Source of the DNA: Paenibacillus polymyxa | GTDB taxonomy: Bacteria; Bacillota; Bacilli; Paenibacillales; Paenibacillaceae | NCBI RefSeq assembly: GCF_001719045.1 | Contig: NZ_CP015423.1 | Location: 4,897,501 to 4,961,500, forward strand | Direction: 5' to 3' | Length of the DNA: 64,000 bases | Shown: piece by piece, positions 1 through 64,000 of the stretch | Layout of the letters: each line of letters begins with the position of its first letter | Numbering within the stretch: the first letter of the stretch is position 1 | Translations under genes and position numbers: made by a program | Notes under the pieces: model-generated | The model's input: only the letters and a program-made list of their open reading frames with translations | Databases searched by the model: none | Told to the model about the DNA's origin: nothing

Positions 1-788
1 TCATTTCCTGTCTCTGTTTCATCTGAAAAGGAAGAAGTCCACCAGTGCCAGCCGTAAAATGCTTTTTGTGGTTTGGCAGCAGGAAGAAACGGACGGGTTG
101 AATATCGGACTGTCTCTGTTTGGATGATCTGCCGTCCTTCCCAGCCTCCTTCGTTCAGATAAAGCCGCCCGAATTTGAGCATGTCCATCGGCCTGAGATG
201 CAGTCCGAATCCACCCGTATGCGTGCCCTGAGGATCGGTCTCCCAATGGTAGCTTTCGATACCGAGCGGTTGGAATAATTGCTGCTCGGCAAATTCAGCA
301 ACTGTTTGTCCAGAAACATTACGTAGTATGGTGGCCAAAAGTTGAGAACAGCCAGAACTGTATTCCATTCGCGTCCCTGGCACATCCGATAATGGCTGTG
401 AAAGCACAAATTGCACCCAGTCTGACGTTTTGCTCATGGTAGGAAAAGAATTTTGCCCGCCAAATTCCGTCCAGTTAAAGCCTGCGGACATCGTCAGCAG
501 ATGTTCAATCGTAATATCACGCTTTCGAGAATCACTATCTGTGGCCAACTGGGGAAAGAATTCGAGGATTGGCGTCTCCGGTTTCGGTCCTCGTTGCTGG
601 TCCATAGCGATACAAACTAATGCAGAAATCACGCTTTTGGTACAGGAATTTATTTTATAGAGTTCGTTAGCAATTTGAGGTTCACGATAATAATTCATGA
701 TCATGTTACCCTGCTGCTCAATAAGGCAGCTGCGGGTTTCCAACTCGTTAAGCACGTGAATAAGCGGATTGAGTTCCAGACTTTTCAT
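1..788 (-). CDS. Serine hydrolase, class C beta-lactamase-like fold (C-terminus beyond window)
   Basis: The frame is open from an ATG at 788 down to the left edge (262 codons visible), so the C-terminus lies outside the window. An AGGAGG-type site sits just upstream (GCCTCAAGGAGGAT on the minus strand). The nucleophile motif SxxK is visible as S48-C-T-K51, and the second motif as Y143-S-S. A long GGFGLHLRPMDMLKFGRLY stretch is typical of the beta-lactamase/6-aminohexanoate-dimer-hydrolase group (COG1680). There is no signal peptide, so it is probably a cytoplasmic esterase or amidase rather than a resistance enzyme. It is divergent from the chemoreceptor gene at 1060. Family call is firm, substrate unknown. 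Confidence 0.85.
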   Translation of the reverse strand, partial: MKSLELNPLIHVLNELETRSCLIEQQGNMIMNYYREPQIANELYKINSCTKSVISALVCIAMDQQRGPKPETPILEFFPQLATDSDSRKRDITIEHLLTMSAGFNWTEFGGQNSFPTMSKTSDWVQFVLSQPLSDVPGTRMEYSSGCSQLLATILRNVSGQTVAEFAEQQLFQPLGIESYHWETDPQGTHTGGFGLHLRPMDMLKFGRLYLNEGGWEGRQIIQTETVRYSTRPFLPAAKPQKAFYGWHWWTSSFSDETETGN

Positions 789-1059
789 GCAGATCCTCCT
801 TGAGGCTTATGGCATACCAATACATAGTATATCATTTAAATAGTCTGAAATTCGAAGGGTACAAACTGAAAACAGTTCATTTACCTAATTTTGAATTTTT
901 TTGTTTTTTGATATTAAAAAAGATATATATGTTCACTGAATAGACACAAATATATTTTAAAATCTATACACTTTTTCTGTTTCATTCAAAAAAACAGTCA
1001 AATAAAACGATATATAGTAAGTTGGACATTTTATTCAGAAATAACTGGGGGACCGATTC

Positions 1060-2778
1060 ATGAATTTAACCATTAAGGCCAAAATGATTCTTAGCGCGAT
1101 ACTGATCCCGAGTGTGATTGCAGCCATGCTGCTGACCAATTACATTTTAAGCGTACATAGTGAGAATGAGTACAAGGATATTATGAATCGTGAAGAGGCT
1201 ATTGCGTATAACTCGAAGTCTCTTCAATTTTTGTTAAACGGTATATCTAATGATGAGCGGGCATATTTGCTAACTCGTGACGAACAGTACGGGCGAGAGA
1301 TCGGAAACAAGCAGAGTGAAGTTGCAAAGTTGCTACAGGAGACAGAAGCTCTGCTTAGTGCAGGTAATGAGGATTCTAAGAAAAAGATGACTGATCTCAA
1401 GACGGGAATTAATACCTATATGAATCAAGTTCATCGTTTACTGACTACAGCGGGGTATCAGAGTACAAGAGATGATGCTTTCCCGCCATTTTCTGATTTG
1501 CTCGATGATTTTGAAAACGAACGGGTGTTGCGCAAGCAACTTGATACTAAGGTAGTAGCCTTTGTCAAAGCTCAAGAAGATATGGTGACGGTGAAAGTAC
1601 AGCAAGCGCACCAAACGATGACGAATACATCCTTGATTACGAGTGTTGTAGGACTTCTAGTTATCATTTACAGTATTTTTCAATCCATCGTGCTGATTCG
1701 TTCCATTCGCCCATTGCACCATATGAATGAGCAGCTGTTGGAAATGTCTGAAGGTGGGGGAGATTTGCGTAGCCGACTGGATATTACGTCCAAAGACGAA
1801 ATCGGTATGATTGCAAGCTCCTACAACAAGCTTATTGAGGGATTCCGCAGTATTATAGTGGATGCGCAGGATACGGCGCGTACATTAACCGTAACCGCAG
1901 AGCGGGTTAGCGTAAGTACAGAGGAAATGAATCAGGCCAATCGTCATACTTCCGGTGTAATGGAAGAGCTAGCGGCTGGTATGGAGCATCAGGTCGATGA
2001 TATTACACAAACTACAGATACCGTGAAAGAGCTAGCCCACGAACTGGAGCATATTGCAGCTACGAGCCAGCAGGTGTACGAGTTATCTGATACAGCCGCT
2101 AAAGATGCAGAAGCAGGAGAACAATCTATAGGTCAGGCTATGCGTCAGATGGAGAAGGTAAGCGAAAGTGTAGACAGCTCTGCACGTGCTGTGCGTTCAC
2201 TTAGTGAACAGGCCGAACAGATTGGCATGATTGGAGCGGTCATTACCGGAATAGCCAAACAGACAGGGATGCTGGCGCTCAACGCGTCGATTGAAGCGGC
2301 AAGAGCCGGAGAGCAGGGCAAAGGATTTGCTGTTGTAGCCTCTGAGGTAAGAAGATTGGCCGAGCAGGTATCAGTTTCAGCAGCAGAAATCACACAATTT
2401 GTGCAAAATATTCAGGAGCATGTTGGAAATGTCGCTTCCAGTATGCAGACCGGTACGGTTGAAGTGCAGTCTGGCGTAAAGGTCATGCAATCTGCAGAAA
2501 CCGCATTTCGTCAGATTGGAAGTTCCATTCAACAGGTCAGCGAACAGATTCACAGTGTAAACCGGTCCGTAGAACAAATGTCCGGCGGTTCCGAGCGAAT
2601 GGTGGAAGCAGTAGAACGTATTCGTGAAGTAGCAGAGCAGTCGGCAGGGGGAACCCAGAGTGTCAGTGCGGCGGCTGAAGAGCAACTGGCTTCCATGGAG
2701 GAAATTGCGTCTTCCATTCATACACTGGCGGATATGTCGCAACTTCTGAATGCAAGGGTCGGTGGATTTAAAGTGTAG
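1060..2778 (+). CDS. Methyl-accepting chemotaxis protein
   Basis: This is a 572-residue transmembrane chemoreceptor. There is one membrane segment near residues 9-29, an extracellular helical region of about 160 residues, a second segment near 188-212, a HAMP domain, and then the long cytoplasmic coiled coil. The conserved hairpin tip reads [20 protein letters not shown] near residues 406-425, the CheA/CheW contact site. The ligand region looks like a four-helix bundle rather than a Cache fold, and its ligand cannot be read from sequence. The start has GGGGGA eight bases upstream. It is transcribed alone, with an AT-rich 271-bp divergent spacer before it. Receptors of this kind feed the flagellar chemotaxis system encoded elsewhere. 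Confidence 0.93.
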
Positions 2779-2868
2779 CCGCATAAATTCCCACCAATGT
2801 AAACACAATAACATCTGTTGAACGAATTAGAACAGCTGTGTTATTACTTTTGCAAAGGTGGTAACGGG

Positions 2869-4179
2869 ATGCAACAAAATAAAGGGAATCTGCTTGCGTT
2901 AGGTTCCATCCCGCTGATGATGACGCTGGGTAATTCCATGCTGATTCCAGTTTTACCGGAAATCGGACGTAAGCTACATGTAAGCTCTTTTCGGATTAGT
3001 ATGTTGATTACAGTATATGCGGTGGTGGCCATTTTACTGATACCGATTGCGGGCTATCTTTCCGACCGATTTGGCCGTAAGGCGGTGATTGTTCCCTGTC
3101 TGATTCTGACTGTGATTGGAGGGGGGATTTCTGCGGTGGGAGCATGGCTGCTTCACGATTTGGCAGCTTACTGGACCATTATTGCAGGCCGTCTACTTCA
3201 GGGTGCGGGAGCGGCAGGGGCTTTTCCTATAGTCATTCCGCTTGTGGGCGATCTGTACGAAAATGAGGATGAGGCCAGCAAAAACCTAGGGGTAGTTGAG
3301 ACCTACAACACATTTGGTAAAGTGCTAAGTCCGATACTCGGTGCTGCGTTGGGAGCTGTTCTATGGTTTTTGCCATTGGCGGTGATTCCGGGCCTCTGTC
3401 TGATTTCGCTCATTTTAGTGCTTTGGCTGATTCATGTGCCCAAGCGTAAGAACCAACCGATTATGTTTCGAGAATTTGTGGGAAATGTGAAGCAAGTGCT
3501 TGCCGAAAAAGGACGCTGGCTCTATGCTATTTTTGCTATGGGCGGTATTTGTATGTTTGTCATTTTTGGCGTCCTGTTTTACTTATCTGACATACTGGAA
3601 AGTCGTTACAACCTCCATGGAGTGTGGAAAGGTTTTGTGTTAGCCATTCCGCTGATTTCCCTCTGTCTGTGCTCTTATGTAGGAGGCAAGATCATCGGCA
3701 AGCACAAAAAGCGCATGAAGTGGATCGGTTTCAGTGGTTTGGCCATATTGACGATCAGCTTTGCCATTCTCGGATTTTTACAAAATATTTATGCGGTGAT
3801 CGGACTGTTTACGTTAGGGGGCGGCGGAATTGGGCTCGCACTGCCTTGTTTGGATGCCCTGATTACGAAGGGAATTGAAAAAGAGGAGCGCGGAACCATT
3901 ACTTCGTTGTATAGCAGCATGCGCTTCGTCGGGGTGTCACTAGGTCCTCCGGTTGTTTCCTTGCTGCTGGGTCGCAGTGGACATGGTCTGCTCTTTGGCG
4001 TGATGGCCGCAGTGGGAGGCATTGCAGCTCTGCTGATGCTGTTTGCGGTCAGACCCAAGCAGGATGAACCCACAGATGACAAATCCACTGACCCTATGAA
4101 TGTGGATAAGGGGCTAACAGATGTGTCCAGAGAAAAGCCTCTTTCTCCCAAGCTAAGACGCAAAGCTCCTGTGAAATAA
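2869..4179 (+). CDS. MFS transporter (DHA1-type drug efflux)
   Basis: This is a major facilitator superfamily pump, 436 residues with about 12 hydrophobic segments. The loop 2-3 signature is seen as GYLSDRFGRKAV, and motif C-like glycine runs occur around AGRLLQGAGAAGAFP, as in 12-TM proton-driven drug exporters (Bcr/Bmr type). The reading frame runs further upstream to a TTG at 2818, but ATG 2869 is preferred because AAAGGTGG lies seven bases before it. A charged tail of about 40 residues follows the last membrane helix. It ends in a hairpin terminator shared with the convergent MFS gene. The substrate is unknown. Confidence 0.9.
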   Translation: MQQNKGNLLALGSIPLMMTLGNSMLIPVLPEIGRKLHVSSFRISMLITVYAVVAILLIPIAGYLSDRFGRKAVIVPCLILTVIGGGISAVGAWLLHDLAAYWTIIAGRLLQGAGAAGAFPIVIPLVGDLYENEDEASKNLGVVETYNTFGKVLSPILGAALGAVLWFLPLAVIPGLCLISLILVLWLIHVPKRKNQPIMFREFVGNVKQVLAEKGRWLYAIFAMGGICMFVIFGVLFYLSDILESRYNLHGVWKGFVLAIPLISLCLCSYVGGKIIGKHKKRMKWIGFSGLAILTISFAILGFLQNIYAVIGLFTLGGGGIGLALPCLDALITKGIEKEERGTITSLYSSMRFVGVSLGPPVVSLLLGRSGHGLLFGVMAAVGGIAALLMLFAVRPKQDEPTDDKSTDPMNVDKGLTDVSREKPLSPKLRRKAPVK

Positions 4180-4182
4180 GAA

Positions 4183-4226
4183 AAAACACCCGTTGTCCAT
4201 GAAATCATGGCAACGGGTGTTTTTGA
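4183..4226. terminator. Bidirectional Rho-independent terminator
   Basis: AAAACACCCGTTG pairs with CAACGGGTGTTTT around a CCATG/CATGG inner stem, with A-runs on the left and T-runs on the right. It sits between two convergent MFS genes and can serve both. Confidence 0.85.
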
Positions 4227-4270
4227 AAACTGAGCAAGTATAAACTAATATTCAATTGTAAATCATAGAC

Positions 4271-5470
4271 TTACCCTTCTAGAGGGACATGTGTCTTAGG
4301 CTTACGGCTTGCGACGATTTGTATGACATAGATCAGTAAGAACAGTACAATAAACAGCGAGGAGAGACGGTACATCCACGCATAATCACTTGCTTTGGCG
4401 ATAATGCCAAGTATAAGCGCTCCGGCTGCAACCCCAAAATCGAGGGAATTGAGAAACATTCCGTTTGCCATACCCCTCTGTTTAGGAGACACGACCTGAA
4501 TCATCCAGGTTTGCAGGGTCGGCTGCATGACACCAAACCCGATACCGTAGCAAAGAGCAGATATATACATGAAGACATCATTGTGCGCGTAGGAAAGCAG
4601 GATCAGACCGCCAATTAAAAACAGAGAGCCGGGGATGAGCAGTGCTTTTGCCCCCTTTTTGTCATAAATACGGCCCGAGAAGGGACGCACGATCAGCACG
4701 GATACCGCATTAAACAGAAAAAAGTAGGCCGGGTGCGCCAGATTTGCTTCATCCCCGTAAAGCGCCATAAAGCCGAGTAGCCCACCATATGTGATAGACA
4801 TTAGCATGTTCAACAAGGCGGGAATCCATAATTTACGGTTAAATGCCGGTTTTCGCCCTTCTTCCAAAGGAACCATAGGTGGTTCGATGTGCCCCTTAGG
4901 TAGTGTACGAATCAGCCAGTAAGCCAACGGGAATATCACAACAATTACAGCTGCTGTCGTATAGGCAAGCAGGTTGAAACTCCCGTATTGCAGCATCGAA
5001 ATGCCGATGGTTGGCCCAATCGACATCGCTAGACTGGTGGACAGACTAAAGAAACCCATTCCTTCACCGAGACGTTTGGGCGGGATGACGTCAGAGGCCA
5101 TCGTTGGAAAGGCCGTACTACTCATACCGAAGCCGATCCCAAATAACATCCGCATGAGCAGAAGCACTGTAATCGTCGGCGAAACACTGTACCCCAGCGT
5201 TCCTGCCAATGCAAATAGCAGGCCCACGAAGATCAGGGTACTGCGGTGTCCTTTTTCCAGCATACGGGCTGAAAAGAGTCGTGCTGCAATCGCACTTAAA
5301 GCGAATAAAGTGGTAACGAGACTCACCTGAACGGAACTAGCGTGGAATGTATTTTTCACATAAGAAGGAATGGAAGATAGGATCATCTGTAATTCCAGAA
5401 ATAAAAATAAATTGGAAACCGTAAGAACGATAAATTCCTTGGTCCAAAGAGGTTGCTTGCCTTGTTGCAT
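4271..5470 (-). CDS. MFS transporter paired with a MarR regulator
   Basis: A 399-residue, 12-TM major facilitator pump. The LFSARMLEKGHRSTL loop occupies the position of the loop 2-3 motif, and the second half contains RPFSGRIYDKKGAKALL. It resembles the YfmO/YttB-type multidrug exporters. The gene starts one base after the stop codon of the upstream MarR gene, and its GGAGA ribosome site lies inside that gene's end, so the two are translationally coupled and surely one operon. This arrangement suggests the pump exports a compound sensed by the regulator. The substrate is not readable from sequence. Confidence 0.9.
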   Translation of the reverse strand: MQQGKQPLWTKEFIVLTVSNLFLFLELQMILSSIPSYVKNTFHASSVQVSLVTTLFALSAIAARLFSARMLEKGHRSTLIFVGLLFALAGTLGYSVSPTITVLLLMRMLFGIGFGMSSTAFPTMASDVIPPKRLGEGMGFFSLSTSLAMSIGPTIGISMLQYGSFNLLAYTTAAVIVVIFPLAYWLIRTLPKGHIEPPMVPLEEGRKPAFNRKLWIPALLNMLMSITYGGLLGFMALYGDEANLAHPAYFFLFNAVSVLIVRPFSGRIYDKKGAKALLIPGSLFLIGGLILLSYAHNDVFMYISALCYGIGFGVMQPTLQTWMIQVVSPKQRGMANGMFLNSLDFGVAAGALILGIIAKASDYAWMYRLSSLFIVLFLLIYVIQIVASRKPKTHVPLEG

Positions 5471-5471
5471 A

Positions 5472-5927
5472 TTAATCGTTCTCTCCTTGTTTCTCTGATT
5501 CGGTCATGTTGGCGTGAATTTGTAAAAGAGTCTGGCGGAATTGCTTCAGATCGGCCGAGGAAATTCCTTTTACAAAATCGTGATTAGCATCACGTTCGAC
5601 AGGAAGAGTCTCCTTTACAAGCTGTCGACCTGCTTCAGTCAAATGAAGCAAATAGGCCCGACGATCCTGTGGGCTATTGACACGCCGTACCCAGCCCTTC
5701 TTGTCCAACAAATCAATAATTCGAGTCGTGGTAGGCTGGTCCTTCACGGCCTTAGCTGCAATTTCTTTCTGATTTAAACCCTCAGCCTGATAGATTTGGT
5801 ACAGAACCGACCATTGCTCTGGGGAAATATCATAAGGTTTGAGGCGCTGCAAGAGCTGCTGACTCATTTTGCGGTGAGTAATCCCGAGCAACATCCCAAT
5901 GGAACAATCGGGAGGCAAGTTATTCAT
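5472..5927 (-). CDS. MarR family transcriptional regulator
   Basis: A 151-residue winged-helix regulator. The recognition region reads LNQKEIAAKAVKDQPTTTRI and the wing contains SPQDRRAYLLHLT, the conserved D-R-R wing of MarR proteins. ATG 5927 is chosen over an ATG 27 bases upstream because GAAAGGAG lies at the correct distance from it. It is the first gene of a two-gene operon with an MFS exporter, the standard layout of an autoregulated efflux system in which ligand binding releases the repressor. No clear palindrome could be assigned to it in the upstream AT-rich spacer. Confidence 0.92.
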   Translation of the reverse strand: MNNLPPDCSIGMLLGITHRKMSQQLLQRLKPYDISPEQWSVLYQIYQAEGLNQKEIAAKAVKDQPTTTRIIDLLDKKGWVRRVNSPQDRRAYLLHLTEAGRQLVKETLPVERDANHDFVKGISSADLKQFRQTLLQIHANMTESEKQGEND

Positions 5928-6060
5928 AGATACTCCTTTCTGTTTCCCGTACATAAATTACTTTTAAATTAATTAGTTGTTATAACAATTATATGAACAA
6001 CAAGTTATTTTGTCAAAAAAAGTTGTTCAGTGTTTTGGGTTCTGCCATCACTAAAGCCAA

Positions 6061-6094
6061 AATAAAAAAACAGCCCGTAAAATACGGGCTGTTT
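6061..6094 (-). terminator. Terminator of the FSA/transaldolase gene
   Basis: AAACAGCCCGTA and TACGGGCTGTTT form a perfect 12-bp stem around AAA. On the minus strand it is followed by a run of seven T, directly downstream of the aldolase stop codon. Confidence 0.9.
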
Positions 6095-6130
6095 GGGTTG
6101 ATAAAGTATCGTTTTGCCATGACTGGCGAA

Positions 6131-6778
6131 TTAAGCTTTAGGTACAGTTTCCCAGTCCTTCAGGAAGCGTTCGATACCGCTGTCTGTCAGCGGGTGTTTC
6201 CACAGAGAAGGGAGCAAGGAACCTGGAATGGTGGCAATATGTGCACCAGACAGAGCAGCATCTTCTACATGCTTAATATTACGGATGGATGCGGCGATGA
6301 TTTCGGATTTCAGACCATGAATGTCCAAAATTTGTCTCAGTTCACGAATCAGCTTCATACCATCAACAGCAATATCATCCAGACGTCCTACGAACGGGCT
6401 GATAAAAGTAGCGCCAGCTTTGGCTGCCATCAAACCTTGAGCCGCGGAGAAAATCAGTGTTACATTCGTTTTGATTCCGTTCTTGGTCAGCTCGTTACAA
6501 GCGTACAAGCCGTCTTCGGTCATAGGAAGCTTGATAACCACGTTCGGTGCCCACTTGGCGATATCATAAGCTTCTTTGAGCATATCTTCAGCCTTCAGAC
6601 CAATAACCTCAGCACTTACGGGACCTTCAACGATACTGCAAATCTCCTGAATGACTTCCTTGAACACTCGACCTTCTTTAGCGATCAGTGAAGGGTTCGT
6701 TGTTACACCATCAACCAGACCCAAACGTTCAATACGTTTGATTTCTTCAATGTTACCAGTATCCAAGAAAAATTTCAT
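6131..6778 (-). CDS. fsa: Fructose-6-phosphate aldolase/transaldolase (TalC/FSA family)
   Basis: A 215-residue class I aldolase of the short transaldolase family, a TIM barrel using a Schiff-base lysine. The N-terminus [14 protein letters not shown] and the motif [13 protein letters not shown] are diagnostic. The catalytic lysine is K83 in [11 protein letters not shown]. At 215 residues it matches FSA/TalC and lacks the extensions of classical transaldolases. The family transfers dihydroxyacetone units between sugar phosphates in the pentose phosphate pathway. Whether this one acts as transaldolase or fructose-6-phosphate aldolase cannot be settled by sequence alone. A GGAGG-like site (GAGGAAATCAA) precedes ATG 6778. 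It is a single-gene unit with its own terminator. Confidence 0.93.
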
Positions 6779-6972
6779 TTGATTTCCTCCTCAGGTTTAT
6801 ATAATACATAATACATATCACATGCGATGTACAATAGTTCATTTAAATGTAGCATATTGCACACGTTAAACTTATAATTAGTATGTATTACATTCTTAAT
6901 TGTGACACATTTTAAATTCGAAAACAAGCTGTGTATGATTAAAATTTGATGAATTGTCGGAAGAAGCTGAAA

Positions 6973-6998
6973 TTTACCGATCTATGCTCGGCTATAAT
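6973..6998 (+). promoter_or_regulatory. Possible sigma-A -10 (TATAAT) of the CcpN-like gene
   Basis: TATAAT at 6993-6998 lies 20 bases before the AAGGAGG at 7018. Transcription from it would start near 7005, downstream of every ATG in the frame, supporting the later non-AUG start. The -35 match (TTTACC at 6973, short 14-bp spacing) is weak. Confidence 0.4.
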
Positions 6999-7032
6999 GT
7001 ATACTACCCCACTCCATAAGGAGGTAATCACT

Positions 7033-7674
7033 ATTCAACTGTCTGAAAGACAGCGGGAAATTGTTGAAATTGTCCGGCGTCTGGCACCTGTTACGGGGGA
7101 TAAAATTGCTGAAACACTGGGACTGACGCGTCCGACTCTCCGTTCTGACCTTGCTCTGCTCGTTATGCTCGGGCTGGTGGATGCCAAGCCGAAGGTAGGC
7201 TACCTGCCAGGACGTTACCCCAAATATGATAGTCATATCGGCAACATGCTCAAAAAGCTGACTGTGGCAGATATACTTAGCGATCCGATTTTGATTTCCG
7301 GTGACACGACCGCCTATGATGCGGTGCTGATGTTGTTTCAGCAAAATACAGGCACGCTGATGGTCACAGGGGAGGAGCAGGAGTTCATTGGGATTGTTAC
7401 CCGCAAGGATTTGCTGAAGGTCATGCTGGGGCATACCGATCTTCACACCGTCCCGGTGACTATGGCCATGACGCGCCGGGCCCAAATGATGACGCTTGCT
7501 CCAGAAGACACTTTACTGGAAGCGATATCGAGACTGATTCGGCATCAGGTCAATTGTCTTCCAGTTTTGGACGAGCAATGTAGCTCCTCAACTCCAATTC
7601 GGGGGTTGGTAGGACGGGTTACGAAAACGGATATCATGAACGCCATTCTGAGCTTGACAGAAGAAAAAACGTAA
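7033..7674 (+). CDS. ccpN: CcpN-like HTH/CBS-domain repressor, probable ATT start
   Basis: The protein has an N-terminal HTH (LSERQREIVEIVRRLAPVTG, then LGLTRPTLRSDLALL) followed by two CBS domains. It aligns with Bacillus CcpN (YqzB), which represses gluconeogenic gapB and pckA when glycolytic carbon is present. Upstream ATGs exist in frame (6946, 6997) but have no ribosome site, and 6997 overlaps a TATAAT. A perfect AAGGAGG at 7018-7024 lies eight bases before ATT 7033, which aligns close to the family N-terminus. ATC 7027 is too close to it. Non-AUG initiation with ATT is known for infC. From ATT the product is 213 residues. A TraX-like gene follows after 23 bases, probably in one transcript. 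Confidence 0.78.
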   Translation: MQLSERQREIVEIVRRLAPVTGDKIAETLGLTRPTLRSDLALLVMLGLVDAKPKVGYLPGRYPKYDSHIGNMLKKLTVADILSDPILISGDTTAYDAVLMLFQQNTGTLMVTGEEQEFIGIVTRKDLLKVMLGHTDLHTVPVTMAMTRRAQMMTLAPEDTLLEAISRLIRHQVNCLPVLDEQCSSSTPIRGLVGRVTKTDIMNAILSLTEEKT

Positions 7675-7697
7675 AACATTGAATAAGGGGGGCTTGT

Positions 7698-8318
7698 ATG
7701 TACTGGTTGGCCATGCTGACGATGCTGATTGACCATGTCGGACTTGTGTTTTTTCCGACGGATCCGGCTTGGAGAATTGCCGGCAGGCTTGCTTTTCCAA
7801 TCTACGCGTATGCGCTGTATTTGGGATATATTCATACCCGAGACATACGGAGCTATATGCTCCGTCTACTCGGACTGGCTCTGATATCTCAAGTTCCCTA
7901 TATGCTAGCGTTTGATGTGCTTAGACCGAACGTAATCTGGACGCTATTGGCCTCGTTGCTCACGCTGGCTGCTGCATCCCGCTTGAAGCACTGGACGGCT
8001 GTAACGGTTCTGTACGTCCTTTCAGCTCTGGTTATGGAGCTCAGCCAGATGGATTACGGAGCCTATGGACTGCTGTTGGTTCTCATTTATCGATACACCC
8101 GTTCATATATGATGATTGCAGCCCATTTTATTTTGAACGTAGTGTATGATATAGTGCATCACGCGAATCTCCAACACTTTAGTCTGCTGTCCAGCATTCT
8201 GATCGTATGTTTTGCAACTGGAGAAAACGGATTTTATAATAGGGTACCGCGCTGGTTGTGGCGTAGCTTTTACCCGGTACATCTGGCTGTTATCGCTGCA
8301 ATTCGTATCTGGCCCTAA
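7698..8318 (+). CDS. TraX family membrane protein
   Basis: A 206-residue polytopic membrane protein with six to eight hydrophobic segments. The N-terminus MLTMLIDHVGLVFFP followed by RIAGRLAFPIYAY is the hallmark of the TraX family, named for F-pilin N-acetylation. Chromosomal Bacillota members have no conjugation genes nearby and their role is unknown; they resemble acyltransferase-3 membrane domains. There is an AGGGGGG site before ATG 7698. It lies 23 bases after the ccpN-like gene, so co-transcription is likely. A strong terminator follows. Family call is good; the function is open. Confidence 0.85.
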   Translation: MYWLAMLTMLIDHVGLVFFPTDPAWRIAGRLAFPIYAYALYLGYIHTRDIRSYMLRLLGLALISQVPYMLAFDVLRPNVIWTLLASLLTLAAASRLKHWTAVTVLYVLSALVMELSQMDYGAYGLLLVLIYRYTRSYMMIAAHFILNVVYDIVHHANLQHFSLLSSILIVCFATGENGFYNRVPRWLWRSFYPVHLAVIAAIRIWP

Positions 8319-8335
8319 TCTACATCTTATATAGC

Positions 8336-8386
8336 AAAAGAACCTTTAAAACCACGACATAAATGGTTTTAAAGGTTCTTTTGTTT
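8336..8386. terminator. Bidirectional terminator, 19-bp perfect stem
   Basis: Arms at 8336-8354 and 8364-8382 are perfectly complementary (AAAAGAACCTTTAAAACCA and its complement) with a nine-base loop. It lies between the convergent TraX and polysaccharide deacetylase genes, with T-rich flanks on both sides. Confidence 0.9.
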
Positions 8387-8408
8387 TCTTTATTAAGCTA
8401 GCCAATGT

Positions 8409-9407
8409 TTAGGATACCTTGTTGGGACCTTGGGCAAAAGGAAGTGGGCGAAGGGGAGCACCTTCCTTCATGTATTGCACCAATACTTCTGGAATATTGT
8501 GTATTCCACCTGCATTGACGCGATAGCCGTTCGTTTGCCCTGGCGAGTTAATCCCCCGTTTCACCGTGAACGTAACGTCAATTCCCAAGGAACGGCAAAT
8601 TTCCAGCGTCTCCTTGGTATACCCACCATAAGGGAAGGCAAGTACATTCTGATCATTGTGTAGATGCTTGAACAGCTTCTTGTCAGCCATGCCCAAGTCG
8701 GTATAAACCCGCTGTTTGAACTCATTCTCGGTTTCCATTCGCCCCAGCTTTTTCGAATACACCGGACCCATCAGAAGTGGCTTTTGTTGGGTGCGCGCTG
8801 TGTTGGAGTATCCGTAAGCATGCTGGTCATTGGTATGGTTGTAAAAATCAATACCCTCGACATGCATCTGATGAATTTGATCCCATGTCAGCTTAGGAAT
8901 TCCAATATGTTTGGGATTGCTGATCGTGGACGTGATGAGAAAATTGGTTGCCGGTACCTGGTACTTTTTCAACACAGGAAAAGTGTCCGTATAAAAGGAC
9001 TCATAGCCGTCGTCGAATGTCATAAGTACTGCATTATCAGGAACCTTGGCTTTATGTAAAATAAAGTCCGTATACTCTTTCATCGTGATCCAGTGGAAGC
9101 CGTTAGCTTTCATTTCGTCTAACTGCCTCGTTAAATTACTAAGCTTGAGAGCGCCGGGATCAGGTGGAGTCTTGGTCACCTCATGATACATCAGGACAAT
9201 TACTTTGTTTTGATAATATACTTTATCTGGTGTAGGCGTCAGTGAGAACAAATGGCGTACCAATCGATCTGCATGAGCTGTACGTGTACGATGAGTCCCT
9301 TTAACTGTGGGTGTGTGGTATATGCTACGTGCTTCATACACCAAAATCCCTAAAATAGCCAACAAACTTATGATTAGCAACGTTCTTTTAAAAAAAGTGT
9401 GTTTCAT
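8409..9407 (-). CDS. Polysaccharide deacetylase (NodB/CE4), membrane-anchored
   Basis: A 332-residue exported enzyme. An uncleaved-looking signal anchor occupies residues 8-27 (RTLLIISLLAILGILVYEA). The NodB domain starts at VIVLMYHEV, and the metal-binding motif TFDDGYES lies near residue 131. The later HTNDQHAYG segment fits the His-bearing motif 2. CE4 enzymes remove N- or O-acetyl groups from peptidoglycan, chitin-like oligomers or biofilm polymers at the outer membrane face; the substrate here is unknown. GGGGGA precedes ATG 9407 by ten bases and lies within a long inverted repeat that could hide it (see 9418-9510). It follows the NRPS gene by 119 bp on the same strand. Confidence 0.9.
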   Translation of the reverse strand: MKHTFFKRTLLIISLLAILGILVYEARSIYHTPTVKGTHRTRTAHADRLVRHLFSLTPTPDKVYYQNKVIVLMYHEVTKTPPDPGALKLSNLTRQLDEMKANGFHWITMKEYTDFILHKAKVPDNAVLMTFDDGYESFYTDTFPVLKKYQVPATNFLITSTISNPKHIGIPKLTWDQIHQMHVEGIDFYNHTNDQHAYGYSNTARTQQKPLLMGPVYSKKLGRMETENEFKQRVYTDLGMADKKLFKHLHNDQNVLAFPYGGYTKETLEICRSLGIDVTFTVKRGINSPGQTNGYRVNAGGIHNIPEVLVQYMKEGAPLRPLPFAQGPNKVS

Positions 9408-9417
9408 TGAATGACAT

Positions 9418-9510
9418 CCCCCGCATGCAAAAAAATTCTGAAAGTATAGAGGTTTATACTAAATATGAAACTAGCAAAATCTAGTCTATCATACCGAAAA
9501 CATGCGGGGG
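9418..9510 (-). promoter_or_regulatory. Predicted three-way-junction leader that sequesters the deacetylase ribosome site
   Basis: Read on the minus strand, CCCCCGCATG (9510-9501) is the exact complement of CATGCGGGGG (9427-9418), and the latter contains the GGGGG of the deacetylase ribosome-binding site. Between them are two further hairpins: ACTAG/CTAGT (9470-9485, six-base loop) and AGTATA/TATACT (9443-9460, six-base loop). The predicted fold is a closing stem with two branches. No known riboswitch class was recognised. A transcript beginning upstream of 9510, for example read-through from the NRPS gene, would carry it. Confidence 0.5.
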
Positions 9511-9526
9511 AAATATCACAACTTTG

Positions 9527-12500
9527 TTACCTCTGTGTTGCTTTTACAGATACCGATGGAGAGGTCGGGAAGTAACCGATCTCGACGGCATGCTGGATCA
9601 TGTTCCGAATAAAGTTAAGGTCGGTTGCCGGGCATTGAACGCCAGCTTGTTCCAGCAGAGCTGCGGTTACAGAGCATCCGTAACGGTAAGCTGAATCCTT
9701 GGCTCCGTCACCTTCCAGTTGTCCCATAGCAAGGTGAAGGGCATCCTCCTGAATGCCGGAAGACGGATTCAGCAGCCAAGCGCTGTAATCGTCAAAAGGC
9801 AGGGTTTCTACTGCGTAACCGAGTTGGTTTACCATAGCGATCAGTTCATCATATGGCAGTGGGTTCGGATTGCAGATATGGAAAATGCGGTTTGCGCTTT
9901 TTTGATGAACGGACAGCTCTACGATAGCACGGCTGGCGTAATCAATCGGTGTGAAGTCCGTATGCCAATCGGCTTGTGGCGCTTTGCCCAGCACCAGCAT
10001 CGCTTTCATCATACGATAATAAGCATTGCTGTCGATATTTCGCTGGAAGCGTCCGTTGGCCGAATGGGCTGTCAAATTGCCTGCGCGATAGATCGAGACA
10101 GGCGTACCCGTTTGAGCTGCTTGGAACAACAGTTTCTCCGCCGCGAGTTTACTGTTCGTGTACAGGTTGTCCACGTTCAGTTCTTCTGGGAAGGCAGAAA
10201 GCTCCAATGCCGACTCCCATTTTCCTTCGTTAGCAAGATCCTCCGGTATTCCCATAGTAGAGACATGATGGAAGGATACTCCTGGCTTGGCTTGAGCGAT
10301 TTTCAGCAGTTCCAGTGTTCCGGTTACATTCGTGCGATCGAAGGCTGCCGAATCACCAAAATGGCGAACGTCAGCGGCGCTGTGAATGATGCCGTCGATT
10401 TGGTGCTCCAGCATATGGCGGTCGACGGAAGAGAGACCCAGATCAGCTTGCTCCAGATCCCCATAGACAGCTTTTACCCGTCCTTCAATCAAGCTGGAGA
10501 TATCTTGTCCAAAATATCCCGTCAATACGGACTGAATACGCTCGATACCGGATGGACCGTCCTGAGAAGGGCGTACCATCGCGTATACTTTGGCTTCTGT
10601 CCGTTGAAGTAGGTCATACAGAATGTGCGAGCCCAGATAGCCTGTAGCACCGGTTAACAAAATCACGTGCAAGTCGCGGACTTCAGCTAAGTCAGAAGCA
10701 CCAGACAACTCAATAGGATGCTCATTCAAGTCCATTTTTTCTTGAGAAATCGCGAGTGGCTTGCGTTGCGGCGTTTGTTCCGTACCTAATTGTTCCACGT
10801 ATTCAGCAAGCTCGCGAACGGTTTTGTAGCGGAAAAAATCTCCGATGCGCAGCGCGCCATAACGCGGCTTTAGAATAGCCAGCACATGAATGACACGAAG
10901 CGAATCGCCCCCGATCAGGAAGAAATCATCGGTAGCGCCAATGTTATTTTTACCAAGCACTTGAGTCCATGCTTCGGCAATGAGTGTTTCGGTTCCTTCT
11001 CGGAGAGGTTCCCCGCCAAATGAAAGATCAGACGCTTCGGGAAGTGGTCGCAGGGCCAGCTTTTTGCGATCGATCTTGCCAGTTGGTGAAATTGGCATGG
11101 CTTCCAGATGAACGACATGGCTTGGTACAAAATAAGAAGGCAGCTTGCCCCCAATATAAGACTGAATAACGTCTTGTGGAATGGATTGTCCATCCGAAGT
11201 GGTAAAATAGCCAACTAACATGTTCTGATCTGTGTGATCTTTGACGGCTACTACAGCGACGTCCTGAACACCTGGATGTTTGGAAAAATGGTCTTCAATT
11301 TCTCCAATTTCAATCCGATTCCCCCGAATTTTGAGCTGTGAATCCTTGCGACTTACGTATTCAATCGTACCGTCTGGCAGCAGCTTGGCGATATCACCCG
11401 AACGGTACATTTTTTCACCCGGAACAAAAGGGTTGTCCACAAACGATTGAGCTGTACGTTCTGGCTGATGGAGATAGCCATGGGCCAACGCAGGCGTAGC
11501 AATGCATACTTCACCCGGAATATTGACAGGGCAAAGCTTGTTATCATCGTTAACGATATACACTTTGTAATTGTAAATCGGCTTGCCGATCGGAATATTG
11601 ACGACATGCTCAGGCACGGCACCACGGACTCGATGGGTCGTCGTCGCTACGGTGCATTCGGTCGGTCCGTATACGTTTACGATGTCGGTATCTGTACCGA
11701 ATTTGCTTTGGAACGCTCGAACTTGTGAGCCGTACAGCGCTTCGCCTGCCACGGTAACGATCCGTACCTTAGCGAGTTTGCGATAGCCTTCGTCTGACAA
11801 GTACGTAGATAGCTGATTAAAGAATACGGTCGGCAAAATGGTAATAATCGTCGTGCCTGTACGTGCAATGGCTTCAGCGAATTCTTCAACAGATACACGT
11901 TCTTCGGCAGACAGCAAGTACAATTTTGCACCGTAAAACAAGGCTCCAATTGTATCCCAAACGGATGCATCGAAGCTGTAGGTTGCAAATTGGGTCAATA
12001 CATCCTGAGGTGTAATGTCGCAATCACGTTGCACGACAGCTCCTAGGTTAACGACACCGCGGTGAGCGATCAGGGCACCTTTCGGTTTGCCTGTAGAGCC
12101 GGATGTATAGATGACATAAGCTAGATCATCCGGACTTACATTAACGTTTGGATTGCTTGCAGCATAGCCTGCCAGTGGTCCGTTAATTGCTAAAATTTCT
12201 TTTACCGTCTCAATGGAACCGCACAGTTCAGTCGCTTGTTTCATGAGTGCGGAAGTTGTTAAGACAAAAGGAGAACGCGTGTCTTCGACAATGTAGCTGC
12301 TCCGGTCGGCGGGGTGGGCGGGATCAACAGGCACATACACGCCCCCGGCTTTCAGGATACCCAGAAGGGAAATAACGGTCTCCAAGCTTCGTTCCATGAA
12401 GATAGTCACGAATTCACCTTTGGTAAGACCTTTAGATAACAAGACACGTGCGACTTGGTTAGCACGTTCGTTCAACTCACGGTACGTGTACTCTCCAGTG

Positions 12501-13222
12501 TGGGAAGCAATAGCCGGACGATCAGGGTATTGTGAAGCAGCCTCCTCAAACATTCCATGAATAGTTTGATGCTCAGGATATTTCACGACTGTATTATTTA
12601 AAGCTTCGTGAGCAGCTCGATCTGCATCTGATAATATATCAATGGAGTTCACAAGTGCATGGCTGTTGGTTAGCGCGCCACGCAAAAGAGTTTCAAAGTA
12701 TTCTGCGTATCGGACAACCGTTGTTTCCAGCAAGAGTGATTGATCATATCGGATCTGTATTTGATAAGTGCCATTGTGTTCACTAACAGCCCAGTCCATA
12801 ATACGGGATTCTACTCCGCTGTCCGTAGGCAGATTTGCCGAAAATGAAGTATCGGCTTGTGGTTCCGCAAGGTATGCATTAGGCTCACGGAGCATCTCCT
12901 GAAATAAGTCTGCTAGTTCATGAAAAGTCGTTTCCTTTTCGACTGTCAGCGAAGCTGTAAGCAGACCGGTTTGTGGCACAAATGTAGAAAAAGAAACTTC
13001 TTCTTCTGCGGATAGGCGATATACCCATGCAGTATATGCTGATAAAAGCAACGTTTGTTTGTCTTCCGCAGTTTTTTGCTGATTTAATTGTTCCGAGATG
13101 GACGCTTCTAACTCTACTTGATAAGTAGAGGATGTATGCTTGCGTTGTATACGTGCACAATCCAAGGGAACTAGGAATGGGGATGGGGTTGTCTGTGTGC
13201 TGTTTTGTAGTAATGAAGCCAT
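9527..13222 (-). CDS. Single-module NRPS: half condensation domain, adenylation, carrier, thioester reductase
   Basis: A 1231-residue synthetase. Residues 12-190 match only the C-terminal lobe of a condensation domain; the lobe holding HHxxxDG is absent. The adenylation domain (about 205-715) shows YTSGSTGKPKG, FDASVW near 416, NVYGPTEC, YRSGDIAKL and PTGKIDRKKL. A carrier domain follows with the phosphopantetheine serine in GGDSLR near 773. A reductase domain (about 838-1130) has the NADPH motif TGATGYLGS near 856 and YTNSK near 1021. Such enzymes activate an acid, load it and release it reductively as aldehyde or alcohol. A hand-derived specificity code, D-A-W-T-T-A-V-V-A-K, leans toward an aromatic residue but is uncertain. 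AGGAGG lies eight bases before ATG. No PPTase or partner NRPS lies nearby. The upstream neighbour is a chemoreceptor. Confidence 0.92.
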   Translation of the reverse strand: MASLLQNSTQTTPSPFLVPLDCARIQRKHTSSTYQVELEASISEQLNQQKTAEDKQTLLLSAYTAWVYRLSAEEEVSFSTFVPQTGLLTASLTVEKETTFHELADLFQEMLREPNAYLAEPQADTSFSANLPTDSGVESRIMDWAVSEHNGTYQIQIRYDQSLLLETTVVRYAEYFETLLRGALTNSHALVNSIDILSDADRAAHEALNNTVVKYPEHQTIHGMFEEAASQYPDRPAIASHTGEYTYRELNERANQVARVLLSKGLTKGEFVTIFMERSLETVISLLGILKAGGVYVPVDPAHPADRSSYIVEDTRSPFVLTTSALMKQATELCGSIETVKEILAINGPLAGYAASNPNVNVSPDDLAYVIYTSGSTGKPKGALIAHRGVVNLGAVVQRDCDITPQDVLTQFATYSFDASVWDTIGALFYGAKLYLLSAEERVSVEEFAEAIARTGTTIITILPTVFFNQLSTYLSDEGYRKLAKVRIVTVAGEALYGSQVRAFQSKFGTDTDIVNVYGPTECTVATTTHRVRGAVPEHVVNIPIGKPIYNYKVYIVNDDNKLCPVNIPGEVCIATPALAHGYLHQPERTAQSFVDNPFVPGEKMYRSGDIAKLLPDGTIEYVSRKDSQLKIRGNRIEIGEIEDHFSKHPGVQDVAVVAVKDHTDQNMLVGYFTTSDGQSIPQDVIQSYIGGKLPSYFVPSHVVHLEAMPISPTGKIDRKKLALRPLPEASDLSFGGEPLREGTETLIAEAWTQVLGKNNIGATDDFFLIGGDSLRVIHVLAILKPRYGALRIGDFFRYKTVRELAEYVEQLGTEQTPQRKPLAISQEKMDLNEHPIELSGASDLAEVRDLHVILLTGATGYLGSHILYDLLQRTEAKVYAMVRPSQDGPSGIERIQSVLTGYFGQDISSLIEGRVKAVYGDLEQADLGLSSVDRHMLEHQIDGIIHSAADVRHFGDSAAFDRTNVTGTLELLKIAQAKPGVSFHHVSTMGIPEDLANEGKWESALELSAFPEELNVDNLYTNSKLAAEKLLFQAAQTGTPVSIYRAGNLTAHSANGRFQRNIDSNAYYRMMKAMLVLGKAPQADWHTDFTPIDYASRAIVELSVHQKSANRIFHICNPNPLPYDELIAMVNQLGYAVETLPFDDYSAWLLNPSSGIQEDALHLAMGQLEGDGAKDSAYRYGCSVTAALLEQAGVQCPATDLNFIRNMIQHAVEIGYFPTSPSVSVKATQR

Positions 13223-13273
13223 TACGCTAACCTCCTGAATGTAGATGTCTTAATATAAATGGTAAACTCAGTA

Positions 13274-13317
13274 AATGCCTCCGATCCCTTCAAATGCATG
13301 AACAGGAGGGAGGCATT
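13274..13317. repeat. Inverted repeat between chemoreceptor and NRPS genes
   Basis: AATGCCTCC (13274-13282) and GGAGGCATT (13309-13317) are perfectly complementary across a 26-base loop. It lies in the 138-bp spacer after the chemoreceptor stop. There is no T-run on the minus strand, so it is a weak terminator at best and could be an attenuator or protein site. Confidence 0.45.
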
Positions 13318-13360
13318 ACCGAATGATTTACTTATAAATTTTGGATCTGATAAATGGTTA

Positions 13361-15130
13361 TTATGATTTGGTACGGTTGGTGTCTGCAATTTTGAAATAA
13401 GATGTAATTTCTTGAAGCTCTTCAGACATGGACGTCAATTTATGGGATGAATCAATAATCGAATCCAAAGAAGCTTTTTGCTCCTCCACCGTTTGCACAA
13501 TGTGAACACTGTTATTGGCTGTTTTGGTTACAGTGGAAGAAAGATCGTCTGCTGTCGCGGTCATTTCCTGTGTACCCGCAGATATTTGCTCAGTAGCGCT
13601 GGAAACTTCTTGGATTTGCCATGCTACATTTTTAGTTGCTTGAAGAATATCATTGAACAGCACGCCTGCTTGTCCGGCAACGACGATTCCGTTTTGAACT
13701 TCAACGTTTCCTTGCTCCATCGACTTCACAGCTTGTCCGATTTCACTTTGAATTTCTTCAATCAGGGACGTGATTTGTTTGGTTGCATCCGCAGATTGTT
13801 CTGCCAGCTTACGTACTTCACTGGCAACAACGGCAAAGCCTTTACCTTCTTCACCAACGCGCGCAGCTTCAATAGAAGCGTTCAAAGCGAGCAGGTTGGT
13901 TTGACTGGAGATGCCTGAAATGGTACTGATGATATTGCCAATTTCCTGCGAACGACTGTCCAGCAACTTGATGATACGGGAAGTATTGGTGACTGTATCG
14001 GTAATCAAGTGCATTTGGGATGATACCTTGCTTACAATCTCGTTGCCTTCGTTAGAACGTTTCTCTACCGAATTGGCTTCTTCCGCAACATTGGAAGAAC
14101 TCGTGGCAATATTTTGAATTACCGAAGCCATTTCAGCCATGGCACGTGCACTATCGCCTGTTGCTTTTTCCTGCGAACGGATATTCTCCGTGATTTCACT
14201 GATGTTTTGATTGATGATGTTGGAGTTGATTCCGTTTTGTTCGCAGATTGCGAGTAGTTCCTTGGCAGATTCATTGACTTCATCAGTTGTCTGCTTCACT
14301 TTGGTCATAATGCTGTTAATATGACTTACCATATCGTTGAAATTCTGATTTACGAGCCCCAAATCATCATGACCTGCATGAATTTGAACATCCAGATTTC
14401 CTCTGCTTACTTCACTGATACCGTACATCAGTTGCTTAATCGGGGACAGCGTGCGCTTCACAACCCAATATTGAAGTGCCAGGCAGATCAGTAGGAAAAT
14501 CACTAAAATGGTAGCGCCGCTAATGAGCAGCTTGGTTAAGCCGGCAGGTACGGCGCCAGCATCTGCATCGACTGCAAAATATGCAAAGATTTTGCCACTT
14601 GAATCTTTAATCGGAGTCATCAAAGTCGTCCATGTACCAAAAGAATCATCGTAGAAGCTAGTAAATGTTGGTTTGCCACTGTCCAGCATACCGGTTACGC
14701 CGACTGCCACGACATTGGGTTGCTCGTACATAGAGCCAACGAGCAGCTTATCTTTTTCAAATGCTTCTCTGAGATCCGTTGGCATCGCCACAATAGATGT
14801 TAGATTGCCGTTTTCGAGCTCCGTCCCGAATATATAGGCATGAGAGATATTCGGATTGGTCGCCATGATGTTATCTAGGTACGTGCGGAGTTTGGTTTGA
14901 ACGGGTCCATCATAGTTTTTCTCTTGAACCGCTTGGGTTACTTCATCGGAATTAATGCCCTGGGCCCACTTCAATGTGATTTTTTCCACTTGCCCATGCA
15001 ATTGGTCTATCAAAATCGTACGTTGGATCAAATAACTGGACACAATAAGGACTAGTCCAATCAATACGATGTTGAAGAAGGATAATAATAAGTTTTTGGT
15101 GAAGAATGATAAGCTACTCCACTTTTTCAA
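13361..15130 (-). CDS. Methyl-accepting chemotaxis protein with extracellular Cache-like sensor
   Basis: A chemoreceptor of 589 residues from the chosen TTG at 15130, which has AGGGAG nine bases upstream. The frame can extend to another TTG at 15196 whose AAGGGGG is only two bases away and is less likely. A first membrane helix (about 9-31) is followed by an extracellular sensor of about 165 residues with a Cache-like pattern ([34 protein letters not shown]). Then come a second helix (about 198-222), HAMP and the signalling coiled coil with tip [20 protein letters not shown]. Cache receptors usually bind amino acids, amines or organic acids directly. It lies 138 bp upstream of the NRPS gene on the same strand. 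Confidence 0.92.
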
Positions 15131-15597
15131 AATGTTCCACTCCCTGGTTGTATTTTTGTATATGGTGTTGAACCGCTTATCGAATGAGATAATCAAGTCC
15201 CCCTTACAAACATAATAATAGAGATAATAGACCCTTGAATTTTATGTAATAGGTCTTAAGTCCTTTTGTAGACAAGTATGATATCCCTATATATATGTCG
15301 TACGAAAAGCCCTTGAAATGAATACCTTACACAATAAAAAATTAATTTTTAATAGGTAAACGCTATCTGTGTTTCAGTATATTCCAATTTATACTTCTAC
15401 TTGAAATTCGAATTTATTACAGTCCATAAGCAACTATTCAACAGAAACCATCATACTTTATAATAGAGTCAAATGCACTTATCAATTTGGGACATTTTTC
15501 ATATTTAACGTTGGAAATGCTTGATTTATCGCGGTTTTTGTGAATTGTTTGCGAAATGAGTCCTTATATCCATGCAAAGAGAAGAGGGATAAGAAGA
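15131..15597. other. AT-rich divergent intergenic region
   Basis: This 467-bp non-coding stretch separates the chemoreceptor (-) from the GNAT gene (+). It holds a TATAAT at 15459-15464, a plausible -10 for the GNAT gene with only a weak -35, and a short AT palindrome (AAAAATTAATTTTT near 15337). No riboswitch, small ORF with a ribosome site, or repeat was recognised. Confidence 0.5.
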
Positions 15598-16068
15598 ATG
15601 TCCAAGCTTACGATTTTAAAGGTTGAGAGTCATCACGAGGATCTGCATGAGTTGATTCAAAGGCTGGATGAGGACTTGCTGGAAAGGTATCCTGCCGACG
15701 AAATTTACTTGGTTGATTTTTCCAATCCGAAAGTTAAAGAAATGGTTTTCGCTGTTGTGTATGTGGACGAAAAACCGGTGGCTTGTGGAGGGCTTAGGCC
15801 TATAGATGCGGAAGAAATGGAGCTCAAAAGATTTTATGTCGATTCATCTTATCGAAGACAAGGAATTGCGGTGAGCCTATTATCTTTTTTGGAAGAGGAA
15901 GCCAGCAAACGGGGAGTTGTAAGGATTAAACTGGAGACCGGAGCGGCTCAACCTGAAGCGATTGCTCTCTATACCAAGCGGGGATATGAACCTATTGAAC
16001 GGTTTGGGGAGTATGAACACGATGAAAACAGCCTTTGTTATGGTAAAAAGCTGTCTCTGTTATTATAA
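15598..16068 (+). CDS. GNAT family N-acetyltransferase
   Basis: A 156-residue acetyltransferase. The acetyl-CoA-binding motif A is seen as LKRFYVDSSYRRQGIAVSLLSFLEEEA (Q/RxxGxG/A form RRQGIA), and motif B as ALYTKRGYEPIERFGEY. It belongs to the group of small, single-domain GNATs whose substrates range from amino acids to antibiotics; the exact substrate is not readable. ATG 15598 is preferred to ATG 15556 because GAGGGA precedes it and the family N-terminus fits. It is followed after 60 bp by rpiA, possibly in one transcript. No resistance association can be inferred. Confidence 0.88.
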   Translation: MSKLTILKVESHHEDLHELIQRLDEDLLERYPADEIYLVDFSNPKVKEMVFAVVYVDEKPVACGGLRPIDAEEMELKRFYVDSSYRRQGIAVSLLSFLEEEASKRGVVRIKLETGAAQPEAIALYTKRGYEPIERFGEYEHDENSLCYGKKLSLLL

Positions 16069-16128
16069 AGCGTTCTCTTATAAAATGGATGATGATCAAT
16101 ACTAGCCTATATAGCGGGAGAGATGATA

Positions 16129-16797
16129 ATGAATTTGAAGCAAAAAGCGGCCGAAAAAGCAGTTGAGGCGATTCAGGACGGCATGAAAGTAGGACTTGGT
16201 ACAGGCTCGACAGCCTTTTGGGCTATTCAAAAAATTGGTGAGCGTGTAGCGCAAGGATTACATATACAGGCTGTAGCTACATCCCAAGCTTCGGAGGATC
16301 AGGCCAGGGAGTTGGGAATTCCCATCATTCCGTTTGATCAGATTGGAAGGCTTGACGTTACCATCGACGGTGCAGACGAGGTGAACGAGCAGCTGGTGCT
16401 GGTAAAAGGTGGAGGCGGAGCCCTGCTGAGAGAGAAAATTGTGGAAAGCAATAGCGACCGATTAATTATTATTGTCGATGAGTCCAAGGATGTGAAGGTA
16501 CTGGGTACATTTCCTTTACCCGTTGAGGTCGTACCCTTTGCCAGTGAATGGACGTTGGAGGCTTTGCGGCAGACAGGCTGTAAGGCGGAGTGGCGTATGA
16601 AAGACGGCGAGCGCTTCCTTACGGATAACGGTAATTATATTGCTGATTGTTGCTATGGTACGATTGAGAATCCGCAGGAGTTGGAAATCCGCTTGAATCA
16701 AATTCCGGGTGTAGTCGATAACGGACTGTTCATTAATATGGCGGACCAGGTTATTATCGCACGGGCCAATGGACAGATCGACGTCCGTAACAAGTAA
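16129..16797 (+). CDS. rpiA: Ribose-5-phosphate isomerase A
   Basis: A 222-residue cytoplasmic enzyme interconverting ribose-5-phosphate and ribulose-5-phosphate in the non-oxidative pentose phosphate pathway. The phosphate loop GLGTGSTAFWAI, the active-site DGADEV and the KGGGGALLREKI segment are all present, and its length is normal. Two ATGs lie six bases apart (16123 and 16129); GGGAGA at seven bases favours the second. Its TAA overlaps the ATG of the following VanZ-like gene by one base (TAATG), so the two are translationally coupled. The FSA-type transaldolase of the same pathway lies 9 kb away and is unlinked. Confidence 0.96.
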   Translation: MNLKQKAAEKAVEAIQDGMKVGLGTGSTAFWAIQKIGERVAQGLHIQAVATSQASEDQARELGIPIIPFDQIGRLDVTIDGADEVNEQLVLVKGGGGALLREKIVESNSDRLIIIVDESKDVKVLGTFPLPVEVVPFASEWTLEALRQTGCKAEWRMKDGERFLTDNGNYIADCCYGTIENPQELEIRLNQIPGVVDNGLFINMADQVIIARANGQIDVRNK

Positions 16798-17246
16798 TGT
16801 TTAGGACCCGCCTGCTTAATCATGTGGCGTTGATGTTATTGATTTTATATACAGGGCTTCTATTATATTGGATGTTTCTCGGTTTTGGTCGTACATTACG
16901 GCCAGGACCCCCGTATTCGTATAATATTGTTCCGTTTGATACGATCAGGCAATACTGGCGGGCAATGGAGTCGTTTCCTTTTCGGGTATGGGGTGTTAAT
17001 TTGCTCGGCAATATTGGCGTATTCATTCCCTTCGGTATTCTTGTGCCTATCATTTGGGTGTCCATGCGAAGTATAGGCAGTCTGTTGTTAACGATAGTGA
17101 TCGCACTGGTCATTCTTGAGGTGTCCCAAATGCTGCTGGGCGCAGGTACAATGGATGTAGATGACATCATATTGAACGTTCTGGGAGTATTATGCGGCCG
17201 TGTTGCCTACGTGTTTTTACGTAAGAAGTTAGGGATTACAACATAA
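16797..17246 (+). CDS. VanZ family membrane protein
   Basis: A 149-residue protein with four or five hydrophobic helices and the VanZ-like pattern YNIVPFDTIRQYWRAM, then NLLGNIGVFIPFGILVPII, then an acidic DVDDIILNVLGVLCG near the C-terminus. VanZ itself gives low-level teicoplanin resistance, but the widespread chromosomal members have no proven role. It starts inside the rpiA stop codon (TAATG) and has no independent ribosome site, so its expression depends on rpiA translation. A terminator follows directly. The family call is good; resistance should not be assumed. Confidence 0.88.
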   Translation: MFRTRLLNHVALMLLILYTGLLLYWMFLGFGRTLRPGPPYSYNIVPFDTIRQYWRAMESFPFRVWGVNLLGNIGVFIPFGILVPIIWVSMRSIGSLLLTIVIALVILEVSQMLLGAGTMDVDDIILNVLGVLCGRVAYVFLRKKLGITT

Positions 17247-17250
17247 TCGT

Positions 17251-17300
17251 CCTGCTCTCTGGATCAGTGCATTAAGACTGACTGAGAGCGGGCTTTTTTT
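17251..17300 (+). terminator. Terminator after rpiA-vanZ
   Basis: CCTGCTCTC pairs with GAGAGCGGG (one wobble) and is followed by TTTTTTT. Confidence 0.75.
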
Positions 17301-17384
17301 ACATAATGAACTGTAACCTTCACATAATAGACGGTAATTCCTCCATTTATAGGCCGTAGGAGCAGGGGAAGTGAACGCTTAAAC

Positions 17385-17426
17385 TTGACAAAAGTGCACA
17401 ATTAAGATATCTTGGAATAAAGATAT
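17385..17426 (+). promoter_or_regulatory. Promoter with overlapping MarR-type operator
   Basis: TTGACA at 17385-17390 and TATCTT at 17408-17413 are 17 bp apart. The perfect inverted repeat ATATCTT-GGAATA-AAGATAT (17407-17426) covers the -10, as expected for an autorepressed MarR gene whose product binds there and blocks RNA polymerase. Confidence 0.7.
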
Positions 17427-17446
17427 GAGTAACGGAGGCTGTTAAT

Positions 17447-17908
17447 ATGTCTGTAAAACCAGATGATCAGGACTTAGCGCTTAATTTGTTCGTTGTTCTG
17501 GCTCGTGCTTATAATTCGGTCACATCCCGTACGAATCGGGACATTCATAGTCATGGATTAAATACAACAGAATTTGGTGTGCTTGATCTGCTGTATTATC
17601 GGGGACCACAGCCTTTGCAGAAGATTGGAGAAAAGGTACTAATCTCTAGTGGGAATATTACGTATGTGGTAGATAAACTTCAGAAAAAAAACTTGCTTAC
17701 CCGTCGTGCATCACAAGATGATCGGCGTGTGATTTATGCAGAATTGACTGATGATGGACGTCATTTCTTTGAGCAAATATTCCCGCAGCATCATCGTGTC
17801 ATTATGGAGACCGTGGATGGCTTATCCGTGGAAGAGAAGGAGCAGGCTATTCATCTGTTAAAAAAGCTTGGACTCACGGCTGAGGGGCAGAAGAGTAACG
17901 GATCATAA
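17447..17908 (+). CDS. MarR family transcriptional regulator (MhqR/SarZ-like)
   Basis: A 153-residue winged-helix repressor with recognition region VLISSGNITYVVDKLQKKNL and wing motif SQDDRRVIYAELT. It resembles the MhqR/YkvE group that senses quinones and electrophiles in Bacillus, though the sensing mode is inferred only. GGAGG precedes ATG 17447 by nine bases. A perfect 7-bp inverted repeat overlies its own -10 box, indicating autoregulation. A terminator follows, so it is monocistronic. Target genes beyond itself are not evident in the window; neither neighbour carries the same repeat. Confidence 0.9.
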   Translation: MSVKPDDQDLALNLFVVLARAYNSVTSRTNRDIHSHGLNTTEFGVLDLLYYRGPQPLQKIGEKVLISSGNITYVVDKLQKKNLLTRRASQDDRRVIYAELTDDGRHFFEQIFPQHHRVIMETVDGLSVEEKEQAIHLLKKLGLTAEGQKSNGS

Positions 17909-17942
17909 ATTGTGCGTGTGAAGGTTAAAACTGCTTTTAGAT

Positions 17943-17974
17943 AAAATACCGACTTCTCGGTATTTTATTTTTTT
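17943..17974 (+). terminator. Terminator of the MarR gene
   Basis: AAAATACCGA and TCGGTATTTT form a perfect 10-bp stem around CTTC, followed by ATTTTTTT. Confidence 0.9.
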
Positions 17975-17995
17975 GTCGTATTTTGGGGAGTAGGG

Positions 17996-18024
17996 TTAAT
18001 GTAGAGACGCAAATCAGGTATAAT
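17996..18024 (+). promoter_or_regulatory. Putative sigma-A promoter of the B12-sensor/kinase operon
   Basis: TTAATG and TATAAT (18019-18024) are separated by 17 bp, 76 bases before the start of the cobalamin-binding protein. The -35 is a partial match. Confidence 0.45.
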
Positions 18025-18100
18025 TGTCTAATAGTCACGTCTGGAACAAATCCCCAGTATCTGTTTCGAATACAATACCTTGTCGGGGAAGGAGCTGTAC

Positions 18101-19165
18101 ATGAGTATACAGCAATATACCGCAGGTGAATCGCTCTTGATGCAAGCAGGAGCTTTGGCTGAATTAGTTACCCATAAGCAATACGAATTACAGCCCGATC
18201 TTTTGCAGCGTTTTGGGGATAACGGTAAAATAAAGACAAAACAGGATTCTATATATAGTTTGAACTATTTAGCTGAAAGTGTAATCATGAACAGCCCTAT
18301 TTTATTTACACAGTATGTTTCTTGGTTAAAAAAGCTTCTGGAGGGTTTCGGCATAACCCAAGAAGATTTGAGCATCAATTTCAGATTAATCCAGGAGACG
18401 TTGGTAGAGCATTTCGATCATACAGATAAAGTTATGGTGCTGGAGCATCTGGATTTGGGGATACAGCAAATAGGGAAGAAAGAGGAGTATGCCTCTTTTA
18501 TTATAGATGATAATCCCTATGCTGCTGACGTGGCTCAATATTTGGAATATTTACTCTCAGGTAATCGCAGACAGGCTTTGGATTGGATCGTCCGTTTGCT
18601 GGATGAGGGTATCTCTATTCAACATACGTATAAATATATTTTTCAAATTTCGCAATATGAAATAGGTCGTCTATGGCATGAAGGCAAAATCACCGTCGGT
18701 CAAGAGCATTTTTGCACTGCTGTGACTCAATTTATTATTTCCAGCCTGTACCCCCAATGGATGGGGAATGGAAATAAGGAACGCTGCCTCGTGGCGGCGT
18801 GTGTAGGCAGCGAGCAGCATGAAATTGGTCTGCGTATGCTGGCTGATCTATTTGAAATGGATGGTTGGGATACGTATTATTTAGGCGCCAATGTACCTAA
18901 CCGGAGTCTGCTTCAGGCCATTGTGAGTTACGAGGCGGATGTGGTGGCTATCTCAGCTACCATGGCTTACCATGTCCATCTAGTGAAAGAGTTGATTGCT
19001 CTCATTCGGCAAGACCCAACGACTAGCCATGTGAAAATTATGGTCGGAGGCTTGCCTTTTAATCTCGATTCCCACTTGTGGCAGGAAGTAGGGGCGGACG
19101 GATACGCACCAGGTGCGGAGGAAGCGCTGGAGGTTGCAGGGGACTTACTTTCGCTCAGGAAATAA
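18101..19165 (+). CDS. Cobalamin-binding sensor protein with Wx9EH photoreceptor motif
   Basis: A 354-residue soluble protein. Residues 1-140 are helical and unassigned. A four-helix cap (about 150-225) carries W192 and E202-H203, exactly the Wx9EH spacing that marks the AdoCbl photoreceptors CarH and LitR. The Rossmann B12-binding domain follows with EQHEIG (H240), the lower-ligand DxHxxG motif with D replaced by E, then ANVPNRSLLQAI and MVGGLPF. Unlike CarH/LitR it has no MerR DNA-binding domain. A hybrid histidine kinase without membrane helices begins 48 bases downstream. The inferred role is to sense cobalamin or light and control that kinase. GGAAGGAG precedes ATG 18101; an in-frame upstream start at 18080 is less likely. 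Confidence 0.88.
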   Translation: MSIQQYTAGESLLMQAGALAELVTHKQYELQPDLLQRFGDNGKIKTKQDSIYSLNYLAESVIMNSPILFTQYVSWLKKLLEGFGITQEDLSINFRLIQETLVEHFDHTDKVMVLEHLDLGIQQIGKKEEYASFIIDDNPYAADVAQYLEYLLSGNRRQALDWIVRLLDEGISIQHTYKYIFQISQYEIGRLWHEGKITVGQEHFCTAVTQFIISSLYPQWMGNGNKERCLVAACVGSEQHEIGLRMLADLFEMDGWDTYYLGANVPNRSLLQAIVSYEADVVAISATMAYHVHLVKELIALIRQDPTTSHVKIMVGGLPFNLDSHLWQEVGADGYAPGAEEALEVAGDLLSLRK

Positions 19166-19213
19166 GGTTAGTTATGTGAACCTGTAGTCATTTTGTAAAG
19201 GGGGCCTTTTAAT

Positions 19214-20929
19214 ATGAAGGAACCGACAGCAGAAATGGCTGTCCTGCGGAAAACGGTCGAACAATTAACGGATGAGATTGTGAAAAGCAAGGCTGAGGAA
19301 GAAAAGTTGCTGAATGAATTTTCATCAATGAACAACGAGCTGGTCAATCTGCAGCGTCAGCTTGCCAAAAGCAATGCGGAATTAACACGGACGAAGGAAG
19401 AAGCGGTACGGGCTAATGACCTAAAGAGCACTTTTCTGGCTGTGGTTAGTCATGAATTCAGAACGCCAATGAACGGAATACTTGGAATGATTGAAATGTT
19501 AGGTTCATCCAAACTTTCCCCAGATCAACGGCAGGCCATCGGTGTTATACGTGAGTCAGCCTCTCTGTTGTTGAACATGATTAATAATCTGCTCGATATA
19601 TCTAAAGTGGAAGCAGGACAGATGGAACTGGAGATCGGAAACGTCAGAGTGCAGGCGATTATGAGCCACGTTGCTCAGTTGTTGGAGCCACAAATCTATC
19701 AGATGGGTAACCGTTTGAGTATAGAGACCGATTCCGGTGTGGCAGAGCATCTGGAGGGAGATTCGGCAAGGATCATGCAGATCTTGCTCAATCTGTTGAA
19801 CAATGCGAATAAATTTACCAGTGAAGGATTGCTCATCATTCGAACAAAATTGGTGGAGGAAACAAAAGATTCCCAACGTGTTCGGTTTGAGGTGCAGGAT
19901 TCGGGTATTGGTATTTCACCGGAGGATCAGAATAAGCTGTTTCAGCCTTATGTACAAGCCAGTGAAGGCAGCGCCTCCCAATATGGAGGAACGGGTCTAG
20001 GGCTATGGATATGCAGTTCATTTGTGGAACTCATGCAGGGAGAAATTGGGGTCGTCAGTAAAGAAGGCCAAGGCTCCACGTTCTGGTTTGAAATTCCCCT
20101 CATGAAAGGATCGGAGCAGGCAGACGAAATGGAGAAGCATGAAAATGGTGATTTGAAGGCATTTAGCGAGTTGCTGCGTGAGCATAGTCATTCTCAAACT
20201 ATTTTGGTGGCTGAGGATAATCGGGTGAATCGGCAGGTGGTGCAATTACAGCTTAACCACTTGGGATTCCAGCATATTGATTTTGCTGAGGATGGACAAG
20301 CTGCTGTAAGAGCGGCCTCCGAACGATCCTACGCTTGTATTCTAATGGATCATCATATGCCTCTGCTGAATGGTCATGATGCGGCAAAAGCGATCCGCCA
20401 GCGGGAAGCAGAAAACCAGCAACCCCCTGTACCGATCATTTCTTTGACCGGAAATGTATCCGAGGAGGATCAGGCACGGAGCCAGGAGGTTGGAGTGAAC
20501 GATTACTTGATGAAGCCAGTAACGATTGAAAAGCTCTCTGAAAAGCTTGTAAAATGGCTTCCAAAGCCGGAAACCGAGCCGATTTTGGATGAGGAAGTTA
20601 TACGTGAAATTATGCTGCTGGACGAGGATGGCAGCACGGGACTACTGGAGTCATTGGTCGAAATGTATACGAGTGATACACTTGCCAAAATCAATAAGTT
20701 AAATGAACTGGCTGCTGCGGGCGAAGCCACAAAAGTAGTAGAGGCTGCTCATGAGTTGAAATCAGGCAGCGTGAGTCTGGGTGTCGGACGTTTGTCCTCG
20801 TTGCTGTCCGATATTGAACAGCTTGCACGGGAGAACCGACTCGAGAATGCGAAAGCGAAGTTGTCTGCACTCCAATCTGTCTATCAAGCAACGTGTTTAG
20901 AACTGGAACGCTATATTCACCAGTGCTAG
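19214..20929 (+). CDS. Cytosolic hybrid histidine kinase (HisKA-HATPase-REC-HPt)
   Basis: A 571-residue kinase without membrane segments or a recognisable sensor domain. An N-terminal coiled coil (about 1-65) leads to HisKA with phospho-accepting H80 in VVSHEFRTPMNG. HATPase_c shows NLLNNANKF, DSGIGI and GTGLGLWI. A receiver domain has acceptor D379 in LMDHHMPLLNG and the conserved lysine in YLMKPV. A C-terminal HPt domain has H513 in AAHELKSGS. This is a complete His-Asp-His relay missing only the final response regulator, which is not nearby. The cobalamin-binding protein gene just upstream probably supplies the sensory input. AAGGGGG precedes ATG 19214. Confidence 0.93.
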   Translation: MKEPTAEMAVLRKTVEQLTDEIVKSKAEEEKLLNEFSSMNNELVNLQRQLAKSNAELTRTKEEAVRANDLKSTFLAVVSHEFRTPMNGILGMIEMLGSSKLSPDQRQAIGVIRESASLLLNMINNLLDISKVEAGQMELEIGNVRVQAIMSHVAQLLEPQIYQMGNRLSIETDSGVAEHLEGDSARIMQILLNLLNNANKFTSEGLLIIRTKLVEETKDSQRVRFEVQDSGIGISPEDQNKLFQPYVQASEGSASQYGGTGLGLWICSSFVELMQGEIGVVSKEGQGSTFWFEIPLMKGSEQADEMEKHENGDLKAFSELLREHSHSQTILVAEDNRVNRQVVQLQLNHLGFQHIDFAEDGQAAVRAASERSYACILMDHHMPLLNGHDAAKAIRQREAENQQPPVPIISLTGNVSEEDQARSQEVGVNDYLMKPVTIEKLSEKLVKWLPKPETEPILDEEVIREIMLLDEDGSTGLLESLVEMYTSDTLAKINKLNELAAAGEATKVVEAAHELKSGSVSLGVGRLSSLLSDIEQLARENRLENAKAKLSALQSVYQATCLELERYIHQC

Positions 20930-20983
20930 CCAGGTTTCCCCCTTGTTAGACTTGCATACGGAAGGAGGACGTAAGAGACATAT

Positions 20984-22237
20984 ATGAAAGAACAGTTGCG
21001 TTCTATTCACCCGCTGGCCTGGACGATTATTGTCGGTACTATTTTTGGGCGGATGGCGACATCCATGAGTATCCCGTTTTTGTCTATTTATCTTACCACC
21101 CGTTTAGGGGTGTCCCCCTTTCATACGGGGGTGATCGTATCGGTCAGCTCGTTGGTCGGCATTTTTGCCAGCTTTTACGGTGGATATATTTCAGATCGAA
21201 TCGGACGGCGTAAGGTGATGCTGGTGTCCATTGCGAGCTGGGCGCTTGTATTCGTTGCTTTTGCGTTGGCGGAAGCGGCCTGGGCCTTTTTTGTCATTAA
21301 TGCTCTGAATGGACTGTGCAGATCCTTGTTCGAGCCAACCTCACGGGCGCTGTTATCAGATGTAACCCCGAAGGAGAAAAGACTGCTTATCTACAATATG
21401 AGATATGCGGCCATTAATGTTGGGGTAGTGGCAGGGCCGTTGCTTGGTTTAATGCTAGGATCTGCATCCACGGGTACGCCGTTTATGGTAGCTGCTGGTG
21501 TGTACGCATTGTACGGGGTACTGTTGTTGATCCAATTTACCCGGTATGCATCGGATCTGCATATAGGTACAACAGCGGGAGAGGCCCCACTGCGAATGGG
21601 CGAGGCATTCCGCACAGCCAGCCGTGATCCGGTGTTTATGCCAATTTTGCTGGGAACGGTATTTTGTGTGATGGGCTATGCGCATTCCAATTCCACAATG
21701 CCTCAATTCTTGTCCGTATCCTTCGCAGAAGGAACCCGATGGTTTACATACATGCTGACGGTCAACGCGGTTTGTGTATTGGCATTTCAATATCCGCTGG
21801 TGCGACTGGCAAGCCGATTTTCCCCGGTGAATTCCTTGATTGCAGGGAATATATGTATTACGGTCAGCCTGTTGCTGTGCGGTATGCTAAACTCAGGCTG
21901 GATGTTTATACTGGATATGGTGCTGTTTACGGTTGGTGAAGTGTTATTGTTCACGATGCTGGACGTATTGATTGACCAAATTGCAGATGCTCAATATAAA
22001 GGGACCTACTTCGGTACAATCGGCTTTAATAATTTGGGAAGCGTGCTGGCTCCTTTATTTGGTGGCTGGTTGCTGGATATCTATGGTCAAACGGCGCCGC
22101 TTGCCGTTTTTGTTCCGGTTGCCCTGTCGGTTGTGATTGGTATTCCATTCCTTCTGGTCGCACGCCGCCGTCTGGTGCAGCGTACAGCACGGATCGCGGC
22201 TCAAGGAGGAGAATCGGTGCAGCAACTGTCATCATAA
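20984..22237 (+). CDS. MFS transporter
   Basis: A 417-residue, 12-TM major facilitator protein. Loop 2-3 reads GGYISDRIGRRKVM, matching the family motif GxLaDrxGrkxx. A long membrane-free centre and a basic tail rich in Arg (ARRRLVQRTARIAAQ) follow. It belongs to the drug/peptide exporter group (MdtG/YttB-like). The gene starts 54 bp after the hybrid kinase on the same strand with no terminator between, so it may be part of that operon and its output target. The AAGGAGG lies 15 bases before the ATG, longer than usual. The substrate is unknown. Confidence 0.88.
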   Translation: MKEQLRSIHPLAWTIIVGTIFGRMATSMSIPFLSIYLTTRLGVSPFHTGVIVSVSSLVGIFASFYGGYISDRIGRRKVMLVSIASWALVFVAFALAEAAWAFFVINALNGLCRSLFEPTSRALLSDVTPKEKRLLIYNMRYAAINVGVVAGPLLGLMLGSASTGTPFMVAAGVYALYGVLLLIQFTRYASDLHIGTTAGEAPLRMGEAFRTASRDPVFMPILLGTVFCVMGYAHSNSTMPQFLSVSFAEGTRWFTYMLTVNAVCVLAFQYPLVRLASRFSPVNSLIAGNICITVSLLLCGMLNSGWMFILDMVLFTVGEVLLFTMLDVLIDQIADAQYKGTYFGTIGFNNLGSVLAPLFGGWLLDIYGQTAPLAVFVPVALSVVIGIPFLLVARRRLVQRTARIAAQGGESVQQLSS

Positions 22238-22256
22238 AAAGGGAGTTGAGTGCAGG

Positions 22257-22811
22257 ATGAAGTCTGAAGAAAATGTGCTACGAATCATACAATATATGAA
22301 TGATCCGCAGGTACTGCAAGACTTGCGCTATGTGCGAGAGCTGAAGTTGCCACAAGGATGTATTGCCGCAGGCTATGTACGTAACCGGGTTTGGGACAAG
22401 CTCCATGGCTATACAACTGCTACACCTCTAAACGATATTGATGTTATTTATTTTGACCCGAAAAATACGCTAGAGGAACGAGATGAGTATCTAGAATTTT
22501 CCTTGAACCGTAAGCAGGCCGGACGTAACTGGTCTGTCAAAAATCAGGCTCGGATGCATAATCGCAACGGTGAGGCTCCGTATTCCTCGGTAGAGGATGC
22601 GATGAGCCGCTGGCCAGAGACGGCAACGGCTATAGCGGTTAGATTGAATGACAAGGATCAAATAGAGGTCATTTGTCCGCATGGATTGGAAGATTTACTG
22701 GATATGCGGGTACGGCAAAGCCCTTTGTTTCGTCACACAACGGCTTTTCGTCAGCGTGTATTTGAGAAGCAATGGCCTGATAACTGGCCGTTGCTTATTA
22801 TGGAGAATTAG
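22257..22811 (+). CDS. Nucleotidyltransferase family protein (DUF925/NTP_transf_6)
   Basis: A 184-residue protein of the YbaK/DUF925 nucleotidyltransferase-like family. The pattern CIAAGYVRNRVWDKLHGY followed by LNDIDVIYFDP, with the acidic pair D-I-D, is the metal-binding core of a minimal nucleotidyltransferase fold. The C-terminal region includes DLLDMRVRQSPLF. Family members lack a proven substrate and some may be inactive; toxins and tRNA-modifying relatives exist, but no antitoxin is visible here. ATG 22257 has GGGAG upstream. The frame can extend upstream to 22137 inside the MFS gene, which is not credible. Confidence 0.82.
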   Translation: MKSEENVLRIIQYMNDPQVLQDLRYVRELKLPQGCIAAGYVRNRVWDKLHGYTTATPLNDIDVIYFDPKNTLEERDEYLEFSLNRKQAGRNWSVKNQARMHNRNGEAPYSSVEDAMSRWPETATAIAVRLNDKDQIEVICPHGLEDLLDMRVRQSPLFRHTTAFRQRVFEKQWPDNWPLLIMEN

Positions 22812-22854
22812 AGTGTAATCCTAATTTCAGGATATTAAGGAGAGACGACAAACA

Positions 22855-23277
22855 ATGTTTAAAAATATAAAAACAGATTCAGATCGTGAGGAGGTTCTGG
22901 AGCTGTTAACCTACGCTGTGCTGGATCACCCTGAACGCGGAGAAGCAGCTTTACGTACCTATCAAGCCTCGGATGACTGGAAGCTGTTCGGTGTAGAAGA
23001 TGAAGGACTTATTGTAGGTATTGTCGGCTTTGAGGAGCAGGAGGATGGGACAACCGTAATTCGTCATCTGGCCGTGTTGCCTGAAAACCGTCATAGAGGA
23101 TATGCCAGAGGTATGCTGCTTACGCTCATTCAGGAGCGTAATCCGAAACGGCTTACTGTGGACACGGATGCGGAGGGGGCAGATTTCTTCCGCAACGTGG
23201 GCTTTGCCGTCTATGGATCAGAGGATTTGCCAGAGGGTGGGCAATTCCATTGTGTATATGAAATAGACGAAGAATAA
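22855..23277 (+). CDS. GNAT family N-acetyltransferase
   Basis: A 140-residue GNAT protein. The CoA-binding motif A reads IRHLAVLPENRHRGYARGML (RxxGxA form), preceded by the beta-strand VGIVGFEEQEDG. Motif B is partly degenerate (ADFFRNVGFAVYGSE). Substrate unknown; relatives are annotated as uncharacterised YvbK/YjcF-like acetyltransferases. AAGGAGAG precedes ATG 22855. It is part of a run of small same-strand genes (nucleotidyltransferase, GNAT, SGNH hydrolase) without terminators between them, so they may share a transcript from the kinase operon or a local promoter. Confidence 0.86.
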   Translation: MFKNIKTDSDREEVLELLTYAVLDHPERGEAALRTYQASDDWKLFGVEDEGLIVGIVGFEEQEDGTTVIRHLAVLPENRHRGYARGMLLTLIQERNPKRLTVDTDAEGADFFRNVGFAVYGSEDLPEGGQFHCVYEIDEE

Positions 23278-23348
23278 GCGAATCTCCGGGTCCCGCGTCC
23301 CTCTTTCTACATAAGATATATTATGTAGAAAAAGGGAGGTGGGTTTCA

Positions 23349-23987
23349 TTGGCGTACCACTACACAGCGATTGGAGATTCTTTAACAACAGGTGCAGGGA
23401 CGTTGCTGAGTGGCGGATTTGTACCTATCTATCGGCGAATGGCAGAAAGACATCTCCGTACGCCAGTCAGTTACGAGAATCTGGGAATCAATGGGCTGAC
23501 ATCGCAGGAGTTGCTGTCAATGGTCCGCAACAATCCGCTTTTTCGGTCGGCGCTCAGCCGGGCTGAACTTATAACCGTAACGATCGGCGGGAATGATCTG
23601 CGCCCATACATCAGCGCCCTTGCTGGAGGTTCCGGCTTGTCGGGTTCTTCCATTCCGCAAGCGTTGAATCACACAAAAGAACATGTGCGCCAAATTGTAC
23701 ATGCCCTGTATCAGATAAAGTTCGGTCAGCGTGAGCCATTTATCATCCGAATGGTGGGATTATATAATCCTTTTCCAGGGGTGAGGGAGGCGGGAGTATA
23801 TGTGCGCCAGTATAACTCGTTTCTCTATACATTGGGCGGACCAAATTACCGGGTGGCGAACATTTATCCCGCATTTGAGGGCTATGAACGGGCACTGCTT
23901 TCGTTAGATCGGGTGCATCCGAACAGTCGTGGTTATCGCGTGATTGCGGAAGAGCTGAATCGGCTTGGTTATGCGCCGTTACGGTGA
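23349..23987 (+). CDS. SGNH/GDSL-type hydrolase
   Basis: A 212-residue esterase of the SGNH fold. Block I has the nucleophile S11 in AIGDSLTTG, block II the glycine-rich ENLGINGLTSQE, block III GGNDL, and block V D187 and H190 in DRVHPNSRGY. All catalytic blocks are in place. It is close to Bacillus YpmR/LipC-like spore-germination or acyl hydrolases, but it has no signal peptide and the substrate is unknown. The start is TTG 23349 with a strong GGGAGGTGG site. A bidirectional terminator lies 36 bases after its stop, against the convergent TetR gene. Confidence 0.9.
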   Translation: MAYHYTAIGDSLTTGAGTLLSGGFVPIYRRMAERHLRTPVSYENLGINGLTSQELLSMVRNNPLFRSALSRAELITVTIGGNDLRPYISALAGGSGLSGSSIPQALNHTKEHVRQIVHALYQIKFGQREPFIIRMVGLYNPFPGVREAGVYVRQYNSFLYTLGGPNYRVANIYPAFEGYERALLSLDRVHPNSRGYRVIAEELNRLGYAPLR

Positions 23988-24023
23988 GCGTGAGAGGATG
24001 CTTTGGATCGGACAACGTATATT

Positions 24024-24078
24024 AGAGAAAGAGGTTCATGATGGCAGTAGAAACTGACCATCATGAACCTCTTTTTCT
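24024..24078. terminator. Bidirectional terminator
   Basis: A 21-base stem with one mismatch (core GAGGTTCATGATGG / CCATCATGAACCTC) around a 13-base loop, with an A-run to the left and T-run to the right. It separates the SGNH hydrolase from the convergent TetR gene. Confidence 0.88.
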
Positions 24079-24091
24079 GCATTTCGGCGTG

Positions 24092-24973
24092 CTAAACTTC
24101 CAATATAGCCTTCAGCTTGGTGCAGTCTTCCAGTAACTCGGGCAGCTGACCCAAAAATAGAAGGAGGGCTTTCACGTGAGCTATTTCCACGTTTTCTTCC
24201 GAGAGTTCACCCTTTAATCTGCTTAGGATTTGCACATATTCATTCCGGGCAGCTTCATTTAATTTAGTTTGTTTCAGAACCGTATCCATACGTTGCAGTG
24301 CATAGGAGATTTGTTTTCCCTTGGTCCAGATTTGATCAGAATCTTCATGGAATACGGAATCGCGGCCCCACATGATTTGATGTTGAACATCAGGGCTCAG
24401 CATTCCTTGTGCCAGCATATCCGTAATGCTGAGCATAAATTCAGCCAGTGTTTGCTGCTCCGTCCAGGACAGCTCTGAATCGCTCAATCGGAGGGAATTG
24501 ACAATCATGCTTTTGACGACAAACTCAATATCATACGCATAGTCACGTATAGATTGTCCATAAGCATCAATTAAGAAATCAACCATCACGTTAGACAAAT
24601 AAAGTTCAACACGATCAATGGCTTGTGCGATTTTTTCTTCCTTAGAACCGATTAAAGGGACGGAGTATACCAGTAAATGAACTTTATTCTTATAAATCCG
24701 GCCCAGCGCAATCAAATACAGTTGTCTCAACTTTTCACGGGAAGGTAGCTGGTGCTTCAAATAAAGTTCTTTAATATCTGCATCAAGAAGTTTTTCAATC
24801 AGGACGATTGTCCCCAGCAGCAACTCTTCTTTACTTTGAAAGTATTTATAAAAGGAAGCCTTCACCATCCCGCTTTCGCGGGCAATTTCATCGACCGAGG
24901 TGGTATCGTATCCCTTTTCTGAAAATAGGGAAAGGGCAGCATATATGATATCTTCACTTGTTATTTTTTTCAT
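24092..24973 (-). CDS. TetR/AcrR family regulator of the RND efflux operon
   Basis: A 293-residue regulator, longer than the usual 190-220. The HTH (EDIIYAALSLFSEKGYDTTSVDEIARE, then MVKASFYKYFQSKEELL) is canonical. The large C-terminal region may contain an extended ligand pocket. Its ATG overlaps the RND pump's TGA by four bases, making it the third and last gene of the operon, an unusual place since TetR repressors are more often divergent or first. Palindromes overlapping the operon promoter at 29484-29510 are its likely targets, which would give autoregulation. Ligand unknown. Confidence 0.92.
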   Translation of the reverse strand: MKKITSEDIIYAALSLFSEKGYDTTSVDEIARESGMVKASFYKYFQSKEELLLGTIVLIEKLLDADIKELYLKHQLPSREKLRQLYLIALGRIYKNKVHLLVYSVPLIGSKEEKIAQAIDRVELYLSNVMVDFLIDAYGQSIRDYAYDIEFVVKSMIVNSLRLSDSELSWTEQQTLAEFMLSITDMLAQGMLSPDVQHQIMWGRDSVFHEDSDQIWTKGKQISYALQRMDTVLKQTKLNEAARNEYVQILSRLKGELSEENVEIAHVKALLLFLGQLPELLEDCTKLKAILEV

Positions 24974-27900
24974 TGTACCCCCAATTTTTTGCTCTGACTT
25001 TTTAATTTCCAGCGGGCAATAACCATATACAGGGACGGAACCACAAACATCGTAAGAATGGTCGAGTACATCAATCCAAACATAATGGTATACGCCAGAG
25101 GTCTAAACATAAGTTCCCCAATAAGAGCAATCGGAATCAGACCGACAATGGCTGTCAGTGAAGTAAGCAATATGGGGCGGAAACGCGCTTTGGTCGCTGC
25201 AACAACGGCCTCCTTCAGTTCGATCCCTTCACGTCTTGCATCCTCAATAAACTCAATCAGCACAATGCCGTTACGTACGACAATACCTGCCAAGGTCATT
25301 AAGCCCAACACGCCCATAAAACTAACCGGCATATTTAGAATGAACAAGCCAAGAAATCCGCCTGCTGCTGCCATATACACGGTAGTCAATATGATGAGTG
25401 GAGTCGAGAAAGAATAAAATTGCAAAAAGATCAGCATGAAGATTAATAGTATGACGACAACATATAACCATCCTATTTCTGATAAAATGTCATCTTGTCC
25501 TGAAATCTCGCCCCCAATTTCCCAAGTGTAGCCTGGAGGAAATTTAATATCCTGCAATTTAAGCTTGACATCCTTCATGACTTCGGAAGCTGTACGCCCG
25601 TGAACTTCAGCTTCAACAGTAATCGAACGTTTTAAATTATAATGGTTAATTTTTTGTGTTGCAAAGGATGGTTTCAACTCAGCCAATTGAGATAAAGGGA
25701 TTTGAATACCATTGGCATTGGTCACATTCAATTGCTGAAACAAAATTTCAGGATTTTGATCGGTTTGGCTTAGCTTCAGCTTAATATTGATCAAATCTTT
25801 CCCCGTATCAAATCGGCTAAAGCTCACGCCATTACCCATTAACAAGAGTGTACGTGTCAGATCATTATTGCTTACCTGATATTGATCCATCGCTTGTTTG
25901 TTGATTTGGAAATCTAACGTATATCCTTCATTTTCCATATTATCTTGTATGTCCTGTGTTCCTCTGGTAGCCATAATGCCTTCTTTTAACTGCTGTGACA
26001 ACGAACGCAACTGATCTACATCATTGCCTAAAATCCGAATGGAGATCGGCTTACCGAGAGGCACCCCTACTTTGGCTATTTTCAAGGAAATAGATTGACC
26101 CGGATAACGATCCTTTAAGATGGAGGGCCATTTGTCTGCCATTTCATCGGGATCAAATGCACCTTCTTCCCCAATAATAGCAATTTGACCCACGGTTGTG
26201 CCTGTTTTGGCGTCAGCGGTCATATCTTGAAACAACCGGGGAGCGTCGCCGCCAGCCGCATAACTGATCGTCTCCACATGAGGTTGCTGCTTCACCCATT
26301 TGGCAATATCCTCGGTGACCCGCTTGGTTTCTTCTATAGAAGTACCTGTAGGCATACGCACATTAATGCTTAATTCCGGATCGTTGGTTCTGGGGAACAG
26401 GTCGATCGGAATCAGAGCAAGTATGCCGTACAGCGTGGTACTGATCAATAATCCTAATGCAGCATATAATCCAGGTTGCTTAATGACTCTCGGAATCAGC
26501 TTGCTGGTATATACGTTACGAAGAGCATCAATTTGTTTTCCCAGCAGTCCCGACGGCTTCATGGTGGAGTTGGGCGTTTTTTGATTTCGTTGTCCATACC
26601 ATTCTCTAAAGATTGGGATGACGGTAAAGGACATAAGCATGGAAGCCAATAACGTAAAGATAACAGCAAACGGTAGTGGTTTGATAAGGGAGCCTGCATC
26701 GCCTGATAAAAAGAACAGCGGGGCAAAGGAGGCTACAGTTGCCAGGGTTGCGGTCAAAATGGAAATGGAAACTTCTTTCGTTCCATTTAATGCTGCTATC
26801 TTGGGACTCTCGCCCAAGGTCATCATTCTGCGTTCAATATTATCATTAACCACCACAGCATCATCGACTAGAATCCCCATTACAATAATTAAGCCAATGA
26901 CCGTAACCTGATTCAATGTTATTCCGAGCATAGGGAGAATAATGAGACCTATGGCGATTGAAATAGGAATAGCCAGTGCCACAAAAGAGGATGTAATCAG
27001 ATTCAAGCCCAATGTACATACGATCACAACCGCCGCAATGGCAAACAGCAATTCACGGGTCAAGCCATGAAAAATATGATCAATCCGCTCGGTCTGTGAA
27101 AATAACGTATTCAGTTGAAACGTATTAGGCAGATCTGGTTTTAACAACTGCATTTCTTTATTTACTTTGCTATAAATCGTGTCTACGTCAGAGCCGGTAT
27201 TACCGTTAATCGTCAGCGTAATAGCTGGTTTACCGTTAAAAAAGGCCATATAGCTGCTGGTGTTATGTGTAAGCAATACGGTGCCCACATCACTGAGATA
27301 CACAGGAGCGCCGCTGTCCGTTCTGGAAATAATGACTTTACTCAAATCCTGAGCATCCTTGGACTGCTTTACATTCAAGCGATAGGTACGTTCATTGTAA
27401 TCCAGATTGCCTATCGGATATTGCTCATTTTCCTTCTGCACTGCACTCATGAGCTGTTCCCAACTGATATGGTACTGCTGGAGCTTTTGAGCATCAATCT
27501 GAATCTGAACCTCTTGATCCGGTAATCCCTTGATTGTTACTTCCGATACACCGGGAATGGTTTTTAATTGATCCTTCCATGATATCACCATATCATTTAG
27601 TTGATACAATTGCTCCACAGAGTCCCCCGTGATGGCGTAGGAATGGATAAATACTTTATTCAAATCATCGTTAACGACAGGCTTTTGAGCATCTGTGGGC
27701 AGAAAAGATTGGGCATCGTTCATTTTTTTGCGTAATGTATCCCAGACTTCTGCGGCATTGGCGTTGCCTTCTGTCTCAATGATAATCGTCGAAAGTCCAT
27801 TTTCGGATGTAGAAGAAATCTTTTTAATATGATTGATTTCTTTCATTTTTTGTTCCAGAGGCTTCGTGACCGTTTGTTCTACCTTTTGGGGTGTAGCTCC

Positions 27901-28050
27901 AGGGTAGAGGGTCGTGACCACAGCGGTTTTCTTGATAATATCCGGCGTTTCCTGCCGGGGAAGTTGAGAGACACTATATAGCCCGGCAACAATCGCCATG
28001 ATAAAAATAAAAAGGGTCAGTTTTTTCTTTTTGATAAAATATGCAATCAT
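24970..28050 (-). CDS. RND family efflux transporter, inner-membrane pump
   Basis: A 1026-residue AcrB-type proton antiporter. The N-terminal helix and LPRQETPDI segment, the YPGATPQKVEQTV porter motif, and the TM4 acidic pair in GILVDDAVVVNDNIERR (proton relay) are present, and the second half repeats the topology (EDARREGIEL near the TM10 loop). Bacillota have no outer membrane, so the pump presumably moves substrates (drugs, lipids or surfactant-like peptides; compare SwrC of B. subtilis) to the cell surface. Its start overlaps the stop of the membrane-fusion lipoprotein by four bases. Operon order is fusion protein, pump, regulator. Confidence 0.95.
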   Translation of the reverse strand: MIAYFIKKKKLTLFIFIMAIVAGLYSVSQLPRQETPDIIKKTAVVTTLYPGATPQKVEQTVTKPLEQKMKEINHIKKISSTSENGLSTIIIETEGNANAAEVWDTLRKKMNDAQSFLPTDAQKPVVNDDLNKVFIHSYAITGDSVEQLYQLNDMVISWKDQLKTIPGVSEVTIKGLPDQEVQIQIDAQKLQQYHISWEQLMSAVQKENEQYPIGNLDYNERTYRLNVKQSKDAQDLSKVIISRTDSGAPVYLSDVGTVLLTHNTSSYMAFFNGKPAITLTINGNTGSDVDTIYSKVNKEMQLLKPDLPNTFQLNTLFSQTERIDHIFHGLTRELLFAIAAVVIVCTLGLNLITSSFVALAIPISIAIGLIILPMLGITLNQVTVIGLIIVMGILVDDAVVVNDNIERRMMTLGESPKIAALNGTKEVSISILTATLATVASFAPLFFLSGDAGSLIKPLPFAVIFTLLASMLMSFTVIPIFREWYGQRNQKTPNSTMKPSGLLGKQIDALRNVYTSKLIPRVIKQPGLYAALGLLISTTLYGILALIPIDLFPRTNDPELSINVRMPTGTSIEETKRVTEDIAKWVKQQPHVETISYAAGGDAPRLFQDMTADAKTGTTVGQIAIIGEEGAFDPDEMADKWPSILKDRYPGQSISLKIAKVGVPLGKPISIRILGNDVDQLRSLSQQLKEGIMATRGTQDIQDNMENEGYTLDFQINKQAMDQYQVSNNDLTRTLLLMGNGVSFSRFDTGKDLINIKLKLSQTDQNPEILFQQLNVTNANGIQIPLSQLAELKPSFATQKINHYNLKRSITVEAEVHGRTASEVMKDVKLKLQDIKFPPGYTWEIGGEISGQDDILSEIGWLYVVVILLIFMLIFLQFYSFSTPLIILTTVYMAAAGGFLGLFILNMPVSFMGVLGLMTLAGIVVRNGIVLIEFIEDARREGIELKEAVVAATKARFRPILLTSLTAIVGLIPIALIGELMFRPLAYTIMFGLMYSTILTMFVVPSLYMVIARWKLKSQSKKLGVQ

Positions 28051-29459
28051 TTGCTCGTTCCCCCCATGATCTGAACGAGCAGCCCATCGTAGATCAGGTT
28101 TACTCCGGTGGTAACGATACGATCCCCGACATTCAGTCCCTTGGTAATTTCGAGCTTATTGTTGGACATCTGACCGACATTCACGATCGTCTTGACCGCT
28201 TTGTTGTTCACCACTTTATAGACAAAAGTATCTGTACCGTTATTAATGACAGCTTTGGCTGGGAGCAAAATTTGCTCACTCTGAGTCAGTTGGCGGCCTG
28301 CCTTTATGACTTGTCCCGGGGCCCAATCATGCTGGGGGTTAGGAACAATCACTTCCACGTTGATACTGCCCGTATTGGTGTTGGTGGCAGGATAAATTTT
28401 ACTGACCGTTCCTTCTCTGTTCTCATCGTACAGTTGAAGCTGGACTATCTGACCTTGCTTCCAGTTCGTGATTTCATGATCGGGAACAGGGAGCAGCACC
28501 TTGAGCTTGTCGATTTGTCCGATACGATATACCGGCTGTCCAGCGCTCGCCAATTGTCCCACCGTTGCTTTTTTCTCCAGAATAACGCCGGAAATGGGGG
28601 CTTTTAAAGCTGTCTTGGAGAGGGAAAGTTCGGCTTGCTTTTTGGCAATGACCGCTTGCTGATATGCCGCAGTTGAGTTATCTCGGGAGGCTCCAGCCTG
28701 TTCCTTCGCAGCGATAGCAGCTTCTTTCCCAGCTTGGGCTTGCTGTAGGCTGGATTCTGCCGATTGCCGATCTTCCAATGTTGCCCCCTCCTGGATTAAG
28801 GAGAGGGCTTCTTGTGTATCCTCCAGGTCCTTGGTGGCATTGGTCAAAGCGAGCTGCGCATTTTCATAATCGTTTTTGGTTGCAGCTCCCTGATCATATA
28901 AAAGCTTGGTGCGTTCAGCGGTAGCCTGTGCTTTAGTCAAAGCGGACTGTGCTCTTTGCACTTTGGTACGGACCTGTGCCCTTTCCTGCTCACGGGCACC
29001 CTTGTTCACTTTGTTAACTCCAGCTTGAGCTGCTGCCTTTTGCGCGTCGGCGGATTGAATGGAGGCATCTGCACTTGAAATGGCAGCTGTAGCATTTTTG
29101 ATACCTGCCTGTGCTTCAAGAATAGCTGTACTAGCCTGCTCCAGTTGTAGCTGGTAGCTGGATGAATCAAGCATCGTCAAGATCTGCCCCTGGGATACGG
29201 AGTCTCCCACATTGACTACTGTGTCGCGAATCAGTCCGGATAACTCAAAAGATACGGAGGTATCCTCATAGGGCTGTAGTGTGCCTGAAAGGTCAAAAGA
29301 AGCAGACAGCGGTTCTTTTTTAACAACCATCGCTTCCACCTTTTGCTTTTGTTGTTCTGCTGCTTCATTATTACTCGATCCTGTAGATGAGCAAGCTGAG
29401 GTGAACAGAAGAATGAATATAGCAGATATGTAGAGACTGGGTTTTAACAAGATGATCAT
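28047..29459 (-). CDS. RND efflux periplasmic adaptor lipoprotein (AcrA/HlyD family)
   Basis: A lipoprotein of up to 470 residues. The signal peptide ends in a lipobox (LLFTSAC-SS), so it is tethered to the outer face of the membrane. The biotinyl-lipoyl half motif (SFELSGLIRDTVVNVGDSVS) precedes a very long Ala/Gln-rich coiled-coil hairpin (about 95-280). The second lipoyl half (SKTALKAPISGVILEK) and beta-barrel follow. It couples to the RND pump encoded next. GAAAGG abuts ATG 29459, so the TTG three codons later (29450) is a credible alternative start. An outer-membrane channel partner is absent, as expected. Confidence 0.92.
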   Translation of the reverse strand: MIILLKPSLYISAIFILLFTSACSSTGSSNNEAAEQQKQKVEAMVVKKEPLSASFDLSGTLQPYEDTSVSFELSGLIRDTVVNVGDSVSQGQILTMLDSSSYQLQLEQASTAILEAQAGIKNATAAISSADASIQSADAQKAAAQAGVNKVNKGAREQERAQVRTKVQRAQSALTKAQATAERTKLLYDQGAATKNDYENAQLALTNATKDLEDTQEALSLIQEGATLEDRQSAESSLQQAQAGKEAAIAAKEQAGASRDNSTAAYQQAVIAKKQAELSLSKTALKAPISGVILEKKATVGQLASAGQPVYRIGQIDKLKVLLPVPDHEITNWKQGQIVQLQLYDENREGTVSKIYPATNTNTGSINVEVIVPNPQHDWAPGQVIKAGRQLTQSEQILLPAKAVINNGTDTFVYKVVNNKAVKTIVNVGQMSNNKLEITKGLNVGDRIVTTGVNLIYDGLLVQIMGGTSK

Positions 29460-29483
29460 CCTTTCTGTCTTTTTGTACTTTGA

Positions 29484-29545
29484 AGTTTATTTATAAACTC
29501 ATTAGTTCATAAGCGGATTATATGACCTGATTTGTGGCATGTCAA
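29484..29545 (-). promoter_or_regulatory. RND operon promoter with TetR-type operators at +1
   Basis: On the minus strand a consensus TTGACA (29545-29540), 17-bp spacer and TATAAT (29522-29517) are seen. Just downstream, over the expected start point, lie the perfect palindrome AGTTTAT-TT-ATAAACT (29484-29499) and an overlapping imperfect one, ATGAACT-AATG-AGTTTAT (29493-29510). These are good candidates for binding by the operon's TetR protein. Confidence 0.75.
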
Positions 29546-29632
29546 CAACTGATTACAAAAAAATGTCCCAAATTCAGGATGCGAAAGGGAGCAGATTCAG
29601 GTCCGTGGAAGTACATGGTAGACAAACGTAAA

Positions 29633-29665
29633 AACGACCTTTCTCAAAAGAAGAGAAAGGTCGTT
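29633..29665 (-). terminator. Terminator of the TPR gene
   Basis: AACGACCTTTCTC and GAGAAAGGTCGTT form a perfect 13-bp stem with a seven-base loop, followed on the minus strand by TTT and ACG. Confidence 0.85.
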
Positions 29666-29685
29666 AAGAAAATAAATATAGCTGT

Positions 29686-30363
29686 TTAGCCGACTAATTT
29701 ACGGAATAAGCTGCGTACAGCCCACTTGCGCTCACTTCGTTTGCGGTATTTGGGCAGAGAGCGATAGACGGCAATGGACTGGTTAAAGGCTACAGTGGCT
29801 TCATCCTTGCGTCCCAGCATACGGTACATCAGGCCTGTCAGATAATAGCTCTCACTGGAGGAAAACTGAATTTCCTGAAATTGCTGCAGATAATGAAGTG
29901 ACTTATTTACGTCGCGTTCCTTGAAAGCAGCGGCTAAATGCAAATAAGGCTCACCGTATTGCACTCGTGGGTTAATGTCCAGTGCTTTCAATAAATGCTG
30001 TTCTCCAACCTCCAGATGGTTTGTGTGTACTTCAGCCGTTCCCCGTGCGTTCCAATAGTCTGCTGATTCTTCATAACGGGATTGAATTTCCAATAACAGC
30101 TCCAAAGCCTGAGGATATTTCTTGCTTTCGATCCAGATACGAGCCAAATCGAACTTGGCAGCCACATCGTTGGCGTTTAGCGTAATCTGTTGGCGCAATC
30201 GAGCGGCATTGCGTCTTCTTTTCCATGGTTTGCTGATGCTGGGCAATACACCGACAAAGCTGCGATCCAATATGTAGATCACGATTAGGAGTACGAGCAT
30301 TGCCAAAAACGGGTTGCCGAGCAAACTCCATAGTAGAGAGAAAATTAAAAATTTCCCAATCAT
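29686..30363 (-). CDS. Membrane-anchored tetratricopeptide-repeat protein
   Basis: A 225-residue protein with two N-terminal hydrophobic segments (LIFSLLWSLLGNPFLAMLVLLIVIYIL) and a cytoplasmic part made of TPR-like helices: DVAAKFDLARIWIESKKYPQALELL, ADYWNARGTAEVHTNHLEVGEQHLLKAL and SYYLTGLMYRMLGRKDEATVAFNQSI. TPRs mediate protein contacts; no partner is evident. The C-terminus is strongly basic. ATG 30363 is preferred to 30393, because GGAG lies five bases before it and AGGAGG eleven. Monocistronic with its own terminator. Similar proteins are uncharacterised in Paenibacillus, so the function is open. Confidence 0.84.
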   Translation of the reverse strand: MIGKFLIFSLLWSLLGNPFLAMLVLLIVIYILDRSFVGVLPSISKPWKRRRNAARLRQQITLNANDVAAKFDLARIWIESKKYPQALELLLEIQSRYEESADYWNARGTAEVHTNHLEVGEQHLLKALDINPRVQYGEPYLHLAAAFKERDVNKSLHYLQQFQEIQFSSSESYYLTGLMYRMLGRKDEATVAFNQSIAVYRSLPKYRKRSERKWAVRSLFRKLVG

Positions 30364-30533
30364 TTTGCTCCAATCCTCCTGTGCATGTAACAATCCATAC
30401 TTTCCACATTATAGCATAGTGTTACTTTAAGGGTCATTAGCATGATAGATTTGGAAGGATGGTAGAGGAGCGAGAAGAAACATACTTATTTGTGATGCTC
30501 GATGTATAGTTTTACGAGAAAAGGAACCTTTTT

Positions 30534-30905
30534 TTATCCCCGCCAAAAGGTTGAACAGTCTGCCTTATCCAAAATATTAAACTCGATCATTTTCTCAAGT
30601 AATGAGAAATCAACTGGACTATCCCACTGGATACGTACCAACTGCTTGGTGTGATCATAGCCAGCCTGCACAATTAACTCAGAAAAATGATTAATCCCTG
30701 CCTTTTCAGGGGCAACGGCCAAATGATGTTTGGCTACGCTAAAGCCAATAATAAATGTGCCGTGATCCGTAAACATAGGCTGACTCCACGCAATTTTTGC
30801 CATTAAATTTGGAAACTTCTTGGTTACCCAAGCCAAAACTTCTTGCGTTCGAGCCCGATGTTGGGGGTTAAGAATATGCGCTAAATATTCTGCAAAAGCT
30901 TCCAT
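30534..30905 (-). CDS. DUF1801 protein (YdhG-type iron-chaperone-like)
   Basis: A 123-residue protein of the DUF1801 family. Its sequence [50 protein letters not shown] is close to Bacillus YdhG, described as a frataxin-like iron chaperone delivering iron to Fe-S cluster and haem assembly. The family's YjbR-like alpha/beta fold would be cytoplasmic. AAGGAGGGA precedes ATG 30905 by six bases. It stands alone, with about 140 bp upstream and 240 bp to the neighbours. Family call is secure; the iron role is transferred by similarity only. Confidence 0.85.
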
Positions 30906-31147
30906 GTTGTTCCCTCCTTAATTAAAAATTATATCGTTCAGAAAAGTTCCTCAAACCTATTTGTCGTTAAAACTCCTCACAGAATGGCTCAGACAGATTC
31001 TTAACAACACCTATTTCCAACTATATATATTTTCAAACTAGATAGTCAAAAGGGTTTAACTATCATTTTATCGCAGCAACATATTTCTTAAGGAGTAATG
31101 GTCTGTTGAAAAATATAAAAATATATTTAGATATAAAAAAACACCTT

Positions 31148-31678
31148 TTATGTCCTGTTACATTCCTCAGCAAGAATAGAGTACAAATATGAATCATGAA
31201 ACTCGCCTTTGTAGTACCAGTGTTCACGCATCAAACCTTCACGTTGCATTCCGATCTGTTGCATAACCTTCTCAGAAGCCTTGTTTTCTGGACGACATGT
31301 TGCATAAATACGGTGGACAGCAAGTGTGCTAAATCCAAAGTCTAGTAACGCTAGTGCTGCCTCTGCTGCATAACCCTTCCCTTGATAATCTGGATTCAAA
31401 ACGTAACCCAATTCTGCATTAGTATCTTTGACATGAATACCCATACCGCCGATCAGGATTCCATTATTTTTCAGACAAACGGCTAGTTCGTAGTCTTGTC
31501 GTGGCTGTTCCTGCTGTGAAGCTAGAACTTGTTCTATATATGCCTTTGTATCTTCTTCTGTATTCGGTCCCCAGGCTGTATATCTAGTAACTTCAGGCAA
31601 TGACGTGTACGTATGTATACTTTCCCAATCAGATCTGACAATATCACGAATGATGAGCCGGTTTGTCTCAAATTGCAT
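31148..31678 (-). CDS. RimJ/RimL-type GNAT acetyltransferase
   Basis: A 176-residue protein of the RimJ/RimL/SpeG class of N-acetyltransferases. It begins with ETNRLIIRDIVRSDWESI, the class signature, and has motif A in AELGYVLNPDYQGKGYAAEAALALL (QGKGYA) and the ending HRIYATCRPENKASEKVMQQIGMQREG. Members acetylate ribosomal proteins, polyamines or small molecules; the substrate is unknown here. AGGAGGAAT precedes ATG 31678. It lies downstream of the NlpC/P60 gene on the same strand, separated by 234 bp that contain a GC-rich inverted repeat. Confidence 0.88.
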   Translation of the reverse strand: MQFETNRLIIRDIVRSDWESIHTYTSLPEVTRYTAWGPNTEEDTKAYIEQVLASQQEQPRQDYELAVCLKNNGILIGGMGIHVKDTNAELGYVLNPDYQGKGYAAEAALALLDFGFSTLAVHRIYATCRPENKASEKVMQQIGMQREGLMREHWYYKGEFHDSYLYSILAEECNRT

Positions 31679-31804
31679 AACGATTCCTCCTGTCTATAAT
31701 CAACAGACTCTACTTAGTATTTTAAAACGATTAACATCTCAATCCAATCTTTTATGCGTTCGTAGCCTTTAAACGTTAGACCTCCATTTAACAATGAACC
31801 CAGA

Positions 31805-31852
31805 CCTTTTGCCGCCTGAACGCAAACCGCAAGGGAGGCGTCCGGCAAAAGG
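31805..31852. repeat. GC-rich inverted repeat downstream of the NlpC/P60 gene
   Basis: CCTTTTGCCG (31805-31814) and CGGCAAAAGG (31843-31852) are perfect complements, with an inner CGCCT/AGGCG. There is no T-run on either side, so it is not a clear intrinsic terminator. It sits in the 234-bp gap between two minus-strand genes. Confidence 0.5.
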
Positions 31853-31912
31853 CAATCAGAAGATAATGAATGTGGTACTGGAATCCTCCTGTTATTGGCT
31901 ATCTGGTTCGTC

Positions 31913-32947
31913 CTAAAACAGTCTGCGCGCTGTGACGAAACGTTTCTGCCATTTATCGTCAAGCGTGTCAAAATGAACGCCGCGTTCTTTGGAGAAGGTA
32001 TGCAGCAACTTGTTGTTCCCTGCATAGATAGCCACATGGCCGATCTCCAGGCCGCGTGCGCTGAAGAACAGCAGATCGCCTTTGCGCAGCTCGTTCAGCC
32101 CGACTTTCCGGCCTTCTTTAGCCTGATCGTAAGAGACACGGGGGAGGTCGATAGAGAGCGTGTGCCGGAACACTTCCTTCACAAATGAAGAACAATCAAA
32201 GGTCGATGTCTGGCCGCCTGCTGCTCCGAATTCATAAGGAGTACCAAGGAATTTCTCTCCATAGGCGATCAGTTCATCTCCTTGTCGTTCCACCAGGGAT
32301 GGGCTGGTATAATCGCTGTATTTTGGTTTAGCCGATATGTATCCGGTCAGGTTGTCTTTAGTGCGCACTTCCAGCCAGAGAGCATTGACCTCGCGAATGA
32401 CATGAACCTTTTCGTCGGCTGGAATAAGCCGTAGGGAAGAGGAAGCTATCGATGAATCCGGTTTGCTGCGCAGGTTGACCCCGAAAAGAACCGTTGTGAA
32501 AAAATCGCCCCTGGAGGCAATTCGGATGGTCCGGGTCAAGGCCTCCCACTTTACTGTGCTCCCAAGTGCTTCGCTTACAAAACGCAGTGGAATCATCGTG
32601 TTGCCCTCAACAATCTGTCCTGGAACATTCAGGGACAGCGTATCGCCGTTTAAGGTGGCAGCGAGTTCCCCGATGCGATAGGTCAGCACAGTGTCGTTTT
32701 TGGTTGCCGTTACGGTTTTGCCGGATCCATCCCAGGAAAGCCTGGCTCCTTGCGCCTCAAACAACTGGCGCATGGGGATGAGCGTTGTCCCGTCTAGCAG
32801 CAGCGGCTGGACGGCAAGCTGAAGCGGGCGGTCATCTACATAAACGGTTGTCACCGGAGTCGTCCGTACCGACTTTGCATAAGAGGGGGGAGCTTGGAGC
32901 AGTGATACCGCCAGCAGAGCCAGCAATACTTTCTTGTTGATTGTCAT
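31913..32947 (-). CDS. Secreted NlpC/P60 cell-wall hydrolase with copper-amine-oxidase-N and SH3-like domains
   Basis: A 344-residue exported enzyme. A signal peptide (about 1-24, cleavage near SYA-KS) precedes a copper amine oxidase N-terminal-like domain (about 30-145) with the repeats GTTLIPMRQLFEAQGARLSW and GNTMIPLRFVSEALGSTVKW, common in Paenibacillus surface proteins. An SH3b-like region (about 150-215) follows. The catalytic NlpC/P60 domain holds nucleophile C252 in TFDCSSFVKEVF and H304 in IGHVAIYAG. It should cleave gamma-D-Glu-diamino acid bonds in peptidoglycan. The start has a GGTGATAA site. The combination of a CAO stalk with NlpC suggests wall anchoring by the stalk (inference). 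Confidence 0.92.
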   Translation of the reverse strand: MTINKKVLLALLAVSLLQAPPSYAKSVRTTPVTTVYVDDRPLQLAVQPLLLDGTTLIPMRQLFEAQGARLSWDGSGKTVTATKNDTVLTYRIGELAATLNGDTLSLNVPGQIVEGNTMIPLRFVSEALGSTVKWEALTRTIRIASRGDFFTTVLFGVNLRSKPDSSIASSSLRLIPADEKVHVIREVNALWLEVRTKDNLTGYISAKPKYSDYTSPSLVERQGDELIAYGEKFLGTPYEFGAAGGQTSTFDCSSFVKEVFRHTLSIDLPRVSYDQAKEGRKVGLNELRKGDLLFFSARGLEIGHVAIYAGNNKLLHTFSKERGVHFDTLDDKWQKRFVTARRLF

Positions 32948-33084
32948 GCTGTTATCACCTCATTGTGAATGTGTTCATCTAAGTTGTACGAGACTGCCTC
33001 CGATTAGTTGTGCACCAAATATTGGATTTATTCAAAAAAACAAAACAAACAAAAATAAAACAAAAAAATATCTGTGTTTTATTA

Positions 33085-33136
33085 TTGACATCAAAATAAA
33101 GTAAAGATAAAATTATATTTGTGAAATATTTCACTT
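33085..33136 (+). promoter_or_regulatory. Sigma-A promoter with Rex-type operator for the alcohol dehydrogenase
   Basis: TTGACA (33085-33090) and TAAAAT (33108-33113) are spaced by 17 bp. TTGTGAA-ATAT-TTCACTT at 33119-33136 matches the Rex consensus TTGTGAANNNNTTCACAA at all but the last two bases and covers the start of transcription. Rex is a repressor that leaves DNA when NADH/NAD+ is high. Confidence 0.78.
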
Positions 33137-33198
33137 TAGAGATTGATTCCATAATTAGAGAGGCATCAAGAAGTGAATCCTTAGGAGGCCGATTTTTT

Positions 33199-34350
33199 AT
33201 GAGTGCACATGTATTTTTTGTACCATCTATCAATCTTATGGGAACGGGATGTTTGCATGAAGTTGGGCCGTATATAAAAGAACTGAATTTAAACAAAGCT
33301 CTAGTCGTTACGGATAAATTTTTGATGAAGAGTGGCATTGCAGGCAAGGTTACATCTTTGCTGGATGATATTGGACTGAACTATACGGTATACGATGAAG
33401 TAAAACCAAATCCGACCTGTAAAAATGTACATGATGGTGTTCAGTTTCTGCAAGAAAACGGATGTGACTTTTTAATTTCGATTGGCGGAGGATCACCACA
33501 GGATACGGCTAAGGGAATCGGCATTATTGCTACCAATGGGGGACATATAACCGAGTATGAGGGCGTTCATAAATCCACGCATAAATCGCTTCCTATTGTG
33601 GCTATTAATACCACAGCAGGAACATCGGCTGAAATCACGATTAATTATGTCATTACGGACGAAGAGCGCAAGGTCAAGATGGTTATGGTTGATAAGAATA
33701 GTGTAGCTACGATTTCGGTCAACGACCCTGAACTGATGGTAGATAAACCCGCCGCATTAACGGCAGCTACAGGACTAGATGCTTTGACTCACGCTATTGA
33801 AGCTTTGGTTACGCCAGGCTCCTATCCTGTAACGGATGCGACTGCGTTGGCAGCAGTAGAGATTATTTTTAATCATTTGGCTCGTACGGTGAGCAACGGT
33901 CATGATATAGAAGCACGTGAGCAAATGGTATACGCTATTTTTTTGGGAGGACTTGCATTTAATAATGCTGGATTGGGTTACGTTCATGCGATGGCGCATC
34001 AGCTTGGCGGCGTATACGATTTGCCTCATGGTGTTTGCAATGCCATGCTGCTGCCGATTGTGGAGGAGGAGAACGCCAAGCATGTACCAGAGAAATTTCG
34101 TGCCATCGCTAAGGTCATCGGTTTTGAAGATAAGGGGAAAACGGATAAGGAATGCGCAGACTATGTAATCCAAAGAATCAAAGACCTGTCGAAGGAAGTT
34201 GGGATTCCTTCCAAACTTTCTGAACTGGGTGTAAATGAAGTGGATTTGGATCTGCTTGCCGAGAACTCAATGAAGGATGCTTGCGCTCCGGGCAATCCGT
34301 TCATACCTAGCAAAGAACAAGTTATCGAGATGTTTAAGAAAATTCTTTAA
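33199..34350 (+). CDS. Iron-containing (group III) alcohol dehydrogenase
   Basis: A 383-residue enzyme of the Fe-dependent alcohol dehydrogenase family, interconverting aldehydes and alcohols with NAD(H). The nucleotide-binding motif SIGGGSPQDTAKG lies near residues 96-108, TTAGTSAE near 140, GLDALTHAIE near 195, and metal ligands in HAMAHQLGG and PHGVCNAMLLP. AGGAGG lies nine bases before ATG 33199; an open frame from GTG 33121 starts inside the operator and is discarded. The promoter carries a Rex-type box, so the gene is expected to be induced when NADH builds up, as in oxygen limitation and fermentation. Confidence 0.94.
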   Translation: MSAHVFFVPSINLMGTGCLHEVGPYIKELNLNKALVVTDKFLMKSGIAGKVTSLLDDIGLNYTVYDEVKPNPTCKNVHDGVQFLQENGCDFLISIGGGSPQDTAKGIGIIATNGGHITEYEGVHKSTHKSLPIVAINTTAGTSAEITINYVITDEERKVKMVMVDKNSVATISVNDPELMVDKPAALTAATGLDALTHAIEALVTPGSYPVTDATALAAVEIIFNHLARTVSNGHDIEAREQMVYAIFLGGLAFNNAGLGYVHAMAHQLGGVYDLPHGVCNAMLLPIVEEENAKHVPEKFRAIAKVIGFEDKGKTDKECADYVIQRIKDLSKEVGIPSKLSELGVNEVDLDLLAENSMKDACAPGNPFIPSKEQVIEMFKKIL

Positions 34351-34382
34351 ATAAAAGGTACAATTATTTTACTAAATACTAT

Positions 34383-34435
34383 AAGGGCTGTCCCAGGAAA
34401 TGATCGAAGAATACTGGGAACGGCCCTTTTTATTT
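34383..34435 (+). terminator. Terminator of the alcohol dehydrogenase gene
   Basis: AAGGGCTGTCCCAG pairs with CTGGGAACGGCCCTT (small internal loop), followed by TTTATTT. It also lies just beyond the stop of the convergent TetR gene. Confidence 0.82.
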
Positions 34436-34445
34436 GCATTTTCTA

Positions 34446-35042
34446 CTAAGAGATTTGTGAGACTAGAGATAAGACAGCCCCATTGAAGATTAATGGCACA
34501 GCTCTCTCGGCTAAAGCTGTAGGAGACTCTTTTTTCCCTTCCGCATTCCAACGAAAGGTTACACCATAAATGGACCAGCTTAATATGTTCGCGGCAAGTT
34601 CTAACGTTCTTTGGTCTGTATTATTGGCTTCTCTTGTTATGAGTTGAAGTATGAATTGCTCTAATTGATTCTTAATATGTTCTTCCAGGATCGGTGCCAC
34701 TGAATTATATTTATGAACGCATTGATTACTTGAGTCGTGATAGTCACATAACGAAAGAATAAGTTTCTGAATGGTCTCCTCCGACAAACGTGCCTCAGCA
34801 TCAATCCTCTTGATAACATACTCCAAAAATGCGTCTGACAAAAGGGTTTCAAGCAGTGCATATTTATCTTGAAAATGTGCATAGAACGTGGCACGGTTAA
34901 TGGTGGCTTTTTGGGTAATGTCATTGATCGTAATCGTGTAGAAGTCTTTCTTATTTAATTGGTCAACGAATGCGTCGAGAATTAATCTACGTGTTCGAAT
35001 GACGCGCGGATCGTTTGGGTTGGGTGAAGTTACACCAGGCAT
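34446..35042 (-). CDS. TetR/AcrR family transcriptional regulator
   Basis: A 198-residue repressor with a standard HTH: TRRLILDAFVDQLNKKDFYTITINDIT, then ATINRATFYAHFQDKYALLETLL. The C-terminal ligand domain resembles the TetR_C_33/YfiR-like group. ATG 35042 or the TTG 35048 could be the start; AAGGAG lies upstream of both. It is divergent from the Old Yellow Enzyme gene across a 246-bp spacer, so it probably represses that enzyme and itself and responds to a reactive enone or similar compound (inference). A TGTTG-N6-CAACA repeat lies in its own promoter spacer. Confidence 0.9.
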   Translation of the reverse strand: MPGVTSPNPNDPRVIRTRRLILDAFVDQLNKKDFYTITINDITQKATINRATFYAHFQDKYALLETLLSDAFLEYVIKRIDAEARLSEETIQKLILSLCDYHDSSNQCVHKYNSVAPILEEHIKNQLEQFILQLITREANNTDQRTLELAANILSWSIYGVTFRWNAEGKKESPTALAERAVPLIFNGAVLSLVSQIS

Positions 35043-35082
35043 CCTCAAGACACTCCTTTCAGGTAAATCAAATGATTTCCCC

Positions 35083-35111
35083 ATTATAAACATGTGTTGT
35101 TTTGTCAACAA
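35083..35111 (-). promoter_or_regulatory. TetR gene promoter with operator in the spacer
   Basis: On the minus strand TTGTTG and TATAAT (35088-35083) are 17 bp apart. The inverted repeat TGTTG-TTTTGT-CAACA (35095-35110) overlaps the -35 and spacer, a plausible self-operator. Confidence 0.55.
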
Positions 35112-35288
35112 GTGAATTTAGATATACAACAATTTCATAACCCTTTTGGTTAAGCAACAGAATGAACATTTTGTCGGTTGAATGATAAATTAAACATTGC
35201 TAACATTTTACTTGCACCCCGTTTGATGATGCACGAGCCTTATATATAATCCTTTAAAACGATAAAAGAAAATGAGGAGGTACAATCC

Positions 35289-36410
35289 TTGAGTAATCAA
35301 CCGCAAAATGTCCATTCAACAGAATCTTTATTTCAACCTTATACTATTCATAATCTGACCTTACAGACTCGTATTGTAATGCCTGCAATGGGCCGCGCTT
35401 TTTCACCAAATGGTGTGCCAGGACCGGATGTAGCCGCTTATTATCGCCGTCGTGCAGAGAATGATGTAGGCCTTATTATTACTGAAGGTGCAGTGATTGA
35501 CCATCCGGCTGGAACAAGTGAGCCGAGGATACCTAATTTTTATGGGGAAGCGGCTTTAAACGGTTGGGCTGAAGTGGTCAGACAGGTTCATGAAGCTGGT
35601 AGTAAAATTTTCCCACAGCTTTGGCATATGGGGATGGCTCGTCCTTTGGGATCTCAGCCGAATCCCGAAGCGCTATCGATTGGTCCATCGGGGCTGGATC
35701 TGGAAGGCAATAAAGTGACCGAGCCGATGACAGAAGAAGAAATTGCCAAGGTCATTGGCGCCTATGTCGATGCAGCGGCGAATGCAAAACGACTGGGCTT
35801 TGACGGCGTTGAAATTCACGGAGCACACGGCTATCTGGTTGATCAATTCTTTTGGGAGAGAACGAACCAACGTACGGATCGCTATGGTGGTGATATCATA
35901 AAACGTGCTCAATTCGCCATTGAGCTTGTGGAAGCTATTCGTGCTGAGGTTGGCCCTGACTACCCTATTGCCATGCGTCTATCCCAATGGAAAATGAATG
36001 ATTACAATGCAAAGCCGTTCGATACACCGGATAAACTGGGGCAGCTCCTGAATGTGTTAGTACAAGCGGGCGTGGACATCTTCCATTGCTCGACACGTCG
36101 CTTTTGGGTACCTGAATTTGAAGGCTCCGATTTGAGCTTTGCCGGATGGGTGAAGAAGCTGACTGGAAAAACCACGATTACGGTTGGCTCTGTAGGTCTG
36201 GATGAGGATTTTGTAAGTTATACGGAAGGAAAAGGGGCAGGACACCAAGATATTAATGAACTTCTGGAACGGCTGGACAACAATGAATTTGATCTGGTAG
36301 CTGTTGGGCGTGCGCTTCTGGGAGATCCTGCTTGGGCTACGAAAATACGTGAAGGCCGAATTCATGATCTTCAAACCTTTACACCTGAGTTACTTCAAAC
36401 GCTCAACTAA
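35289..36410 (+). CDS. NADH:flavin oxidoreductase, Old Yellow Enzyme family
   Basis: A 373-residue FMN-dependent TIM-barrel ene-reductase. Signatures are TRIVMPAMGRAF at the N-terminus, RRAENDVGLIITEGAVIDHPAG, QLWHMGMARP, and HGAHGYLVDQFFWERTNQRTDRYGG with the substrate-binding His residues. It lacks the C-terminal flavin/NAD domains of 2,4-dienoyl-CoA reductases, so it acts alone in reducing activated C=C bonds, probably in electrophile detoxification. The start is TTG 35289 with GAGGAGG nine bases upstream. A TATAAT with TTGATG 16 bp upstream (35224-35251) may be its promoter. It is divergent from a TetR gene. Confidence 0.93.
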   Translation: MSNQPQNVHSTESLFQPYTIHNLTLQTRIVMPAMGRAFSPNGVPGPDVAAYYRRRAENDVGLIITEGAVIDHPAGTSEPRIPNFYGEAALNGWAEVVRQVHEAGSKIFPQLWHMGMARPLGSQPNPEALSIGPSGLDLEGNKVTEPMTEEEIAKVIGAYVDAAANAKRLGFDGVEIHGAHGYLVDQFFWERTNQRTDRYGGDIIKRAQFAIELVEAIRAEVGPDYPIAMRLSQWKMNDYNAKPFDTPDKLGQLLNVLVQAGVDIFHCSTRRFWVPEFEGSDLSFAGWVKKLTGKTTITVGSVGLDEDFVSYTEGKGAGHQDINELLERLDNNEFDLVAVGRALLGDPAWATKIREGRIHDLQTFTPELLQTLN

Positions 36411-36456
36411 AACATATCATACTTTGAACACCTCTTCATTTCATAAATAACACTGT

Positions 36457-36507
36457 AAGCCAAAATACTCAAAGTCAGGTAAGGAACTTTGGTATTTTGG
36501 CTTTTTT
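36457..36507 (+). terminator. Terminator of the Old Yellow Enzyme gene
   Basis: AAGCCAAAATAC and GTATTTTGGCTT form a 12-bp stem, extended by CAAAG/CTTTG, followed by TTTTTATG. Confidence 0.85.
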
Positions 36508-36645
36508 ATGCGTCTGCGATAGTAGTCCATCATGAACCATCAAGCTCCTATCTAATTTAGAACTCATTATAACAGACTTAATCCTAGTTCTTTCAAATCA
36601 TTCATATACTAATACCAGATCAGACTGACATCAATACTTGATATA

Positions 36646-36659
36646 TATAGATGTCTATG
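36646..36659 (+). promoter_or_regulatory. MarR operator, copy 1 (upstream of the MarR gene)
   Basis: ATAGA-TG-TCTAT (36647-36658) is a perfect dyad just before the MarR start at 36673, matching a second copy before the neighbouring oxidoreductase gene at 37113. Confidence 0.7.
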
Positions 36660-36672
36660 TAATAATGCTTGT

Positions 36673-37095
36673 ATGTTAAAAAATAATGCAGCTGCACTGA
36701 TAGGAACCATTAGAGACTCAATCAATAAATTGATTGTGTCTGAGCTTGAAGCGAATGGAATTGAAGGGATTGTTCCTACTCATGGTGGAATTCTAATGTT
36801 CCTTTATCAAAAGGACGGGCTTTCCATTAAGGAATTGACGCAAAAAATTTCTCGTCAGCAACCCACTGTCACTGTTTTGATCGACAAGCTAGTGAAGTTG
36901 GGGTATGTCGAAAGAAAAAAAGAAAGGGAGGATAGTCGAGTTACCCTGATATTTCTGACCGATAAGGGAAGAGAGATAGAGCCTATATTTGAGATGATCT
37001 CCAACAGATTACAAGAAACCATCTATGGTGGTCTCAAAGATGAAGAAAAAGAACAGCTGGAATATCTGCTGGAGCATGTCAAAAACAGATTATAA
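36673..37095 (+). CDS. MarR family transcriptional regulator
   Basis: A 140-residue winged-helix protein with recognition region LTQKISRQQPTVTVLIDKLVKLGY and wing motif REDSRVTLIFLTDKG. No good ribosome site precedes ATG 36673, and transcription from the predicted promoter would begin near the start, so translation may be leaderless or nearly so (inference). A palindrome ATAGA-N2-TCTAT lies before it and again before the flavodoxin-fold oxidoreductase 70 bp downstream, so both are probably its targets. The likely ligand is a quinone or electrophile reduced by that enzyme. No Cys-based OhrR motif is apparent. Confidence 0.88.
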   Translation: MLKNNAAALIGTIRDSINKLIVSELEANGIEGIVPTHGGILMFLYQKDGLSIKELTQKISRQQPTVTVLIDKLVKLGYVERKKEREDSRVTLIFLTDKGREIEPIFEMISNRLQETIYGGLKDEEKEQLEYLLEHVKNRL

Positions 37096-37112
37096 ATTTT
37101 TTTAAGTAAATG

Positions 37113-37126
37113 TATAGATATCTATA
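37113..37126 (+). promoter_or_regulatory. MarR operator, copy 2 (upstream of the oxidoreductase)
   Basis: TATAGATATCTATA is a 14-bp perfect palindrome, 41 bases before ATG 37168. Its ATAGA-N2-TCTAT core is identical to copy 1 at 36647-36658. Confidence 0.75.
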
Positions 37127-37167
37127 TTAATATCAAAATAACAATAAAACATCGGGAGGTTATTAAA

Positions 37168-37749
37168 ATGAAACATCTTATCATCTATGCTCACTCTAAC
37201 GCAGAAAGCTTTAATCATGCGATACTCGAAACGGTTGTAAATACCTTGAAAGAAAAAGGTGACGAAGTCGTTGTACGCGATCTGTATGCCCTTGATTTTC
37301 AACCTGTATTAAAACCTGAGGATACTGCCGCTATGAGAGCAGGGCAAACCCCGGCTGATATCAAAGTGGAGCAGGAATACATCTCACAATCGGATACGAT
37401 TACTTTTATTTCTCCCATCTGGTGGACAGGTCTTCCGGCTATCCTGAAAGGTTACGTTGACCGTGTATTTGCATACGGCTTTGCATATACGGCTGGTGTA
37501 GAAGGGATTAATAAGCTGCTTACAGGTAAAAAAGGTTTTATCGTGAATACACACGGTACTCCCAACGCGATCTACGATGAAATCGGTATGACCGCAGGAT
37601 TGAAGATCACATCAGATACGGGAATTTTTGATTTCGTTGGAATTGAATCCGTCGGTCACTTACTGCTTGGAAGTATTGGTTACCTTGATGAAGATGGCTA
37701 TAAAGGACTGCTGAAGCAAGTCCAAGACACGGTTAAAACGGTTCTGTAA
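37168..37749 (+). CDS. Flavodoxin-fold NAD(P)H oxidoreductase (quinone reductase type)
   Basis: A 193-residue protein of the Flavodoxin_2 family (KefF/MdaB/YwrO-like). The phosphate-loop region LIIYAHSNAESFNHAIL binds FMN or FAD. ISPIWWTGLPAILKGYVDRVF is the family core motif, and NTHGTPNAIYDE continues the flavin site. Such enzymes reduce quinones or azo and nitro compounds by two electrons using NAD(P)H. GGGAGG precedes ATG 37168 by seven bases. A perfect palindrome upstream is shared with the adjacent MarR gene, implying de-repression by a toxic substrate. Confidence 0.92.
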   Translation: MKHLIIYAHSNAESFNHAILETVVNTLKEKGDEVVVRDLYALDFQPVLKPEDTAAMRAGQTPADIKVEQEYISQSDTITFISPIWWTGLPAILKGYVDRVFAYGFAYTAGVEGINKLLTGKKGFIVNTHGTPNAIYDEIGMTAGLKITSDTGIFDFVGIESVGHLLLGSIGYLDEDGYKGLLKQVQDTVKTVL

Positions 37750-38096
37750 AGTCAGTTTATGTTCTCTTAGAAACGTAAGACATTCTTTTAAATGATGAGG
37801 TCAACCCGTATTTAGTGGTTGGCCTTTTCTTGTAAATGCTTATATTTCTCCAACATCCCGGTCCATAGATCTTTTGAATTTGTAATAGCATCTAAACCGT
37901 TTCATCTTATGTAACAACTCCTTTACCGTAAACTGGCAAGAGGTGATCAAGCGTATTTTTTCTTATTCGACGCTGAGCTCATTAACCCTTGTATTAAAAT
38001 TCACAAATATTTCATTGTTATTATCGTGGGCAATTCATTATAGTACATAGTATTAATAGTTAACTGTATGTATTATGTGTGTGGCGGAGGTTCACT
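37750..38096. other. Intergenic region with terminator
   Basis: A 347-bp gap. AGGTCAACC (37798-37806) and GGTTGGCCT (37817-37825, one wobble) followed by TTTCTT form the terminator of the oxidoreductase. The rest is AT-rich, without a recognisable small gene, repeat or known RNA motif. The promoter of the next MarR gene must lie near its end. Confidence 0.55.
37798..37831 (+). terminator. Terminator of the oxidoreductase gene
   Basis: A nine-bp stem AGGTCAACC/GGTTGGCCT with a ten-base loop and TTTTCTT tail. Confidence 0.75.
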
Positions 38097-38534
38097 ATGA
38101 AAGATTATGAACTAAGGGACGAATTGAGAGAATCCGTTAACCGGATTTATGGCATGGAATTATTCAGTAGCCTGACGGAGCTTGTTCAGGGGGAAAACCA
38201 TGTGCTTCAATATTTAGTTCAGCATCGGGATGATGAAATTAATCCTTCCTTGCTCAGCGATCATCTGCATGTATCCAGATCAAGAATTACGGCAGCGCTT
38301 ACGGGATTAAGAAAAAAAGGCTATGTGACTATGGAAATGTCTGAGCATGACAGACGACGAATGTGTGTAAGGCTCACAGTAGATGGTGAATCCTTGATCA
38401 AACAGAAGCAAGAGGGAATTGAAGGTTATTTTGAAGCGCTTGTGGTTGGTTTGGGTGAGAAGAATGTGAAGGAATTTATACGGTTAATTGAGCTTTCTTT
38501 GAGTATTATGAATGCGCGTTCTATTGAAAAATAA
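38097..38534 (+). CDS. MarR family transcriptional regulator
   Basis: A 145-residue winged-helix regulator. The HTH reads LLSDHLHVSRSRITAALTGLRKKGYVTM and the wing SEHDRRRMCVRLT. GGAGG lies seven bases before ATG 38097; a GTG at 38079 in the same frame is discarded. It lies 21 bp before a DegV-family gene on the same strand, so the pair is likely one operon. MarR-DegV or HTH-DegV pairs are common in Bacillota and may link fatty-acid state to gene control (inference). No operator palindrome was spotted. Confidence 0.9.
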   Translation: MKDYELRDELRESVNRIYGMELFSSLTELVQGENHVLQYLVQHRDDEINPSLLSDHLHVSRSRITAALTGLRKKGYVTMEMSEHDRRRMCVRLTVDGESLIKQKQEGIEGYFEALVVGLGEKNVKEFIRLIELSLSIMNARSIEK

Positions 38535-38555
38535 CATAATGTGAGGGTGTACCGT

Positions 38556-39386
38556 GTGAGATATAAAATAATAGCGGATAGCTGCTGTGATTTAACGAGA
38601 GAGCTTAGAGAAGAGATGCAAGTTACTACGATTCCGTTGAATATGACGCTGGGAGATAAATGCTTTGTAGATGATGACACATTGGACTTGCCTCAGTTTA
38701 TGGAAGAAATGAAAGCCTGTACAACCAAAATTGGATCCGCATCACCGTCACCTATGCTGTATAAGGAAGCCTTTCAAGGTGCGCATACTTCTTTTGCCAT
38801 TACATTATCCAGCAACCTGTCCAGTTCGTATTCCAGTGCATTGGTAGGAAAAGATATGGCGGAAGAAGAAGGGGCGGATGTTCATGTATTTGATTCGAAA
38901 AGCGCTTCGGCTGGACAGCTCTTGTTAGCTCTAAAACTACGCAAGTTGATTGACGAGGGATACCATAAAAGCGAAATTATTTCTTCCCTGGAGAGCTTTA
39001 TTAGCAAGATGAAAACCTACTTTGTTTTAGAAAATCTGGATAATTTGGTTAAGAACGGACGAATGAATAAAATCACTGGAAAGATACTTTCACTCTTGCA
39101 TATCAGGCCTATTTTAGGCTCGGATGGTGACGGGAATATCGCATTTTTTACTCAAGCACGCGGTCAGAATCAAATTATCGAAAAGCTGGCAGATACTATT
39201 GAAAAAAGTGGCCGGGCTACCGAAGGAGAAAGCATCGTCATTACTCACTGCAATAATCCTGGGCTGGCGGAAAAATTAATGAATGCGCTGAAGAAACGCT
39301 ATCAATTTAAAGATATTCATATTGTGTCCACCAGAGGGATTAGTTCAATGTACGCCAATGACAAAGGGATCATTATGGCCTTTTAA
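38556..39386 (+). CDS. DegV family fatty-acid-binding protein
   Basis: A 276-residue DegV/FakB-type protein that binds a single fatty acid in a pocket between two lobes and presents it to a fatty-acid kinase (FakA). The N-terminal signature KIIADSCCDLT corresponds to the DSxxD motif. ITLSSNLSSSYSSA, the lipid-contact loop, and VFDSKSASAGQLLL are typical. Later come LDNLVKNGRMNKITGKI and RPILG. GTG 38556 with GAGGGTG upstream is chosen over GTG 38541. It follows a MarR gene at 21 bp. It could supply exogenous fatty acids for phospholipid synthesis. Confidence 0.93.
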   Translation: MRYKIIADSCCDLTRELREEMQVTTIPLNMTLGDKCFVDDDTLDLPQFMEEMKACTTKIGSASPSPMLYKEAFQGAHTSFAITLSSNLSSSYSSALVGKDMAEEEGADVHVFDSKSASAGQLLLALKLRKLIDEGYHKSEIISSLESFISKMKTYFVLENLDNLVKNGRMNKITGKILSLLHIRPILGSDGDGNIAFFTQARGQNQIIEKLADTIEKSGRATEGESIVITHCNNPGLAEKLMNALKKRYQFKDIHIVSTRGISSMYANDKGIIMAF

Positions 39387-39394
39387 AAATATTC

Positions 39395-39430
39395 AGGGTT
39401 TATCCTCGCTGTATGGATAAACCCTTTTTA
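39395..39430 (+). terminator. Terminator of the MarR-DegV operon
   Basis: AGGGTTTATCC and GGATAAACCCT are perfectly complementary with a nine-base loop, followed by TTTTA. Confidence 0.88.
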
Positions 39431-39459
39431 GTACACTGAGACTTTGCGGGAGTTCAAGC

Positions 39460-40095
39460 CTATCTCAATTTTCTAATGAGGACAGAAGCGTTTATGCTGG
39501 CTTGAGTTCCTCCGGCTTGTGTTTGCAGGGTAACAGCAGTAGTAGAGCTATGGTTTCGCAAAGTAAGGACGTCACCGCATGCCAGAGCGAGGATGGCTTG
39601 CCCTGTGTTCTGTTGTGTCCCGGCTCCTGAGCCGTATACAGTTCCCTCAGACAGTGCGCCATTAATAAAGAGGGCGAATTGGTTAGGTTCCACACCGGAC
39701 ACCGAAAAGTGAACTTCATATTTTCCAGCATCGGATACAGCAATCTGTGTAGTTCCTGGAACATGAGCAATTCCAGGTGTAAGTATACCGTTTGTATCCA
39801 AAATGACATCCCTTTCAATCGGAACAACTTGGGGCTTCACATTATAAATATAACCGAACTGCGCTAAATCACCTATAGTTCCAGAATCCCCTTCAGGCCC
39901 TAAAGCGCCATGATTAATATTCACGCTTACAAGTTGCTTTTTGACGATGATGTCTTTCCCGAACCCTTTCCGTTTCGAGCGGCCTTTTCTCTTTGGGGGC
40001 TTTTCCTCAAACTTTTTTTCTAACTTATCAAACCAGGCACGGACAAAAACATTTTTTTTACGGCCTTTTTTTCGTTTTAATTCAGGATGACCCAA
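39460..40095 (-). CDS. BclA-like C-terminal (TNF/C1q-fold) surface protein with near-absent collagen region
   Basis: A 211-residue protein. The N-terminal 60 residues are extremely basic (KRKKGRKKN, PPKRKGRSKRKGFGK). A very short Gly-x-x stretch (GALGPEGDSGTIGD) is followed by a domain like the exosporium protein BclA C-terminus: DVILDTNGILTPGIAHVPGTT, VSDAGKYEVHFSVSGVEPNQFALFINGAL, VLTLRNHSS. This fold trimerises in spore-surface glycoproteins. Here the long collagen-like region is missing. ATG 40110 overlaps the ribosome site, so TTG 40095, seven bases after GGAGGTG, is taken as the start. The basic tail suggests binding to an acidic surface or nucleic acid (inference). Probably sporulation-related, unproven. 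Confidence 0.78.
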   Translation of the reverse strand: MGHPELKRKKGRKKNVFVRAWFDKLEKKFEEKPPKRKGRSKRKGFGKDIIVKKQLVSVNINHGALGPEGDSGTIGDLAQFGYIYNVKPQVVPIERDVILDTNGILTPGIAHVPGTTQIAVSDAGKYEVHFSVSGVEPNQFALFINGALSEGTVYGSGAGTQQNTGQAILALACGDVLTLRNHSSTTAVTLQTQAGGTQASINASVLIRKLR

Positions 40096-40305
40096 TACAA
40101 ACACCTCCATATGGTTTGTTGTATACTACTCCATTCATCTAGAGGAGGCATGGATATCTGTCCTGTGACCTATAGGAAACGATCTATTTTGACTAAAAAC
40201 AGGCTGCTGTACAAGGTACATTCGTCTAGTATGTAAAAAAGCACCTTTGAATGTGCACTTGGATGATAACCAAGGAACAGACAAAGGCGCCAGTAGAGAC
40301 GTGTA

Positions 40306-41532
40306 TCATGATGAAGCGGTTTGAAGCCGCTTTTTGCGCACATATAGGGCGTACAAGATGCCCCCAAGCAGACACAGGATGCAGGCGAAGCCTGCCAGCA
40401 ACCACGCCGATGAGACTGCTCCACCACGATCCATGCTATTTCCGAGCCATAAAGGCAGCAGAGCTCCTCCAACTCCACCTGCGCCTATAAGTAGGCTGGT
40501 GGTGGATTCTTCGGTGCCTGGCATCATTTTGCTGGCAAAAACAAGTGCGATGGAGAAGATCCCGGACATGCCCAGCCCCAGCAGTACAATAAGGATAAAG
40601 GCGCCGGCAGTGCCTTTGATCAGCGGGAACACGCATAGCAGCAAAGTCGCTGCCAGCGAGCTCAGGGCGACAAAGACACCGTAGCCGTATCGATCGGCAA
40701 TGTAGCCTGTGAATAACCGGCCGGTAGCCATTGCTAACCAGAAGCAGGTGACACTCAGTGCTGCTTCGGCTTGTGTGAGACCCAAACGTTCGATGAACAT
40801 GGAGGGCAGGAAATTAGCCAGGCTCATCTCTGTTCCTACATAGATAAAGAAAAAGACGATAAATAGTGCAAGTAGCTTCCAATTGCCTATAGGGCTACCT
40901 TTAGAAGCCTCCACCGTGGGGGATTTGGGTGAGTTGGTGGAACGCGCATGGTTGTCACCTCGGTGTTCCTGTTGGTCTAATAAAGCGTCCAGCGTGCCGA
41001 AGGACCCACGCAGCCAAGCTATGACGGTCATGGCTGCAAACATGGAAATGATGGGAAAGGCCAATCGCCACCAACCGAGAGCAATGAGCTGGCTGGCGAT
41101 AGCGGGCATAGCCAACGCGCCGATCCCAAAAAAGACTTCCAGACGGCTCATCGCCGCGCCCGTTCCTTGAGTAATACCGCTGATAATAATAGTGCCAATG
41201 AGTGTTTCTACCATGCCGAAGCCAAACCCGGCTGCTGCCCCGACGGCATATAGCCAACCCCAAGGCAGCAGCAATGAGTACAGCACTTCAGCCGCGCACA
41301 GCAGGAGCAGGGCGAATACTAGACTTCGGCGTTTGCCGAAACGCCGGGCAAGCCACGGCGACAGCAGGACTCCACCCAGAAAACCGGAAAATTGAGCGAA
41401 GATTAGGCTTCCGCCGTCCGTATAGTTTCTACCGTAATGCTCTAACAACACAGGCAGTAGGGAGCCTACAACCACGTGTGCCAGGCCGATTAAAAAATAA
41501 GACAAGCTGCCGATCCATAGCAGTCGTTTCAT
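40306..41532 (-). CDS. MFS transporter in the beta-galactosidase operon
   Basis: A 408-residue, 12-TM major facilitator protein. The loop 2-3 region reads LARRFGKRRSLVFALLL and loop 8-9 TGYIADRYGYGVFV. The overall pattern is like FucP/glucose-type or the YfkF class rather than LacY. It lies 68 bp downstream of the GH42 beta-galactosidase on the same strand, so it could import galactosides or export related sugars (inference from position). AAGGAG lies seven bases before ATG 41532. A 17-bp perfect hairpin just upstream in the mRNA may tune expression between the two genes. Confidence 0.88.
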   Translation of the reverse strand: MKRLLWIGSLSYFLIGLAHVVVGSLLPVLLEHYGRNYTDGGSLIFAQFSGFLGGVLLSPWLARRFGKRRSLVFALLLLCAAEVLYSLLLPWGWLYAVGAAAGFGFGMVETLIGTIIISGITQGTGAAMSRLEVFFGIGALAMPAIASQLIALGWWRLAFPIISMFAAMTVIAWLRGSFGTLDALLDQQEHRGDNHARSTNSPKSPTVEASKGSPIGNWKLLALFIVFFFIYVGTEMSLANFLPSMFIERLGLTQAEAALSVTCFWLAMATGRLFTGYIADRYGYGVFVALSSLAATLLLCVFPLIKGTAGAFILIVLLGLGMSGIFSIALVFASKMMPGTEESTTSLLIGAGGVGGALLPLWLGNSMDRGGAVSSAWLLAGFACILCLLGGILYALYVRKKRLQTASS

Positions 41533-41552
41533 GATGAACTCCTTTGATACCT

Positions 41553-41594
41553 AGATTTGACTCATGCAGCAATCTGACTGCATGAGTCAAATCT
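41553..41594 (-). promoter_or_regulatory. Perfect 17-bp hairpin between beta-galactosidase and MFS genes
   Basis: AGATTTGACTCATGCAG (41553-41569) and CTGCATGAGTCAAATCT (41578-41594) are exactly complementary with an eight-base loop. No T-run follows, so full termination is unlikely. It ends about 20 bases before the MFS start. Confidence 0.7.
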
Positions 41595-41600
41595 GAGTGA

Positions 41601-43628
41601 TTATGATAGCTCCAGTACTTGAAAGCCGTAACCTTCAATAGAAATATCTCCTTCTAGGTATTTACCGCTGATCAGCTCGTTCCCTTTCTGATCATCCAGA
41701 TGATATTGCTGCGTCTGGGCGTTATGATTCAGAACGAATAGATATGATTTTCCATCTTTGGTCCGTACAGTGGCTTCTACACCCGCAGGAGCGCGCAGTA
41801 GGGATGAAATCCCTTTTTGCTCACAAATGTAGCCCAGTAGGCCATCAAGGAAAGTCTCTTCAGGATCTGAAGCAACGTACCATGCCTCACCTTGACCGAA
41901 ACGATTACGTGTCAGCACTGGCATGCCCTGATAGAAATCATCGCCGTATTCGGCCAGCACCTCGGCGCCTTCGCTATGCAACAAGTCGCAGAGCAGACCG
42001 CATTTATATTCACCTTGTAATACGCCCACCTTATCTTTCAATACAATGCGATTGTGTGATTCCGGCAGAAGCGCGTCTATTTCTTCCACCCAGATCCCAA
42101 GCAAGTTACGCAGTTTACCAGGATATCCTCCGGTTGTGACCAGATCATTTTCATTAACAATGCCACTGAAAAAGGTCGTTACGAAGGTGCCACCATGCTC
42201 TGTGAATTGTTCTAGCTTCTCGGCGGTACCCGGCTTGACCATGTAGAGTACAGGCGCGATAATGAGATCATATTTCTGGAAATCTGCATCAACAGAAACC
42301 AGATCTACCTGTACATTCCGCCGGAAGAGGGGAGCATAATACTTGTGCACCTGATCCACATATTTCAAGGCGACAGAAGGGCCGCTTGATTTTTCCAAAG
42401 CCCACCAATTGTCCCAATCGAATAAAATGGCTACTTTGGCATTAACGGTTGCGTCAAGTAGCGTGTTGCCTAATGCGCCAAGCTCACTGCCAAGCTGTGC
42501 CACCTCGCGAAATACACGTGTGTTCTCATGCCCGGCATGTTCAATGACGGCCCCGTGGAATTTCTCACAAGCGCCGATCGAGCGGCGAAGCTGGAAGAAC
42601 ATGACCGTGTCCGCGCCATGCGCGACCGCCTGATAACTCCATAACCGCATAACGCCAGGCCGTTTAAGCGAATTATACGCCTGCCAGTTCTGCTGGCTCG
42701 GTGTTTGCTCCATCAGCATAAAGGGTTGCCCATCCTTCAAGCCGCGCATCAGATCGTGCGCCATCGCTGTATAGCTTATCGGAGTATTGGCCCCGGGATA
42801 GCTGTCCCAAGATACAATATCCATGTGCTTAGCCCATTTAAAATAGTCCAGTTGTTTAAAAAAGCCCATCAGATTGGTCGTTATCACGGCATCGGGAACA
42901 TGTTTTTTAATCGCGTTATACTCCAGCAGATAACAATCAAGCATACTGTCTGAATTAAAGCGTGCATAATCGAGGGATATGCCCTGAAAGGTCGAGTGAT
43001 TTTCTCCCCAATGCTCGCTCAGATTATTTGGTGGTACAATTTCATCCCAATCATAGAAGGTGTGACCCCAGAAGGAAGTATTCCACACCCGGTTTAGTTC
43101 TTCCAGTGATCCGTATTTTTGCTTGAGCCACACCCGAAATGCGGCTGCACAGTTATCACAATAGCAATCCCCGCCGTACTCATTGGACACGTGCCACACG
43201 AGGATCGCGGGATGGTTATTGTATCGTTCTGCAAGTCGATCAGCCATCTGCTCCGCATATTTTCGATACGTTGGACTGTTCGGACAGGAGTTGTGGCGGC
43301 CACCGAATTTCCGCTTACGCCCGTCAGCATCGACTCGCAGAATGTCGGGATAACGCGTAGCCATCCAGGCTGGATGCGCTGCCGTGCTAGTAGCTAAACA
43401 AACGAAGATATCGCTTTCATAAAGACTGTCAATCAATTGATCCAGCCATTCAAAATGATATGTGATTTCGTCGGATTGAATTTTGGCCCATGAGAATACG
43501 TTGACCGTGGCGATATCAATCCCTGCCTGCCTGAACATCCGTAAATCTTCCTGATGCGTGGCCTCATCCCATTGCTCAGGATTATAATCTCCACCGTAAA
43601 ATACTTTAGGAAGTTTGCTGCTTATCAT
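41601..43628 (-). CDS. Beta-galactosidase, glycoside hydrolase family 42
   Basis: A 675-residue GH42 enzyme cleaving terminal beta-D-galactosides. It opens with LPKVFYGGDYNPEQWDE, typical of GH42. The acid/base glutamate is E150 in HVSNEYGGDCYC and the nucleophile E307 in LMEQTPSQQ. A zinc-binding cysteine group (CYCDNC plus an upstream Cys in NSCPNSP) marks the trimeric type. No signal peptide is present, so it acts in the cytoplasm. ATG 43628 follows AGAGGTGA; an ORF extension to 43748 lacks a ribosome site. It is divergent from an AraC regulator and upstream of an MFS transporter, a small galactoside-use operon. Confidence 0.95.
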   Translation of the reverse strand: MISSKLPKVFYGGDYNPEQWDEATHQEDLRMFRQAGIDIATVNVFSWAKIQSDEITYHFEWLDQLIDSLYESDIFVCLATSTAAHPAWMATRYPDILRVDADGRKRKFGGRHNSCPNSPTYRKYAEQMADRLAERYNNHPAILVWHVSNEYGGDCYCDNCAAAFRVWLKQKYGSLEELNRVWNTSFWGHTFYDWDEIVPPNNLSEHWGENHSTFQGISLDYARFNSDSMLDCYLLEYNAIKKHVPDAVITTNLMGFFKQLDYFKWAKHMDIVSWDSYPGANTPISYTAMAHDLMRGLKDGQPFMLMEQTPSQQNWQAYNSLKRPGVMRLWSYQAVAHGADTVMFFQLRRSIGACEKFHGAVIEHAGHENTRVFREVAQLGSELGALGNTLLDATVNAKVAILFDWDNWWALEKSSGPSVALKYVDQVHKYYAPLFRRNVQVDLVSVDADFQKYDLIIAPVLYMVKPGTAEKLEQFTEHGGTFVTTFFSGIVNENDLVTTGGYPGKLRNLLGIWVEEIDALLPESHNRIVLKDKVGVLQGEYKCGLLCDLLHSEGAEVLAEYGDDFYQGMPVLTRNRFGQGEAWYVASDPEETFLDGLLGYICEQKGISSLLRAPAGVEATVRTKDGKSYLFVLNHNAQTQQYHLDDQKGNELISGKYLEGDISIEGYGFQVLELS

Positions 43629-43766
43629 GCCAATCACCTCTGTATATAAGAATAATCCTATCTTATAATACAAATAACTGCTTTTAAATATAATAAAATG
43701 AACGTGTATATAACAATATGGATCTACATGTGAAATACATACCCGCATACGCCGGAGGTGCTTTTT

Positions 43767-44603
43767 ATGATTTTAACTCCCCATCATTTAAGATTTTTCC
43801 TAACTACGCGTGAGCATTCTTTACCCCTTTTTATTGAAAGTATCGGATTTAACAGCAGGCAGGAAGATGTGTCCCGTCCAGAGGGTTATCCGTGCTTTCA
43901 CTGGATTCAGACGGTGTCTGGTGAAGGGATGTTTACATTTAAAGGGGGGAGTTTCCGTCTGGGAGAGCAGTCCGGGGTTCTGCTGCTGCCCGGGGAATCC
44001 CATGCATACAGACGGGCGACCAAGGTATGGCGAACGTTATACATTACATTTGACGGCCCCATCGCCGCTGCTGTATTGACTGCACTGGGATTGAAGCATA
44101 CGCGTGGGTATCATTGGGACCCGGATAGCGAGCTACACAGCTTTGGGGAAACTATGCTCCATTCCATGGTTAGTGAACGTGATTTGTCTGGATTAGATGC
44201 TTCGGCCAATATGTATCGTTTTCTGACTCTACTGCGTAAACATGGACAACATAGCTCGATGCCTTCCCTATCCCATAATGTTGAACGTTTAACCCCTGTA
44301 CTGGCCTTTATGGAGCAAAATTATGCCAGTCCAGATGTGGGCCTAGGTGATATGGCAGTTATGATGAATGTCAGTTCCCGTCATTTAAATACATTATTTA
44401 AGCAAGCGTTTGGTGTGACTTCTTATGCTTATCTGATTGTAATTCGGCTGCGGAAGGCCAAGGAAATGATGACGGAATATCCACAATTAACAGTAAAGGA
44501 GATTTCGGAGCGAGTAGGATTCCGAGATGCCAGTCATTTTGTGGCAACTTTCCGCCGAGCTGAAGGAATTACGCCTGAAAGGTTCAAATTACTGTATACA
44601 TAA
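43767..44603 (+). CDS. AraC family transcriptional regulator (probable activator of the galactosidase operon)
   Basis: A 278-residue regulator with an N-terminal cupin-like sugar-binding region (FTFKGGSFRLGEQSGVLLLPGESHAY) and two C-terminal HTH motifs: VGLGDMAVMMNVSSRHLNTLFKQAFG and LTVKEISERVGFRDASHFVATFRRAEGITPERF. Members with this layout respond to sugars and control adjacent glycosidase and transporter genes. GGAGGTG precedes ATG 43767. It is divergent from the GH42 gene across a 138-bp AT-rich spacer that must hold both promoters; no direct-repeat half-sites could be assigned with confidence. A terminator follows. Confidence 0.92.
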   Translation: MILTPHHLRFFLTTREHSLPLFIESIGFNSRQEDVSRPEGYPCFHWIQTVSGEGMFTFKGGSFRLGEQSGVLLLPGESHAYRRATKVWRTLYITFDGPIAAAVLTALGLKHTRGYHWDPDSELHSFGETMLHSMVSERDLSGLDASANMYRFLTLLRKHGQHSSMPSLSHNVERLTPVLAFMEQNYASPDVGLGDMAVMMNVSSRHLNTLFKQAFGVTSYAYLIVIRLRKAKEMMTEYPQLTVKEISERVGFRDASHFVATFRRAEGITPERFKLLYT

Positions 44604-44635
44604 GGGTATTTTATCGAAATACTCTTTCTTACTCG

Positions 44636-44674
44636 GGAATGCTCTTTTTAGGGAGCATTCCTTATTGTTTTTTT
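44636..44674 (+). terminator. Terminator of the AraC gene
   Basis: GGAATGCTC and GAGCATTCC form a nine-bp perfect stem with an eight-base loop, then TTATTGTTTTTTT. Confidence 0.88.
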
Positions 44675-44796
44675 CAGGATGAGGGAGTATAAAATAATAG
44701 TTCATTTGTTTCATCAATCTGATGTTCAGGTGACATAATAAACATAAGATCCATAGTCCTTTTGCAAAACCCTCATCTAAAGAAGGAGTCAACGAA

Positions 44797-46614
44797 ATGC
44801 TGAGTAAAGTCAAAAGATTATTAATCGGTCGTCCGCGAAAGTCGACGGCCCTTGAAGATGAGAAACTGAACAAGCTCAAGGCACTGGCCATTCTGTCCTC
44901 AGATGCTTTGTCCTCTGTAGCTTACGGAACGGAGCAAATTCTGCTGGTTTTAATTACAGCCGGCTTCGCTGCCCTATGGTATTCCATTCCTATATCCATT
45001 GCGGTATTGGGATTGCTGATCATTCTGATCCTGTCCTATAGACAGACCATATTTTCCTATCCTGGTGGCGGAGGAGCGTACATTGTTGCACAGGACAATT
45101 TGGGGAAAAGTCCGAGTCTGATTGCAGGCGGATCTCTGCTGGTCGATTATATTCTAACGGTAGCAGTTAGCTCATCAGCAGGTACAGATGCCATTACATC
45201 GGCGTTCCCATCGTTACATGATCATCGGATCGCCATTGCTCTGATTATGATTATCTTTTTAACTATTATGAACTTGCGCGGGGTGACAGAATCTGCCTCG
45301 GTGCTGGCTGTACCGATTTATTTATTTGTTGTTGCCATTTTTGTTTTGATTATTAGCGGTATCATTCATTACGTGGCAGGGGGAGCTCATGCTGCAGCAC
45401 CGCAATTTGGAGCTACGGTATCCAACGTCAGCCTGTTTCTCTTACTAAAGGCATTTAGCTCGGGCTGTTCGGCGCTAACTGGGGTAGAAGCTGTCTCGAA
45501 TGCCATTCCGAACTTCCGCAAGCCTGCTGCCAAAAATGCAGCAACTACACTAATGATGATGGGTTTGATTCTCGGGTGTATGTTTATCGGAATTAGTTTG
45601 CTGGCTTATTGGTACGGTGTTCGTCCTAATCCGCATGAAACGGTCATCTCGCAAATTGCGAACGCCACTTTCGGGCGCGGTGTGATGTATTACATCATTC
45701 AAGGCGTAACGGCGCTCATCTTGTTTTTGGCGGCGAATACAGCCTATTCGGCCTTTCCATTGCTTGCTTTTATGCTCGCGAAGGACAAATACATGCCGCA
45801 CATGTTCATGGTCCGTGGAGATCGGCTCGGATACTCTAATGGTATCCTGTTTCTGAGTATCTTCTCGGCATTGCTGGTCATCGTATTTGGCGGCAACACA
45901 GAAAATCTGATTCCGCTTTATGCGGTAGGGGTATTTATTCCGTTTACCCTTTCACAGCTTGGTATGATGATTCGCTGGATCAAGCTCAAACCGCCAGGCT
46001 GGATCGTCAAACTTGCTATTAATACGGTTGGGATGCTGACCACGCTGTCGATTACGCTTATCTTTATCTTCACCAAGTTTAGCCAGGTGTGGGTAATCTT
46101 TATCTTCCTGCCTTTGGTTCTGTATTTCTTTATGAAGATCAATAGGCATTACAAAAATACGGCTGAACAACTGCGCATTGATATTACCAAGGATAAACCT
46201 ATGGTGAAAGGAAATACGATTATTATTCCGGTGGCAGGTATTACGCGAGTCGTTATGAATACGATCAGCTATGCCAAAACCTTGTCGGACAATGTGGTTG
46301 CCGTATATGTGGGTGTGGATGATGAAGCGATTCGCAAAATGGAACAGAAATGGGAAGAGTGGGATGTCGGTATACGTTTGGTGGTACTGAAATCCCGTTA
46401 TCGCAGCATTATTAATCCGCTTCGCAAGTTCATCGATACAGTAGAGTGGAAAAAAGCAGACGAGGACCATATCACTGTTCTCATTCCACAATTCATCACC
46501 AAACACTGGTGGGAAAATATTCTGCATAATCAGACCAGCTTACTGATGAGAGCTTATTTGATTAATTATAAAGACGTGATAGTAACGACCGTTCCTTTTC
46601 ATTTAAACAAATAA
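44797..46614 (+). CDS. kimA: KimA-type potassium importer (APC superfamily)
   Basis: A 605-residue protein close to B. subtilis KimA (YdaO), a high-affinity K+/H+ symporter. The beginning KRLLIGRPRKS, LKALAILSSDALSSVAYGTEQIL and SYPGGGGAYIVAQDNLGKSPSLIAGGSLLVDYILTVAVS are strongly conserved. About 12 membrane helices precede a cytoplasmic C-terminal domain (about 465-605) that in KimA binds c-di-AMP and inhibits transport. In B. subtilis the gene is under a c-di-AMP riboswitch; the 122-bp gap after the AraC terminator is too short and lacks that motif, so control here may be only at protein level. AAGGAG precedes ATG 44797. Confidence 0.93.
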   Translation: MLSKVKRLLIGRPRKSTALEDEKLNKLKALAILSSDALSSVAYGTEQILLVLITAGFAALWYSIPISIAVLGLLIILILSYRQTIFSYPGGGGAYIVAQDNLGKSPSLIAGGSLLVDYILTVAVSSSAGTDAITSAFPSLHDHRIAIALIMIIFLTIMNLRGVTESASVLAVPIYLFVVAIFVLIISGIIHYVAGGAHAAAPQFGATVSNVSLFLLLKAFSSGCSALTGVEAVSNAIPNFRKPAAKNAATTLMMMGLILGCMFIGISLLAYWYGVRPNPHETVISQIANATFGRGVMYYIIQGVTALILFLAANTAYSAFPLLAFMLAKDKYMPHMFMVRGDRLGYSNGILFLSIFSALLVIVFGGNTENLIPLYAVGVFIPFTLSQLGMMIRWIKLKPPGWIVKLAINTVGMLTTLSITLIFIFTKFSQVWVIFIFLPLVLYFFMKINRHYKNTAEQLRIDITKDKPMVKGNTIIIPVAGITRVVMNTISYAKTLSDNVVAVYVGVDDEAIRKMEQKWEEWDVGIRLVVLKSRYRSIINPLRKFIDTVEWKKADEDHITVLIPQFITKHWWENILHNQTSLLMRAYLINYKDVIVTTVPFHLNK

Positions 46615-46662
46615 AGTCACTGCCAATTGTAGGGTACAGCTGAATATAGCATGACCAAAATG

Positions 46663-46707
46663 AACATCTTTTGGCCGCATTTCTTGCGGTCGGAGGGTGT
46701 TTTTTTT
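46663..46707 (+). terminator. Probable terminator of the kimA gene
   Basis: AACATCT pairs with GGGTGTT through wobbles, enclosing CCGC/GCGG, followed by TTTTTTTT. Confidence 0.6.
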
Positions 46708-46731
46708 GCATAACGGAGATATTTACTTTGG

Positions 46732-46768
46732 TGATACATTTTGTGTATTATAGATACGAAATGTATCA
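46732..46768 (+). repeat. 37-bp dyad upstream of the acyltransferase gene
   Basis: TGATACATTT (46732-46741) and AAATGTATCA (46759-46768) are perfect inverted repeats, with a nested GTAT/ATAC pair between them. It could be an operator or a 5' hairpin for the gene starting at 46794. Confidence 0.5.
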
Positions 46769-46793
46769 TTTAAGACTGTTATGGAGGGATACG

Positions 46794-47912
46794 ATGCCCG
46801 AAGCCACGGGGAAAATGGAAGATGACAAGCTGCAATTTGTAGATACGCTGAGGGCGCTGGCTATTATTGGAGTTTTACTTGTGCATGTCAGCCAGCATGT
46901 AGACGGATTAAACGGATGGTTGCAAAAAGGCTTGAGTATAGGAGCTAAAGGAGTCGCTTTATTTTATATGGCCAGCGCTTTTACACTATTTCTGTCCTTG
47001 AGCAGACGTTCAGGTGACAAGAGGGAAAGAATTTCAGCTTACCTGTTGCGTCGTTTTTTTCGGATTGCTCCTTTGTATTACGTGATGTTAGGAATCTATT
47101 TGGCTGTGAACGGGACAGGTCCAAGATTTTGGCTTGGAGATCAGGTGGGAGTCACTGCCGCCAATATCGCTGCTCATGTCCTGTTTTTGAATGGTCTGAA
47201 TCCGTACTGGATCAACAGCATTATTGGTGTGGAATGGTCCATTGCGGTGGAATGTATGTTTTATCTGTTTATCCCCCTATTATTTAAGCTGATCCGATCA
47301 GTCCGCCATGCGACCTGGTTTGTCGTGATGCTGCTTGTGGTAAGCTTCGGTCTAAATACGGTATTTGCTCAATATCCATGGATTAGTAATCACTCTTTAT
47401 GGGGTCACTATCTGTATTTATGGTTTCCGAATCAATTGCCTGTCTTTGGGCTAGGTATATTGTTGTTTTTCATTTGGAAAGACGAGCGGCATTGGAAAAG
47501 TATAGACCGAGTCAGTGGAGGTTTGCTGCTTGTTTCTGTGCTATTTGCATTTTTTGGAGGCATGACCGATTATCTCATAGGTTTCGGGTTGCTACTGGGA
47601 GCGTATGCTTTGTATCACTGGCAGCCGATATGGCTGCTTAATCGGGTATGGTCATGGATCGGCCGCCTTAGCTACAGCATGTATTTGACGCATATGCTGG
47701 CTCTGGGACTAATCGTACAGGTTAAAATACCTTTTGCTCCCCTAGTCAGCCTCACACTTATGTTTATCATGACGTTGCTAGTCACCATCGGACTATCTTG
47801 GTTTACCTACTCGTGGATTGAACAGCCCGGCATCCTTTGGGGGAAAAAGCTTATATCACGTATGAAGCCTGTGCGCAAGCAGGGAGATTCGGTCAAAGAA
47901 AGTGTTGCCTAA
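46794..47912 (+). CDS. Acyltransferase family 3 membrane protein (OafA-like)
   Basis: A 372-residue integral membrane acyltransferase with about ten helices. The N-terminal signature LQFVDTLRALAIIGVLLVHV holds the conserved His, and RRFFRIAPLYYVMLGIY is the family's second motif. IGVEWSIAVECMFYLFIPLLF is also diagnostic. Members O-acetylate cell-surface polysaccharides, peptidoglycan or secreted small molecules; the acceptor is unknown. There is no SGNH domain fused. GGAGGG precedes ATG 46794 by five bases. A 37-bp dyad lies just upstream. It is monocistronic by appearance. Confidence 0.9.
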   Translation: MPEATGKMEDDKLQFVDTLRALAIIGVLLVHVSQHVDGLNGWLQKGLSIGAKGVALFYMASAFTLFLSLSRRSGDKRERISAYLLRRFFRIAPLYYVMLGIYLAVNGTGPRFWLGDQVGVTAANIAAHVLFLNGLNPYWINSIIGVEWSIAVECMFYLFIPLLFKLIRSVRHATWFVVMLLVVSFGLNTVFAQYPWISNHSLWGHYLYLWFPNQLPVFGLGILLFFIWKDERHWKSIDRVSGGLLLVSVLFAFFGGMTDYLIGFGLLLGAYALYHWQPIWLLNRVWSWIGRLSYSMYLTHMLALGLIVQVKIPFAPLVSLTLMFIMTLLVTIGLSWFTYSWIEQPGILWGKKLISRMKPVRKQGDSVKESVA

Positions 47913-48083
47913 GCTACAACTTGAAGCAGCATCCGATAACATTTGGTTGAAGTGCTTGAATTAATCTATGAAATAATTGAAAAGACCTCTTGAAAAGTAG
48001 CTCCCAGCCCTTTATATTCGATGTACATCCAAGTTTTTGAATACACCGATGAGGTTGGTTGGAATTGTAAAGGAGATGCGCGC

Positions 48084-48716
48084 ATGCTTTTGAAGCCAAT
48101 CGGCTTTTTGCTTTTCTCCACGCTTGAGGGAGTAGCTGTTTTTGCGCTGATTTTGAGTATTTTTAAAGTTAAAATGACCCCTTATCTTTGGCAGGCCATT
48201 TTTGTTAACCTGATTATGAATATGCAAAGTTATATGCTCCGAGAGGAGTTTTCCCTTTCGTATTTGGTGCCTGTCGTAAATATGCTGCTTTTTATTTTTT
48301 TACTCGCTACGGTCGTGAAGATTCCGATTGTGTGGTCCGGTATTATGACGGTTACAGGTTATTTTGCATATGCCGTTGTTCAGTCGGTATTCTTAAAAGT
48401 CATGTTCGGCAACCTTCCGGTTTCTGAGCTGCAGGATGGGTCCTTGAAGGGCTATCTGCTACAAGTGGTAAGCGCGGCAGTAGGACTGCTTATTTCATTG
48501 ATGTTGTATCGAAAAGGGATCGGCTTTTCCCCTAATTTCAAGAAGCTTAAGTTCAAAGAGGAATATGGCATTGTCATCACGCTGATTATCCTGTCTCTCA
48601 TTTCAACTTCTATTGTGCTCTACTATAACGAGGTATGGTTAAGTATGATATTTTTTGCACTGGTTTCGGGATTTTTCATCTATTATGCAATCGGAAAGGA
48701 ATACCGGGATGATTGA
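48084..48716 (+). CDS. AgrC-like polytopic membrane protein lacking a kinase domain
   Basis: A 210-residue protein composed almost wholly of six hydrophobic segments. It ends shortly after the last one (FFIYYAIGKEYRDD) with no dimerisation or ATPase domain. Its topology and place next to agrB and agrD resemble the peptide-sensing half of AgrC. This is inferred from context; no diagnostic motif is visible. AAAGGAG lies eight bases before ATG 48084; the frame could extend to 48021 without a ribosome site. Its end overlaps the agrB start by eight bases, so the genes are coupled. It may be a receptor, immunity or processing partner. Confidence 0.65.
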   Translation: MLLKPIGFLLFSTLEGVAVFALILSIFKVKMTPYLWQAIFVNLIMNMQSYMLREEFSLSYLVPVVNMLLFIFLLATVVKIPIVWSGIMTVTGYFAYAVVQSVFLKVMFGNLPVSELQDGSLKGYLLQVVSAAVGLLISLMLYRKGIGFSPNFKKLKFKEEYGIVITLIILSLISTSIVLYYNEVWLSMIFFALVSGFFIYYAIGKEYRDD

Positions 48717-49224
48717 AGCGATGGCTTTCAAACTTGCTAACCAGATCAAACGTACTGTGCCTGATCATCCAGCCTCTGTCGCGGTACTTAAATACGCACT
48801 TGCTCTCATTCTGAATGCGTCCATGATCATCGTGTTAACACTATTCGCCTCAATCTTCACGGGACGGATGGTAGAAGCTGTAACGATTCTCATCGCTTTC
48901 GCCCTACTGCGCCAAATATCAGGAGGCATTCATTTGAAAACGGGCATGGCATGTGTGTTGGTGACCTCAGCAGCTTTTACTTACATATCCTGCATTGCCT
49001 TAAATAGTTGGTGGACAAACCTGTTTACCGGAGTGGCCCTAATGCTTGTTTTATGCTTTGCCCCATCCAGGATTGAAAAGCAGTCGCGTATCCCAGCTCG
49101 TTTTTACCCTCTCCTGCGACTGTTATCCTCCATACTTGTGTGTACTAATTTTGTAATCGGTTCTTCTGTAGTGGCTGTAGCTTTTTTCGTCCAGAGCCTG
49201 ACATTGATTCGGGGAAGGAGGTGA
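48709..49224 (+). CDS. agrB: AgrB family peptide-processing membrane protease
   Basis: A 171-residue membrane endopeptidase. The catalytic pair is H75 and C82 in GGIHLKTGMACVLV, the H-x6-C spacing of staphylococcal AgrB, preceded by LLRQISGG. Several hydrophobic helices surround it. AgrB removes the C-terminal tail of AgrD and closes the (thio)lactone ring. ATG 48709 overlaps the upstream gene by eight bases; an alternative ATG lies at 48721. The agrD ribosome site overlaps its stop codon. The three genes therefore form one compact operon that ends in a terminator at 49385. Confidence 0.92.
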   Translation: MIEAMAFKLANQIKRTVPDHPASVAVLKYALALILNASMIIVLTLFASIFTGRMVEAVTILIAFALLRQISGGIHLKTGMACVLVTSAAFTYISCIALNSWWTNLFTGVALMLVLCFAPSRIEKQSRIPARFYPLLRLLSSILVCTNFVIGSSVVAVAFFVQSLTLIRGRR

Positions 49225-49230
49225 AGAGGA

Positions 49231-49353
49231 ATGGTGAGAAAAATAGTATATGGTATAGCGACATCGCTGTCTATGTTTGCAGCATTTGCTGTATCGGTAG
49301 CGAGCTATGTGTATGTTTATCAAGGCGATATCCCAGAAGAGCTGCTTAAATGA
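49231..49353 (+). CDS. agrD: AgrD-like cyclic lactone autoinducer precursor (40 aa)
   Basis: A 40-residue peptide missed by length-limited gene finding. GGAGG lies nine bases before ATG 49231, overlapping the agrB stop. It has an amphipathic/hydrophobic leader (VRKIVYGIATSLSMFAAFAV), then SVASYVYVY, then the acidic tail QGDIPEELLK. The ending I-P-E-E-L-L matches the AgrD C-terminal consensus. Counting back from this proline, the Ser in ASYVYV falls where the ring Cys lies in S. aureus AgrD, predicting a lactone ring S-Y-V-Y-V rather than a thiolactone. A terminator follows 31 bases after the stop. Receptor identity is unproven. Confidence 0.87.
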   Translation: MVRKIVYGIATSLSMFAAFAVSVASYVYVYQGDIPEELLK

Positions 49354-49668
49354 GCAAATCCTAGAATAGAAAAAATGATACATAAAGCTGCTATGGGGCA
49401 GCTTCTTTTTATGCAAAAAAATCAGGCGCTCCATGAAAGAAGCGCCCGAATGGGAGAGGAGAAACCGGACGAAGAGCTTATGGGGAAACGTAAGTCTTCT
49501 CCGCGGTTGTCTACGACATTGGTTGAATGCCGATATCCTAAGGATGCCCAGGGAATGGTTTTTTATACCTGCCTCATCCTAAGTTTTTCAAACGGCGGTG
49601 CATGTGGTACGATAGCGTCATAATCTTATATGGTTATGAACACATATAGAAAATAGGTGAGTTTCAGC
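49354..49668. other. Intergenic region between agrD and rsmD
   Basis: A 315-bp gap. It holds the agrD terminator and then GC-mixed sequence without a supported gene: open frames here lack ribosome sites and family features. The promoter for rsmD is expected near 49600-49650 but no convincing -35/-10 pair was found. Confidence 0.5.
49385..49410 (+). terminator. Terminator of the agr-like operon
   Basis: AAGCTGC and GCAGCTT form a seven-bp stem, followed by CTTTTT. Confidence 0.78.
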
Positions 49669-50310
49669 GTGAGAGTGGTATCGGGTAGTGCCAAAGGAAG
49701 GCCGTTAAAGGCAGTTCCCGGCACAGGGACGCGACCGACCACGGATAAGGTCAAGGAAGCGCTATTTAGCATGATAGGTCCTTATTTTGATGGGGGAGTC
49801 GCACTTGATCTGTTTGCTGGTGGTGGTGGCCTGGGTATAGAGGCGCTTAGCCGGGGAATGGACAAGGCTGTTTTTATTGATATGGAATCCAAAAGCATTG
49901 ATGTCATTAAAGAAAATTTACGAAAAACTGGACTGGAAGGACAGGCTGAAGTGTTCCGCAATGATGCCGGACGAGCGCTCAAGGTGCTGGCAAAACGTGG
50001 AGCTCTTTTTGATGCTGTTTTTCTCGATCCACCCTATCGTCTCAAACACGGAGATGAATTAATGAGCCGTATGGCTGAGTTGAACTTGCTTCGTTCAGAT
50101 GCAATCATCGTGCTGGAGTATGAATCGGGACATGAATATCCGGAAAGCTTCGGACCGTTCGAACAGGTCAGAAAAGCAGTCTATGGTGAAACGGCGTTAT
50201 CTATTTATCATTTTGCAGCCGATGCTTTGTCGGATGTCGTAGAACATACGGAAGCCGGAGTGGTCAAATTCGGCATCAGCGAATCAGACGGGGAGGACCA
50301 TCATGATTGA
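49669..50310 (+). CDS. rsmD: 16S rRNA (guanine(966)-N(2))-methyltransferase
   Basis: A 213-residue SAM-dependent methyltransferase (RsmD/YlbH). It begins with RVVSGSAKGRPLKAVPG, binds SAM through ALDLFAGGGGLGIEALSRG, and has the catalytic DPPY in VFLDPPYRL. It methylates G966 of 16S rRNA in the small ribosomal subunit. GTG 49669 is chosen because AGGTGAG lies seven bases before it; the upstream GTG 49657 is inside that site. The end overlaps coaD by eight bases, the same pair order as ylbH-ylbI in Bacillus. Confidence 0.95.
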   Translation: MRVVSGSAKGRPLKAVPGTGTRPTTDKVKEALFSMIGPYFDGGVALDLFAGGGGLGIEALSRGMDKAVFIDMESKSIDVIKENLRKTGLEGQAEVFRNDAGRALKVLAKRGALFDAVFLDPPYRLKHGDELMSRMAELNLLRSDAIIVLEYESGHEYPESFGPFEQVRKAVYGETALSIYHFAADALSDVVEHTEAGVVKFGISESDGEDHHD

Positions 50311-50824
50311 GCACAAACCACGTATTGCCGTATATCCGGGAACCTTTGATCCCGTGACGATGGGGCACCAGGATATTATTCAAAGAGCAGCCAGACAGTT
50401 TGATCTATTGATTGTCGCGGTTCTTAACAATATTAGTAAAAATCCGCTGTTTTCACTTGAGGAACGAATGGAGCTGCTGCGAACGGTAACTCGCGATATC
50501 CCGAACGTTGAAGTGGACAGCTTCCGTGATCTGACAGCTAATTATGTACGTCAAAAAGGGGCCCAGGTTATTGTCAGAGGAATCCGGTCGGTGACTGATT
50601 TTGAATATGAGCTGCAATTAGCCTCTACAAATCATAAGCTGAACCCGGATGCGGAAACGATTTTTATGATGACCAATCCGGCTTATTCATATCTGAGTTC
50701 CAGTATGGTGAAGGAAATTGCGCATTTTGATGGCAAGGTTGTAGATCTGGTGGCACCGGAGGTGGAAGACGCGCTGCGTGCGAAGGTCAACGCGAATCGC
50801 GGCGGCTCCACCATGAAGTCATAA
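50303..50824 (+). CDS. coaD: Phosphopantetheine adenylyltransferase
   Basis: A 173-residue enzyme for the penultimate step of coenzyme A synthesis, joining ATP and 4'-phosphopantetheine to dephospho-CoA. It has the nucleotidyltransferase motif TxGH in YPGTFDPVTMGHQDII, RGIRSVTDFEYE, and the SSSMVKEIA segment near the C-terminus. GGGGAGG precedes the ATG inside rsmD. Its last 38 bases overlap the end of the convergent ylbJ gene, an antisense overlap. The product supplies the CoA arm needed by AcpP and the NRPS carrier domain in this window. Confidence 0.96.
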   Translation: MIEHKPRIAVYPGTFDPVTMGHQDIIQRAARQFDLLIVAVLNNISKNPLFSLEERMELLRTVTRDIPNVEVDSFRDLTANYVRQKGAQVIVRGIRSVTDFEYELQLASTNHKLNPDAETIFMMTNPAYSYLSSSMVKEIAHFDGKVVDLVAPEVEDALRAKVNANRGGSTMKS

Positions 50825-52070
50825 AGGAAAAGGCCAGCAGGGTAACTATAATTGTACCCAGCAGCGCAATGGACAGTACGGTTAGTTGCCAGGGGTACAT
50901 AGATGTTCCTTCTATTTGTGTTAGTAAGCCGCTGGCTCCGGTCATGACAGGATGCGTGGCGGATTCATTTACGCTTTCCACAAAAGAAGACACAGAACTG
51001 CGACTGACGTAAGCGGGAGTTGTATTGCTGACGATGCGGTTAAGCGGGACCCATGTCGCTAAGGTAAGTCCAAAAGCAATGATCCCATGGAGCACTCGTG
51101 ACAAGGTGAAGGTGATGCCCTTGTCGGAAGGTCTGGTGACGGCGGTAATTTGAAGCCAGCCGCACAGGCCGCCCCAGCCCAACACAGCACTGATCAGGGC
51201 TGCTTGTGTACGGAGATCGTAGGGCAGACGGCTGATTTCATAGGAACCCAAATGGATTTCCATCCAGGCAGGCCATATGAAAGAAAGCGATCCTTGGCCT
51301 GTGTATATGGACAGCAGTCGAATCAGTACGGAAAAGAAAATAATGAATCCACCTGTCACCATCAGCGTCTGTACAGCATGGGATACGGTTTCGCCCAACA
51401 GTTTTCCGAAACTGCGGCCGTCCCGTTCTCTGGCAGAGCGGGTAGCTTCCCATGCGGATCGGATCAGGGAGGGAGAAGTACGGGAAACTGAGGTGCGCCG
51501 TAGGGCAGCTGGCGTTTCCCGTTTTTGCAATTCTTTGGACGATACAGGTAGTCTGGCGGTGATCCAGCCTGTCAGCAGCCCGGAAATCCAGTGAACTGCA
51601 AGTAACATCACGCCTGCGGTAGCATTGTGCAGTAGCCCTGTCCCGATGACGAGCAGGATGGTAATCGGATTGCAGAAATGAGCGATAGAGGTTAGACGTC
51701 GAAGCTGAAACGCAGTCATATCCTCCTGTTGTGCCCATTGGCGCACCGCTTCCGCTGCAGCGGGGAATCCCGCGGTCAGGCCGAGGGCCAACACCCAGCC
51801 GCTTCGCCCGGGTAGACGGAACCAGGATCGCATAAACGGCTCCAGCAGGATACCTAGTCCATGTACTAGACCAAAGGCGATGAGCATTTCGGACAGCATC
51901 AAAAAAGGCAGCATGGCTGGGAAAATAATACTCCACCATAGCTTAAGGCCTTGAGTAGAGGCTTGAAATACTTCTTCTGGTGAGGCGACAACAGCCAGTA
52001 CAAGCAAAATGGCTCCGAGGCCAAGCAGTATGGTTGTCCAATAAGGAGCGGAATGGGCTTCCTTTTGCAT
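50787..52070 (-). CDS. ylbJ: Sporulation integral membrane protein YlbJ
   Basis: A 427-residue membrane protein with eight or more helices. It matches the nucleoside-recognition (Gate) domain family of YlbJ/SpoVM-linked proteins, with KLWWSIIFPAMLPFLMLSEMLIAFG near the start and GWGGLCGWLQI later. In B. subtilis YlbJ is needed for the spore cortex and acts in the mother cell. ATG 52070 follows GAGAGGTGA; a longer frame exists to 52082. It runs opposite to its neighbours and overlaps the coaD end by 38 bp. No sigma-E promoter was identified with certainty. Confidence 0.93.
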   Translation of the reverse strand: MQKEAHSAPYWTTILLGLGAILLVLAVVASPEEVFQASTQGLKLWWSIIFPAMLPFLMLSEMLIAFGLVHGLGILLEPFMRSWFRLPGRSGWVLALGLTAGFPAAAEAVRQWAQQEDMTAFQLRRLTSIAHFCNPITILLVIGTGLLHNATAGVMLLAVHWISGLLTGWITARLPVSSKELQKRETPAALRRTSVSRTSPSLIRSAWEATRSARERDGRSFGKLLGETVSHAVQTLMVTGGFIIFFSVLIRLLSIYTGQGSLSFIWPAWMEIHLGSYEISRLPYDLRTQAALISAVLGWGGLCGWLQITAVTRPSDKGITFTLSRVLHGIIAFGLTLATWVPLNRIVSNTTPAYVSRSSVSSFVESVNESATHPVMTGASGLLTQIEGTSMYPWQLTVLSIALLGTIIVTLLAFSFMTSWWSRRDSR

Positions 52071-52269
52071 CAAACAATTCACCTCTCATAAATATACTAA
52101 GGAGAGTGGGATGCTGTCTCCAGTGTTTATTCACGTTCGTTGTCTTGGGATAGGTTGTTCGTATACGTTGTCGTAAACAATGTATGCTTTTTCGGAAGGC
52201 TTGAGAACAGGTGGCGCAGAGGCGCTTGGATAAGATAGGAGAAGTTAGGCTGCAAGGGGGGGAGAAGCA

Positions 52270-53301
52270 ATGAAACGAATAAACCGGAAAAGAGTTTTTT
52301 TTACAACCGGTTATGTCTTAATACTGGCTGCAATGGTCTATGTGCTGGTCTATATGCCAACCCCTTATCTGATCTATGGACCAGGTGGGGCTAACGAGAT
52401 CAAACCGATGGTTAAAGTCCGGGAGGGTGACAGCATCGAACGGGGGACCTTTATGATGACGACCGTATCGGCGCGTTATGCCAATGTTATTATGTTGGGC
52501 CTGTCCAAGCTGGACCGCAATTCGGAGATTCAGCGCAAAGAGGATCGTCTGCATGGAAGAAGTGAAGACGAATATGCGGCAGAGCAGGTATGGTATATGG
52601 GGGATTCCCAATCTTCCGCGATGGAGGCTGCCTACACCCGTGCCCATGTTCCCTATCGCATTGTGCCGGATTATGTGTATGTATTTAAGGTCCCGGGCTC
52701 GAACAGCGTGTTTGAGCCTGGAGATGAAATATTGGAGCTGAACGGCGTGCGGGTGACCGATAATCGTTCCATTCGGAAGGCTTTAGAGGACGAAAAATCG
52801 GGAAAAATGGCTAAAGTGAAGCTAAAGCGCGAAGGAAAGTTGCTGACCGTGCAAGCTCCCTTAACGACCATCACGGACAGTGAGACGGGTAAGCAACGTT
52901 CTGGCTTTGGCGTCAGTATTGCCACGGTACAGAAGGTAGAGCCGAAGGATGAACGTAAAACGATTCATTTTACATCTACGGATGTTGGCGGTCCTTCGGC
53001 AGGTTTGATGTTTACCATGGAAATCTATAACCAACTGACACCAGGTGATCTGAGTAAGGGATATCGTGTAGCCGGTACGGGTACTATTGATAAGGACGGT
53101 CAGGTTGGAGCGATTGGTGGTGCAAAGTACAAAATAGTTGCTGCTGACCGTCAGGGTGCGGAATTGTTTTTCGTCCCTGCGGATAATTATAAAGAGGCCA
53201 AGGCCAAAGCTGAGCAAATAGGAAGCCGGATGAAGCTTGTTTCGGTTCGCAAGCTTGGCGATGCGCTGAATTATATGGAAAAGCTGCCCATCAAACCATA
53301 A
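52270..53301 (+). CDS. ylbL: YlbL/SepM-type PDZ-Lon serine protease
   Basis: A 343-residue membrane-anchored protease. One N-terminal helix (about 11-30) precedes a PDZ domain (about 120-200, KVPGSNSVFEPGDEILELNGVRV) and a Lon-type proteolytic domain with the dyad S243 (DVGGPSAGLMF) and K286 (GGAKYKIVAAD). SepM of streptococci matures a pheromone; B. subtilis YlbL acts in DNA-damage recovery. GGGGGGAG precedes ATG 52270. Its last 11 bases overlap the convergent tmcAL gene. Place in the ylbH-N block supports orthology. Confidence 0.95.
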   Translation: MKRINRKRVFFTTGYVLILAAMVYVLVYMPTPYLIYGPGGANEIKPMVKVREGDSIERGTFMMTTVSARYANVIMLGLSKLDRNSEIQRKEDRLHGRSEDEYAAEQVWYMGDSQSSAMEAAYTRAHVPYRIVPDYVYVFKVPGSNSVFEPGDEILELNGVRVTDNRSIRKALEDEKSGKMAKVKLKREGKLLTVQAPLTTITDSETGKQRSGFGVSIATVQKVEPKDERKTIHFTSTDVGGPSAGLMFTMEIYNQLTPGDLSKGYRVAGTGTIDKDGQVGAIGGAKYKIVAADRQGAELFFVPADNYKEAKAKAEQIGSRMKLVSVRKLGDALNYMEKLPIKP

Positions 53302-54526
53302 TGGGCGGTCGCAAGTAATCAGCATACATGCCGCGGATGGCGGGACGTGGCATCCCGGCTGCGTGTATGGCGGCTGCGGCTGTATCCCAGTCCAGGTGGG
53401 GATGTGATCCGGCAGACAGCTTGACCCATACCGGAAGGGTGGCTGTTTGCTTCATACGTGCCAGCAGCTCGCGTCCAGCCCTGTTAAAGCCGAGCACGCG
53501 GATATAGCCCGGACCTTTCGCCAGCTCAGCCGGAGTCATATCGGCTTTGGCATGATTCAGCAAAATATGTGTACACATCCGCTGAAGCTTCGTACGAGTA
53601 TACCGCCTTGTCTTGATCGCGGTGAGCAGGGCCTCCACAGAAGGCTGGGACAGCGTGTACAGCGATTGCTGCAGACGATGCTCCAGCCCTTCGGTGACCT
53701 CGTGCAGCTCCGCCAGCTGCTGCGGGCTACGTGTGATTAGGGCGTTCAGCAACGGCTGGCTGAACGCTTCCCAGTGCAGCGGCGCGCGTTCAGCTTGCCA
53801 CTCGCGCCGCAAAATCTCCAGTGTCGCCGCAGGTATGTACGGTGACGCGGCTTCCGGCCCGCCGTCCAGCAGCAGACGGCGGATGGCCGTGGCGCTGGCG
53901 ATGACTCCGTCCGCAGGGGCCACGGCTTCGTGGTAGCCCGATCCCGTGCGGGCTACCGTGAAGGGCTTGATTGTGCTGCCCAGCCGTTCCAGCGCAATCA
54001 AATAATGCAGCCCCAACGTATTGTTGGGCTGCTGCATGAGGGCGGCGAGCGCAGCGCCGTCCGCTCCTTCGGCCGCGAGCGCGGCTGCGGCTCCCGCGTA
54101 GGCAGCGGGATAGCTCGTGCCGCTGCTTAGGCGCTGCGCGATGCCGGCCTTGAGCTCGGCCGGCTCTGCCGCCAGCACGCGAGCCAGCGCGCGCAGCGGG
54201 GCGATGTCTCCGCTCTCGCTGCCGAAGCAGAGCGCGTCGACGATGCCCGTCGCATGGAGCAGGGCGACCGTTCCGCGGGCAAACCATTCTGCGGGCTGGA
54301 CGGCATAGGCCACAGGCAGCTCCAGAACTAGGTCCACACCCATGGCGAGTGCCATTTCGGTGCGGGACCATTTGTCTGTAATCGCGGGTTCACCCCGCTG
54401 AAGGAAAGGACCACTCATCACAGCCACTGTGCGCTGTGCACCAGTGATGCGAAGAGATTCCTCCCAGTGATGGACATGTCCGTTATGCAGGGGATTGTAC
54501 TCTACAATCATACCGAGTGTTTTCAA
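53291..54526 (-). CDS. tmcAL: tRNA(Met) cytidine acetate ligase
   Basis: A 411-residue enzyme (YlbM family) that uses acetate and ATP to form N4-acetylcytidine at the wobble base of elongator tRNA-Met. The adenylyl-binding motif GMIVEYNPLHNGHVHH includes the HxGH signature. SGPFLQRGEPAITDKWSR and LELPVAYAVQPAEWFA are strongly conserved. The middle third (about 53800-54300) is markedly GC-rich and alanine-heavy (AAYAGAAAALAAEGADG), unlike the rest of the window. It is transcribed opposite to ylbL and ylbN. A long spacer of 355 bp precedes ylbN. Confidence 0.94.
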   Translation of the reverse strand: MKTLGMIVEYNPLHNGHVHHWEESLRITGAQRTVAVMSGPFLQRGEPAITDKWSRTEMALAMGVDLVLELPVAYAVQPAEWFARGTVALLHATGIVDALCFGSESGDIAPLRALARVLAAEPAELKAGIAQRLSSGTSYPAAYAGAAAALAAEGADGAALAALMQQPNNTLGLHYLIALERLGSTIKPFTVARTGSGYHEAVAPADGVIASATAIRRLLLDGGPEAASPYIPAATLEILRREWQAERAPLHWEAFSQPLLNALITRSPQQLAELHEVTEGLEHRLQQSLYTLSQPSVEALLTAIKTRRYTRTKLQRMCTHILLNHAKADMTPAELAKGPGYIRVLGFNRAGRELLARMKQTATLPVWVKLSAGSHPHLDWDTAAAAIHAAGMPRPAIRGMYADYLRPPIMV

Positions 54527-54881
54527 GACCGTAGTCGGCTCCTTCCTTAAAGTAGCTTATTGGGTAACCCTTTTGATAATAATGGTTAAGTACCCGTCAA
54601 TGTTTGTTTTCAGGGCAGCTATACTGATTTTTCATCGTCGGCATGAACAAGACCATTGAGACCTGGACGAAAAAGCTTTATACTCGCATTATTGTACACG
54701 AAGAGTGGCGGGGGTACGAATACTCATCAGTACATGTTTACCACAATGCATTTTTGCTTCTGCATAAAACTTGTCGAACCATTGGAAAACCGGTGGATTT
54801 GTGAGTGGTGTAAAGTGAAAGGTGTTGACAAACGACTCGATCAGTCGGTATAATAATTTTTGTTTGTTTGGAGTGATAGTG
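54527..54881. other. Divergent intergenic region between tmcAL and ylbN
   Basis: A 355-bp gap. It holds a GGGTAACC/GGTTAAGTACCC inverted repeat (54555-54590) and, near its right end, the strong ylbN promoter (54825-54854). No supported small gene was seen. Confidence 0.5.
54825..54854 (+). promoter_or_regulatory. Strong promoter of ylbN-rpmF with palindromic spacer
   Basis: Consensus TTGACA (54825-54830) and TATAAT (54849-54854) are 18 bp apart. The spacer carries CGACT-CGATC-AGTCG, a perfect five-bp dyad that could bind a regulator. Confidence 0.8.
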
Positions 54882-55400
54882 ATGCAACTATTTTTTCGCA
54901 AAGTAGCAACAAGTGACGGTCCTTTTCCTATCCGTGAATCTCTTAATGTGAGTGAATTGGTGGATGATCGTGCTGATGTTACGGCCGTTTCCCCGCTGGA
55001 GACCGACTTGGTCGCCGTTAGTCTGGGTCAAGGCTTGATGAGCGTGGAAGGCACGTTGACCGCAGGTCTGGACATGCTGTGCTCACGCTGTTTAAGCCCG
55101 ATGCACGAGGATTTAAAGATTGAATTCCGTGAACGGTTCAAGCAAACCTCTTCGAGTGTTGAAGAGGAGGATGAAGATGGCGATTTTATCGCAGTGACGG
55201 AGGACTCCTTCGACATTGCACCGTATTGTGAAGAACTGTTTGTACTGCATGTGCCGTTTGCGCCTTTGTGCAGTGAGGATTGTCAGGGAATCGCACCAAA
55301 GACCGGACAAAACTGGAGTATTGGCTCCGATGACAGTAGCGATGGCAATACGGAAAAGATTGATCCGCGTCTAGCAGGGCTTAAGGATTTTTTTAAATGA
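54882..55400 (+). CDS. ylbN: YceD/DUF177 family protein (YlbN)
   Basis: A 172-residue protein of the DUF177 family, which almost always precedes rpmF. Visible features are the conserved cysteines in LDMLCSRCLSP and PLCSEDCQGI, the acidic loop EEEDEDGDFI, and the ending DPRLAGLKDFFK. In other bacteria the family is linked to 23S rRNA accumulation and large-subunit assembly. GGAGTGATAGTG precedes ATG 54882. It is driven by a consensus promoter 28 bases upstream and is probably co-transcribed with rpmF. Confidence 0.92.
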   Translation: MQLFFRKVATSDGPFPIRESLNVSELVDDRADVTAVSPLETDLVAVSLGQGLMSVEGTLTAGLDMLCSRCLSPMHEDLKIEFRERFKQTSSSVEEEDEDGDFIAVTEDSFDIAPYCEELFVLHVPFAPLCSEDCQGIAPKTGQNWSIGSDDSSDGNTEKIDPRLAGLKDFFK

Positions 55401-55587
55401 GAATTGAGTTCAATTCTGAAAAATCATCATCCGCTTATGCCGGAGAGTTACTGAACCGATGTGTGGATGTTGCAGGCTTGATTCACCGGCTGTAAGATAA
55501 TTGCTTCTAGCATTTTCTTTCAGTCTTGAATGAGATAAGAAGTCATACCCGTTATGCGGGGTTGATCTGGTTAAGGAGGTGGGAAGA

Positions 55588-55761
55588 ATGGCAGTACCTC
55601 AACGGAGAACATCCAAAACTCGTCGCGACAAACGTCGTACTCACTTTAAACTGGCAGTACCAGGTATGGTGAAATGCTCCGAATGCGGCGAATTGAAACT
55701 TGCTCACCATGTGTGCAAAGTTTGCGGAACGTACAAAGCTAGAGAGATCATCTCTCAATAA
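55588..55761 (+). CDS. rpmF: 50S ribosomal protein L32
   Basis: A 57-residue ribosomal protein. It starts [20 protein letters not shown] and has an intact zinc-binding form with two CxxC pairs (CSEC and CKVC), indicating the zinc-containing paralog rather than a zinc-free replacement. AAGGAGG lies eight bases before ATG 55588. A strong terminator follows at 55800. The ylbN-rpmF pairing is the standard order. Confidence 0.98.
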
Positions 55762-55799
55762 TGTCCGATAAGCGGATTCTTTGGAATCTTCGCAGAAAG

Positions 55800-55836
55800 A
55801 GTAGCGCTTCACTTCAGTGAGGCGCTACTTTTTTTG
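55800..55836 (+). terminator. Strong terminator of ylbN-rpmF
   Basis: AGTAGCGC and GCGCTACT, extended inside by TTCACT/AGTGA, followed by eight T. Confidence 0.93.
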
Positions 55837-55867
55837 TCTGCATGCTTCCTTTTTACGTCAGCATGCT

Positions 55868-55894
55868 ATATACTGTTTTAGTACCAGGTTCTAA
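55868..55894 (+). promoter_or_regulatory. FapR operator upstream of the fatty-acid operon
   Basis: TTAGTACC-A-GGTTCTAA (55878-55894) matches the FapR box (TTAGTACCTxxTCTTAA type) with near-perfect dyad symmetry. A TATACT -10 candidate lies at 55868. FapR blocks transcription here until malonyl-CoA rises. Confidence 0.82.
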
Positions 55895-56033
55895 GAAAGA
55901 AGGGCCGAAGGGGTTCCTTTATACATACAAGAAGACAAATCGGCTTGAAGTCTCGCCGTTAGAAAGTGAAGTAAAGTAACCCAAACTGTCGTCTGAACGA
56001 CAGTTTATTGTAGGGAAAGGAGGCGTCACTGAC

Positions 56034-56639
56034 ATCGAACGTTTGCCGAAGAGACAGAGACAGCAGCGGCTGACTCAATTAATTGATGATAATCCGTTCG
56101 TAACGGATCAGGAATTGACAAGACAGCTGAAGGTAAGTATTCAGACTATTCGGCTGGACCGGATGGAACTGGGAATCCCGGAATTGCGGGAACGGATAAA
56201 GCTGATGGCTGAGCGCTCCTACGACCAGGTTCGTTCCTTGCCTTTGCATGAAGTGATCGGGGATATCGTTGATCTACAGTTGGATCGAAGCGGTATTTCG
56301 ATTTTTGAGATTAAAGAGGAACATATTTTTTCGCGTACTGGCATTGCGCGGGGGCATTATGTATTTGCCCAGGCCAATTCATTGGCCGTTGCCGTGATTA
56401 ATGATGAGATAGCATTGACCGCGTCAGCGGATATACGCTTTGTCCGCCCGGTTCATTTAGGTGAGAAGTGCATTGCCAAGGCATATGTACGCTCCAATCC
56501 AGAACAAAAAGGGAAGGCTAAAGTGGAAGTCTTTGCCTACGTAGGAGAAGAAATGGTGTTCCAAGGCAACTTTGTCATTTATCGCTCCACGGAGGAAGAG
56601 TATAGCGAAGGAGGAAGTCAGCATGCGGATCGCCATTGA
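56034..56639 (+). CDS. fapR: Fatty-acid and phospholipid synthesis regulator FapR
   Basis: The protein has an N-terminal DeoR-like HTH (FVTDQELTRQLKVSIQTIRLDRMELGIPELRERI) and a C-terminal hot-dog domain (about 80-190) that binds malonyl-CoA. It represses fatty-acid genes until malonyl-CoA accumulates. The start is uncertain: TTG 56043 lies 19 bases after AAAGGAGG, too far, whereas ATC 56034 lies ten bases after it and would add I/M-E-R, in line with the length of Bacillus FapR. ATC is given here; TTG would yield 198 residues. Its operator lies at 55878. The last 17 bases overlap plsX. Confidence 0.92.
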   Translation: MERLPKRQRQQRLTQLIDDNPFVTDQELTRQLKVSIQTIRLDRMELGIPELRERIKLMAERSYDQVRSLPLHEVIGDIVDLQLDRSGISIFEIKEEHIFSRTGIARGHYVFAQANSLAVAVINDEIALTASADIRFVRPVHLGEKCIAKAYVRSNPEQKGKAKVEVFAYVGEEMVFQGNFVIYRSTEEEYSEGGSQHADRH

Positions 56640-57615
56640 TGCCATGGGGGGAGATAATGCTCCTGAGGCGACAGTAGAGGGCGCGCTATCTGCGGCGGCG
56701 GAATGGAAGGATACGGACATTACGCTGGTTGGTGACCGGGAACGAATTGAATCGGTTCTGAACGGCAGGGCGTTGCCGACGAACCTTAGCATTCGCCATG
56801 CATCCGAAACGATAGATGCGCAGGACGAGCCTGTAAAGGCAGTGCGCCGTAAAAAGGATGCTTCGATGGTCGTGGCTGGTCGAATGGTCAGAGAAGGCGA
56901 AGCGGATGCCATGATATCTGCAGGTAATACAGGCGCGCTAATGACCACAGGGTTGCTGGTGGTTGGAAGAATGGAAGGCATTGAACGTCCGGCTCTCGCG
57001 CCGATGATACCAACGATTGATGATCAGGGTATTCTGGCGCTTGACTTGGGAGCCAATATGGATGCCAAGCCTGAGCATCTTGCCCAGTATGCACTGATGG
57101 GGAGTTTGTATCGTCAGAAAGTTCACGGTGTGACTTCTCCAAGGGTGGGTCTGCTGAATGTGGGGACTGAAGCTGGGAAGGGCAATGAACTGACGAAGTT
57201 GGCATTTCCACTTATTGAGCAGTTACCTGTCAATTTTGTGGGTAATGTTGAATCGAGAGATGTGTTAACCGGGAATTGCGATGTACTGGTGTGTGATGGA
57301 TTTGCTGGGAATATCATGCTAAAATCACTGGAGGGTACAGCCGGAGCCATATTTTCTCTCTTAAAAGAGCAATTCACCAAATCCTTGAAGACCAAGCTTG
57401 CGGCAGCCTTGATTATGCCTGAGCTTCGCAGTCTGAAAGGTAAATTGGATTATAAAGAGCATGGCGGGGCTCCTTTGCTGGGTTTGAGTGGACTCGTCCT
57501 GAAAAGTCACGGTTCGTCTGACGGCGTTGCCGTCAAAAACGCGGTAAGGCAGGCTCGTACGGCCTTGCAAAACCGGTTGGTGGAAAGTATATCCAAGGAA
57601 ATCAGCAGGAAGTGA
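56623..57615 (+). CDS. plsX: Phosphate acyltransferase PlsX
   Basis: A 330-residue enzyme converting acyl-ACP to acyl-phosphate, the first step of phospholipid assembly in Gram-positives. The start MRIAIDAMGGDNAPEATVEG is the family signature. ISAGNTGALMTTG and LLNVGTEAGKGNEL follow, with VCDGFAGNIMLKSLEG in the C-terminal half. GGAGG lies eight bases before ATG 56623, which lies inside the fapR end (17-bp overlap). Its stop overlaps the next gene's region, so fapR-plsX-fabH are coupled. The peripheral membrane location is known for the family. Confidence 0.97.
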   Translation: MRIAIDAMGGDNAPEATVEGALSAAAEWKDTDITLVGDRERIESVLNGRALPTNLSIRHASETIDAQDEPVKAVRRKKDASMVVAGRMVREGEADAMISAGNTGALMTTGLLVVGRMEGIERPALAPMIPTIDDQGILALDLGANMDAKPEHLAQYALMGSLYRQKVHGVTSPRVGLLNVGTEAGKGNELTKLAFPLIEQLPVNFVGNVESRDVLTGNCDVLVCDGFAGNIMLKSLEGTAGAIFSLLKEQFTKSLKTKLAAALIMPELRSLKGKLDYKEHGGAPLLGLSGLVLKSHGSSDGVAVKNAVRQARTALQNRLVESISKEISRK

Positions 57616-57623
57616 GTGACGAT

Positions 57624-58613
57624 ATGAATAAATTACGGCCGGTTGGTGTTATCGGAACAGGGAAATACGTACCTGAGAAAATTCTAACCAATAAAGATTT
57701 GGAAGCAATCGTAGAAACGAGTGATGAATGGATTGTCAGCCGTACAGGGATTCAGGAGCGCCATATTGCGGCTCCAGAACAGGCTACATCTGATTTAGCT
57801 TATGAAGCAGCAATTAAGGCGTTGGAGTCCGCGGGTATGACGGCACAGGATCTGGATTTAATTATTGTAGCTACGGTTACACCGGATATGGCGTTTCCGT
57901 CAACTGCCTGCATTCTTCAGGACAAATTGGGAGCCAAAGGCGCAGCAGCTTTCGATTTGTCTGCGGCATGCTCGGGTTTTGTATACGGATTGGCTACGGC
58001 AACGAGCTTCATTAAGACAGGTATTTATAATAATGCATTAATCATTGGGGCAGACTGTCTTTCTCGGATTACAGATTATACCGACCGCAATACCTGTGTT
58101 CTATTCGGAGATGGTGCAGGAGCTGTAGTGATTGGCGAAGTGCCTGAAGGTAGAGGATTCCAATCCTTTGATCTCGGGGCTGAAGGTGCCGGAGGCAGCT
58201 TACTCAAGTTGGAAGCAGGAGGCTCGCGTTTGCCTGCGAGTGCAGACACACTGGAAAATAAACAGCACTACATATACATGAACGGACGCGAAGTGTTCAA
58301 GTTCGCGGTTCGTGTTATGGGAACGGCAACGGTTGATGTGTTGGAAAAAGCAGGGCTGTCCAAAGATGATATTGATCTGTTCGTTCCGCATCAAGCCAAT
58401 ATTCGCATCATCCAATCGGCGATGCAACGTCTGGATTTACCAGAGGAAAAGGTAGTTGTTAATGTTCATAAATATGCGAATACATCTGCAGCATCAATCC
58501 CTCTCGCTCTTGTGGAAGCAGCTGAGGAAGGCCGCATGAAGGAAGGCGACCGTGTATTAATGGTGGGCTTTGGCGGTGGCTTGACCTGGGGAGCGTCGGT
58601 TCTTGTCTGGTAA
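57624..58613 (+). CDS. fabH: Beta-ketoacyl-ACP synthase III
   Basis: A 329-residue condensing enzyme that starts fatty-acid chains from acyl-CoA and malonyl-ACP. Catalytic C116 lies in AAFDLSAACSGFVYGL, His in VPHQANIRII and Asn in YANTSAASIPLA, the full C-H-N triad. In Bacillus-like cells FabH prefers branched acyl-CoA primers. ATG 57624 is preferred to GTG 57612, which lies within the plsX stop region and next to the ribosome site. In B. subtilis fabH lies outside the fapR operon; here it sits between plsX and fabD. Confidence 0.96.
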   Translation: MNKLRPVGVIGTGKYVPEKILTNKDLEAIVETSDEWIVSRTGIQERHIAAPEQATSDLAYEAAIKALESAGMTAQDLDLIIVATVTPDMAFPSTACILQDKLGAKGAAAFDLSAACSGFVYGLATATSFIKTGIYNNALIIGADCLSRITDYTDRNTCVLFGDGAGAVVIGEVPEGRGFQSFDLGAEGAGGSLLKLEAGGSRLPASADTLENKQHYIYMNGREVFKFAVRVMGTATVDVLEKAGLSKDDIDLFVPHQANIRIIQSAMQRLDLPEEKVVVNVHKYANTSAASIPLALVEAAEEGRMKEGDRVLMVGFGGGLTWGASVLVW

Positions 58614-58694
58614 TTAGTTGGAAGTTTTGATATAATATTGGATTTGTGTAGTGTTTTACAGGACAAGCATTGGATACAGAGAGGTGCATACACG

Positions 58695-59639
58695 ATGGGC
58701 AAAACGGCATTTATATTTCCCGGTCAGGGTTCACAAGCTGTAGGTATGGCTAAAGATGCTTATGAAGCAGTTCCAGCTGCAACAGAAGTATTTCGCCAAG
58801 CGGACGAACGGTTAGGGTTCGCACTAAGCACACTGATTTTTGAAGGGCCGGACACAGCTTTGAAGCAAACATCCAATACGCAGCCTGCACTGTTAACGGC
58901 GAGCATTGCGTTGTATGAAGCCTTCAAGGAAAAAATGGGCATTCATCCCGATTATGTGGCTGGACACAGTCTAGGAGAATATAGCGCGCTAGTCGCTTCC
59001 GGTGTCCTCGCTTTTGAGGATGCGGTTGAGATCGTTCGTACACGTGGCGAGTTCATGGAGCAGGCCATTCCTGATGGGCAAGGCGGGATGGCTGCTGTGT
59101 TGGGAGCTGATCGTGAAGCATTGGCAGCATTGTGCCGAGATATTACGGAGTCTGGTCAACTGGTCGAACTAGCCAACATCAATTGTCCCGGACAAATTGT
59201 TGTATCTGGTACGAAGGAGGGCGTAGCTGCTGTCGCTGAACGTGTGAAGGAAGCAGGAGGCAAGCGCGCTATTACTCTGGAGGTTAGCGGTCCTTTCCAC
59301 TCATCATTGATGAAGGAAGCAGCGACCAAGCTCTCCGGCAAGTTGGGGGCTGTAACTTTCTCGAAAGCTCAGATTCCGGTTGTTGCCAATGTAACAGCTA
59401 AACCTGTACGTGAGGGGAGCGAAATCCGCCAACTGTTGGTGGATCAGGTCTATTCTCCGGTACTGTGGGAAGACAGTGTAACATGGCTACTAGAACAAGG
59501 TGTTGACACCTTTGTTGAGTTTGGACCGGGAAGTGTTTTGACTGGACTGGTTAAAAAAATCGACAAAACGGTTAAGCTGTATAATATAAGCAGCCTGGAG
59601 TCGTTTGCTTCTGTAACGGAAGCCTTGGAGGCCCGTTAA
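58695..59639 (+). CDS. fabD: Malonyl-CoA:ACP transacylase
   Basis: A 314-residue acyltransferase loading malonyl units on AcpP. It starts KTAFIFPGQGSQAVGMAKD, has nucleophile S92 in GHSLGEYSALVASG, and the His-bearing motif SGPFHSSLM near 200. AGAGGTG lies eight bases before ATG 58695; an upstream TTG at 58638 in the same frame has no ribosome site. The 81-bp gap after fabH contains a possible TATAAT (58632) so a minor internal promoter cannot be excluded. Confidence 0.97.
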   Translation: MGKTAFIFPGQGSQAVGMAKDAYEAVPAATEVFRQADERLGFALSTLIFEGPDTALKQTSNTQPALLTASIALYEAFKEKMGIHPDYVAGHSLGEYSALVASGVLAFEDAVEIVRTRGEFMEQAIPDGQGGMAAVLGADREALAALCRDITESGQLVELANINCPGQIVVSGTKEGVAAVAERVKEAGGKRAITLEVSGPFHSSLMKEAATKLSGKLGAVTFSKAQIPVVANVTAKPVREGSEIRQLLVDQVYSPVLWEDSVTWLLEQGVDTFVEFGPGSVLTGLVKKIDKTVKLYNISSLESFASVTEALEAR

Positions 59640-59689
59640 AAGTATAATCATTGCCTTAACGGGTTATATACTTGCAAGGGGGGACTATG

Positions 59690-60439
59690 ATGTCTAAGCC
59701 ATTGAGTGGAAAAACGGCGCTCGTTACGGGAGCGTCGCGCGGAATTGGCCGTAGTATCGCGCTGGCGCTGGCTGAAGCAGGCGCTAATGTGGCAGTAAAC
59801 TATGCTGGTAGTGAAGCGGCTGCGACTGAGGTAGCAGAGCAGATTCGTGCCAAAGGTGTAGAGGCTATTACAGTTCAGGCTAATGTCGGTCGCGCTGACG
59901 AAGCAGATCAGTTGATCAAGGATGTGATTGGCGCTTGGGGCAAGATTGACATCCTGGTGAATAATGCCGGCATAACAAGAGATAATTTAATCATGCGCAT
60001 GAAGGAAGAGGAATTCGATCAGGTGATCGAAACGAATCTGAAGGGTGTGTTTAATTGTCTTAAGGCGGCAACACGTCCAATGATGAAGCAGCGTTCTGGC
60101 CGAATTATCAATATCTCCTCCGTGGTCGGTGTACTTGGCAACGCAGGACAAGCCAACTACGTTGCTGCTAAAGCAGGGGTAATTGGTCTTACCAAATCCT
60201 CTGCTCGAGAGCTTGCGTCGAGAGGTATTACAGTGAACTGTGTGGCTCCTGGATTCATCGATACTGAGATGACGCAGGTACTGGCTGATGATTTGCGTGA
60301 CAATATGCTTAGCGGTATACCGCTGGCCCGTCTTGGACGGCCTGAGGAAATTGCTGACGTGGTGCTGTTCTTGGCCTCGGATGCTTCCTCATATATGACG
60401 GGCCAGACTTTGCATGTGGATGGCGGCATGTATATGTAG
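59690..60439 (+). CDS. fabG: 3-oxoacyl-ACP reductase
   Basis: A 249-residue short-chain dehydrogenase reducing 3-ketoacyl-ACP with NADPH. The cofactor motif [26 protein letters not shown], the active Ser in NISSVVG, and Y157/K161 in YVAAKAG are all present, and the C-terminus [12 protein letters not shown] is typical of FabG. AAGGGGGG suits ATG 59690 (six bases) better than ATG 59687 (three bases). It lies 50 bp after fabD in the same operon. Confidence 0.97.
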
Positions 60440-60547
60440 TAGCATGTTGCCAATCCGCATGCCCCGATGAAGAGTTGTCAATGAAAACTCTCTTCTATGG
60501 CATTTTAATTGTAATTTTCGTATAATACCTAAGAGGAGGTGAGCCGG

Positions 60548-60781
60548 ATGTCCGATGTATTGGAGCGCGTAAAACGCATTGTCGTTGACCGTTTGGGAGC
60601 CGACGAAGCCGAAGTTACACTTGAAGCATCTTTTAAAGATGATTTAGGCGCTGATTCTCTCGATGTAGTTGAATTGGTAATGGAATTGGAAGATGAGTTT
60701 GATATGGAAATCTCTGATGAAGATGCAGAGAAAATTACAACTGTAGGTGAAGTTGTGAAGTACATACAATCTCATACCTAA
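60548..60781 (+). CDS. acpP: Acyl carrier protein
   Basis: A 77-residue acidic carrier. The phosphopantetheine serine is S37 in [15 protein letters not shown], followed by the acidic helix [16 protein letters not shown] that contacts Fab enzymes. AGAGGAGGTG lies upstream of ATG 60548, with GTG 60539 overlapping it. It follows fabG by 108 bp and precedes fabF by 228 bp, a gap holding two RNA stem structures that may uncouple its expression from the downstream genes. Confidence 0.98.
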
Positions 60782-60793
60782 TTCATGTCATCA

Positions 60794-60826
60794 AAAGTCC
60801 CGTTCTGTTACAGGCGGGACTTTCTC
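60794..60826 (+). terminator. Weak terminator or attenuator after acpP
   Basis: AAAGTCCCG and CGGGACTTT form a nine-bp perfect stem with a 12-base loop, but the tail is only CTCATAATT, so termination may be partial. Confidence 0.55.
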
Positions 60827-60842
60827 ATAATTATACAGATTG

Positions 60843-60933
60843 AACTAAAGACGGAATTGCCGCGTGTTTTTGAGTTTGGCTCAGCTTCACTTAGTCAAAG
60901 GCTGAGAAGTATGCGGCATTACTAACTTTAGTT
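60843..60933 (+). ncRNA. Candidate structured RNA element between acpP and fabF
   Basis: Three nested stems are visible: AACTAAAG/CTTTAGTT (60843-60850, 60926-60933), TGCCGC/GCGGCA (60858-60863, 60913-60918; extended by G-U and T-A) and CTCAGC/GCTGAG (60880-60885... loop ...60901-60906). They would form one long interrupted hairpin with internal loops. It is not followed by a T-run and does not match any riboswitch class I recognise. It could be a leader of fabF, a processing site, or a miniature inverted-repeat element. Confidence 0.45.
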
Positions 60934-61009
60934 GATTCTATATTATTTTTACGCACAAGAGTGTGCGGTCTTAAAATACAATATGCAGTAAACATAGAGG
61001 TGATTATCT

Positions 61010-62248
61010 TTGAAACAACGTGTTGTCATAACAGGAATGGGTGTAATCACTTCGCTGGGACAGGATTTGAACACACTATGGGATAATCTGATGGCTGGAA
61101 AATCCGGCGTCAGTGAAATCGAAGCTTTCGATACAAGTGAGTACACTACGAAAATAGCCGCTTCCATTAAAGATTTTAATCCAGAGGATTATATTGAACG
61201 TAAGGATGCGCGTAAAATGGACCGCTTTGTGCAGTTTGCGGTTGCTGCTAGTAAGTTGGCGCTTGAGGACAGCGGACTTGTAATCGGAGAAAATGCGGAC
61301 GCTGAGCGTGTTGGTGTATCTGTCGGTTCCGGTATTGGCGGATTGGGAACTTGGGAAGATCAGCACAACGCACTGATTGAAAAAGGACCTAAACGCGTAA
61401 GCCCTTTCTTCATCCCGATGATGATTGCTAATATGGGTTCCGGTCAAGTATCGATTTCACTCGGTGCTAAAGGCCCTAATACATCACCAGTTACGGCATG
61501 TGCCACGGGCAGTCATGCTATTGGCGATTCCTTCCGCATGATCCAGCGCGGTGACGCAGACGCCATGATTTGCGGAGGAGCTGAGGCCACTATTCGTCCG
61601 ATTGGTATGGCTGGATTTTGTTCCATGCGAGCGATGTCCACGCGTAATGACGAGCCTCAAAAGGCAAGTCGTCCTTTTGATACCGAAAGAGACGGGTTTG
61701 TTATGGGCGAAGGCTCTGGTGTTCTTATTCTGGAATCGTTGGATCATGCTTTGAAGCGTGGTGCGCGTATTTACGGTGAAGTGATTGGCTACGGTCTTTC
61801 TGGCGATGCCCATCATATGACGGAGCCTGATCCAGAGGGAGCGGCACGCTGCATTAGAATGGCGATCCGTGATGCTGGATTGAATCCTGAAGAGATTGAT
61901 TATATCAATGCACATGGTACATCTACACCAGTCGGTGATAAATCCGAAACGGAAGCAGTTAAGAAAACGCTTGGAGAGCATGCCTATAAGGTAGCGATCA
62001 GCTCAACCAAGTCGATGACAGGGCATTTATTGGGTGCAGCGGGCGGCGTTGAAGCCGTGATCTGTGGTCTCGCCCTTCAGCATCAGACGATTCCGCCAAC
62101 GATTAATTTGGATAATCAAGACCCGGCATGCGATCTTGATTATGTACCTAATAAGCCGAGAAAAGCGGAACTGAATGTGGTTATGTCCAATTCCTTTGGT
62201 TTTGGCGGTCACAATGCTACGGTTATTCTAAAAAAATATGAAGCATAA
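61010..62248 (+). CDS. fabF: Beta-ketoacyl-ACP synthase II
   Basis: A 412-residue elongating condensing enzyme. Catalytic C164 lies in [13 protein letters not shown], with the two histidines in [11 protein letters not shown] and [15 protein letters not shown]. The start is TTG 61010 with AGAGGTGA eight bases before. It extends acyl chains and helps in temperature adjustment of membrane lipids. In B. subtilis fabF sits with fabHA elsewhere; here it is between acpP and rnc. A structured intergenic region separates it from acpP. Confidence 0.97.
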
Positions 62249-62260
62249 GGGGTCAGTTCG

Positions 62261-62959
62261 TTGAGTGGAGACTTGAAGCAATTACAGCAGAAACTTCATA
62301 TTCAATTCAACAATCGGCAGCTTCTGAAGCAGGCCTTTACGCACGCTTCCTACGTAAACGAACATCGGTTCAGTCAGCATGCAGACAATGAGCGTCTTGA
62401 ATTTTTAGGTGACGCTGTTCTGGAACTGACGGTGTCCGAGCAATTGTACAATCAGTACCCTAACCGACCCGAAGGTGAGCTCACCAAGCTGCGTGCAGCT
62501 ATTGTCTGTGAGCCTTCTCTGGTGAAATTTGCTGTCGGGCTTGAGTTCGGGCAATATGTACTGCTTGGAAAAGGTGAAGAGTTGACAGGTGGACGTACTC
62601 GTCCGGCTCTGTTGGCTGATGTATTCGAAGCGTTCGTAGGTGCGCTTTATTTGGATCAGGGTCTGGAGGCCGTCCGTTCGTTTCTGGAACGTTATATTTT
62701 TCCTCAAATTGTATTAAATGGTAAGCTTCAGATGAGTGATTTCAAAACAGAGCTTCAGGAACTGACGCAGCATCATAACATGGGGATGCTTGAATACAAG
62801 ATTGTAGAGGAGCGCGGACCAGCCCATGAGCGCGAGTTTGTAGCTGAGGTATATATGGACAGCGAACGGCTAGGGGCAGGTACGGGACGCTCCAAAAAAG
62901 AAGCTGAGCAGCAAGCGGCGGCAGTAGCTTTAAACCGTTTGAAGCTGGCAGAATCGTAA
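62261..62959 (+). CDS. rnc: Ribonuclease III
   Basis: A 232-residue double-strand-specific endoribonuclease. The RNase III signature [13 protein letters not shown] supplies the metal-binding acids, with a further acidic site in [16 protein letters not shown] dsRNA-binding domain occupies the C-terminus ([13 protein letters not shown] to [14 protein letters not shown]). It matures rRNA precursors and processes scRNA. The start is TTG 62261, with AAGGGG upstream, 12 bp after fabF. The acpP-rnc-smc neighbourhood is conserved in Bacillota; here fabF is inserted. Confidence 0.97.
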
Positions 62960-63008
62960 TCGGTACCTGAGCAGCCCGGACGGGTTACGCAAGCAGGGGG
63001 CACAAAGT

Positions 63009-63077
63009 AAGAGCAAAGGGCAGTCCGCGGGGAGTCCCGGCCCGTAATGGCGAATGGACTGCGTTTTGCTCTTTTTT
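63009..63077 (+). terminator. Terminator after rnc
   Basis: AAGAGCAAA pairs with TTTTGCTCTT, with an inner GCAGTCC/GGACTGC stem, followed by TTTTTT. smc therefore probably has its own promoter. Confidence 0.82.
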
Positions 63078-63215
63078 CGTGGCTTTGCTGGTGTAATGTG
63101 AGTGTCGGTACTGTGCTTTATACAAGCTAGTTTATGCTACAATAGGGATAATTCATATCAATCAGGTATACGGTGTTGTACAAGCATATTTGAAATGTTA
63201 GAGGTGAGATTGAGC

Positions 63216-64000
63216 ATGTTTTTAAAGCGCATTGAGCTGGCGGGCTTCAAATCGTTTGCAGATAAAACGGAAATGGAATTTGTCCGCGGCATTACGGCAG
63301 TCGTCGGACCCAACGGAAGCGGAAAAAGTAATATTTCCGACGGAATTCGTTGGGTGCTGGGCGAACAGAGTGCCAAATCACTGCGTGGCGGCAAAATGGA
63401 GGACATTATTTTTGCGGGTAGTGATGCTCGTAAGGCTGTTAATTACGGTGAAGTATCGCTTACGTTGGATAATGAAGATCAGGCGTTGCCTCTGGATTTT
63501 GGTGAGGTCACGGTAACGCGACGTGTACATCGAAGTGGGGATAGTGAATATTTCATTAATCGGCAATCATGCAGACTCCGAGATATTACAGAGCTGTTTA
63601 TGGATACAGGCATTGGTAAAGAAGCTTATTCAATTATTGGGCAGGGACGCATTGAAGAAATTCTGAGTACCCGATCTGAGGATCGTCGAGGTATTTTTGA
63701 GGAAGCTTCGGGTATCGTAAAATATAAATCGCGTAAAAAAGATGCGGTTCGCAAGCTGGATGAAACGGAGCAAAATTTGCTGCGTATTCACGATTTGGTT
63801 AGTGAACTGGAGGATCAGATTGGACCGCTTAAGGAGCAGTCTGAAAAAGCGATTCATTTTAAAGAGCTGCGCGGTGAATTGAAATCAAAAGAAATTTCAA
63901 TGTACGTCCATCAAATTGAACAAATTCATACTTCGTGGAGCGATGCGACTTCCAAACTAGCTCTGTTGCAGCAGGAGCAGCTTCAGTTGTCTACGGTGGT
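63216..64000 (+). CDS. smc: Chromosome segregation protein SMC (N-terminal part; cut by window end)
   Basis: The first 261 residues of the SMC ATPase, which with ScpA and ScpB folds and segregates the chromosome. It begins FLKRIELAGFKSFADKTEM. The Walker A motif GPNGSGKSNISDGIRWVLGE is complete, and the Q-loop region is in IIGQGRIEEIL. From about residue 165 the sequence becomes the first arm of the long coiled coil (DAVRKLDETEQNL onward). GAGGTGAG lies eight bases before ATG 63216. The C-terminal Walker B and hinge lie beyond the window. Confidence 0.97.
   Translation, partial: MFLKRIELAGFKSFADKTEMEFVRGITAVVGPNGSGKSNISDGIRWVLGEQSAKSLRGGKMEDIIFAGSDARKAVNYGEVSLTLDNEDQALPLDFGEVTVTRRVHRSGDSEYFINRQSCRLRDITELFMDTGIGKEAYSIIGQGRIEEILSTRSEDRRGIFEEASGIVKYKSRKKDAVRKLDETEQNLLRIHDLVSELEDQIGPLKEQSEKAIHFKELRGELKSKEISMYVHQIEQIHTSWSDATSKLALLQQEQLQLSTV

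Follow-up and report, generated by a model that had tools for sequence, protein, structure and literature searches.

Background

Photocobilins carry their B12 domain at either end of the protein and occur alone or fused (PMC10979010). The same paper describes that the DGC activity of AbDPcob falls with AdoCbl and rises more than tenfold in the light, and that light-adapted separate photocobilins alter the activity of a DGC in trans (PMC10979010). It calls the function of the stand-alone photocobilins less clear (PMC10979010).

The 64,000-nucleotide stretch of Paenibacillus polymyxa DNA analysed here (the window; positions 4897501-4961500 of a 5.76 Mb one-contig genome) holds a gene for a protein of this kind, followed by a gene for a kinase. 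We put the probability at roughly two in three that this pair acts as a split light-signalling unit, in which the photocobilin gates a dedicated receiver in trans. The basis of this reading was observed directly, namely the domain make-up, the pocket residues, the adjacency of the genes, a motif specific to the partner and outputs that are swapped between loci.

The photocobilin gene

The genes of the locus run in the order GNAT, RpiA, VanZ, MarR, photocobilin, kinase and MFS, and the features are collected in Table 1. Position 17996, at which an earlier note on this DNA had started the feature, lies in mere upstream sequence, and the photocobilin reading frame begins at the ATG at 18101. Terminator-like hairpins in the region numbered seven where 3.9 were expected, and a promoter scan of the region returned eight matches where 9.4 were expected. 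Elsewhere in the window, 9527-13222 on the minus strand encodes a 1231-aa protein that reads, by eye, as a single NRPS module with a terminal reductase domain.

Table 1. Coordinates in the window of the features of the photocobilin-kinase locus
Feature	Position	Strand	Basis or remark
Terminator-like hairpin and T tail, MarR/photocobilin intergene	17939..17970	+	pattern match only
Shine-Dalgarno-like AAGGAG, six bases 5′ of ATG 18101	18089..18094	+	sequence
Photocobilin-like photoreceptor, 354 aa, bilin domain then B12 domain	18101..19165	+	ATG start
Predicted bilin-binding globin domain, residues 1-136; D49, Y72, W75	18101..18508	+	profile of 21 relatives
Predicted AdoCbl-binding four-helix and Rossmann region, residues 138-354; W192, H193, E202, H203, H240	18512..19162	+	
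Partner kinase of 571 aa with a coiled coil, HisKA, HATPase, REC and Hpt, and with its catalytic boxes	19214..20929	+	
Conserved partner motif FSSMNNELVNLQRQLAKSN, kinase residues 36-54	19319..19375	+	motif models, alignment
MFS gene	20984..22237		downstream of kinase

In the 354-aa protein, the W192-x9-E202-H203 spacing and H240 (in EQHEIG), on which the earlier note had built its case, can be read directly from the sequence. Among 121 aligned relatives (the window protein and 120 listed of 557 found), W192, E202 and H240 occur in all 121 and H203 in 120, and because it is kept in 120-121 of them the pattern is not a product of chance. With E238-x-H240, the protein therefore has the W-x9/10-EH and E/DxH motif by which the B12 domain of photocobilins was judged. 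The replacement of Asp by Glu in DxHxxG is real but not unusual, as Glu stands there in 90 and Asp in 31 of the 121 relatives. Pfam gives B12-binding_2 and B12-binding and no DNA-binding family, in agreement with the claim that a MerR DNA-binding domain is missing. The best structure match of the B12 half (residues 138-354) was to the photocobilins SasPcob and AbDPcob, and the nearest named relative of the whole protein among the matches listed is from a Paenibacillus sp., at 97%.

The N-terminal 140 residues, considered unassigned in the earlier note, are for ~136 residues assignable to a bilin-binding, phycobiliprotein-like globin, an assignment made by profile, the fold comparison being confined to residues 138-354. 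The profile, built from the first ~136 residues of 21 relatives, matched allophycocyanin beta at 5.3e-9, SasPcob (8j2w) at 3.9e-7 and AbPcob at 6.5e-5. Of these 21, 18 matched PF00502 (Phycobilisome) with E values no higher than 1, the best being 2.2e-11, and the window's own N-terminal domain, searched alone, gave no PF00502 match. Five helices are predicted in this domain. D49, Y72 and W75 are invariant in the 21 profiled relatives, and among the 121 relatives D49 is present in 120 (with one gap) and Y72 and W75 in 121. In the alignment, D49 corresponds to Asp270 and W75 to Trp296 of SasPcob, both named biliverdin-contact residues, and in a check of the SasPcob numbering Trp61 and His108 also landed correctly. 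In AbDPcob, a weak binder of biliverdin, His takes the place of this Asp (PMC10979010). The combination of an N-terminal bilin globin containing both SasPcob contact residues with a B12 domain makes the window sensor, judged by its sequence, a photocobilin (B12 and bilin) of bilin-first order, and thus a member of an already published class.

D49 also lines up with the Asp in the CxRD motif of phycobiliproteins, and the position of the covalent bilin Cys, three before the invariant Asp, is Thr46 in the window protein. At this position (window 18236-18247 for T46-D49), the 121 relatives have Cys in 53 cases, Thr in 48 and Ser in 17. With Cys in so many sequences, many bilin-first photocobilins, unlike SasPcob, might carry their bilin covalently.

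A cobalamin adenosyltransferase is present in the window genome, and a whole-genome family search found no PF01126 heme oxygenase there; five other genus members with photocobilins at least 84% identical likewise all lack a PF01126 match. Biliverdin supply, and with it red sensing, is therefore doubtful in the window lineage, despite the retained pocket. Four ABM (PF03992) genes in the window genome, at 3741209, 1870778, 5575187 and 5200544, are possible bilin sources in this PF01126-less genome, as candidates only. A survey of 75 genus genomes found the photocobilin intact in 48, damaged in 10 and missing from 17, and heme oxygenase was present in 39 of the 48 intact, 6 of the 10 damaged and 6 of the 17 photocobilin-less genomes (Fisher p 0.0014 for intact versus photocobilin-less, with genomes taken as independent despite their kinship).

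An adenosyltransferase without a canonical heme oxygenase leaves only the B12 half clearly supplied, and this would suit a protein that reports the abundance of coenzyme B12 to the kinase, with photolysis as an incidental event. We regard such a sensor of AdoCbl level as rather unlikely, given that at least 120 of 121 relatives retain the adenosyl-stacking Trp and the Glu-His pair of light-sensing B12 domains, and also two bilin-contact residues for which a pure B12 gauge would have no need.

The partner and its linkage to the photocobilin

Conserved adjacency, the check that the earlier note had proposed, lends strong support to a split photoreceptor-kinase pair. In the window, the gene 48 bp downstream encodes the soluble, sensorless HisKA-HATPase-REC-Hpt kinase that had been described, with these domains found by Pfam and no sensor family among the matches, and with 1.17 as the highest 19-residue hydropathy mean. 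Because its H, N, G1, G2, REC and Hpt catalytic residues are all retained, the kinase is expected to signal to a separate response regulator.

Genome contigs were scanned for relatives of the photocobilin, and from the 293 found the best 80 loci were taken, 51 of Paenibacillaceae type and 29 from other groups (in one of the 80, L053, the photocobilin is broken). By their record names, the 29 distant loci belong to Chloroflexota, Acidobacteriota, Bacteroidota, several desulfo- and gammaproteobacterial groups, Poribacteria, Cloacimonadota, Coprothermobacterota, Myxococcota, Balneolota and Mcinerneyibacteriota, about a dozen phyla overall. A signalling-type protein carrying NNEL...QR.L lies next to the photocobilin in all 80 loci (best 80 of 293). 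This neighbour is a same-strand kinase in 75 (73 by script; L034 and L073 by inspection), a GGDEF protein in two (L063 and L071, by the GG[DE]EF motif) and an output-less partner, ending 24-38 residues past the start of the motif, in three (L066, L078 and L083). The MFS gene was rejected as a member of the system, being found behind the kinase in merely 2 of the 80 loci (L004 and L020).

The partner motif, FSxxNNEL...QR.L in its longer form, precedes the output in every one of the 80 loci, and in an alignment of 29 partners the sole invariant columns are two Asn, one Arg and one Leu of this motif. A PAS-fold domain is present in the N-terminal part of most distant partners, where the fold test was positive, and has been lost from the window kinase. 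A PDB profile search with the partner alignment returned one chance match only.

The link between motif and neighbour was held out in both directions. The 29 distant loci contain 1917 open frames, and against these a 32-residue model made from 50 Paenibacillaceae partners ranked the next gene top at 29 of 29 loci; its worst E was 5e-4 and the best E of any other frame 0.9, even with further kinases present at several loci. In the reverse direction, a model of the 29 distant partners run against 3921 frames placed the next gene top at 51 of 51 loci, with 1.3e-5 as its worst E and 1.0 as the best E of any other frame. Protein distances of photocobilin and partner correlate over 26 loci (r 0.71, 0 of 5000 permutations), a correlation that does not separate co-inheritance from species phylogeny.

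At the level of whole genomes, the partner profile found a match in each of the 25 distant genomes searched and exactly one in 22, the second matches being strong in G079 and weak in G085 and G099. The best match adjoins a full-length photocobilin in 25 of 25, an agreement of loci that is partly by construction because 21 of the 25 genomes supplied a row of the profile; the point of the search is that almost nothing besides the photocobilin-adjacent partner matches. The window's own genome has a single match, the window kinase. Across the genus survey, the partner motif was found in 48 of 48 intact, 7 of 10 damaged and 2 of 17 photocobilin-less genomes, and in the 48 intact genomes the partner is always adjacent, with match ends 30-86 bases apart (the genus genomes and the best 80 loci share some species and are not independent sets). 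The earlier note had named unlinked genes in related genomes as evidence against the pair, and the two are linked in all 48 of these intact genus members.

Loss of the photocobilin

Kinase genes without a photocobilin nevertheless exist. G009 and G030 have lost the photocobilin but retain a full-length kinase in the same place behind RpiA and MarR. Loss has been repeated in Paenibacillus (L147-L155, L159 and L160), and at the 11 sites inspected a full-length kinase is kept in eight; at the nine of these with a damaged photocobilin, the kinase is full length in six and truncated in three. With a full-length kinase at 8 of 11 sites where the photocobilin is broken or missing, the kinase may therefore work alone, and its retention fits a kinase that the photocobilin restrains, a kinase with another input, or late decay.

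Some individual loci deserve mention in their own right. The kinase without photocobilin in L160 (4284-5993) has altered REC residues (AEVN for AEDN and NPI for KPV, by eye) and is perhaps decaying. In two genus members, L156 (3199-4456) and L157 (2852-3908), a B12-domain gene lies beside a separate small globin gene on the opposite strand, which looks like a photocobilin split in two, and G065 is similar. In L146 (4134-5144), a partner-like front is fused to GGDEF away from any photocobilin, and a second photocobilin lies on another contig.

Both the kinase retained at 8 of 11 sites and the orphan partner-GGDEF gene of L146 would be expected if the two genes were co-transcribed neighbours in one pathway, with a photocobilin that never touches the kinase. 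This we hold to be distinctly improbable, as the identical motif precedes kinase, GGDEF and output-less partners across phyla, and a motif shared ahead of such varied outputs is hard to explain unless the photocobilin needs the motif and not the output.

Discussion

For the split light-signalling unit, we infer a dark state in which AdoCbl, with H240 as its lower ligand, would lie between the four-helix part and the Rossmann part, and a bilin, if available, would occupy the N-terminal globin. Light would cleave the Co-C bond, directly or via the bilin, after which H193 may cap the cobalt, as His132 does in TtCarH. The quaternary structure of the photocobilin would then shift and the partner would sense this shift by physical contact through the NNEL...QR.L coiled coil, and through the PAS domain too in most distant relatives. 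Gated in this manner by light or B12, the partner output would be switched on or off, and in the window this output would be the HisKA-HATPase-REC-Hpt phosphorelay toward a response regulator. That the lit photocobilin alters the partner coil is suggested by analogy, and the only motif common to every partner agrees with the guess of the earlier note that contact is made by the kinase coiled coil. A corrinoid protein of a methyltransferase system, as the public annotation (MtbC1-like) would have it, is highly improbable given the extra bilin globin, the signalling gene next in 80 of 80 loci, and scores of 61 and 60.2 bits against MtbC/MtgC cut-offs of 350 and 370.

Beyond the window, the balance tips slightly toward a wider form of the split light-signalling reading, in which bilin-first photocobilins are one half of a widespread split system. 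The other half would be a dedicated receiver family with a PAS domain, an NNEL...QR.L coil and interchangeable outputs (kinase, phosphorelay kinase, diguanylate cyclase or none), stripped to the coil in the window lineage. Since the receiver of the window lineage is reduced to the coil alone, the coil would, on this wider reading, be the minimal light-transmission element. A neighbour that is conserved and carries a coupling motif of its own offers a concrete, testable target for stand-alone photocobilins in culturable Paenibacillus, and a natural plug consisting of one photoreceptor, one short coil and several outputs. If true, the split light-signalling reading would give kinases a green-to-red light input that works from one protein to another and could serve optogenetics, and would test the reach of B12 light sensing in non-phototrophs.

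Compared with known systems, the window kinase shares the HisKA-HATPase-REC-Hpt order and catalytic boxes of TorS, BarA and ArcB, but it has no membrane sensor and falls far under those equivalog cut-offs. The AerR/AppA SCHIC domain acts on CrtJ/PpsR, where the partner is a DNA-binding repressor, and has no bilin globin. The photoreceptor resembles CarH/LitR in its B12 fold, W-x9-EH and lower-ligand His, and His193 stands in the place of TtCarH His132; it differs in lacking the MerR DNA-binding domain, in having a bilin domain and in leaving the output to another protein. Membership of CarH/LitR was rejected on the lack of a MerR domain in Pfam and on an NCBIfam CarH score of 43.1 bits against a cut-off of 400. 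Schneider et al. in 2022 reportedly tied a photoglobin-B12 bundle, the same domain pair as in the window protein, to prokaryotic signal transduction via domain fusions and gene neighbourhoods. Our literature search turned up no paper recognisable as a description of the pairing, which the 2022 photoglobin paper may already report, and the term 'histidine kinase' is absent from the main texts of PMC10979010, PMC11796333 and PMC10151467. The sensor class is thus known, and the conserved partner is apparently new unless it appears in that 2022 paper. The closest likeness is to the photocobilins SasPcob and AbDPcob (PMC10979010; PDB 8J2W, 8J2X and 8J2Y), which have the same W-x-EH and E/DxH B12 domain together with a bilin globin. 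In the window protein, however, the domain order is reversed and position 193 is His, in place of Gln in SasPcob and Tyr in AbDPcob, and whereas AbDPcob is fused to its DGC, the window photocobilin lies beside a separate partner gene.
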